A DNA stretch of 33,473 nucleotides, taken from the IMG/VR virus record IMGVR_UViG_3300023184_000344, positions 1-33,473 of that record. One strand, given 5' to 3'. Shown here one piece after another: positions 1 to 33,473 of this stretch. The stretch's first letter is position 1, and the number at the start of each line of letters is the position of its first letter. The position numbers and the translations under genes were made by a program. This DNA comes from a virus. The notes beneath the pieces are model-generated. The model was not told the DNA's origin and did no database searches. It saw only the letters and a program-made list of their open reading frames with translations.

Positions 1-1
1 C

Positions 2-157
2 TCTATAGACGAGGATGATGTCAAAAAATTCATTCCAAGCTTGTGCACGAGATATTTGAAGGAAAAATTTCGGACTGTGGGGCAGTACCACACATCTCCA
101 CTGTGTTATAATAAAAAAGAGGTAAATCATGTCAGCAACAAGAGAAGCATTGTGTGA
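2..157 (+). CDS. 3' end of an upstream gene (partial)
   Basis: Frame 2 is open from the window edge to a TGA at 155-157, giving about 51 residues that read like ordinary protein (acidic start, then a mixed Arg/Lys/aromatic stretch with two cysteines). It overlaps the next gene's start by 29 bases. An open frame of this length can occur by chance and no family is recognisable, so this is a tentative C-terminus. The alternative is that 1-128 is mostly untranslated leader for the gene at 129. Confidence 0.35.
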   Translation, partial: SIDEDDVKKFIPSLCTRYLKEKFRTVGQYHTSPLCYNKKEVNHVSNKRSIV

Positions 158-311
158 AAAAATAAGAGTATATGAAGAGGCACTTGTTCTTGCCGAAAGA
201 GATGGAAGCAAATCATTAGATCTTTTAAGATCTGAACTTTCAACTCTTAGGCTGCAGCTCGACGCTGTAAACAATGCTCTTACTGAAGGAAAGCAGATTC
301 TAAAAGGATAA
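129..311 (+). CDS. small helical hypothetical protein
   Basis: A 60-residue protein of unknown function. Its composition is almost wholly helix-forming, with heptad-like spacing of Leu/Ile (ALCEKIRVYEEALVLAE, then LLRSELSTLRLQLDAV), so it probably forms a short coiled coil. An AAGAGG ribosome binding site lies about 7 bases before the ATG, and a TATAAT hexamer sits at 107-112 without a clear -35 partner. The stop is followed one base later by the next ATG, so the two small genes are probably co-translated. Its position just before the neck genes suggests a head or neck accessory role, which is inference only. Confidence 0.75.
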   Translation: MSATREALCEKIRVYEEALVLAERDGSKSLDLLRSELSTLRLQLDAVNNALTEGKQILKG

Positions 312-312
312 T

Positions 313-537
313 ATGGAAGACAATAAAGCAGATCTATTTCAGCCAATTTATGCAGCTCGAGTCGGGCTGCCGCCACTTGTTCTTAGAGCAGTTGTAACGG
401 AGAACAACGATTATATGGTTGGAGGAATGCCGCAGTCAACTGCAAAAGTTGAGAACTATATTTTGCTTTCTGCTCTTCCAAAAGATATTCAAGAAAGAGT
501 TAAGACAGCAGTTCAAGCGCTAATAGCTGGAATGTGA
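313..537 (+). CDS. small hypothetical protein
   Basis: A 74-residue protein that I do not recognise. It starts one base after the preceding stop and has an AAGGA site overlapping the end of the previous gene, which points to translational coupling. The middle is hydrophobic and beta-like (LPPLVLRAVVTEN) and the C-terminus forms a predicted helix (IQERVKTAVQALIAGM). It has no signal peptide, membrane span or metal-binding motif. It sits in a run of three small genes ahead of the neck module. Confidence 0.7.
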   Translation: MEDNKADLFQPIYAARVGLPPLVLRAVVTENNDYMVGGMPQSTAKVENYILLSALPKDIQERVKTAVQALIAGM

Positions 538-555
538 TTCCTATTTATTCTTGCA

Positions 556-948
556 ATGCAAGATAAAGATTTTTGGAATGCTATTGATAAAACAGCAGAG
601 GAACAAGCGAAAGAAGACCGTGAAGGAGATCCTAAACAAGGATCTGTAAATGCAATTCATAATAAATCTCCAACTGCCGGGCGACAAAATACAGGAAAGC
701 CACCTGGCGAACCTTTTGACGCTAGAAAAGGATTAAGCAACGGAAAAGAAGACAACGGAGATATCCTCTTAAATGAGATCTTATTGCGTCATCTCATTTC
801 TGAAATTATTAGAAAATGCGGAGATGATTGGTGTCTTTATACTAAAAAGAAAAACCCCAAAACAGGTCGCCGGCGACGATTAGGAACACATTCATCAAAA
901 GAGGCTGCATATCGTCAAGAGAGAGCAATAAAAGCTCACGGCGGATGA
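556..948 (+). CDS. small basic protein with internal leader-like helix and KKKNP...LGTHSSKEAA C-terminal motif
   Basis: A 130-residue protein of unknown function. Residues 1-70 are polar, low-complexity and probably disordered. At about residues 76-88 there is an amphipathic helix (LLRHLISEIIRK) that resembles the N-terminal helices of three other small proteins in this window. The last 40 residues read WCLYTKKKNPKTGRRRRLG followed by THSSKEAAYRQERAIKAHG. I recall this kind of ending (aromatic, basic turn, LGTxxSKxxAxxQxxAI) at the C-terminus of many phage hypothetical proteins, but could not check it. There is no Shine-Dalgarno sequence before the ATG; TATTTATTCTT lies immediately upstream. 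The start is therefore less certain than the reading frame. Confidence 0.65.
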   Translation: MQDKDFWNAIDKTAEEQAKEDREGDPKQGSVNAIHNKSPTAGRQNTGKPPGEPFDARKGLSNGKEDNGDILLNEILLRHLISEIIRKCGDDWCLYTKKKNPKTGRRRRLGTHSSKEAAYRQERAIKAHGG

Positions 949-949
949 A

Positions 950-979
950 TTGAATTCACCGCGAAAAGCATACTTATCT
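950..979 (+). promoter_or_regulatory. putative promoter for the neck genes, containing ATACTTATCT
   Basis: TTGAAT at 950-955 and TTATCT at 974-979 are separated by 18 bases, an acceptable sigma70-like arrangement. The predicted transcription start near 986 leaves room for the AGGAG site of the gene at 999. The -10 half lies within the 10-mer ATACTTATCT (970-979), which recurs at 4112-4121 and 33012-33021. Confidence 0.4.
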
Positions 980-998
980 CCAGTAACAGGAGCGGCGT

Positions 999-2174
999 AT
1001 GGCTACTTTCAATACAACACTTAATCCGACTCCATTTTCATTTTTTGACAGCGACGGACAATTTCAATCCGAAGCAGATTCAATGGTGACATATGTCAAG
1101 CGAAAAATGGGAGATGATGTTCTCTCAGTTGAATTGACAAAAAAAGAGATCTGGGCGTGTTTTGAAGAATCTTGCTGTGAATATAGCAGACTTGTTCATG
1201 AGACCAAAATTGTCTCTGAGCTTACAAATGTGCTTGGAATGGCAACAGGATCATCTGATCTTACAAACAAATATGCAAAAAGATCTTTAGAGTATCTTCT
1301 TAGAATGGCTGAACCATATTCTGGTGAAGCATACGTCGGAGGATCATACGACGCGACACTAGGATATTTTGACTTAATTCCTGGGCAGCAAGACTATAAT
1401 CTTTATTCGGACCTCAAGGATTTCAAGACAGGCCTCGGCGTATATGATTCGCTGGCATCTGGGTCCAAAGGAAAGCTAAAAGTAGTTGAATTGTTTCACA
1501 TGGAGCCTCTCGCGGCACAACAATTTCTTCTTAATGCTTCGAATATAACAAATTTCTTGGCCACGAATTTCAACTATGAGTCATATGTCAACTCATCTGT
1601 CTTTTATGTTCTTCCTATATTTGAAGATGTTCTTCGAAGAGGAATGCTAGAGTCCGCATTCCGAGTTCGCCGGTCACATTTTAGCTACGAAGTGCTTGGA
1701 AGAAATATTAGAATATATCCGATTCCAATTACTGACCTTCAGACAGGAAAATTATTCTGTAAGGTTATGCCACCTCATGATCCGCTTAATCCGTCATATA
1801 AAGATGATTCAATTTATGGAATTTCCGGTCCGCAAAATATGCCGCTTGGAAATATTCCATTTAGCACAATTAATCAACCTGGACGTCAGTGGATTAGACA
1901 GTACACGCTTGCTCTAAGCAGAGAGCTGCTTGGTCTTATTAGGTCAAAATTTCAAAACATTCCAATTCCAAATGCTGATTTGCAACTTAACGGTGAAGCT
2001 CTTGTCTCTCAAGGAAGAGAAGACAAAGATAAACTTGTAACTCAGCTTAAGGAATTTTTAGCAAATCTGACTCATCAAAAACTATTAGAAGCTGATGCTG
2101 CTGCAGCAGAAAGCCTTAATAAACAACTAAAATATGTACCAATGCCACTAGGCAAATCTATAACGATCGGGTGA
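999..2174 (+). CDS. T4 gp13-like neck protein
   Basis: A predicted head-completion (neck) protein of the connector that closes the packaged head and receives the tail. It has 391 residues, somewhat longer than T4 gp13. The C-terminal third carries the pattern I associate with gp13 homologues: WIRQYTLALSRELLGLIRSK, then IPIPNADLQLNGEALVSQG and a charged helix rich in Lys/Glu. The N-terminus has a short polar tail followed by a helical region with Leu/Ile-rich segments. A good AGGAG site precedes the ATG. The next two genes resemble gp14 and gp15, which reproduces the T4 order 13-14-15 and supports the call. The family call rests on remembered motif resemblance and position. Confidence 0.7.
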   Translation: MATFNTTLNPTPFSFFDSDGQFQSEADSMVTYVKRKMGDDVLSVELTKKEIWACFEESCCEYSRLVHETKIVSELTNVLGMATGSSDLTNKYAKRSLEYLLRMAEPYSGEAYVGGSYDATLGYFDLIPGQQDYNLYSDLKDFKTGLGVYDSLASGSKGKLKVVELFHMEPLAAQQFLLNASNITNFLATNFNYESYVNSSVFYVLPIFEDVLRRGMLESAFRVRRSHFSYEVLGRNIRIYPIPITDLQTGKLFCKVMPPHDPLNPSYKDDSIYGISGPQNMPLGNIPFSTINQPGRQWIRQYTLALSRELLGLIRSKFQNIPIPNADLQLNGEALVSQGREDKDKLVTQLKEFLANLTHQKLLEADAAAAESLNKQLKYVPMPLGKSITIG

Positions 2175-2180
2175 TAAATT

Positions 2181-2849
2181 ATGTCTCGACTTTTTATAAC
2201 ACCTCGCGAGTTAAACTTTATTTCTGATATTACAAAAGAAATAATTAAAGACGTTGTAGGACAAAAAATCTATTATTTCCCTATTTCTGAAATAAAAACA
2301 AAATCTCATGAGATCTATAATGAAGCTCTTCAGAAATTTTATGACAATCCAATTGCAATTGATGCACTTATTGATAATAATTTTCAAACAGATACAAAGA
2401 TCGATAAATTCGGTATAGATGCTCAATATAAAATTGAGGTTTTTATACAGCATAGAGATCTAGTAGATAAAGGAATCAATGTTAGCATAGGAGATTTCTT
2501 TTCATTCTCAGATATTTTTTATGAAATTACAGAGCGTACATTTATGCGCAACATTTATGGTCTTCCTGAACACAAAGATGGCGTAAAACTTGTTGGTAAT
2601 AAGGCTCGTGAAGGCCTCTTTAATGCACCTACAATTGGTCCAACAGATATATCGCGCACAGATTCTGATGCAGTTCAAGATACATTTGTTCAGCAAAGAG
2701 GAGAAGAATTAGATCAGAATGGCAATTCAACTGGAGACAAACGAGACCTTGTTGAAAACGGTGTTCTTGACAAGCCACTTACAGGACCAAAAGAAGTTTC
2801 TCCAAAGGGTGACTTAACAAATGCAGGATCTTCTTTTTATGACGAATAA
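2181..2849 (+). CDS. T4 gp14-like neck protein
   Basis: A predicted second neck protein of 222 residues (T4 gp14 is of similar size). In the same order as T4 gp14, it has an N-terminal KIYYFPISE segment (gp14 has a comparable YYVPRE), a helical stretch ending in a Phe/Asn-rich loop, a beta-strand segment (YKIEVFIQHRDLV), then GDFFSFSDIFYEI, matching gp14's GDLIYFPMDNSLFEI. The last ~60 residues are polar and probably disordered. It lies six bases after the gp13-like gene. The ribosome site is weak (GGGTGA), so translation is probably coupled. The match is by layout and short motifs only. Confidence 0.65.
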   Translation: MSRLFITPRELNFISDITKEIIKDVVGQKIYYFPISEIKTKSHEIYNEALQKFYDNPIAIDALIDNNFQTDTKIDKFGIDAQYKIEVFIQHRDLVDKGINVSIGDFFSFSDIFYEITERTFMRNIYGLPEHKDGVKLVGNKAREGLFNAPTIGPTDISRTDSDAVQDTFVQQRGEELDQNGNSTGDKRDLVENGVLDKPLTGPKEVSPKGDLTNAGSSFYDE

Positions 2850-2857
2850 GGTTGTCA

Positions 2858-4090
2858 ATGCCTACTAGATTTAAAACAGGCGCTGTAAAAAATTACGGAC
2901 AAGCTCCACTTCAGTCGGGCTATGAAAATGCTTATGGCACTTCAGATCTTTTTATTCCGTCTTGCGGGCTTGAAGATGTTGACGTTGCTCTTTTTAATCT
3001 TTTTGACAAGGAAATAGCTCCTCAATTTGGAGGCACAGATTCAACTCCACTGTCAAAGACACCCGTAATCTTTGCAGCAGGAGAAAAATGGTCAATGCTT
3101 AAGAATGGGCGACCACTTAGAGATAGAAATGGTTCTCTTCTTCTACCACTAATTACAATCATGAGAAATGAGGTTAGTCAAGATCCTTCATCTGACATTG
3201 CTGGTCGAGGCATCAACCAACATGTTGGAGAGATTGTTATCAGAAGAAGGCTTGATAAATCAGATAGAGAGTACCAAAATCTAATTAATAGAATTCTTTT
3301 ACCTAATCAGGCTAACGTCGCAGTCAATAAATCTATTGTTGGTTCAGACAAGCAGCAGGTCGTGACAAATAGCAATATAGGCGATCTATCAAAAGATGTG
3401 GACGTGCTTCGCGGAGCACTTTTAAAACCAAATTTATCAAATAATGTGTATGAGACAATTGTTGTACCAGCACCACAGTTCTATACTGCGAAATATCAGA
3501 TAACTATTTGGGCACAGTATATGCAACATACTAATCAGATTCTTGAAAGAATCATTACTTCTTTTCTTCCTCAAGGACAAAATTGGAAGATTGAAACACC
3601 AAAAGGATATTGGTTCATTGCATCAGTAGATGGAGGATCATATGCAATGGAAACAAATTTTGATGATATGTCTCAGCAGGAAAGATTTCTAAAATATACG
3701 TTCAACGTCAATGTACCCGCCTACTTTTTTTCCTCAACCACTCCCGGAAATCCAGTCCCAGTAAAGAGATATGTCTCTTCTCCTAACATAAAGTTTGAAA
3801 CTTTATCTGCAGAATTTAAAACTACAGATCAAGGAATTTATGAACTAGGATCAGATGATCCGACCCTACCTTTAGATCAGCAAAAGAATATTAGAAAAGA
3901 TCAGCGTACTCCTGGCTGGAGACTACAAAAAACATACCCAGTTAGCAGCGATGTAAATGCTAATGATCCTGCGCTTGACTCTATGCCTCGTGGTTACAAG
4001 ACAATAAAAGTTATAAGTACTTCTTCTAACGGAGAAACATCATATTCTGGTTTATCTCTTGGCGATCTTGAAATTATTGTGTCAGATTAA
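2858..4090 (+). CDS. T4 gp15-like tail terminator / proximal sheath stabiliser
   Basis: A protein of about 410 residues, longer than T4 gp15 (272). It probably caps the tube and sheath at the head-proximal end. Like gp15 it has an early TPVIFAAGEKWSML strand (gp15: VPITYASKEHFMM), a LLLPLITIMR strand, then a central AKYQITIWAQYMQHTNQIL segment, followed by ERIITSFLPQ (gp15: IYELSIFTRYEDDMFQIVEQILPYFQP) and a FNVNVPAYFF strand near the C-terminal tail. The ATG at 2858 is preferred over an in-frame TTG at 2852 because AAGG at 2847-2850 is correctly spaced only for the ATG. Its position directly before the sheath genes agrees with the T4 order. Confidence 0.7.
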   Translation: MPTRFKTGAVKNYGQAPLQSGYENAYGTSDLFIPSCGLEDVDVALFNLFDKEIAPQFGGTDSTPLSKTPVIFAAGEKWSMLKNGRPLRDRNGSLLLPLITIMRNEVSQDPSSDIAGRGINQHVGEIVIRRRLDKSDREYQNLINRILLPNQANVAVNKSIVGSDKQQVVTNSNIGDLSKDVDVLRGALLKPNLSNNVYETIVVPAPQFYTAKYQITIWAQYMQHTNQILERIITSFLPQGQNWKIETPKGYWFIASVDGGSYAMETNFDDMSQQERFLKYTFNVNVPAYFFSSTTPGNPVPVKRYVSSPNIKFETLSAEFKTTDQGIYELGSDDPTLPLDQQKNIRKDQRTPGWRLQKTYPVSSDVNANDPALDSMPRGYKTIKVISTSSNGETSYSGLSLGDLEIIVSD

Positions 4091-4111
4091 TGAATACTTG
4101 GATTTTTGACA

Positions 4112-4121
4112 ATACTTATCT
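4112..4121 (+). promoter_or_regulatory. recurrent ATACTTATCT element upstream of first sheath gene
   Basis: An exact copy of the 10-mer also found at 970-979 and 33012-33021. It lies 30 bases before the ATG of the first sheath gene, in a 61-base intergenic gap that also holds an AAGGAG ribosome site. The overlapping TTGACA at 4106-4111 has no -10 at normal spacing, so the 10-mer itself is the likelier functional element. The role (late promoter?) is inferred. Confidence 0.4.
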
Positions 4122-4151
4122 AAAGTTAGTCTGAATCAAGGAGATCATGTA

Positions 4152-7100
4152 ATGTCAGAGCAGACCTTTAAGTCGCCAAATTTTTATGAACGAGAAGTTG
4201 ACTTGTCATCACCCGCCCAAGGCGGTCCTACAGGCGTTCCTGCAGGAGTTATTGGTACTGCAAACAAAGGACCAGCCTTCGTACCAGTAACTTTTGCAAA
4301 TTTTAATGAATATGTCAAGACTTTTGGAAATCTTGACACGAAGCAATTTGGCCCTTATGCAGTAAATGAATTTCTAAAGCATCGCTCTGCTTTGACTTTT
4401 ACAAGAGTTCTCGGCGCAGGAGCAAATTCAACTGAAGTTGATCTTGAAGAAACTGCAACAAAAGGAACTGTAAAAAATGCAGGTTTTAAGCTTGATGGAA
4501 GCAATACAGGCGCTGTACAGCTCCTTGCTGCCAAGCATACGTTCGGCCCTCACGAAGCAACTTCAATCAACATGTTCAATCACAATGATTCAATTACAAA
4601 TGTTGATAGCGTAAATCTTGTTCGCGGAATCGTCATGGTTCCTTACGGCGCAAGAGTCATGGTTACGGGTTCTGCAAATACGCTTAATCCTGTTTTAGTT
4701 ACAGTTAGTGATGACGGAGTAGTCTCTGGCGGTAAGTTTAAGCTCATAATTTCTTCTACTCTTGGTTCAAGCTTTTCAACGACCGATGGAATTTCTGGCG
4801 TCCGTGTCTTAACTGCTTCTTTCGATCCATCCGATAAAGATTATTTTGGAAAAATTCTTAATACCGATCCAGATAAGTTCTATCAAGAGCAACATTATCT
4901 TCATGCTGATTTTGCAGTAGACAATGCAGTTGCTTATGTTGGCGATACAAATACAGTTGCTGTTCTTTCTGGTTCTTCAAATATGAGCTCCGCAGGAACA
5001 TCTTTTCTCAGCTCTTTTGGTTCATATAATACAAGATTTTCTGCTCCAAAGACAACATTTTTCATCTCACAGCCCTTTGGAAATACTGAATATAATCTTT
5101 TCAAGGTTGAAGCATTGGATGATGGTGAGTATGCAAATAGTCAGTACAAGGTGTCAATTAGCAACCTTAAGGCATCGACCAATGATGCATATAAGTATGG
5201 AACATTTAATCTACAGATTAGAGACTGGAATGATACAGATCTAAGTCCAACAGTTATAGAGCAGTTTTCTAACTGTTCACTAGATCCGTCATCGGCAAAT
5301 TATGTTGCAAAACTAGTTGGTGATAGAAAAGTCTTTTATAAGTTTGACACTCTTGACCAAAATGAAAAGAGAATAGTTGCTACTGGAAAGTATGCAAATA
5401 ATTCAAAGTATGTTCGCGTCATCATGAGCGAAGATATCGAAAAGGATCAGGTTCCTTCTTCTGCTCTACCGTTTGGCTTCAGAGGCCTTAATCTTCTTGG
5501 TATAAATCCAAATTTACGTGACAATCAACCACTTAAATCAAGTGATTCAAGAACTCATGGTGTTCTTACTTCAAATCCATCGATGACAGGCTCTTTAATG
5601 CCTCCTGTTCCGTTTAGATTCAAAGTAACACGCGGAGAAGTCACAGGCTCTGCATTCGCAGGACAGCCTGGCGTTTCAGAACAAGCCAATGTATCTTTTT
5701 ACTGGGGCGTTAAGTTTGAAAGAAGCAGCACTTCTTCCAATACAAGCGCTTCTGATAAATCACTATTAAATGCAAACTTGCTTACAGAAAAGAATGGTCT
5801 TCTTGAAGCATATAGCAAGTTCGTTGGCCTTGAACAGCTTGACGCTTTGATGACTGGATCAATTGTAGATTCACTTCATAATGACAAATTTTCTCTTGCC
5901 AATGTTGCATTCTTCAATGGATCAATTGGCGACCTAACAAGCTCTGTTAATTCACACATGAGAGAAGCAGCCTATATTAGAAATGCGAAGCTAGATAGCA
6001 CAAAATACACGTATAATGACCCAGATCTAAGCAGAAATAGAATTACTCTTGCAACGCTTCTTGCCTCAGGAACTGCATCAGAATTTAATAGATTTTCTTC
6101 TTATTCAAAGTTTACCAACTTCATGCACGGTGGATTTGATGGTGTCAACTATCTTGATAGAAATGCCCGTCGTCTTAATGACAAGTCTGTGTCTTTTGAC
6201 TTTGGTGGTGGCGCTTCAAGCACATTTGTTCCGCCTGGTTTTAATGCAACAAATCCATCAGGTACAGATGTAAACAATAACGGCGTCGCTTCATATCTTA
6301 CAGCCGTTGACATTATGACGAACCCAGTTGCTGCAAATAACAATATACTTGCGCTACCTGGCATTCGTGAACCATATATCAATGACATGACAATGACAAG
6401 GGTCAGAAATTATGGACTTTCTCTTCATGTCATGGATATACCTGCATATGACGACAATGGCAATAGACTTTATGATGATTCTTCTGAAAAGCCTAATATT
6501 ACATTGACTGCCAATGCACTAGATAATCGGACAATAGACAACAACTATGTTTCAACATATTTCCCAGATGTCTTTATTGATGATGCAACTAATCGAAGAA
6601 AAGTAAAAGTACCTGCATCGGTTGCAGCCCTTGGAGCTCTTGCTTTCAATGATCGCGTCGCTTATCCTTGGTTTGCACCAGCAGGTTTCAATAGAGCGGC
6701 TCTTGACTTTGTCAGCAATGTCGGGGTTCGACTTAATGTTGGTGACAGAGATAGACTCTATGAGTCACGCATTAATCCAATAGCTACATTCCCACGTTTA
6801 GGATTTGTAATTTACGGACAAAAGACTCTGCAGATAAGCAAATCTGCGCTTGATAGAGTTAACGTTAGACGCCTTATGCTTGAAATCAAGAGAACAATTT
6901 CAGCTCTTGCTCAAAAGCTAGTTTTTGAACAGAATACTGCGGCTGTACGCAACAAGTTTGTTGCTGATGCATCTTTCCAGCTTAGTCTTGTTCAGGTTCA
7001 AGCAGGCATTGAAGCCTTTCAAGTTATTATGAACGAGTCCAATAATACACAAGAAGATTCCGATCTCAACCGACTAAATGGAAGAATCGTTGTCGTACCA

Positions 7101-7166
7101 ACACGAGTCGTTGAATTCATTGCAATTGACTTCATCGTAACAAACAGTGGAGTTCAGTTCGTTTGA
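4152..7166 (+). CDS. tail sheath protein A (contractile sheath, T4 gp18-like)
   Basis: A contractile tail sheath subunit of 1004 residues; T4 gp18 has 659. The N-terminus has the sheath signature: YEREVDLSS, then GVPAGVIGTANKGPAFVPV and the FGPYAVNEFL helix. The conserved C-terminal core, from about residue 830, includes YPWFAPAGFNRAALDF, the DRDRLYESRINPI strand, VIYGQKTLQ, DRVNVRRLMLEIKRTI and the final VVPTRVVEFIAIDFIV strand. The central ~700 residues are a large Ser/Asn/Thr-rich region, probably surface-exposed domains inserted between the core halves, as in other sheaths. AAGGAG precedes the ATG. It is followed 78 bases later by a paralogue. Confidence 0.93.
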   Translation: MSEQTFKSPNFYEREVDLSSPAQGGPTGVPAGVIGTANKGPAFVPVTFANFNEYVKTFGNLDTKQFGPYAVNEFLKHRSALTFTRVLGAGANSTEVDLEETATKGTVKNAGFKLDGSNTGAVQLLAAKHTFGPHEATSINMFNHNDSITNVDSVNLVRGIVMVPYGARVMVTGSANTLNPVLVTVSDDGVVSGGKFKLIISSTLGSSFSTTDGISGVRVLTASFDPSDKDYFGKILNTDPDKFYQEQHYLHADFAVDNAVAYVGDTNTVAVLSGSSNMSSAGTSFLSSFGSYNTRFSAPKTTFFISQPFGNTEYNLFKVEALDDGEYANSQYKVSISNLKASTNDAYKYGTFNLQIRDWNDTDLSPTVIEQFSNCSLDPSSANYVAKLVGDRKVFYKFDTLDQNEKRIVATGKYANNSKYVRVIMSEDIEKDQVPSSALPFGFRGLNLLGINPNLRDNQPLKSSDSRTHGVLTSNPSMTGSLMPPVPFRFKVTRGEVTGSAFAGQPGVSEQANVSFYWGVKFERSSTSSNTSASDKSLLNANLLTEKNGLLEAYSKFVGLEQLDALMTGSIVDSLHNDKFSLANVAFFNGSIGDLTSSVNSHMREAAYIRNAKLDSTKYTYNDPDLSRNRITLATLLASGTASEFNRFSSYSKFTNFMHGGFDGVNYLDRNARRLNDKSVSFDFGGGASSTFVPPGFNATNPSGTDVNNNGVASYLTAVDIMTNPVAANNNILALPGIREPYINDMTMTRVRNYGLSLHVMDIPAYDDNGNRLYDDSSEKPNITLTANALDNRTIDNNYVSTYFPDVFIDDATNRRKVKVPASVAALGALAFNDRVAYPWFAPAGFNRAALDFVSNVGVRLNVGDRDRLYESRINPIATFPRLGFVIYGQKTLQISKSALDRVNVRRLMLEIKRTISALAQKLVFEQNTAAVRNKFVADASFQLSLVQVQAGIEAFQVIMNESNNTQEDSDLNRLNGRIVVVPTRVVEFIAIDFIVTNSGVQFV

Positions 7167-7181
7167 CTTTAGTCTAACAAA

Positions 7182-7211
7182 TTGACATCCTATTCTTTTG
7201 AAATTTACAAT
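7182..7211 (+). promoter_or_regulatory. sigma70-like promoter for second sheath gene
   Basis: TTGACA (7182-7187) and TACAAT (7206-7211) are 18 bases apart. The predicted transcription start is near 7218, 27 bases before the ATG at 7245, with a CGGGAG ribosome site between. A separate promoter would let sheath B be expressed at a level different from sheath A. Confidence 0.5.
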
Positions 7212-7244
7212 ATCGATATAGTTAGCTAGTATCGGGAGCAAATA

Positions 7245-10200
7245 ATGGCACAGTTGAAATTTGGAAGTGCAGGCGTAACAACAAGAGAGATTGATATTTC
7301 AGGACCGGTGGCTCGTCAGCCAGTCGGTATACCTGCAGGTATTGTCGGAACTTCATTGAAAGGACCAGCATTTGTTCCTGTAACAGTTGGTAATATTTCA
7401 GACTGGTATAGCAAGTTTGGTCAGACAGATGGTAAGAAGTTTGGCCCACTTGCAGTTATTGAATGGCTTCGAAATGCTCAGGCTGTAACATATGTCAAAG
7501 TCCTCGGCGTCGGAGATGGAAAACTAACAAATGTCGACGGTTCAGTTACTTCTGCAGGCTTTACTGCAGGACAAAAGCTTCCTAATCCCGACAATTATGG
7601 ACATGTTGAGAAGAATCCATATGCTAATAGTGGCGGCGTCCTAGGAAGAACATATTTCCTTGGTTGCTTCATGTCAGAATCTGCTGGTTCTACAATCTTT
7701 AGTGATGCAGGTCTTCAGGGAGCAAATACACCTTCATTCAGTGTAACTGCCTCATTGCCAGTAGTAAGAGGCGTTCTAATGGCTCCAAGTGGTGTCATTA
7801 TGACACTTTCTTCTTCATTAGTTGGCATTTCAAGCAATGCACCTGGTTCAAGCTTGGTTGCAACTGAAGCCTCAACTTTTGGATCTCAGCTCGGTGAATT
7901 AATTTATAATTCAAATAGTTCTCCAAAACAAGACTTTATTCTCTTTCTAAATGGTCACCAGGGCCTAACTGCTTCTTATCCTAATGTTATTACAGCTTCT
8001 TTTGATGTTACATCAAACAACTACTTTGCAAAATCTCTAAATACTGACCCACACAAGATTCAAGAAGCTGGTCACTATTTGTATGCACACTGGGATATAC
8101 ACCCATCGCTAGCAGTTGTCACCGGTACTGGTTTGACAGTCAAGGGGTTGGTCAATGTTCAAGGTGATTCATATTCATCTCCATTCTCATTCCTTTCTTC
8201 TGCATCTCTAGGAAGAGATACAGGTAGCACAACTGTTCCAAATTATGAAAATTTTAGAACGCGCTTCGGGCATGCTGTCTCTCCTTGGCTTGTCTCACAA
8301 AAGTTTGGTGGAAAGCCTTCAAATCTTTTCAAGCTTCACACTCTTGATGACGGTGCAGGACCATCATCACGATTCAAGATCTCTATTGAGAATATCACTC
8401 CTTCAAATGATCCATTGAACAAATATGGTTCTTTTAATGTCGTGCTAAGATCTTGGTCAGACAGAGATCTTGACAAGAAACCACTTGCAAATGAGACATT
8501 TAGCGGTGTCAATCTTGATCCTTCTTCAGACAGATATATCGCCAAAGTTATTGGAGATGTTCATGCATATTATGACTTCAATCGCGAAGAATCTGAACAG
8601 AAGCTTGTTATTGAAGGGAACTACGAGAATAGATCAAATTATGTTCGCGTAGAAGTTCACCCTGATGTTGAAAATGGGTTTGTTGATCCTACTGCCCTTC
8701 CACTTGGCTTCAGAGGTATTGACCATCTTGTTACATCTGGTTCTGCTCCATTGGCACCATTTGGCGCGTCTCTTAATGCGGCACTTGAAGTGTCAAATGC
8801 AGTAAAGAGTGCAGTAACTCCTCCACTTCCTTTTAGAAGCAAGATTACATCTTCTGATGAATGGACCGTTAAAGAACAAGTTGAATCCAAGCTATACTGG
8901 GGAGTTCAATTTGAACATCCTCGGACACTAACAACGAAGAATGCTTCAACTCTACCAAATGACAGTCTTAAGTCTTTTGCTTCTTTCTTTCCAAATTTCG
9001 ATGAAGACAATGTAAGATTTGTGGTAGGAGACAATCATGGACAGCCTGATACAGCTGCACTTGGAATTGTAGACTCTGATAGATTCTGCAACAATTTCTT
9101 CTCTCTTGAGAATCTTCAAGTTGTTACAGGTTCTGACGGTCTTGCAAGCCCAAATAAGTGGGCAAAGGCCGTATATGTCAGAAACGGTCATGTTGGATCT
9201 GTAAACTCTGCACAGATTGCTTCAGACGGTCTTGGAGACGAGAACAAGCTTCGTGCATTCAAAGTCGAAGATCTAGCAACGAACAAACAGTATGGAAAGT
9301 TCACCCTTCTAACACAAGGAGGATTCGACGGAGTCAATGTCTTTGATATGGACTCTAGTGAAATTAATAATGCTGCTGTTCATGCTGACATGGATGCAGC
9401 TGCTGGGCGCGGACAACAGAACGGACCAAACGTTCGTTCTTACTTGAAAGCACTTGACATCATGAGAAATGTTGTTAATCTTGACATTAAGCTCTTGGCA
9501 ATTCCTGGAATAAGAGAGCCGCTTGTTACTGATGCAGCAATTCTTGCAGTTCATGACAGGTTCGATGCAATGTACGTAATGGATATTGAACAAGTCGATG
9601 AAGCCGGAGAACAAGTTGAAACAGATACTCAGCTTCCTTCAGTTGTCAACACAATAAATACTTTCAAGGATCGCTCAGTTGACTCTTCATTCGCCGCCGC
9701 TTACTTCCCAGACGTTCTATATCATGATCCAAATGGAGTCAATCTTCAAGTACCTCCCTCTGTTCTCGTTCTTGGAGCTCTTGCTCTAAATGATTCAGTT
9801 GGCCACCCATGGTTTGCTCCTGCTGGTTTCACTCGCGGTGCTCTTCCCGATGTTGCACTTGAACCAAGGGTTAGGCTCTCACAACGTGACATGGATACAC
9901 TGTATGACAATTCAATTAATCCACTTGTTGCATTCCCAGGAGCTGCTCGAAGTGGAACAAATCCAAACAGCGGAATAGTTGTTTGGGGACAAAAGACTCT
10001 TCAGGTTGCAGCATCTGCTCTTGACCGAGTCAATGTACGTCGTCTACTCATTGAGATAAGACGTCAAGTTCGTGACATTGCTCAGACAATTCTCTTTGAA
10101 CCAAATCGTGAGGCAACTCTCTCACGATTCTCTTCAGCCGTAACACCACGTCTACAGAGAATTCAAGCCCTCAGCGGTCTTGAAAGATTCAAGGTAATCA

Positions 10201-10337
10201 TCGATTCATCTACAACGACTCAAGATGACGTCGAGAACAACACGATCCGCGGCAAGATATTCGTTCAGCCTACAAAGAGCATAGAGTTCGTTAGCCTTGA
10301 CTTCGTCGTTGCTAACAACCTCACACAGGTTCAGTGA
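7245..10337 (+). CDS. tail sheath protein B (paralogue of sheath A)
   Basis: A second contractile sheath protein, 1030 residues. It shares both ends of sheath A: N-terminal REIDISGPV followed by GIPAGIVGTSLKGPAFVPV and FGPLAVIEWL, and C-terminal HPWFAPAGFTRGAL, VVWGQKTLQVAASALDRVNVRRLLIEIR and VQPTKSIEFVSLDFVV. Collinear blocks also occur in the middle (HYLYAHWDIHPS against HYLHADFAVDNA; LPLGFRGIDHL against LPFGFRGLNLL; FTLLTQGGFDGVNVFD against FMHGGFDGVNYLD). The two are clearly full-length homologues that have diverged widely, not a recent duplication. No frameshift or truncation is seen, so both are probably functional. Either could be the bulk sheath and the other a minor or alternating component. 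Confidence 0.93.
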   Translation: MAQLKFGSAGVTTREIDISGPVARQPVGIPAGIVGTSLKGPAFVPVTVGNISDWYSKFGQTDGKKFGPLAVIEWLRNAQAVTYVKVLGVGDGKLTNVDGSVTSAGFTAGQKLPNPDNYGHVEKNPYANSGGVLGRTYFLGCFMSESAGSTIFSDAGLQGANTPSFSVTASLPVVRGVLMAPSGVIMTLSSSLVGISSNAPGSSLVATEASTFGSQLGELIYNSNSSPKQDFILFLNGHQGLTASYPNVITASFDVTSNNYFAKSLNTDPHKIQEAGHYLYAHWDIHPSLAVVTGTGLTVKGLVNVQGDSYSSPFSFLSSASLGRDTGSTTVPNYENFRTRFGHAVSPWLVSQKFGGKPSNLFKLHTLDDGAGPSSRFKISIENITPSNDPLNKYGSFNVVLRSWSDRDLDKKPLANETFSGVNLDPSSDRYIAKVIGDVHAYYDFNREESEQKLVIEGNYENRSNYVRVEVHPDVENGFVDPTALPLGFRGIDHLVTSGSAPLAPFGASLNAALEVSNAVKSAVTPPLPFRSKITSSDEWTVKEQVESKLYWGVQFEHPRTLTTKNASTLPNDSLKSFASFFPNFDEDNVRFVVGDNHGQPDTAALGIVDSDRFCNNFFSLENLQVVTGSDGLASPNKWAKAVYVRNGHVGSVNSAQIASDGLGDENKLRAFKVEDLATNKQYGKFTLLTQGGFDGVNVFDMDSSEINNAAVHADMDAAAGRGQQNGPNVRSYLKALDIMRNVVNLDIKLLAIPGIREPLVTDAAILAVHDRFDAMYVMDIEQVDEAGEQVETDTQLPSVVNTINTFKDRSVDSSFAAAYFPDVLYHDPNGVNLQVPPSVLVLGALALNDSVGHPWFAPAGFTRGALPDVALEPRVRLSQRDMDTLYDNSINPLVAFPGAARSGTNPNSGIVVWGQKTLQVAASALDRVNVRRLLIEIRRQVRDIAQTILFEPNREATLSRFSSAVTPRLQRIQALSGLERFKVIIDSSTTTQDDVENNTIRGKIFVQPTKSIEFVSLDFVVANNLTQVQ

Positions 10338-10360
10338 CATCAGAAGGACATTAGAATAAT

Positions 10361-10702
10361 ATGAGAATAACTAAACAACAGTTGCAACAGATAATTAATG
10401 AAGAAATATCTGACGTCCTGATGAGGATGAAGAATAGAAGAATCGCTGAAAATAATATGAGCGCCAGCCTGCCACCAGGATTCGATTTCGACGCAGTTCT
10501 TCGCGCCGAACTCGAAAAAGCGACCGGTAAAAAAAGGGCTGACATTCAAGAACTGCTCGACAAGCGCGCCGAAGAAGCAAGAAAACCCAGGACATCAACC
10601 ACCACCGCCGCGACAACAACTTCCGAAAAATATCCAACGGGCGGCGGCGGTGATCCAAAATATTATGCGAGCCTCGGCGAGGCTCGCACGCCGCGCAGAT
10701 AA
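10361..10702 (+). CDS. small protein with capsid-targeting-like N-terminal leader
   Basis: A 113-residue protein of unknown function. It starts with MRITKQQLQQIINEEI, an amphipathic helix nearly superimposable on the start of the gene at 31690. Residues 29-31 read IAE followed by Asn, a sequence that would fit the (I/L)xE cleavage rule of T4 prohead protease. The middle is a charged helix (AVLRAELEKATGKKRADIQELLDKR) and the C-terminus is Thr/Gly-rich and disordered, ending in PRR. The 3' half is markedly more GC-rich than its neighbours. It follows the sheath gene by 23 bases with an AGAAGGA site upstream. It may be an internal head protein or a packaged protein, which is inferred from the leader alone. 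Confidence 0.7.
   Translation: MRITKQQLQQIINEEISDVLMRMKNRRIAENNMSASLPPGFDFDAVLRAELEKATGKKRADIQELLDKRAEEARKPRTSTTTAATTTSEKYPTGGGGDPKYYASLGEARTPRR
10667..10687 (+). other. GC-perfect hairpin at the 3' end of a coding region
   Basis: A 9-bp inverted repeat (GCGAGCCTC / GAGGCTCGC) with a three-base GGC loop lies inside the last codons of the gene at 10361. It is much stronger than anything nearby, but no T-run follows, so it is not a classical terminator. It could stabilise the mRNA 3' end or slow polymerase before the opposed endonuclease gene. Confidence 0.45.
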
Positions 10703-10711
10703 TAGCTACAA

Positions 10712-10738
10712 TTAAATCTGCCTCTTCTAGAGATTTAA
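10712..10738. terminator. weak bidirectional hairpin between convergent genes
   Basis: An 8-bp inverted repeat (TTAAATCT / AGATTTAA) with an 11-base loop sits where the + strand gene ending at 10702 meets the - strand gene ending at 10727. It overlaps the last codons of the latter. The T/A runs are short on both sides, so terminator activity is uncertain. Confidence 0.3.
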
Positions 10739-12388
10739 AACAAAAACTGAGTTCTCGCATCCCCATATCTTGACAACACCAGCTGACTCGGCAACTTGGG
10801 CTTCTGTTAGACCTCGTTCTGAGTCAGCTTTGTATTTAAAGCGATTAAATCGATTTGTCATATCAGTCCACCACCATACAATTGGTGTTATTTTCTTTTG
10901 AATAAAACCTAATTCTAAGAACAAATTAGAGTCAAGATAATTTAGTCTTGCATCTGTCGTATATTGAACATGATTAAAATTATTGCTCTTTGCCCACTGA
11001 CATGCTCTAGTCAATAATGTCTTCTTATCTTGTAATGACAAGACTGCCACTGTTGATGCACAAAATCTTGAAATTTCAACATAATCAGATTTTGACAAAT
11101 GTGTTATCTTTTTCAAATTAACTGCTGCAACAATCTCATTTAATTCATTAATTGCTCCAAAAGATACAATTGAATTATGTGATCCTGAATCTATGTGGTT
11201 CTTGGCAAAAAAATTGCGTGCAGATTCTTTTGATAATTCTTCAAATCGAGCGACTGAAGAGACTATATTTAATCCCAGCGCATCCAAGATAATTGATTTG
11301 ACTACATCTTGTCTGTCTCTCCATTCGTCTTCAAAGATATGGAGAAGATTAATTCCAAGCTGACGTGCAAGCTTTGACTTGTTGTTGTGGTATGCGCTTG
11401 ACTTGTTAATATGTGAATGCCAATATAGTCCATTATATTCTATTGCAACTCTTCGCTGAGGACAAAAGATGTCTAGTTCATTTCCGGTGATTGTTCTTCT
11501 ATCATTTCTTATGATCTTTACACCTATTGATTCAATCCACCTGGCTATATCTTCTTGTGCTCTTGATCCTCCGGGGGAGCAATGAAAACATTTGCCTCTC
11601 CATAGACTATTAACTGAACCGCTAATGACTTCATTGCAAGTCTTGCATTTGACAACAATAACTTTTGACGATCTATTCGTATAGTTTTGAAGCCCATCTA
11701 TTACCTCAAAATCACCTGAAGATTCAATTCTACTCTTTACTTCATCGACATTAAGTCTCTTCATCGAATCAAGACGATCTCGAAGCTCTTTTCTCTGGAG
11801 AGACAAAGATACTTTGTGCGACATCCTCTCAATACGTCCATCTGTTTCTTTTGTCAGACCTTTAGCCCATGGAACAAGATCACCATTTGCAAATTTTTCT
11901 TTTAAATTATTGGCAGCCTCGGCAACTCTTTCATCCGAATGCCTTGTCAAACCAGAATTCCAGATTTTAATCTTTCCTTCATTGATTGCTTTTCTTCTGC
12001 CTCTAGATGTTTTTTGAGCTCTTTCAGCAACTCTTGAGTCGTTCTCTTTTGTCAAATCTTTTGACCAGCCTTCTTTTCCCATAAGAGCCGCTGACCTTTT
12101 TGCAGCAATCTTTGCAGCATCTTCTGGAGTGCATACGACGTATATTTTGCCATTATGCCCGGCAATCATTTCAGAATAACCTTTTCCCCACCCGTTCCAT
12201 TTCGTATTAAGTCCACAACCACATTTGCATTTTATCGCCCCACCATTTAAGTCATTCCATACTTCCTGTGCAGACTTCTTGTGCTCTTCTTCAAAATGTT
12301 TCGCCAAGGAAGTAATGCGCTTCGATTTAAAAGCATCACACAGAGGACATCTTTGATAGTCTAATTTTCTTCCTTTATGCGCTCCCAT
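10727..12388 (-). CDS. free-standing homing endonuclease (Vsr/PD-(D/E)XK-like, Hef-type), copy 1
   Basis: The only gene on the - strand; 553 residues. In order it has a C2H2-type finger (C14, C17, H31, H36), a CKCGC knuckle (residues 54-58) with a later AGHN, and three NUMOD-like repeats of the form W-x-x-GLTKxxDxRV (about residues 95-190). A small CxxC/CxxC zinc motif (CKTCNEV... CFHC) comes next, then the nuclease core near residues 300-330 (ELDIF, then VAIEYNGLYWHS) followed by GINLLHIFEDEW. The C-terminus ends WWWTDMTNRFNRFKY and VVKIWGCENSVFVL. Such proteins cut DNA at a specific site and spread by repair. AAGGAG precedes the ATG. It is a paralogue of the gene at 13049, and neither flanking gene is interrupted. 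Confidence 0.85.
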   Translation of the reverse strand: MGAHKGRKLDYQRCPLCDAFKSKRITSLAKHFEEEHKKSAQEVWNDLNGGAIKCKCGCGLNTKWNGWGKGYSEMIAGHNGKIYVVCTPEDAAKIAAKRSAALMGKEGWSKDLTKENDSRVAERAQKTSRGRRKAINEGKIKIWNSGLTRHSDERVAEAANNLKEKFANGDLVPWAKGLTKETDGRIERMSHKVSLSLQRKELRDRLDSMKRLNVDEVKSRIESSGDFEVIDGLQNYTNRSSKVIVVKCKTCNEVISGSVNSLWRGKCFHCSPGGSRAQEDIARWIESIGVKIIRNDRRTITGNELDIFCPQRRVAIEYNGLYWHSHINKSSAYHNNKSKLARQLGINLLHIFEDEWRDRQDVVKSIILDALGLNIVSSVARFEELSKESARNFFAKNHIDSGSHNSIVSFGAINELNEIVAAVNLKKITHLSKSDYVEISRFCASTVAVLSLQDKKTLLTRACQWAKSNNFNHVQYTTDARLNYLDSNLFLELGFIQKKITPIVWWWTDMTNRFNRFKYKADSERGLTEAQVAESAGVVKIWGCENSVFVLNL

Positions 12389-12498
12389 CCTAACTAGCTC
12401 CTTGCCTGCAACTATAAAATATTTAAATCATAAAATATTATATTTAAAAAAATTATTTCAATATACTTAAATGTGCAACCTACACAAGGAGATTTTAA
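12389..12498. promoter_or_regulatory. AT-rich divergent intergenic region
   Basis: A 110-base gap between the leftward endonuclease and the rightward tube gene, almost entirely A/T from 12412 to 12470. Candidate -10 boxes are TATAAT on the - strand (12442-12437) and TATACT on the + strand (12462-12467, overlapping ATACTTAAAT, a partial match to the recurrent 10-mer). No convincing -35 is seen for either. Both genes have AAGGAG sites, at the edges of the gap. Confidence 0.4.
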
Positions 12499-12990
12499 AT
12501 GGCAGCTGAAACACTCGACGTCACTTCAATGGTCCCAGCCAAGTTCGAACCAAAACGTAAAAACCGGTGGATTCTGATGATTGAAGGCATAGACGCTTAC
12601 ATCATAAAGACCACTGCACGTCCAACAATCGCTACAGAAGAAGTAGAAGTTCCATTCATTAATAGCAGACGCTATCTTGCTGGCAAGACTACTTTTGGTA
12701 CAATTGCCGTCACCCTTCACGATCCAATTGCTCCGTCAGGCGCACAACAGGTCATGGAATGGGTTCGTACACACTTTGAATCAGTATCAGGCCGCTCTGG
12801 CTATGCTGACTTCTATAAGCGTGACATACAGCTAAAGATGTTAGATCCAGTTGGGACAGTTGTAGAACTTTGGGATATAAAAGGTGCCTTTATCACTGAA
12901 GCAAACTTTGGTGAAGTTACATATGAAGACGGTGGCCCAATGGAAATCACGATGACTCTCAGATTTGATAATTGCGTGCTGCAATTTTAA
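12499..12990 (+). CDS. tail tube protein (T4 gp19-like)
   Basis: The inner tail tube subunit, 163 residues, the same length as T4 gp19. It stacks in hexameric rings around the tape measure and is surrounded by sheath. Features fitting the family are a short N-terminal arm, the KRKNRWILMIEGIDAYIIKT strand pair, TTFGTIAVTLHDPIAPSGAQ, then a helix (QQVMEWVRTHFE), and the C-terminal strands WDIKGAFITEANFGEVTYED and ITMTLRFDNCVLQF. AAGGAG sits eight bases before the ATG. It is separated from the sheath genes by a small gene and a homing endonuclease, and followed by a second endonuclease. It is complete. Confidence 0.9.
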   Translation: MAAETLDVTSMVPAKFEPKRKNRWILMIEGIDAYIIKTTARPTIATEEVEVPFINSRRYLAGKTTFGTIAVTLHDPIAPSGAQQVMEWVRTHFESVSGRSGYADFYKRDIQLKMLDPVGTVVELWDIKGAFITEANFGEVTYEDGGPMEITMTLRFDNCVLQF

Positions 12991-13034
12991 GCTATAAGAC
13001 TGCATACTGATTTATACAACTTGTGGGCCAATGA

Positions 13035-13040
13035 TATAAT
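13035..13040 (+). promoter_or_regulatory. -10 box positioned for leaderless transcription of endonuclease copy 2
   Basis: TATAAT lies eight bases before the ATG at 13049, which has no Shine-Dalgarno sequence. Transcription would start at or within a base or two of the start codon. A weak TTATAC (13012-13017) is 17 bases upstream. Confidence 0.45.
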
Positions 13041-13048
13041 CATGTATC

Positions 13049-14710
13049 ATGGCCTACAAACGTATTTGCTGCCCAAAATGTTCTGATTCTTTTGGTCAAG
13101 AAGCACGATTTATCGATCACTTGACAGAAGCCCACGGAGTTTCAGATACATCTCAGCTATATGTTGACATGTTCTGCAATGGAAATTGGCCAACATGTCA
13201 GTGTTCTGTTGACTGCCATGAGAAGATTAAGTTTGCATCTTGGAAAGTCGGTTTCATTTCGAAGTATGTTAGAGGGCATAATGCTAAAGTAGATAGCATT
13301 TATCTGAATGCAGACAAACAAAAAGAGTTTGCTCAAAAGCGCCGCATCGGATATGCCGCAGGAGACTATAAAGTCTGGAATGCAGGATTGACCAAGAAAA
13401 CTGATGAAAGAGTTAAGCTGCAATCTGAAAGTATTTCAAGGTCCCTCGCCGAGGGTTATTCATCTGGAAAGATTATTGACTGGCGGGTAGGAAATGAAGA
13501 GAAAGCATCCTCTGCCGCAAAGAAGTGCTCTGAAACAAAGTTGCAAATGTATGCTGATGGGCTCCTTAAACCATGGAACAAAGGAAGAACAAAATTTGAA
13601 GACGACAGGATTAAACTAATATCAGATAAAATCTCTCAAAAATACAAGAATAATCCTGAAATGGGAAACAGGATTAAACAAAAAAAACTTGCCGAGAGAT
13701 TAGAAAAATATTCAAATTTTACTCTTATCTCCTGCATTGATTCATATAAGAAGCGAAGAATAGAGAGGCTTACATTTAAATGTAACAAATGTGAAGAAAT
13801 TCAAGAAAAAAGCCTTGCAATGCTTGAAGAAACTCCTGTCTGCTTTTCATGTCATCCTAAAGAGTCGAAGGGGCAGCTTCAAATTTATGAATTCGTCAAA
13901 TCTCTCGTTCCAGATGCTATTTTGTCTGATCGAACAGTTCTTTCGCCTAAGGAGCTTGACATATGGGTTCCTTCTGCAAATTTAGGTATAGAATACAACG
14001 GGCTGTATTGGCATTCTGAATCAAACTTGAAAGACAAGCTATATCATCAGAACAAACATGAGATGTGTTCTGCAGCAGGAATTAATCTTTTGTCTATCTA
14101 CGAAGATGAATGGCGAGACAAGAGGAACATTGTAGAGGGAATGCTAAGACATCGACTTAAGCTGCCATTAGAAAAATGGGATGCTAGAAAATTAGAAGTC
14201 GCCGAAATAAGTCATATTGAAGCTAGAAATTTCTTTGAAGCGAATCATCTTGAAGGTCATGTTAAGTCTGCAGTTGCATTTGGATTAAAGTGTAAAGTTT
14301 CAGGGCAGATATTAGCAGCATTATCTTTGCGACGCCCATTTCATAAAAAGTATTCAGGGCAGCTTGAGGCAGGCAGATGTTGCACTTTAGCCGGTCATTC
14401 AGTGAGAGGATGGCTGGGTAAGCTCACGAAGGCCGCCAAAAATTATGCTAAAACAAGCGGTGTTGCTAGACTTATGACTTATGTGGATTCAAGGGTGGGA
14501 TCTGGCAACGGTTATGTTTTCGCAGGATGGAGACTTATAATGCGTGATACAGCACCAAGATTCTGGTGGACCGACTATAAGCATAGATTTAATAGATTCA
14601 ATTATAGGGCTGATCGTATCAGAGGAATGTCACAAGTAGATGTTGCAGAAGAAGGAGGCGTCGTTCAGATTTGGGGATGTTCTAATTCTATGTTTTGTCT
14701 TGACGTGTGA
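13049..14710 (+). CDS. free-standing homing endonuclease (Vsr/PD-(D/E)XK-like, Hef-type), copy 2
   Basis: A 553-residue paralogue of the - strand gene at 10727, with the same architecture. It has an N-terminal CPKC...HLTEAH finger, a Cys-rich knuckle (CQCSVDC) with RGHN, and NUMOD-like repeats (VWNAGLTKKTDERV; PWNKGRTKFEDDRI). A CNKC...CFSC zinc motif precedes the nuclease core at about residues 302-325 (ELDIW, then GIEYNGLYWHSE) and GINLLSIYEDEW. The C-terminus is FWWTDYKHRFNRFNY followed by VVQIWGCSNSMFCL. Identity between the copies is concentrated in the core and C-terminus, while the repeats differ, suggesting different target sites. It lies 58 bases after the tube gene and has no ribosome site. 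Both copies look intact. Confidence 0.85.
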   Translation: MAYKRICCPKCSDSFGQEARFIDHLTEAHGVSDTSQLYVDMFCNGNWPTCQCSVDCHEKIKFASWKVGFISKYVRGHNAKVDSIYLNADKQKEFAQKRRIGYAAGDYKVWNAGLTKKTDERVKLQSESISRSLAEGYSSGKIIDWRVGNEEKASSAAKKCSETKLQMYADGLLKPWNKGRTKFEDDRIKLISDKISQKYKNNPEMGNRIKQKKLAERLEKYSNFTLISCIDSYKKRRIERLTFKCNKCEEIQEKSLAMLEETPVCFSCHPKESKGQLQIYEFVKSLVPDAILSDRTVLSPKELDIWVPSANLGIEYNGLYWHSESNLKDKLYHQNKHEMCSAAGINLLSIYEDEWRDKRNIVEGMLRHRLKLPLEKWDARKLEVAEISHIEARNFFEANHLEGHVKSAVAFGLKCKVSGQILAALSLRRPFHKKYSGQLEAGRCCTLAGHSVRGWLGKLTKAAKNYAKTSGVARLMTYVDSRVGSGNGYVFAGWRLIMRDTAPRFWWTDYKHRFNRFNYRADRIRGMSQVDVAEEGGVVQIWGCSNSMFCLDV

Positions 14711-14802
14711 TGCGACAAAAACAATTTTAGGCTCCGTTCTTTGTCTTCATTTATTTACAATGAATGCATTAACTTTACTATAATGCAAGGAGATTCCAAC
14801 AT

Positions 14803-15678
14803 ATGTCAGAAGAGCGCGACCAAAAAAATGCAATTTTTGCACAACAACAGCTACCCCCAGGAGTCGACCCGAGGATGCCAAGATCTACTGCAACTGAAAG
14901 AGTTAAAGCCGATTTTGGTCTGGATGTTCCTCAAGAGGTTGTTCCGCTTCCTTCAGCAGGTAAGGTTTATCCACCAGGCTCTTCTCTTCATGGGCTAGAA
15001 TTAGTTGAAATTAAAGCAATGACAGCAAGAGAAGAAGATATTCTTACATCAAGGGCTCTTCTTAAGAAAGGAACCGTAGTAACTGAGCTTATTAGGTCCT
15101 GTCTTACTGACAAGTCAATTAATCCGCTTGATCTTCTTAGTGGTGATAGAAATGCACTTATGATTTCTATTAGAATTACCGGTTATGGTGCAGAATATGC
15201 AGTTGAAATGGATTGTCCCGAATGTGCAGTAAAATCACCACACTCTTTTAATCTTGGCGCTCTACCAATTAAGCGGCTAGAAATTGAGCCTGTTGTTCCA
15301 GGAACTAATGTCTTTGAATTTCTTCTTCCTTATAGCAAGAAAACTGTTCGTTTTAAGTTTATGACTGGTCGTGATGAAGAAGAGATTATGGTTATGGGTG
15401 AGAAGCAAAAGAAGCTTGCACTTGGCACCGAGACTAATGTTACAACAAATCTTCTCTATTCAATTCTTTCAATTAATGGAATTGAAGATAGAGTAAAAAT
15501 TTCAAATTTCATCAAGGCGATGCCAGCTCGAGACTCACTTGCCCTTAGAGATTACATTAAGGACAATGAACCTGGTATTGAAATGAGACAAGATACAACT
15601 TGCAATGCTTGCGGGCATACTGAAGAGGTATCCATGCCGCTCGGCGTCACGTTTCTTTGGCCTTCATCCGGAAGATAG
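14803..15678 (+). CDS. T4 gp26/gp51-family baseplate/tail assembly protein
   Basis: A 291-residue protein that I place in the T4 baseplate hub-assembly family (gp26/gp51). Diagnostic features are VPLPSAGKVYPPGSSL, the adjoining IKAMTAREEDILTSRALLKKG block, then LLSGDRNALMISIRITGYG. Two CxxC pairs (C138/C141 and C267/C270) probably form one zinc ribbon, and the protein ends with the family-typical MPLGVTFLWP. AAGGAG precedes the ATG, and a TATAAT at 14779-14784 may be a -10, although it is very close to the ribosome site. The gene lies between tube and tape measure, the usual place for tail assembly chaperones, and an ORF in the +1 frame overlaps its end. Confidence 0.8.
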   Translation: MSEERDQKNAIFAQQQLPPGVDPRMPRSTATERVKADFGLDVPQEVVPLPSAGKVYPPGSSLHGLELVEIKAMTAREEDILTSRALLKKGTVVTELIRSCLTDKSINPLDLLSGDRNALMISIRITGYGAEYAVEMDCPECAVKSPHSFNLGALPIKRLEIEPVVPGTNVFEFLLPYSKKTVRFKFMTGRDEEEIMVMGEKQKKLALGTETNVTTNLLYSILSINGIEDRVKISNFIKAMPARDSLALRDYIKDNEPGIEMRQDTTCNACGHTEEVSMPLGVTFLWPSSGR

Positions 15679-15925
15679 AGAGCAGCTTATTCTAGAACCA
15701 GCGTTCTTGTTGACATATTATGGCGGATTTCTTTGGACTGAAATTCAAAATATGCCTGTAGCGTATAAACGCTGGTTCATAGAAAGAATCGGAAAAGAAC
15801 TTAACAGAACCCATGACTCGGGATCTACTCAGTCTCGTGCTCTGCACCAGAATTCGCCTGATGTTAGAGCAATGCAAGGAAATGCAAGAGATCAAACTCC
15901 GTCTCGATTGCGTCGATTTACATAA
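15605..15925 (+). CDS. overlapping +1-frame ORF, probable partner/extension of the gp26-like protein
   Basis: A frame open from 15605 to 15925 (106 residues if the ATG at 15605 is used). The protein-like part begins only after the gp26-like frame ends: GLHPEDREQLILEPAFLLTY, then the FLWTEIQNMPVAYKRWFIER segment, a hydrophobic-helix pattern I recall in short partners encoded after gp26-type genes. The first ~15 residues (MLAGILKRYPCRSAS) look like out-of-frame readout, there is no good ribosome site, and no other start lies before the conserved part. It may therefore be made by +1 frameshifting near 15658-15664 or by reinitiation. The C-terminal 35 residues are polar and disordered. Confidence 0.6.
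   Translation: MLAGILKRYPCRSASRFFGLHPEDREQLILEPAFLLTYYGGFLWTEIQNMPVAYKRWFIERIGKELNRTHDSGSTQSRALHQNSPDVRAMQGNARDQTPSRLRRFT
15658..15664 (+). other. candidate +1 frameshift site (TGG-CCT-T)
   Basis: In the gp26-like frame the codons are TTT CTT TGG CCT TCA, with a stop at 15676-15678. Skipping C15661, or T15664 after CCT, joins the frame to CTT-CAT-CCG or CAT-CCG and gives a natural fusion (VTFLW-LHPEDREQL). No classical slippery heptamer for -1 shifting is present. The site is inferred from where the protein-like sequence changes frame. Confidence 0.35.
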
Positions 15926-15940
15926 AAGTTGTCAACTTTT
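15924..15940 (+). terminator. short hairpin after the +1-frame ORF
   Basis: AAAAGTT / AACTTTT (7 bp) with a GTC loop overlaps the stop codon at 15923-15925 and is followed by TT. It is a weak terminator or mRNA end structure and precedes a much stronger hairpin 54 bases downstream. Confidence 0.35.
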
Positions 15941-15993
15941 TTGATCCTTCGGTATTTACTGAAGTGAACAAGAAGATGAATGCAGCAAACAAA

Positions 15994-16030
15994 GAAAAAG
16001 CAAATTTATTAATTGTAAGTTTGCTTTTTC
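15994..16030 (+). terminator. strong hairpin terminator before the tape measure gene
   Basis: A 15-bp stem (GAAAAAGCAAATTTA at 15994-16008 against 16016-16030, with one T-G wobble) and a seven-base loop. The descending arm ends in CTTTTTC. The A-run and T-run arms make it plausible in both directions. It isolates the tape measure from the upstream tube/gp26 unit, so the tape measure needs its own promoter in 16031-16100, where TTATAT and TTATAAC are the best -10 candidates but no -35 is clear. Confidence 0.65.
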
Positions 16031-16106
16031 CATTTAAGACTAATTTTTAGATTTCTTATATAGATCTTGTTTTGTGTTAAAGTTATAACGGGAAATATGC
16101 ATCATA

Positions 16107-19100
16107 ATGGCAAACGACGCTAATGAACAATTAAAAATTGCTACTCAGCTTAGAGATATGATGTCAGACGTATCTTTAAAATTGAACGAGATTTGTGCAA
16201 CATCAGAGAAGTGTTTCAATTCTAAGAGCTGGGAAAAAGTGTCCACAGAGATGGACAAGAATAAAAAGTCGACTCAAGGACTTACTTCGTCCATGGGAGA
16301 ATTGGCAAAAATAGTTCAAGGACCGCTCGCTAAAGCCGGCGTTATTGCTCATGGATTTCTTGAAGGACTTGCCCAGGGATTTAGAAATCTTTTTGCCCTA
16401 ACAAAGGCAATTGGAAGCTTTTTCGGTGGAGTTATTGGCGGTCTTTTTGACGTCGGCGCCGCGATATTGACTTTTCCAATTAAAGTGATGCGCGGGCTGT
16501 TCGATCTTGCGACAAAAAATCAAAGCACTGAATATGCTCAGGCATTAGAGGATATTAGAAAACAGTGGGGAAATTTAGAAGGAACAACCGCTAAGGCAGT
16601 TATTTCTACAGCCAATAATATGAAAGGTTTTTCTGATACGGGGCTTAACACCTTTCAAGTATTCGGTAACGTTGCTCAGCGAATGAAGTCCGTAAATGAG
16701 CTTGCAACGGCAATGGGTCCGCTGTTTGAAAATATATCAAAAGAATTTGATGCCGCCGGCGGTCATATTATGGGCTATCAAAAGGCTCTTGGAACTTCAA
16801 ATGAAGAGATGTCTGGTTTTGCCATAAAAGCAAAAATGACAGGACAGAAACTTGAAGATGTTCAGCTCGATTTTGCAAAGCAAGCTCTTGGAATGGAAAA
16901 AGCTTTTGGTCTGTCTGGCAAAGCAATAACAAGAGATATGGGCAAAGCACAGGCTGACATTGCTCACTTTTCTCAAATGGTTCCAAAAGAGCTTGGCGCC
17001 GCAGCTGCTTATGCTCGATCAATGGGCACAGAGCTTACAAAGCTCGCCGGGCTAATGGATAAGTTCTCGACATTTGATGCTGCAGCAGAATCAGTTGCCA
17101 ATCTTAATGAACATTTTGGCACAAATATAGATGCAGAAAAACTTATGGCAGAGCAGAATCCTGCAAAAAAGTTTGAAATGTTGCGAAAGGCAATGGCTTC
17201 AACTGGCAAAGATATGACTAAATTGAATTTTCAAGATAAGCAAATGCTTATTCAAAATTCAGCAATGGGGGCACAAGAAGTAGAGCTGATGCTTGCGAAT
17301 AAAGCTCGCGGAGATCAATATGATAAATTTGGTAAGCAAGGAGATAAAAATGCAAAAAAGGAGTTGACGCAACAAGAAGCTATGGAGAAGTTGTCAGGTT
17401 CAATTGAAAAGCTGGTTATTGCTGGAAGCAAAACATCAGGAATATTTGACCGCATAGTTGAAGGTTTTACAGATGCAATTATGTGGTCAAGACCTTTTAT
17501 GGAATTGTTGCAGAATTTAAGAACAATTTTGATGGACGCCTATCTAATGGGAAGAAAACTAGGCGCCATGTTTATCGAGTCTTTCCCGGGCGTCAAAGAC
17601 ATGATAGACGGTTTAAAAGAATTGTTTAATCCTGCAAATTTTAAAAAGATGTTCGACGGTGTGCTTAAAGCGTTTGATGTATTTGGTGCCAATGGATCTG
17701 GTAAATTTGAAGACTTTATGGAAAACATTAATAAAGTTTTTTTTGACTTCTTTAATGCAGGAAAACCAGGCGCAAATAAAATCTTTGACGGGCTCAAGAA
17801 ATTTGGAGGAATTCTTGTAGACATACTTACACAAGTAGGCGTCTGGGCTATTGAAAAGCTCGCTGGTCTGATGGACACGATAACAGATTGGATCAAAAAC
17901 CCAAAAATACCACAAATTGACATCAATGGTAAAGCAATATTAACTCCTTTTGAGAAATTATTTGACTCTCTAGCTGATACGCTGTGGCCCGCATTAAAGC
18001 GTCTTGGAGTTACTATTTGGGACAAAATTGTAGCTGCTATTCAGACACCTACTGGTATGGCAGTGGCAGGCGGCGCCGTCGCAATTGTTTTGGCTCCTGC
18101 AATAATTCAAGGTGTAACTGCAGCTCTTGGTACGGGATTGTCTGATAAAGTTGGTGGAATTGTCGGCGGATTTATGGGAGATGCAACTTCAGGAAAAGCT
18201 GCTCAAGCTGCAGCAAAGAGCTCTTCAGGCTCAGGAACGGTATTTTCTTCAGTTGTTCCAGACGAAGCTGACCTAAAAAAGCTTGAATCGGCATCAAAAT
18301 CTAGTCTTGACTGGCCATCCGTAATTCTCTTTTTAGGAGGTATGTTTGGTGCTCTTGCAATAATAATTAAATTCTTGCCACAATTTATTGCTGCAACTTC
18401 TGGTTTTTCAACATCAAATTTAGCCGGCGCCGCCGCCATATTTGGCGGAATTTATTTGCTAATGTCTGGAATGGACAAAATGGCTGATGCTATGACAAAG
18501 ATTTCAGAAATTGGAGTCATCGGCGCCGGAGGTCTGTTCGTCGCCGGCGCCGTCATAAAAAGTCTTATTGAGGATGCGCTTCCTCTTGTTATTAAAATTG
18601 TAACATCATTGGCAGATACTGCTCTTATTCTTGCAGCCAAGCTTAGACCTCTTGTTGGTTGGGAGTCTCTTGGAATTGGTGCAATACTAGGTGGTATGGT
18701 TCTTCTGTACAAAGAAGTGCTTGGTATGATGAAGCTGCTCGCCGAAGCAGGGTCAGCAGAATGGCATTCTTCTTGGTTTGTTAAAGGCGACATCGCGATC
18801 GGTCTAGATGTCATAACAAATGTAATTAAAGAAATGATTGGTTCTGCTAATTCCACAGGAGGATTATCATCACTAATACAGGCTGTTGATAAAGACGGAA
18901 ATGTGACTGGTACTGACTATAAAAAAGTTGCAGGATTATTTGCTTCAGGTGGTATTATGACAAGCATGATAATGCTTTATAAGTCTGTTTTAGGATTTAT
19001 GGAAGACCTGGCTAAAGCTGGCAGTAGTGAATGGAACACTTCACACTTTGGAGGAAGAATAAAAAGCGACATATCGATCGGTCTAGGTGTCGCAACACAA

Positions 19101-21995
19101 GTAATTGATGCAATGATTGGTTCTGCTAAGAGCTCATCAGGGTTATCGGGACTAATACAGACTGTTGATAAAGACGGAAAAGTGACTGGTACTGACTATA
19201 CAAAAGTTGCAGGATTATTTGCTTCAGGCGGTATTATGTTTGGGATGATAATGCTTTATAAAGAAGTCATTAAGTTAATGATCGAATTTGACAAACTTGG
19301 TGACTCTATGTCGATTTTGTCGTCATTTGCGAACTGGGGCGGTTCAAAAATCGGCGGCGCAATGGATCAAATAGAGCTATTTTTAATGGGTGAAAAAGGC
19401 AACATGGCTACAGGCTTTATTCATGCTGCAACTAAACTACTTCAACTTGCAAAAGGTAATCCTTTAAAATTTGAAGATGGTACAGCACAATCATTTTTAG
19501 CCTCAATCTTAGGAGTTTTAACGCTTTACGGAGGAGCTGCAGCACTTTTGCTCGCCGCCGGAGGAATAAATTCTTGGGGCGCGAAGCTCATGGGAATTAA
19601 TCAGTCGGGAATAGAAAAAGGATTAGAAAAAATGGATGAGGTAATTGCTAAAATTATCAAGACCGCATTCGATCCCGGCACAGGTCTTATTAGTCGCCTA
19701 AATGATATCAAAGGAGACCCTTCAGAATTAAAAATAAAAGCAGACATGTTCTCGTCATTGGTTGGTTCAATAAAAGATATGTTCTCTACATTTATACCGA
19801 TGATTGATGCAATTACAAAAATGCCAGTTCCAAGCGACAAAGACTTGACAAAAAACTTAGCAGCATTTACTACTTTTTTCACAAGCTTAATAGGCACTGC
19901 AACACCACCTGCAGGAATTACTGGTCTAGTAAGCTTGATTTTAAAATCAATGGTAGATCTAAAACCCGAAAACCTGGAGTCAACAAAAGCTTTTGGGACT
20001 GTACTTCAAGGAATATCAGGTTTGCTAGGTGCTTTAACATCACCAATGTCTAGATTAATGGAATCTGCTGAAAAAATTCCCCCTGAAGACAAAGAAAGGG
20101 CAGGAAAAATTGACAGATTAATAAAGTCTATGAATGAATTTATTAAAGGTTCTACTGAGTCAGTCGGAACACTAGTATCTTCAATAACAGGTGCATTATC
20201 GAAGCTTCCTGACGGAGAAAAAATGAAAGGAATTGGCGCCGAGCTTGCAACAATTCTTGGTGCTATATCTTCTATGATTGCAGCAATAATGCCTAATCTT
20301 GATAAATTGCAAAAATCAACTGATTTTAGCAGCTCTAGTTATAAATCAGGTGACGCAAAAGGAGTTGGCGCCGAGACAGTCAATCAAGTAAACAAAGGCT
20401 CCAGCGCCGACGTCGAAGGAATAAATGCACTCGGAGCTTACATTAAAACAGTATTTGATGCTTTATCAACTAGTTTACCCCTGATAATAGGTGGCATATT
20501 AGGACCTGTCTCTAGCATGCTAGCAACAGTTGATGAATCAAAGCTTAAATATTTGCCTAATATTGCAACTCTTCTGACTGCCGCATTTGGTCTTGTAAAA
20601 TCAGTTTCAGAAGCAGCAAAAGGACCAAGCGGAATTTCAATAACAGGTGGAACTTTTGCTGCTGCGATAAATGTTACAGGGGCGGTTCCTGATGTCGGCG
20701 TCATAATGGACAAAATAAAGGATTCACTTCCCGGATTAGTTGGTTCTTTAATTTCTGTTGCAAAAACAGTGCCCGACGGACTTGACTCTAAGATAAAAAC
20801 AGTAGGTTTAGTTTTTAGTTCATTATCAGAAATCATAAAAGTCGTGTCTTCAGCAGGCGGCGCTATTATAAAAACACCAGTAGCAATACCAGAAGACAGT
20901 CAGCTTAAAACATGGCTGGATACTACGATTAATCCCATAATTCATATGCTTAATGCATTCGCTGGCACAGAGTGGGGCGGAGCATATTCCATAGCACCAA
21001 TATTCACTTCGCTAAGTATAATTTCAGGCATGATAAAAAGTGATCCAACAGCTACTGGGAAAAAACTCGTCGAGGTTTTCACAGGAATTACAGGAATAGT
21101 AACGAGTATTTCTAATGTTTTTTCTGGTGTTGGAAATACAGGCGGTGAATGGGGTGGATCTTTACCTGGCTTTATTGCGAATCATTATGTATGGCCAGCA
21201 ATTCATTTGATGGAAATGCTTGCAGGCACCAATGATGACTTTCCATCAACAAGCATGCTTCGTATAGTAAACGCTATTAATAACCTAAAAAGCGATCTTA
21301 ATAATGTAAAAGATTTTAAGGAAGTGCTTGGCAAGGTAAAAACTTTATTCGAAGGAATTAAAACCCTCAATGACACAATAACAAGCGGTCCGCAGGCAGG
21401 GGTCGACGCCAACGAGAAAGGCGTAGGGGCGACTGGGATGTCAGCCACTATTGACAATCTAAACAAACTACCTGCGCAATTTACAAAGTTAGGACCAGCC
21501 TTTAGTGGTATAACGAAAACTCTGAACGACGTCTTCGGCGAGAGCGGCACAGCAGGTTTAAAGACAATGGAAACTGTCAATACTGGAATGTCAAAATCAC
21601 TTATTGTTATTCAAGAAATGGTAAAAAATATACAGGCTCTTGACACCGCGCTTAATAGTTTAGGCAAAATAGACGTAAAAGCCGATCTTGAAAAATTAGG
21701 AACGAAATTAGGGCTTGGCGGCAGTGGAATATATTCAGTTCAAGGAAAAGATGTAAATGTAATAATTAATCTTGCCGTTACAATGAGAACAGATGATGTT
21801 GAAGATGCAATAATTCATAGCTCAAAGGGCATCATAAGAGATAGAATTAACCTATTAATTGAAAACACGCCCACTGCTTTAAGTGCAACGACCGACAATC
21901 GCGGGTCCCGCGCGTTGCCTAACGGCGACCATCCATCTTTATTGAATAGAAGCGGTAATTTAGGTGAATATGCTAAATATGTCGGCGGCAAGTGA
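16107..21995 (+). CDS. tape measure protein
   Basis: A 1962-residue tail length-determining protein (functional analogue of T4 gp29), threaded inside the tube. The N-terminal ~500 residues are helical, with a Gly-rich hydrophobic patch (FFGGVIGGLFDVGAAILTFP, about residues 104-124). Membrane-like segments follow at about 648-672 and 734-765, typical of tape measures that help DNA cross the inner membrane. A tandem duplication lies at residues ~872-1054. The C-terminal half is Ser/Gly/Ile/Leu-rich helical repeats with no enzymatic motif. At roughly 1.5 A per residue the upper-bound tail length is about 290 nm. A CGGGA ribosome site precedes the ATG. GGCGCC is unusually frequent here. Confidence 0.92.
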   Translation: MANDANEQLKIATQLRDMMSDVSLKLNEICATSEKCFNSKSWEKVSTEMDKNKKSTQGLTSSMGELAKIVQGPLAKAGVIAHGFLEGLAQGFRNLFALTKAIGSFFGGVIGGLFDVGAAILTFPIKVMRGLFDLATKNQSTEYAQALEDIRKQWGNLEGTTAKAVISTANNMKGFSDTGLNTFQVFGNVAQRMKSVNELATAMGPLFENISKEFDAAGGHIMGYQKALGTSNEEMSGFAIKAKMTGQKLEDVQLDFAKQALGMEKAFGLSGKAITRDMGKAQADIAHFSQMVPKELGAAAAYARSMGTELTKLAGLMDKFSTFDAAAESVANLNEHFGTNIDAEKLMAEQNPAKKFEMLRKAMASTGKDMTKLNFQDKQMLIQNSAMGAQEVELMLANKARGDQYDKFGKQGDKNAKKELTQQEAMEKLSGSIEKLVIAGSKTSGIFDRIVEGFTDAIMWSRPFMELLQNLRTILMDAYLMGRKLGAMFIESFPGVKDMIDGLKELFNPANFKKMFDGVLKAFDVFGANGSGKFEDFMENINKVFFDFFNAGKPGANKIFDGLKKFGGILVDILTQVGVWAIEKLAGLMDTITDWIKNPKIPQIDINGKAILTPFEKLFDSLADTLWPALKRLGVTIWDKIVAAIQTPTGMAVAGGAVAIVLAPAIIQGVTAALGTGLSDKVGGIVGGFMGDATSGKAAQAAAKSSSGSGTVFSSVVPDEADLKKLESASKSSLDWPSVILFLGGMFGALAIIIKFLPQFIAATSGFSTSNLAGAAAIFGGIYLLMSGMDKMADAMTKISEIGVIGAGGLFVAGAVIKSLIEDALPLVIKIVTSLADTALILAAKLRPLVGWESLGIGAILGGMVLLYKEVLGMMKLLAEAGSAEWHSSWFVKGDIAIGLDVITNVIKEMIGSANSTGGLSSLIQAVDKDGNVTGTDYKKVAGLFASGGIMTSMIMLYKSVLGFMEDLAKAGSSEWNTSHFGGRIKSDISIGLGVATQVIDAMIGSAKSSSGLSGLIQTVDKDGKVTGTDYTKVAGLFASGGIMFGMIMLYKEVIKLMIEFDKLGDSMSILSSFANWGGSKIGGAMDQIELFLMGEKGNMATGFIHAATKLLQLAKGNPLKFEDGTAQSFLASILGVLTLYGGAAALLLAAGGINSWGAKLMGINQSGIEKGLEKMDEVIAKIIKTAFDPGTGLISRLNDIKGDPSELKIKADMFSSLVGSIKDMFSTFIPMIDAITKMPVPSDKDLTKNLAAFTTFFTSLIGTATPPAGITGLVSLILKSMVDLKPENLESTKAFGTVLQGISGLLGALTSPMSRLMESAEKIPPEDKERAGKIDRLIKSMNEFIKGSTESVGTLVSSITGALSKLPDGEKMKGIGAELATILGAISSMIAAIMPNLDKLQKSTDFSSSSYKSGDAKGVGAETVNQVNKGSSADVEGINALGAYIKTVFDALSTSLPLIIGGILGPVSSMLATVDESKLKYLPNIATLLTAAFGLVKSVSEAAKGPSGISITGGTFAAAINVTGAVPDVGVIMDKIKDSLPGLVGSLISVAKTVPDGLDSKIKTVGLVFSSLSEIIKVVSSAGGAIIKTPVAIPEDSQLKTWLDTTINPIIHMLNAFAGTEWGGAYSIAPIFTSLSIISGMIKSDPTATGKKLVEVFTGITGIVTSISNVFSGVGNTGGEWGGSLPGFIANHYVWPAIHLMEMLAGTNDDFPSTSMLRIVNAINNLKSDLNNVKDFKEVLGKVKTLFEGIKTLNDTITSGPQAGVDANEKGVGATGMSATIDNLNKLPAQFTKLGPAFSGITKTLNDVFGESGTAGLKTMETVNTGMSKSLIVIQEMVKNIQALDTALNSLGKIDVKADLEKLGTKLGLGGSGIYSVQGKDVNVIINLAVTMRTDDVEDAIIHSSKGIIRDRINLLIENTPTALSATTDNRGSRALPNGDHPSLLNRSGNLGEYAKYVGGK
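18720..19268 (+). repeat. tandem duplication inside the tape measure gene
   Basis: Two adjacent in-frame units, 18720-18989 (270 bases, 90 residues) and 18990-19268 (279 bases, 93 residues). Shared blocks include VDKDGNVTGTDYKKVAGLFA against VDKDGKVTGTDYTKVAGLFA, EMIGSAN against AMIGSAK, and SMIMLYKSV against GMIMLYKEV. A short stretch at 19020-19070 differs, adding three residues. Part of the DNA is near-identical, so the duplication is fairly recent or kept homogeneous. Confidence 0.85.
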
Positions 21996-22001
21996 TATAA
22001 T
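21996..22001 (+). promoter_or_regulatory. -10 box close to the start of the 81-residue gene
   Basis: TATAAT ends nine bases before the ATG at 22011 and is followed by an A-run with no Shine-Dalgarno sequence. This is the same arrangement as at 13049, 30446 and 32414. No clear -35 is visible, because the upstream bases are the end of the tape measure gene. Confidence 0.35.
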
Positions 22002-22010
22002 AAAAAAAAC

Positions 22011-22256
22011 ATGAACAACGATTTTCTAAAAACCTTGCTCGACAACCCAGAATTCAAAAAAATAATTGATCTTGTCAAAGATGAAAAAGAAAAAGCTGCT
22101 ATAAAGGCAATAACAGAGAGATTCTTTTTATCTTTTCAAGACTCAATAACTCAGACGCAAACCGAATTGCAAAAAGATCCAGAGGGATTTAAGAAACGGT
22201 TGTTCGAAGAGACAGGCACCATAGTTAATGCTAACAGTGGTTCAGTTGGACAATAA
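22011..22256 (+). CDS. small hypothetical protein following the tape measure
   Basis: An 81-residue, charged, mostly helical protein of unknown function (DNPEFKKIIDLVKDEKEKAA; ITERFFLSFQDSITQTQTEL). It has no signal, metal site or membrane span. It starts 15 bases after the tape measure stop and ends two bases before the next large structural gene, so it is embedded in the tail operon and is probably a tail or baseplate assembly factor or minor virion part. It lacks a ribosome site, so either coupling to the tape measure or leaderless initiation is possible. Confidence 0.7.
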   Translation: MNNDFLKTLLDNPEFKKIIDLVKDEKEKAAIKAITERFFLSFQDSITQTQTELQKDPEGFKKRLFEETGTIVNANSGSVGQ

Positions 22257-22258
22257 AC

Positions 22259-25200
22259 ATGGCTAATAAAATCGACACAGGCACAGGAGGATTTCCTACA
22301 GGCGACCTTCCGGACCTCACCACGTATGACGTCGGTGTCGTTCAGGATTCTCAACCTTCACCTGCTGTGCCGTGGTCCGCCGGCGACATAAAAGCGCAGG
22401 GTGAACAAGGCAGCTCTGATATTTCAAAGAGCACAGTAAGCACGCTCGCAAATTATCTTAGCACGCTAACATTAAAAAACGTTTATCATGTAGATAGTCA
22501 TGTTGTTGACGTCCCGCTCACAAAATTAGTCGATGGAAAAGGTTTTCCTTTGTCTGCAACAGACAGCCAGGCAAATCCAGCGAATAAGTCTCATTTTACT
22601 GACTCTCTGCAGTCTTCTTATACCGCAGATTTAATTGCAGCAAGTGCTGCTCCAATTGACCCGCTTAAGATTAAAAGAGGTTTAGCACCTGGCGGCGACC
22701 CAGATGGCAATACACTTCTTTCAACTGCAGCGTTTTCTGCATTAGGTGTCATAGAACTTACATCTCCGCTTAAAACATATAATGCAGAGCTGCTAAAACA
22801 TAACATTGAATCAAAGCCAAATGTCGTTATAGGCGACGGCGGACTTGTTCATTCAGATAAGATTCGCCCTCTAACGCACACGACGACTCTTTCAGCCGAT
22901 GGAGGCACTTCAAAAAATATTCTTCATCCTGATGATGCTCATAAGCTTTCTCTAAAAGACACTATCGATCATTTGGAAGCTGATACAAAGAAAAATGTTT
23001 ATCCTGTCGACGGAGCAAAAGTTGGCGACCCGCTGCTCATAAATTTAGTTGAAAAAGGATTTCCTGTTTCAGCCACCACAGGTCAGGCAAATCCAGCGAA
23101 TAAGTCACATTTTGCTGGAAATTTGCAGTCTTCTTATACGGAAGCCTTGGCGCAGTCGATAGGCAGCGGTGCCGCCGATTCTTTTAAGATTAAGAGAGGC
23201 TTAGCAAGCATCGACGCCCCTGATGGAAATAAGCTGCTTCCAACTGCAGTAGATGCCACACGCTCCCTTAACCCACAAATAAAAACATATACTACAGAAA
23301 TATTAAAACCTAACCTTAATAATCCGCTTAATGTAAATCTTACAAATGTTATCGTCGGAGATGGCGGTAATATTTCTGCAGCAAATATTCGCCCAATATT
23401 ACATACGACGACTTTTTCAGACGATGGAGGCACTTCAAAAAATATTCTTCACCCTGACGCTGCTCATCATCTTTTTCTGAAAGATTCTATTGATCATTTG
23501 GAAGCTGATACAAAGAAAAATGTTTATAGTGTAGACGGAGCAAAAGCAGGTGACCCGCTTGTAAAATTAGTCGACGGAAAAGGATTTCCTGTTTCCGCCA
23601 CCCATGCCCAAGCAAATCCAGCGAATAAGTCACATTTTACTGACGCTTTAAAGACTTCTTATACTGCTGATTTGATTGCAGCGGGCGCTGCTCCAACCGA
23701 TCCTTTTAAGATTAAGAGAGGCTTAGCAAGCGGCACCGACCCTGATGGAAATAAGTTGCTTTCGACTGCAGCTTCTTCTTCAGCATCAGGCGTCATAGAG
23801 CTTACAGCACCGCTTAAGACATACAATGAAGAGCTGCTAAAGCATAACATTAAGTCACAACCAAATGTTGTCATCGGCGACGGCGGGCTTGTTCATGCAG
23901 ATATGATTCGTGAGCTATCGCACCCGACAACTTTTTCAGCAGATGGAGGCACTTCAAAAAATATTCTTCATCCTGATGCAGAGAATAATCTTTCACTGAA
24001 AGACACTGTCGATCATTTGGAAGCTGATACAAAGAAAAATTATTATCCCGTTTCTCAGCCCGCAGGCGAAACAGATACATTTACGCTAAGCACTCCTGAC
24101 GGCAAACCTTCACAAATTATTCCAACTCAAAATGCAGCAAAGTTTGCTGATACTGCAAAAGCCCTCCCGCGCAGCACTTTAAGCACTGTTTCTGACAAAT
24201 ACAGCAGTGTCAATAATTTCCTTAAAGGAAAAGGAACAAAACTGGATCCTAGTGGAAATGAAAAAAATGGCAACAATCTCTTAAGTAGCATTCAAGAAAA
24301 TTTTATAAAAGATGATCTCTCGCGGCACCCTGTTGCAAAATACAGCACAGCCTTGTTAAATAGCAGATTTAATATTGACAATTCATATGAAAAATTCTCA
24401 ATCGCAGACACAAATAGCACTTTTTCTGCTCAACAGTTTGCTCAAAAATATCCTCTAGGTAGAAGCCTTGCTGAGACAGAACCAAGAAATGTAACGTTTG
24501 GAAAGCTTGCTCAGCTCGGTCCCGCTCTTTCTCTTCGGTCAGGTCTTGAATTATTTGACACGGCAAATCCAACAGGCGATTTATCTGAATTAGGAGCCAT
24601 ATTACCGGGTATTAATCAGACAGGCATAGAGCGAATAGAAAGATCGCGCCTCGAGGCAGGAAATGTTCTTACAGAGCTTCTTGGCAGCGGCTTAGAGGGA
24701 GCAGACGCAGACATCGTCCTCATTAATCCTGCTGCACTTTCATATGGTTCGCTTAATAATGTTTTTGATCAATTTTCAGGCATCAGCAATTTTGGAATGC
24801 AGGTGCTTGCAATTGCCTTAATACTTGCACTTTCAATTATTATGGTTGCTGTATTTGGGCTTTTCAATTTATTTCAACCAGCTGTTGGCACTGGACTAGC
24901 TCAAGCAATGAAAGACCGAATCGCGGGCACTGACGAGGGTCTTGGTTTTGGTGTAAGTGCGCCTCGCCTAGGTGTCGATAAAATTGGTAGAAGAACAATA
25001 GGCTCTTATTTAGGGCGAGGTTCTTCAAATGACATGGGTTCTATTGCTGGAATAAGCAAAGCAATTGCATCACATGATTTTAATGTTTGGCAGCTTATCG
25101 GAATTCAGCCAACAAGAAATGAATTACAGACATGTGCAATTGCAGGAGCATTTACTTTCTTTGGAATTGATTACGGTGAAGTTGCAGCTACTACAGATAG

Positions 25201-26983
25201 TTTTACTATAGGCGGACCTCGCGGATCAACTGCACTTTCAGCTCTCGGCGCAGGTGCACAAAACCCTGGTTACGATTCAATTATGGCAAGATCGGTAAGT
25301 AGATCTTTCTTGTCCATAAGTGATGCTCTTAAGGGATTTAAGGGCACTACAGTGACAGGTGGGTTCAAGAAGACACTTGGCCTAATTGAAGTTCTTCGTG
25401 ATTCAAAGTTTATGAGAGCGCTTAACATCTTCTCTCAACTTGGTGATCAAGTTTTAACAGGTATAATTGACAATAATGCTGATGCCACTGCAACAGGCGG
25501 GTTCGGCAAAAAGATCTCAAAAATGGATACTGCTGTAATTAATGATAAATTGTCTGTACAGAGAAATAACAGATTAAAAGACAGCTTAACTTTGGCATGG
25601 GCAACGCGCCGAGCCCCAGATTTGTTCATATATCCAGCAGGATATACTGCAGCTATTGCCTCCCAAGTTCTCGACGGGCTCCCAAATGTGCTTCCTCGAC
25701 CAGGCAAAAACAGAGATGCTGAGTTCTTTACTGAAGGAATTACTGCAACATCGGCGGCTCCAGGTTCTTCAAGAATTTCAACAGAATTTCGAGAAGCTTT
25801 TGAAACCAAATTAGACGCTGAGTATATGCCCTTTTATTTTCATGATGTGCGCACAAATGAATTTGTGAGTTTTCATGCATTTTTAGCATCTCTAACTGAC
25901 GCTTATACTGCTGCTTATGATGCAGTAGATGCTTTCGGAAGAGTTGAACAAATCAAGACTTACAAGAATACGGCAAGAAAAATTGGTTTTTCATTTTATA
26001 TTGCTGCAACAAGTCAAGATGACTTTCAAATAATGTGGTCAAAAATCAACAAGCTTGTAACTCTTGTATATCCACAGTTTACCGAAGGAAAAGAAGTTTT
26101 TTCAGATGACGGAAAATATAAACTTTCTATGCCATTTAGTCAGCAAATAGGTGCGGCACCTATGACACGCATAAGAATTGGTGACCTTATTCAGAGCAAT
26201 TATTCAAAATTTAACTTGGCAAGACTCTTCGGAGCAACTTATCCTGGCAATACTATAGACGAGTCAAAACTCGACAGCTCTGCTACTGGCAGCATAAAAT
26301 TTAATCATAAAGAATTTGAAAAAGATGTTGCGGAAGCAATAGAAGCAGCAAAGACAAAAGAAGGTTATGAATTTATATCAAATGTATCGACAGTCTGGGG
26401 TCCCGCCGCGCAGCCTATAAACTTAGACGATATAGGCATAAATGTTAAATTTACATTCGCGAAAGACGCTCCGCGTCTGACTCAGTATTTAATGAATGAA
26501 ATAGATGCCGACCTCGCGGCCAAATTGGAAGATCCTAAAAAGAAATTACTAAATAGCTATGTAGGTTTAGATGCAAAAAATTTGACACCAACAGAAAAAA
26601 CAAGAGAAAGAATAACAAAAGAAGTTCAAGCCCGCGAAAAATATTCTTCGGACGAAGGCAATTATTTCGGTAATTTAAATAAGTTTATGTATGATGGGTC
26701 AGAAAAAGGTAAAGGAAATATAATTGCCAAATCTTTTAGATCGTCAGGCGGCAGAGGTCTTGGTGGTTTTATCGATACAATGTCTTTTGATTGGTTCGAC
26801 AAGGTTACATGGGCAGGATTAGGAACATCAGCACCAACAGGGCTTAGAGCTCCTAAGATATGCAAGGTCACAATTGCATTTTCACCAATTCACGACATCA
26901 CTCCTGGGCTTGATCACTTGGGCTCAAATAGAGCGCCAATATATCCTGTCGGATATTTAGCTCCTGTCCGCAGGCAAGGATAA
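22259..26983 (+). CDS. giant tail/baseplate structural protein with three tandem repeats and a membrane segment
   Basis: A 1574-residue protein, probably virion and baseplate-associated. Residues ~73-592 are three copies of a ~174-residue repeat (blocks QANPANKSHF, DPDGNKLLSTA, VVIGDGGLVH, GGTSKNILHPD, IDHLEADTKKN), with a decayed fourth start after them. Residues ~845-873 form one hydrophobic helix (VLAIALILALSIIMVAVFGL). The C-terminal ~400 residues include YMPFYFHDVRTNEFVSFHAF, then FGRVEQIKTYKNTARKIGFS and MWSKINKLVTLVYPQF, a pattern I recall from large marine phage structural proteins, where it looks like a tube- or hub-proximal domain. It starts two bases after the previous stop with only a weak site. 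Function is inferred from position and the C-terminal domain. Confidence 0.75.
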   Translation: MANKIDTGTGGFPTGDLPDLTTYDVGVVQDSQPSPAVPWSAGDIKAQGEQGSSDISKSTVSTLANYLSTLTLKNVYHVDSHVVDVPLTKLVDGKGFPLSATDSQANPANKSHFTDSLQSSYTADLIAASAAPIDPLKIKRGLAPGGDPDGNTLLSTAAFSALGVIELTSPLKTYNAELLKHNIESKPNVVIGDGGLVHSDKIRPLTHTTTLSADGGTSKNILHPDDAHKLSLKDTIDHLEADTKKNVYPVDGAKVGDPLLINLVEKGFPVSATTGQANPANKSHFAGNLQSSYTEALAQSIGSGAADSFKIKRGLASIDAPDGNKLLPTAVDATRSLNPQIKTYTTEILKPNLNNPLNVNLTNVIVGDGGNISAANIRPILHTTTFSDDGGTSKNILHPDAAHHLFLKDSIDHLEADTKKNVYSVDGAKAGDPLVKLVDGKGFPVSATHAQANPANKSHFTDALKTSYTADLIAAGAAPTDPFKIKRGLASGTDPDGNKLLSTAASSSASGVIELTAPLKTYNEELLKHNIKSQPNVVIGDGGLVHADMIRELSHPTTFSADGGTSKNILHPDAENNLSLKDTVDHLEADTKKNYYPVSQPAGETDTFTLSTPDGKPSQIIPTQNAAKFADTAKALPRSTLSTVSDKYSSVNNFLKGKGTKLDPSGNEKNGNNLLSSIQENFIKDDLSRHPVAKYSTALLNSRFNIDNSYEKFSIADTNSTFSAQQFAQKYPLGRSLAETEPRNVTFGKLAQLGPALSLRSGLELFDTANPTGDLSELGAILPGINQTGIERIERSRLEAGNVLTELLGSGLEGADADIVLINPAALSYGSLNNVFDQFSGISNFGMQVLAIALILALSIIMVAVFGLFNLFQPAVGTGLAQAMKDRIAGTDEGLGFGVSAPRLGVDKIGRRTIGSYLGRGSSNDMGSIAGISKAIASHDFNVWQLIGIQPTRNELQTCAIAGAFTFFGIDYGEVAATTDSFTIGGPRGSTALSALGAGAQNPGYDSIMARSVSRSFLSISDALKGFKGTTVTGGFKKTLGLIEVLRDSKFMRALNIFSQLGDQVLTGIIDNNADATATGGFGKKISKMDTAVINDKLSVQRNNRLKDSLTLAWATRRAPDLFIYPAGYTAAIASQVLDGLPNVLPRPGKNRDAEFFTEGITATSAAPGSSRISTEFREAFETKLDAEYMPFYFHDVRTNEFVSFHAFLASLTDAYTAAYDAVDAFGRVEQIKTYKNTARKIGFSFYIAATSQDDFQIMWSKINKLVTLVYPQFTEGKEVFSDDGKYKLSMPFSQQIGAAPMTRIRIGDLIQSNYSKFNLARLFGATYPGNTIDESKLDSSATGSIKFNHKEFEKDVAEAIEAAKTKEGYEFISNVSTVWGPAAQPINLDDIGINVKFTFAKDAPRLTQYLMNEIDADLAAKLEDPKKKLLNSYVGLDAKNLTPTEKTRERITKEVQAREKYSSDEGNYFGNLNKFMYDGSEKGKGNIIAKSFRSSGGRGLGGFIDTMSFDWFDKVTWAGLGTSAPTGLRAPKICKVTIAFSPIHDITPGLDHLGSNRAPIYPVGYLAPVRRQG
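22475..24034 (+). repeat. three in-frame tandem repeats, ~520 bases each
   Basis: Units are 22475-22990 (516 bases), 22991-23515 (525) and 23516-24034 (519), each beginning at a KNVY codon group. Units 1 and 3 are closest to each other; unit 2 has a diverged middle (IKTYTTEILKPNLNNPLNVN) where the others have LKTYNxELLKHNIxS. A partial, decayed unit continues to about 24160. Several ~20-base blocks are identical in all three copies. Confidence 0.9.
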
Positions 26984-26988
26984 AAATA

Positions 26989-27276
26989 ATGGCTTTTAGC
27001 AGATATAAAAATGATTACAATATAGGCGGACAGCTCGAATCTGCAAAATCAATATATTTTTTACGACAAATGATTAAAAATGGAAACATTTTAATTAGTT
27101 CAAGAATTATTGCAACAGGAAATGATAGGCTTGATTCGCTTGCAGGGTCAATTTACGGAGATTCAAAATATTGGTGGGTCCTTGCCGCGGCGAGCGGAAT
27201 AGGCTGGGGGCTTCAAATACCACCTGGGACAATTATTAACATAGTCGATCTAAGAGAAGTAGAAAGAATTGTATAA
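26989..27276 (+). CDS. LysM-like baseplate wedge protein (T4 gp53-like)
   Basis: A 95-residue protein with the compact LysM-type core used in phage baseplate wedge proteins (T4 gp53, P2-like gpX). The core reads DRLDSLAGSIYGDSKYWWVL, then AAASGIGWGLQIPPGTIINI, where the Tyr-Gly-Asp, Trp-Trp and Pro-Pro-Gly-Thr elements are characteristic. The N-terminal 45 residues (SRYKNDYNI, then YFLRQMI) form the usual short strand region that tethers wedge proteins. It is shorter than T4 gp53 (196). An AAGGA site lies in the previous gene's end. Its stop overlaps the next ATG (TAATG), so the two are translationally coupled. Confidence 0.8.
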   Translation: MAFSRYKNDYNIGGQLESAKSIYFLRQMIKNGNILISSRIIATGNDRLDSLAGSIYGDSKYWWVLAAASGIGWGLQIPPGTIINIVDLREVERIV

Positions 27277-30200
27277 TGGCTGAAGACAACTTTTTAAATG
27301 ACTTTTACAAGCTATATGGATTTCTAGATCCGACAAGTCTTAGTACAGCAGTTAGTGCTCTTGGTGGCGGAACAAGTGTTTCGGCAGAACAAGCCAACTT
27401 AGATCTTGTTATGAAAAGTTGCCTTGGTCCTAAAGGTGTCTTTAAGCCTTTTTCAGCAATTAAAAAAGACATTGAAGCCGCAAAAATATCAGAACCAATA
27501 CATGTTCACATTATTGGAAACGAGACTTTTGTTGAATTAGGAAATGATAAAAAAACTGTATCTTCTCCCACTCCACCCGCAACGCCGCCCAAGCCACCGG
27601 CGCCGTGTTATTGGGCAGATACATCTGCCAAGAACCCAGCCGATACAAATATAAAACTTTCAGATATTCATGCGACATTAGGCAGTGATGCTCCTATATT
27701 GACCACTGTAGTCATTGGAAACAACCCTTACGTCACGCCAGGTAAAAGAGGCACACGGGAAGTTGAATTTTTTTTAAATTACATTCCACCTCACGTTGCA
27801 TCAAGTCTTATACCTTATTTTGAACTTGAATTTGAGCTTATTAGAGGCGGTCCTACAGTTCCTGCAGAGATAAAAGAGCTTTCCAAAATGGGAACTACTT
27901 TGTCGACTCCGTCTATTCTTAGATTTCTTGCAGGTTCCATTAATGCAGATGATAAAAATATTGCAATAACTGATGCCGATAGAGCACTAAATCAGGTTAC
28001 ATTGAAGCATAACGTGAATGATGCAGATGGAACCAAGAAGAATATTTCTTATTCAGGCATGGAAATGTTTTTAATGCCGCAAACTTTATCAAACATGGAT
28101 ACTCTTGGCACAGGAAACAGTCAAAGACTAGTGCCTGTGAAGCCTTTTGTGCCCTTTATGTCTATTGAAAGTTTTCAAGTGACAATAAGAAATGCAGGAG
28201 CAGGAGCTTTTGCAAAGAAAACAGCACAACTAAAGATAAAAATTCACGACAAGTCACGCTTGGTTGAAATTTCAGAATTTCTTAGAGGACCTGTGGGCTA
28301 TAGACAGGCAGTTTTATGGACAACATATGGCTGGCTTGCTCCTCGCCGCGAAAACAACGAGGATGACGCTTATTCAAAATTTATAAATGAAAATATGATC
28401 AATACGGATTGTTGGCAAGTATATAACAGCCAATTTGCATTTGATGTTCTTGGGCAAGTATCTTTAAGCATCGAGCTTATTAGCAAAGGATCTATTGCGG
28501 CAGGAGAGGCGTCAATTACTCTCGGCGGTGATACCTTTAAGCAAGAGTTTATAAGACTAAAAAGTCTTTCAGAAGAAATAGCCAAACTTAAAGAAGAGCT
28601 TTTTCCCGAAGGAAAGGGTCTAAATGAAGAGCTTAGAGCTACAGTGCTATTAAACGTCGGTGCTCAAGGAAATTTCTTTGATGCACAAAAAGATAATACA
28701 GCAACCTTAATTAATTCTCTAATTGATTCTTTAGGCAAAAACAAAAAAGAAACGGGCTCCGCGAAGGAACTTCAGAAGAAACTTGAAGATCTAACTAAAA
28801 GCACTAAATTTACAGAAAACGGTACTTCAAAATTGCAGCAAACACTTGAAACCGACCTGCAAAATCAATTTTCTAATTTTAAAAATGGAAAAGATCCATT
28901 TTTAGGTAACACCTCTGCAGCAATTAAGAAAATACTCAATGCTGAAGATCCTTCTTATAGAGAAAAAAATGAAAATGTATCAACAGATAAATTCATATCA
29001 TTTGGAAAGCTGTTCTTAAGTACCGTTATACCATCAATAATTGCAGAAAAAACTTGTGATGAAATTCAAGTACTTTTTTATGGATTAAATGAAAATTGCG
29101 GACCCATTCGAGGCGCCAGCATAGCTGAATTTCCAGTAAGGCTAGATACCTTTAAATATGCTTTGAACGCTTATTTAAAAGAAGGTGGTCTTTCAAGCGG
29201 TGGCAGCATGACGGTAGAAGAATATTTAAAAACAATTATTTCTACTCAATTTTCAGATAAAAGGGCACTAGGTTATGGCATGCACAACGCATATGAGTCT
29301 TTTGACCCTAAATCAGAGAAAAATGAAGCAAAGCTAAAGACTGATGGCATGAATTCTTTAATGAAATGGGCTGGCAAATACGGAGACTTTGTTCAGCCTG
29401 AAATTGAATTTTATATTGAAGTCGGAAAAGCGAATGATGACACTTTTGATCTATTTGAAAGACTTAGAAAGAGTCAAAAAACCTCTTATGTTGCTTCACA
29501 GAATAAAAGAGGAAAAGACCAGATTTCTGACGGCGCCAAAATTATTAAACGCATTCATATTTTTGACAAAACATTGAATCCTTACAAGCTTTTAACTGAA
29601 GCTTTTAGCGGAAAAAGCAGCTTTGAATTTGGTTCTATAAATGAAGGTAAATTAAAAGCTGAATACGAAAAAGTCAAAAGTGGACTAGAAACCATCGTTG
29701 GCGCCGCAGGCCCAACACCGGAAGCCATCATCGCAAAAATGAAGATAGATTATGGAGATAATTATTCTCAGTTAGACGTGCTTGATAGACCCGCTGGAAC
29801 GGCTCTCATTATAGGTAAAGATAGAAAATCCGTAAGAAATGCTATTGCACGCACGGCTCCAAATATTGTTATTGGCACGAACGGATCAATGATCACCACT
29901 ACAAGCTTCAATTCAAAGACAAATAATTTGGCTGCTGCATCAAATATAGTAAACTTGAACAAAAATAACAAGCAAGGTGGAGCTTCAATAACTGAAAATG
30001 GTTTGGAAAATCCTAATGGTTTGCCTATGAGAGCAATACAAGGATCGCTCACAATGACATCGAAGGGCTGTCCAATAGCTCAATTATATCAACAATATTT
30101 TATTGACTTTCAAACGGGCACGACACTAGATAACATGTATAATTGCACTCAAATTCAGCACATGATAACACCTGGAAAATTTGACACGAACTGGACATTT

Positions 30201-30368
30201 ATTTTTACAGACGGATATTCACGGTTCTCTGGTGCTCAAGTATTTTCAGAGGCTGTTGCACAAAAACTTGAAGAAATTGGCGACCCTGATAATATTACTA
30301 AAAAGTTAGGATTAGCACCAAACCCTAAGCCTCCTGCGGCTACCGCGGCCGCGACGCCGCCTAAATAA
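27276..30368 (+). CDS. large baseplate/hub-like structural protein
   Basis: A 1030-residue protein, coupled by TAATG to the gp53-like gene. A Pro-rich linker (about residues 95-112) follows a helical N-terminus. Residues ~165-185 (YIPPHVASSLIPYFELEFEL) and ~295-350 (SIESFQVTIRNAGAGAFAKK; VGYRQAVLWTTYGW) look like beta-rich structural domains. The middle (about 430-560) is charged coiled coil. The last 100 residues end in a pattern reminiscent of hub proteins: a low-temperature-type beta region with GTTLDNMYNCTQIQHMITPG followed by FDTNWTFIFTDGY, then a disordered Pro/Ala tail. I cannot assign it to a named T4 protein. It is probably a hub or wedge component, judged from position. Confidence 0.7.
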   Translation: MAEDNFLNDFYKLYGFLDPTSLSTAVSALGGGTSVSAEQANLDLVMKSCLGPKGVFKPFSAIKKDIEAAKISEPIHVHIIGNETFVELGNDKKTVSSPTPPATPPKPPAPCYWADTSAKNPADTNIKLSDIHATLGSDAPILTTVVIGNNPYVTPGKRGTREVEFFLNYIPPHVASSLIPYFELEFELIRGGPTVPAEIKELSKMGTTLSTPSILRFLAGSINADDKNIAITDADRALNQVTLKHNVNDADGTKKNISYSGMEMFLMPQTLSNMDTLGTGNSQRLVPVKPFVPFMSIESFQVTIRNAGAGAFAKKTAQLKIKIHDKSRLVEISEFLRGPVGYRQAVLWTTYGWLAPRRENNEDDAYSKFINENMINTDCWQVYNSQFAFDVLGQVSLSIELISKGSIAAGEASITLGGDTFKQEFIRLKSLSEEIAKLKEELFPEGKGLNEELRATVLLNVGAQGNFFDAQKDNTATLINSLIDSLGKNKKETGSAKELQKKLEDLTKSTKFTENGTSKLQQTLETDLQNQFSNFKNGKDPFLGNTSAAIKKILNAEDPSYREKNENVSTDKFISFGKLFLSTVIPSIIAEKTCDEIQVLFYGLNENCGPIRGASIAEFPVRLDTFKYALNAYLKEGGLSSGGSMTVEEYLKTIISTQFSDKRALGYGMHNAYESFDPKSEKNEAKLKTDGMNSLMKWAGKYGDFVQPEIEFYIEVGKANDDTFDLFERLRKSQKTSYVASQNKRGKDQISDGAKIIKRIHIFDKTLNPYKLLTEAFSGKSSFEFGSINEGKLKAEYEKVKSGLETIVGAAGPTPEAIIAKMKIDYGDNYSQLDVLDRPAGTALIIGKDRKSVRNAIARTAPNIVIGTNGSMITTTSFNSKTNNLAAASNIVNLNKNNKQGGASITENGLENPNGLPMRAIQGSLTMTSKGCPIAQLYQQYFIDFQTGTTLDNMYNCTQIQHMITPGKFDTNWTFIFTDGYSRFSGAQVFSEAVAQKLEEIGDPDNITKKLGLAPNPKPPAATAAATPPK

Positions 30369-30431
30369 CTTGCTGCACAAAAGCCGATATCCTTTCTTTT
30401 CGTTAAAGTGTAAAGCATGTTATCTTCATAT

Positions 30432-30437
30432 TACAAT
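30432..30437 (+). promoter_or_regulatory. -10-like box close to the start of the polymerase gene
   Basis: TACAAT ends eight bases before the ATG at 30446, which lacks a ribosome site. Slightly upstream, GCATGTTATCT (30415-30425) resembles the recurrent ATACTTATCT element. No clear -35 is seen at 17 bases. Confidence 0.35.
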
Positions 30438-30445
30438 GACATTGC

Positions 30446-31651
30446 ATGTCGCGATTTTGCATCGATTCTTCTGTATTAGGCACAAAAAGACATTTCATAT
30501 CTGATGACGGATTTCGGTGGTCAGACTCTGTTCCTCGTGATACATGGCACATGACAGGGACGCCAAAAGATTCACCTGTCGCACGTTGTCTTGACACGCT
30601 CTTTGCGCTCATTGGACATGCCCCTGCACAGGTTCCTAAAAAATATATCACGGCGATGAACTGCCTCGTCACCGGGTCACATGAAGCATTGCAATGGCAG
30701 CACATTCTTCCTGCAGAGGCCTTTCAAGAATACTTCAAAAATATTGTGCAGGATACTTCATCTATATTTCCAAATTTACCTGTTGCCTACTACGATGCTG
30801 CATGGACTGCAGGTTCTCGTGTGTTGGCGGCATTGAAACCTGCGAAGATAGATCTGGTTCGATGGCAAGAGCTCTCTTCAGATCAGTCACAAAATCAGCA
30901 GGCAATTGAGTCTTTTAAACCGGGTCGAACTGGTTATGCTCGCGGCGCTGAATATGATCGTTTTGGAACTCGCACTGGACGCATGACGACGCCTTCTGGA
31001 CCGCAAATTTTGACGCTGAAGAAGTCAAACAAGAATATGATTAAGTCTGCTTTCACTGATGGAATTATCTGCACATTGGATTTCCGAGCACTTGAAGCAC
31101 GCATTGTTCTGAGCGAAGCGGGGAAAAGTTCAGACTCTGAAGACATGTATGCAGAAATGGCAAGAGACTTATTTGACGGAAAAGTTGAACGCGACACTGT
31201 AAAGACTGCCGTGATCAGCGAATTATACGGAATCTCTCGTGGTGCTCTTGCTATACGTCTTCAAGTTCCAGGAGACGTTCTTGATAAGTTCATCTCAGTT
31301 GTTCGGTCACATTTTGGCATTTTGGATCTAAAGAGCAGACTCAAAGCAGAATTAAAAGAGAACGGATTTATTAAGAACAGATTTGAACGCCCGCTGCGGC
31401 TTGAAGAGACACAAGACAACCTGCTTGTCAATACATATTCACAGTCATCTGGCGTCGACATAGCGCTGCTTGGTTTTGACACCATCTTGCAGAGCCTAGG
31501 ACCTGACGGCATCAGACCTCTCTTTGTTCTTCATGATGCAATCATCTTGGACGTTAGAGGTGACAGGATCGCAGATGTCCAAGGTTGCACATCTGTTTCG
31601 ATTCCCACCTATGAACACAAATTTCCGCTGAAGTATGATCAAATCATCTGA
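30446..31651 (+). CDS. compact family A DNA polymerase domain (no exonuclease)
   Basis: A 401-residue protein with the complete series of PolA polymerase motifs. TRTGRMTTPSGPQILTL (175-191) matches the TATGRLSS...LQNIP region. Motif A is LDFRALEARIVL with D212, and motif B (O-helix) is R249, K253, Y261 in RDTVKTAVISELYGIS. GFIKNRFERPLRL (307-319) and TYSQSSGVDIALL (330-342) follow. Motif C is FVLHDAIILDV with D364, where the usual HDE is HDA. The two catalytic aspartates are kept. The O-helix position of Taq F667 is Ile257. There is no 3'-5' exonuclease or 5' nuclease, and the N-terminal ~160 residues are divergent. T4 relatives use a family B replicase, so this is unlikely to be the main replicase. 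Confidence 0.85.
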   Translation: MSRFCIDSSVLGTKRHFISDDGFRWSDSVPRDTWHMTGTPKDSPVARCLDTLFALIGHAPAQVPKKYITAMNCLVTGSHEALQWQHILPAEAFQEYFKNIVQDTSSIFPNLPVAYYDAAWTAGSRVLAALKPAKIDLVRWQELSSDQSQNQQAIESFKPGRTGYARGAEYDRFGTRTGRMTTPSGPQILTLKKSNKNMIKSAFTDGIICTLDFRALEARIVLSEAGKSSDSEDMYAEMARDLFDGKVERDTVKTAVISELYGISRGALAIRLQVPGDVLDKFISVVRSHFGILDLKSRLKAELKENGFIKNRFERPLRLEETQDNLLVNTYSQSSGVDIALLGFDTILQSLGPDGIRPLFVLHDAIILDVRGDRIADVQGCTSVSIPTYEHKFPLKYDQII

Positions 31652-31689
31652 TGCACATATTTAATCGCTGCACACAAGGATTTTTATAA

Positions 31690-32322
31690 ATGAGAATTAG
31701 ATTATCACATCTTCGTCAAATTATCAAAGAAGAGGTTCTTAGGATCACAGAAGGCACGCTCTACGATAACGCCGCCGAAATTACAACATTTCTTACGTCG
31801 AAGAAAGCACAAGCTGATACGAATTGGGCTTTATCACAATTAATATCTAAAAATAACCCTTATGGTCTTGAAGCTACAGATTGGGATGATCCTAAAGAAT
31901 GGAATAACATCCTTAAAGACGTCGAAGGAGAAATCGGCAGCGGGCTCGCCCAAAAATACAAAATTAAAGACCCCGCCGCGCTCAAGCAAGCCGCAGCGAA
32001 GGGCAGCGCGAAACACAAGGAAGAGACGGAAGACGAAGAAGGAGAGTCCGACCCCTTCGCTCCTAGCCAGAAGCTTACTCCAGATCAAATTGCGCAAAAT
32101 AAGGCGAGAAGAAAACTCTCTGACGAGGACCGACAAAAGGCTGCCGACGACGCTGACGGCGACATCGGTCCAGACGGGGACGATCCCTTCGGCGACCTCC
32201 GCACACCGGCACAAAACGCAGCAAGAAAAAAGAAAGAGTGGCGTGCTCGCAAGAATCCGAAGCAGCAACTTCCAACCGCCGAGTCGATGAGAAGACTTCG
32301 ACGACTGCTTCGTGATTATTGA
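31690..32322 (+). CDS. acidic low-complexity protein with capsid-targeting-like leader
   Basis: A 210-residue protein of unknown function. It opens with MRIRLSHLRQIIKEEV, the same helix type as the gene at 10361, followed by LRITE-G, a possible (I/L)xE prohead-protease site after residue 21. Residues 30-85 contain Trp-rich helices (TNWALSQLISKNNPYGLEAT; DWDDPKEWNNIL). Residues 95-180 are a highly charged disordered stretch (EDEEGESDPF; DDADGDIGPDGDDPFGD). The C-terminus is basic (RRLRRLLRDY). AAGGA precedes the ATG. It ends 22 bases before a terminator, closing the transcription unit that includes the polymerase gene. Confidence 0.75.
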   Translation: MRIRLSHLRQIIKEEVLRITEGTLYDNAAEITTFLTSKKAQADTNWALSQLISKNNPYGLEATDWDDPKEWNNILKDVEGEIGSGLAQKYKIKDPAALKQAAAKGSAKHKEETEDEEGESDPFAPSQKLTPDQIAQNKARRKLSDEDRQKAADDADGDIGPDGDDPFGDLRTPAQNAARKKKEWRARKNPKQQLPTAESMRRLRRLLRDY

Positions 32323-32344
32323 AGTAACCACGCCATAGCATCAC

Positions 32345-32372
32345 AAAGACCTAAAAACCTAGGTCTTTTAGC
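32345..32372 (+). terminator. intrinsic terminator after the leader-protein gene
   Basis: A perfect 9-bp stem AAAGACCTA / TAGGTCTTT with a six-base loop (AAAACC), followed by TAGC and TTTT. It lies between the stop at 32322 and a promoter at 32379, so it separates two transcription units. Confidence 0.75.
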
Positions 32373-32378
32373 ATTTTG

Positions 32379-32407
32379 TTGAACATATTTTCTTTTAGTA
32401 TTATGAT
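32379..32407 (+). promoter_or_regulatory. sigma70-like promoter for the HD hydrolase gene
   Basis: TTGAAC (32379-32384), a 17-base spacer and TATGAT (32402-32407) form a good sigma70-type promoter. The expected start is six to eight bases after the -10, which falls on the ATG at 32414. The message would be leaderless, and no Shine-Dalgarno sequence exists. Confidence 0.55.
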
Positions 32408-32413
32408 ACTATT

Positions 32414-33007
32414 ATGTCCATCACACCTGAACAAATTGCCGAGAACTTTGACAAATATCGAGTTTTCTTTGAGAAGTTAGAAGACAGAGCTCCTGCAGCA
32501 CTTGATCTTGTAGATAGTCTTGGTGAGAGGCTTGCATTGTGTCCTGCATCATCTCGAAAAGATTTTCATTGCGCTTTTCCTGGTGGTCTTGTCGATCATT
32601 CTCTAAGAGTTTTAGGAAATACAATGCGTCTTGTCAAGGCATTTTCATGGGATGTTCCAAAAGATTCACTGATCATTGGTGCTCTTTTGCATGATCTTGG
32701 AAAAGTTGGCGATCATGAGACTGATCTTTATGTTCCACAAGATTCAGATTGGCATCGTGACAAGCTAGGTGAAATGTATAAGCACAATAAAGAGATTCAG
32801 TACATGACTGTACCCGACCGCGGTGTTTGGCTATGTCAACATTTTGGATTGAAGCTTACACAAACGGAATGGCTCTGCATCAGACTAAATGACGGTCAGT
32901 ATGCTGATGAAAATGCTCCATATAAGATGAAAGAGCCTCTTTTGGTTGATGCTGTCCACATGGCAGATTTGATCTCAACGAAACAAGAGAAGAAGCTTTT
33001 TACTTGA
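32414..33007 (+). CDS. HD-domain phosphohydrolase
   Basis: A 197-residue metal-dependent phosphohydrolase of the HD superfamily. The metal ligands are visible in order: H62 in FPGGLVDHSLRV, H93-D94 in ALLHDLGKVGDH, and D185 in DAVHMADLIS, with H143 (CQHFG) as a probable extra ligand. The GGLxDHSLRV form resembles the HD domains of YhaM-type exonucleases and other small HD proteins that hydrolyse nucleotides or RNA. The substrate cannot be read from sequence. No second domain is present. It is the first gene after a terminator and promoter, so it is expressed independently of the tail genes. Roles could include nucleotide pool control or degrading a signalling nucleotide, neither proven. Confidence 0.82.
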   Translation: MSITPEQIAENFDKYRVFFEKLEDRAPAALDLVDSLGERLALCPASSRKDFHCAFPGGLVDHSLRVLGNTMRLVKAFSWDVPKDSLIIGALLHDLGKVGDHETDLYVPQDSDWHRDKLGEMYKHNKEIQYMTVPDRGVWLCQHFGLKLTQTEWLCIRLNDGQYADENAPYKMKEPLLVDAVHMADLISTKQEKKLFT

Positions 33008-33011
33008 TTGC

Positions 33012-33021
33012 ATACTTATCT
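33012..33021 (+). promoter_or_regulatory. third exact copy of ATACTTATCT
   Basis: The 10-mer also found at 970-979 and 4112-4121. Here it ends only two bases before the ATG at 33024, with no ribosome site. If it is a promoter, transcription would begin inside the gene as annotated, so either the true start is the in-frame TTG at 33036 or the element has another role. Confidence 0.35.
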
Positions 33022-33023
33022 GT

Positions 33024-33293
33024 ATGAGCATTTTATTGAGAAAATTCATTGCTGAGGCTATTGCAGCTGAACTTGACGGAAATCCTGCTGTTTCAGGAAG
33101 TCAATTAATATCACCAGATGAAGTCTTAAAAAATAAATCAGAGGATAAGGACGAGGATTCGGATGAAGTGGATGAAATTAGTGTTGCAGGTAATATTGCA
33201 GGATTTACAGGACCTCTTGAAGATGATGAAGGAGCCCTCGAAGGGCCTGGCGCTCATTCGAGAGGAAAAAGAAGGCAGAGTTCAGCTCGCTGA
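33024..33293 (+). CDS. small acidic protein with FIAEA leader (T4 internal-protein-like)
   Basis: An 89-residue protein starting MSILLRKFIAEAIAAELDG. The KFIAEA segment closely resembles the T4 capsid-targeting leader MKTYQEFIAEA, and IAE-A is a possible prohead-protease cut. The rest is disordered and strongly acidic (NKSEDKDEDSDEVDEIS), then Gly-rich with a short basic end (SRGKRRQSSAR). There is no ribosome site, and the recurrent ATACTTATCT ends two bases before the ATG. Frame and composition look real, but the start is uncertain. It is probably a packaged internal protein or scaffold-associated factor, inferred from the leader only. Confidence 0.6.
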   Translation: MSILLRKFIAEAIAAELDGNPAVSGSQLISPDEVLKNKSEDKDEDSDEVDEISVAGNIAGFTGPLEDDEGALEGPGAHSRGKRRQSSAR

Positions 33294-33340
33294 AAGTAAT
33301 CATTCTTGAATATTAATACATACATTTTGTGAACATTCAC

Positions 33341-33359
33341 GGCCTTACTAAGTAAGGTC
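33341..33359 (+). other. 8-bp hairpin/inverted repeat in the last intergenic region
   Basis: GGCCTTAC / GTAAGGTC (one G-T wobble) with a TAA loop. No T-run follows, so it is not a standard terminator. It lies about 92 bases before the next gene's ATG and could be an operator-like site or mRNA structure. Confidence 0.35.
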
Positions 33360-33451
33360 ATAAAGTCAACTAAGGGCACAGCATATATTCTGCACGGTGT
33401 AGATTTGTGTTGTAAACTATTTGAAATAGGAAGAGGAAGAGGAAATATATC

Positions 33452-33473
33452 ATGGCACTAGATCTAAAAGCAA
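33452..33473 (+). CDS. start of a downstream gene (partial)
   Basis: ATG at 33452 begins MALDLKA and runs off the window edge. A long purine-rich site (GAAGAGGAAGAGG) precedes it at good spacing, so the start is convincing. Seven residues cannot identify the product. Confidence 0.6.

What the first reader, a model, noticed from the sequence alone, without database searches (positions are those of the whole stretch)
30446..31651. Exonuclease-less 401-residue family A polymerase domain in a tail gene cluster, with motif C HDA
All polymerase motifs are present with both catalytic aspartates (D212, D364), but the HDE glutamate is Ala and the O-helix Phe is Ile. T4-type phages normally replicate with a family B enzyme. 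A stand-alone PolA palm/fingers unit next to baseplate genes suggests a repair, lesion-bypass or terminal-processing role, or half of a split polymerase. It could also be packaged, since its neighbours carry capsid-targeting-like leaders.
Basis: partly seen in the sequence, partly recalled or inferred. Interest (0 to 1): 0.65.

Follow-up and report, generated by a model that had tools for sequence, protein, structure and literature searches.

The report
Proofreading-less accessory phage DNA polymerase
This gene encodes a small DNA polymerase without a proofreading domain that some large T4-like phages carry, at the head of their replication genes, in addition to a full-size replication enzyme; it belongs to, or sits next to, a type first described in 2024, and the odd motif that drew attention to it is common in phages.

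Summary
The ORF is real and conserved: 401 aa, family A polymerase (PF00476 2.7e-10), Klenow/Taq-like fold in the model (Z about 21-24), both catalytic Asp and the other core residues kept. HDA and Ile/Leu at the O-helix Phe are clade-wide. HDA is not striking: in 14 reference family A enzymes (13 phage, E. coli) the HDE Glu is E in 4, A in 5, S in 4, Q in 1. The gene borders the tail genes but heads a conserved module: polymerase - leader - HD hydrolase - leader - gp32-type SSB - UvsX - actin-like - 5'-3' exonuclease - DnaB. It is probably not the replicase: all three related contigs over 80 kb carry PolIII alpha. The same gene position holds a more diverged mini-PolA in phages with family B, A or C replicases; that kind was published in 2024 as divPolA1. 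Best reading: an active, proofreading-less accessory polymerase for short gap filling, perhaps with the operon's stand-alone 5'-3' exonuclease as a 'split Pol I'. The accessory role is well supported; the exact job is inferred. The window's contig is a 33 kb fragment, so its own replicase could not be checked. Whether this clade lies inside divPolA1 or beside it is unresolved.

The parts
30408..30440 (+). Conserved upstream element: GTGTAAA box about 37 nt before the start codon, with a TA-rich -10-like stretch about 12-14 nt before it; promoter-like
   Evidence: TGTAA box at -34 to -37 in 13 of 16 loci, within -30 to -44 in 15 of 16, never the stop codon of the upstream gene; in the loci scanned it is nearly confined to this gene's start. 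Promoter function is inferred.
30446..31651 (+). Mini family A DNA polymerase, 401 aa, no proofreading active site
30446..30625 (+). N-terminal ~60 residues: short beta-rich segment, possibly a remnant of the 3'-5' exonuclease domain
   Evidence: Strands 3-6, 16-20, 22-26, 33-36 in the model; whole-model alignments start at Klenow residue 349. Remnant status is inference.
31079..31081 (+). D212, motif A catalytic Asp (Klenow D705); E217 (E710 sugar gate) follows
31190..31228 (+). O-helix, motif B R249-K253-I257-Y261 (Klenow R754-K758-F762-Y766)
31532..31540 (+). Motif C H363-D364-A365 (Klenow H881-D882-E883)
31690..32322 (+). 210-aa protein with a charged N-terminal leader (MRIRLSHLRQIIKEEV); small leader proteins occupy the same place in relatives
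32414..33007 (+). HD-domain phosphohydrolase, conserved neighbour
   Evidence: PF01966 1.9e-6; phrog_28876; 63-83% identity in 26 loci
33024..33293 (+). 89-aa leader protein, conserved neighbour
33453..33473 (+). First codons of the gp32-type single-strand DNA-binding protein (MALDLKA...), cut by the contig end
   Evidence: Sequence compared with the SSB of L002 and G001

Best explanation
It is an active, proofreading-less accessory family A DNA polymerase of the divPolA1 type, the first gene of the replication/recombination module of a large T4-like phage. Shown by sequence: intact polymerase core, no visible exonuclease active site, purifying selection, a fixed place upstream of SSB, UvsX, 5'-3' exonuclease and DnaB, and a separate full-size replicase in relatives. 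Inferred: it does short, distributive DNA synthesis on SSB-coated templates, most likely filling the gaps left when the operon's stand-alone 5'-3' exonuclease removes Okazaki primers. The two proteins would do in trans what the polymerase and 5'-nuclease domains of bacterial Pol I do in one chain, next to a PolIII-type replicase. I put the accessory polymerase at about 0.85 and the Okazaki gap-filling job at about 0.45.
For: Equivalents of R668, D705, E710, R754, K758, Y766, Q849, H881 and D882 are kept in all ten clade members aligned, N845 in nine; Klenow/Bst/Taq fold, Z 21-24; dN/dS 0.07-0.18. PolIII alpha (PF07733) in all three relatives over 80 kb, G001-G003, with PHP, NTPase and finger domains in G001; no family B in any of 13 related records; where family A was found by Pfam, this gene was the only match. 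Gene order polymerase - HD - SSB - UvsX - 5'-3' exonuclease - DnaB holds wherever the contig reaches far enough; the nuclease matches 5_3_exonuc_N at 5.3e-27. The same position is kept in Flavobacterium phage immuto and in 80 Mel-JY01-type loci, with no other order seen. Bacteria lacking Pol I mostly have a solo 5'-3' exonuclease (PMC12926913), and an engineered exo-less Klenow is an active polymerase (PMC6457538).
Against: No biochemistry. The Okazaki role rests on gene order and analogy; the same neighbours (SSB, UvsX) fit recombination or repair synthesis. The window's contig ends before UvsX, the nuclease, DnaB and any replicase, so these are known only from relatives. T4 manages with gp43 plus RNase H and needs no second polymerase (general knowledge).
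Confidence: 0.6

Rival explanations
1. A lesion-bypass or recombination polymerase: it extends UvsX-made D-loops or copies past damage, with low fidelity, like other exo-less family A enzymes.
For: Next to SSB and UvsX wherever the contig reaches them; no proofreading site; bacterial PolA2/APEX with a vestigial exonuclease is thought to act in mutagenic repair (PMC12926913).
Against: The 5'-3' exonuclease and DnaB belong to the same module, which fits fork work at least as well.
Confidence: 0.3
2. It is the phage's replicase, exo-less, perhaps working with a separate exonuclease.
For: It heads the replication operon; it is the only family A match in the related records.
Against: PolIII alpha is present in every relative over 80 kb; syntenic homologues coexist with family B (7 of 9 Mel-type records over 70 kb) or a full-length family A enzyme.
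Confidence: 0.05
3. A catalytically dead structural or loading factor that only keeps the polymerase fold.
For: The motif C Glu and the O-helix Phe are replaced.
Against: The motif C Glu is replaced in 10 of 14 reference PolAs, including full-length phage enzymes; the remaining active-site residues are kept at 40-60% overall identity.
Confidence: 0.05
4. A virion-packaged enzyme acting on the incoming genome or its ends.
For: Bordered by tail genes; neighbours have leader peptides.
Against: The polymerase itself has no leader; its conserved partners are replication genes.
Confidence: 0.03

Closest known systems
divPolA1 (Yutin et al. 2024, Virol J 21:200, PMC11348598)
   Same: Diverged family A polymerase encoded besides a regular A, B or C replicase; upstream of a conserved set of replication genes; palm catalytic residues kept; 3'-5' exonuclease inactivated. 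Flavobacterium phage immuto, its named member, has the same gene order.
   Different: The window clade keeps E710, R754 and H881, which immuto- and Mel-type proteins replace by His, Tyr and Tyr; its N-terminal part is shorter; similarity to the Mel-type set shows only by profile comparison (3.7e-9). Whether the published uncultured members include this clade could not be checked.
Bacterial DNA polymerase I / Klenow fragment
   Same: Polymerase fold and core residues.
   Different: No 3'-5' exonuclease active site and no fused 5'-3' exonuclease; the latter is a separate gene about 6 kb downstream in the relative G001.
PolA2/APEX of Actinobacteria (PMC12926913)
   Same: A family A polymerase with a vestigial exonuclease besides a PolIII replicase.
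   Different: Bacterial chromosomal, with a beta-clamp motif; no beta clamp (PF02767) was found in seven related phage records.
Phage replicative PolAs (T7 gp5, SPO1-like Goe7, Kurnik)
   Same: Family A; several also carry HDA or HDS.
   Different: They keep a 3'-5' exonuclease domain and are normally the phage's replicase.

Membership tests
Family A DNA polymerase (PF00476) | Significant profile match and Klenow-type fold | tested here: met
   40.2 bits, cut-off 34.3; Z 21-24 to Bst, Klenow and Taq
Family A DNA polymerase (PF00476) | Catalytic Asp in motifs A and C, Arg/Lys/Tyr in motif B | tested here: met
Family A DNA polymerase (PF00476) | Template-directed DNA synthesis | not testable with these tools
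   Needs purified protein
divPolA1 | Present in addition to a regular DNA polymerase | tested here: met
   In relatives only: PolIII alpha in G001-G003. Not testable in the window's own 33 kb contig
divPolA1 | Upstream of a conserved array of replication genes | tested here: met
   same order as immuto
divPolA1 | Main palm catalytic residues kept | tested here: met
divPolA1 | 3'-5' exonuclease inactivated | tested here: met
   No DEDD set recognisable in the ~170 residues before the palm; reference enzymes keep theirs
divPolA1 | Truncated thumb | tested here: inconclusive
   Two long helices, 90-110 and 113-129, in the model; extent not measured against Klenow
divPolA1 | Common descent with immuto-type proteins | tested here: inconclusive
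   Joined in the tree at 92/67, unstarred, with long branches; a grouping with Kurnik and Backyardigan is not rejected, p 0.325
T4-type replication with a family B replicase (gp43) | PF00136 match in related records | tested here: not met
   0 of 13 related records, all possibly incomplete; they have PolIII alpha instead

The most novel reading that the evidence does not exclude
The window clade is a distinct, undescribed lineage that, with the operon's stand-alone 5'-3' exonuclease, forms a two-protein 'split Pol I'. This gap-filling unit stayed fixed in the replication operon while the main replicase around it was exchanged among families A, B and C.
Probability: 0.3. Interest if true: 0.6.

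Novelty: new variant of a known kind. Interest (0 to 1): 0.4.

Why it matters
Replicases are usually taken as the stable centre of a phage replication system. Here the small accessory polymerase keeps its place beside SSB, recombinase, 5'-nuclease and helicase while the main polymerase varies among three families. That gives a testable claim about which enzyme finishes the lagging strand in large T4-like phages. It also offers a naturally exonuclease-free family A polymerase of about 400 residues, something so far obtained by engineering Klenow. And it corrects a trap: replacing the motif C Glu does not mark an inactive or exotic phage polymerase.

Tried and rejected
HDA as a meaningful oddity: rejected, because the position is E, A, S or Q in 14 references. 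Similarity to T7 RNA polymerase (motif C HDS, aliphatic O-helix residue): profile comparison found none, and E217, the DNA-type sugar gate, is kept. Rhodothermus phage RM378 as a split family A precedent, which I recalled: no PF00476 match at E 0.01 in its genome, and its gene annotated 'similar to DNA polymerase I' overlaps a match to the 5'-3' exonuclease. A direct search for homologues with the polymerase alone found one locus; searching with the HD neighbour found the rest. No hits in bacterial genome contigs. A DEDD exonuclease (PF00929, PF01612) and a beta clamp (PF02767) were not found in the relatives tested, though diverged ones could be missed. The GTGTAA box as a genome-wide promoter: not enriched in G001 (12 against 24 expected), so it appears specific to this gene's start. 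The deep tree does not settle the relation to immuto-type proteins. Czernecki et al. 2023 on family A subfamilies could not be read.

Full report
OBSERVATION. The ORF at 30446-31651 (+) encodes 401 aa. It matches DNA_pol_A (2.7e-10, over the cut-off), phrog_17 DNA polymerase (2.7e-15) and E. coli Klenow fragment (4.6e-6). A profile of the family matches Taq polymerase at 1.9e-10. An AlphaFold2 model from 22 homologues (mean pLDDT 82, pTM 0.82) aligns with Bst, Klenow and Taq polymerases at Z 21-24 (best Foldseek E 7e-14).

HOMOLOGUES. The polymerase itself retrieved one relative, but its conserved neighbour, an HD hydrolase, retrieved 28 loci, of which 24 carry the polymerase or its cut end. 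Several are near-duplicates. Identity to the window protein is 40-64% except for one 62-residue end at 84%. Both catalytic Asp and HDA are present in every sequence that covers them; the O-helix position is Ile in 4 and Leu in 18, window included. dN/dS in pairs of 240+ codons with a usable dS is 0.07-0.18, with dS near saturation in most.

IS HDA UNUSUAL? I aligned 14 reference family A polymerases: E. coli Pol I and 13 from phages, T7 gp5 among them. The position of Klenow E883 is E in 4, A in 5, S in 4 and Q in 1, while R754, K758, Y766, N845 and Q849 are kept in all. HDA is therefore ordinary for phages. Leu at position 762 is a recognised viral class (PMC6302109); Ile would be dropped by the filter of one survey, which kept only F, L or Y (PMC9069017). 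What is unusual is the missing exonuclease: no DEDD set can be recognised in the window clade, whereas the references keep D424 and Y497/D501.

CONTEXT. Upstream are baseplate and tail genes. Downstream are a leader protein, the HD hydrolase, another leader protein and the first codons of a gp32-type SSB, where the contig ends. In relatives the order continues with SSB (phrog_1192), UvsX (phrog_97), an actin-like protein, a 5'-3' exonuclease (phrog_107; Pfam 5_3_exonuc_N) and DnaB (phrog_19), then ribonucleotide reductase. The gene also has its own conserved upstream element: a TGTAA box 34-37 nt before the start codon in 13 of 16 loci (15 of 16 within 30-44 nt), never the stop codon of the preceding gene, and nearly confined to this gene in the loci scanned. 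Position and box both argue that it is the first gene of the replication module rather than a tail-operon gene. Promoter function is inferred.

NOT THE REPLICASE. Of 13 related records (two of them only distant HD-gene relatives) none has family B, and the three over 80 kb all have PolIII alpha. In the 298 kb relative G001, PolIII alpha has PHP, NTPase, finger and HhH domains in one gene that also holds an intein-like segment. These records may be fragments, and the window's own contig is only 33 kb, so its replicase is unknown.

DISTANT COUSINS. A profile of the family found a weak match in Microcystis phage Mel-JY01, a 408-aa protein annotated as hypothetical, upstream of SSB, RecA, 5'-3' exonuclease and helicase. 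Its own relatives fill at least 109 contigs; in the 80 kept, mini-polymerase - SSB - RecA - 5'-exonuclease - DnaB is the only order seen, complete in 37. Flavobacterium phage immuto has the same order, with the gene annotated 'DNA polymerase family A', plus a second, full-length family A enzyme elsewhere. A 484 kb uncultured phage, LR756508, also has the mini-polymerase, with family C and family B matches. Seven of nine Mel-type records over 70 kb have family B. In the Mel set E710, R754 and H881 are replaced by His, Tyr and Tyr in all 62 distinct sequences, whereas the window clade keeps the canonical residues.

LITERATURE. Yutin et al. (2024; PMC11188092, PMC11348598) named this kind divPolA1 in immuto and related phages, 14 in all: an extra PolA beside a regular A, B or C polymerase, upstream of replication genes, palm residues kept, exonuclease inactivated, thumb truncated. 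So the kind is known. Their uncultured members are not held here, so it is open whether the window clade is among them. My tree joins the two groups only weakly and with long branches (92/67) and another placement is not rejected (p 0.325); shared gene order is the stronger argument for orthology.

MECHANISM. Shown: conserved active site, no recognisable proofreading site, purifying selection, replication-module position, separate replicase in relatives. Inferred: distributive gap filling together with the module's stand-alone 5'-3' exonuclease, a 'split Pol I'. This fits the report that most bacteria lacking Pol I have a solo 5'-3' exonuclease (PMC12926913) and the activity of an engineered exo-less Klenow (PMC6457538). 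Lesion bypass or UvsX-coupled synthesis is the main rival and cannot be separated by sequence.

VERDICT. A real, active-looking accessory polymerase; a variant of a recently described kind. The headline motif is ordinary; the conserved place in the operon beside a varying replicase is the interesting part.

Noticed in passing
G001:C1:208532-209533 (-), also L005, L009, L010, L013, L015, L016, L022, L024: Between UvsX and the 5'-3' exonuclease lies a 333-aa actin-like protein matching Pfam Volactin (8e-65), 84-87% identical between phages; no PHROG match.
   Followed up: partly
L067:5555-6778, L073-L152, L162:1-1323: In the Mel-JY01/immuto mini-polymerases the sugar-gate Glu is His, the motif C His is Tyr and the O-helix Arg is Tyr (62 of 62 in the Mel set). 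Altered sugar selection is conceivable and testable.
   Followed up: partly
window 4152-7166 and 7245-10337: Two tail sheath genes of about 1000 aa each in tandem, both matching phrog_23 in their C-terminal third.
   Followed up: no
window 10727-12388 (-) and 13049-14710 (+): Two homing-endonuclease-like genes of 553 aa (phrog_3339) on opposite strands flank the tail tube gene.
   Followed up: no
G001:C1:210296-212171 (-): UvsX is interrupted by an intein-like insert with a frame break (N part ends at EKIG|CVGPST..., C part resumes ...SHN|TMYGDP), while L002 has it uninterrupted. Split intein or sequencing error not resolved.
   Followed up: no
G001:C1:184571-188485 (-); G002:C1:36033-38214 (-): PolIII alpha holds a Hint/intein-like segment in G001 (Hint_2, below cut-off) and is spread over two ORFs in G002.
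   Followed up: no
window 30408-30440: Gene-specific conserved TGTAA box and -10-like stretch immediately upstream of the polymerase start.
   Followed up: partly
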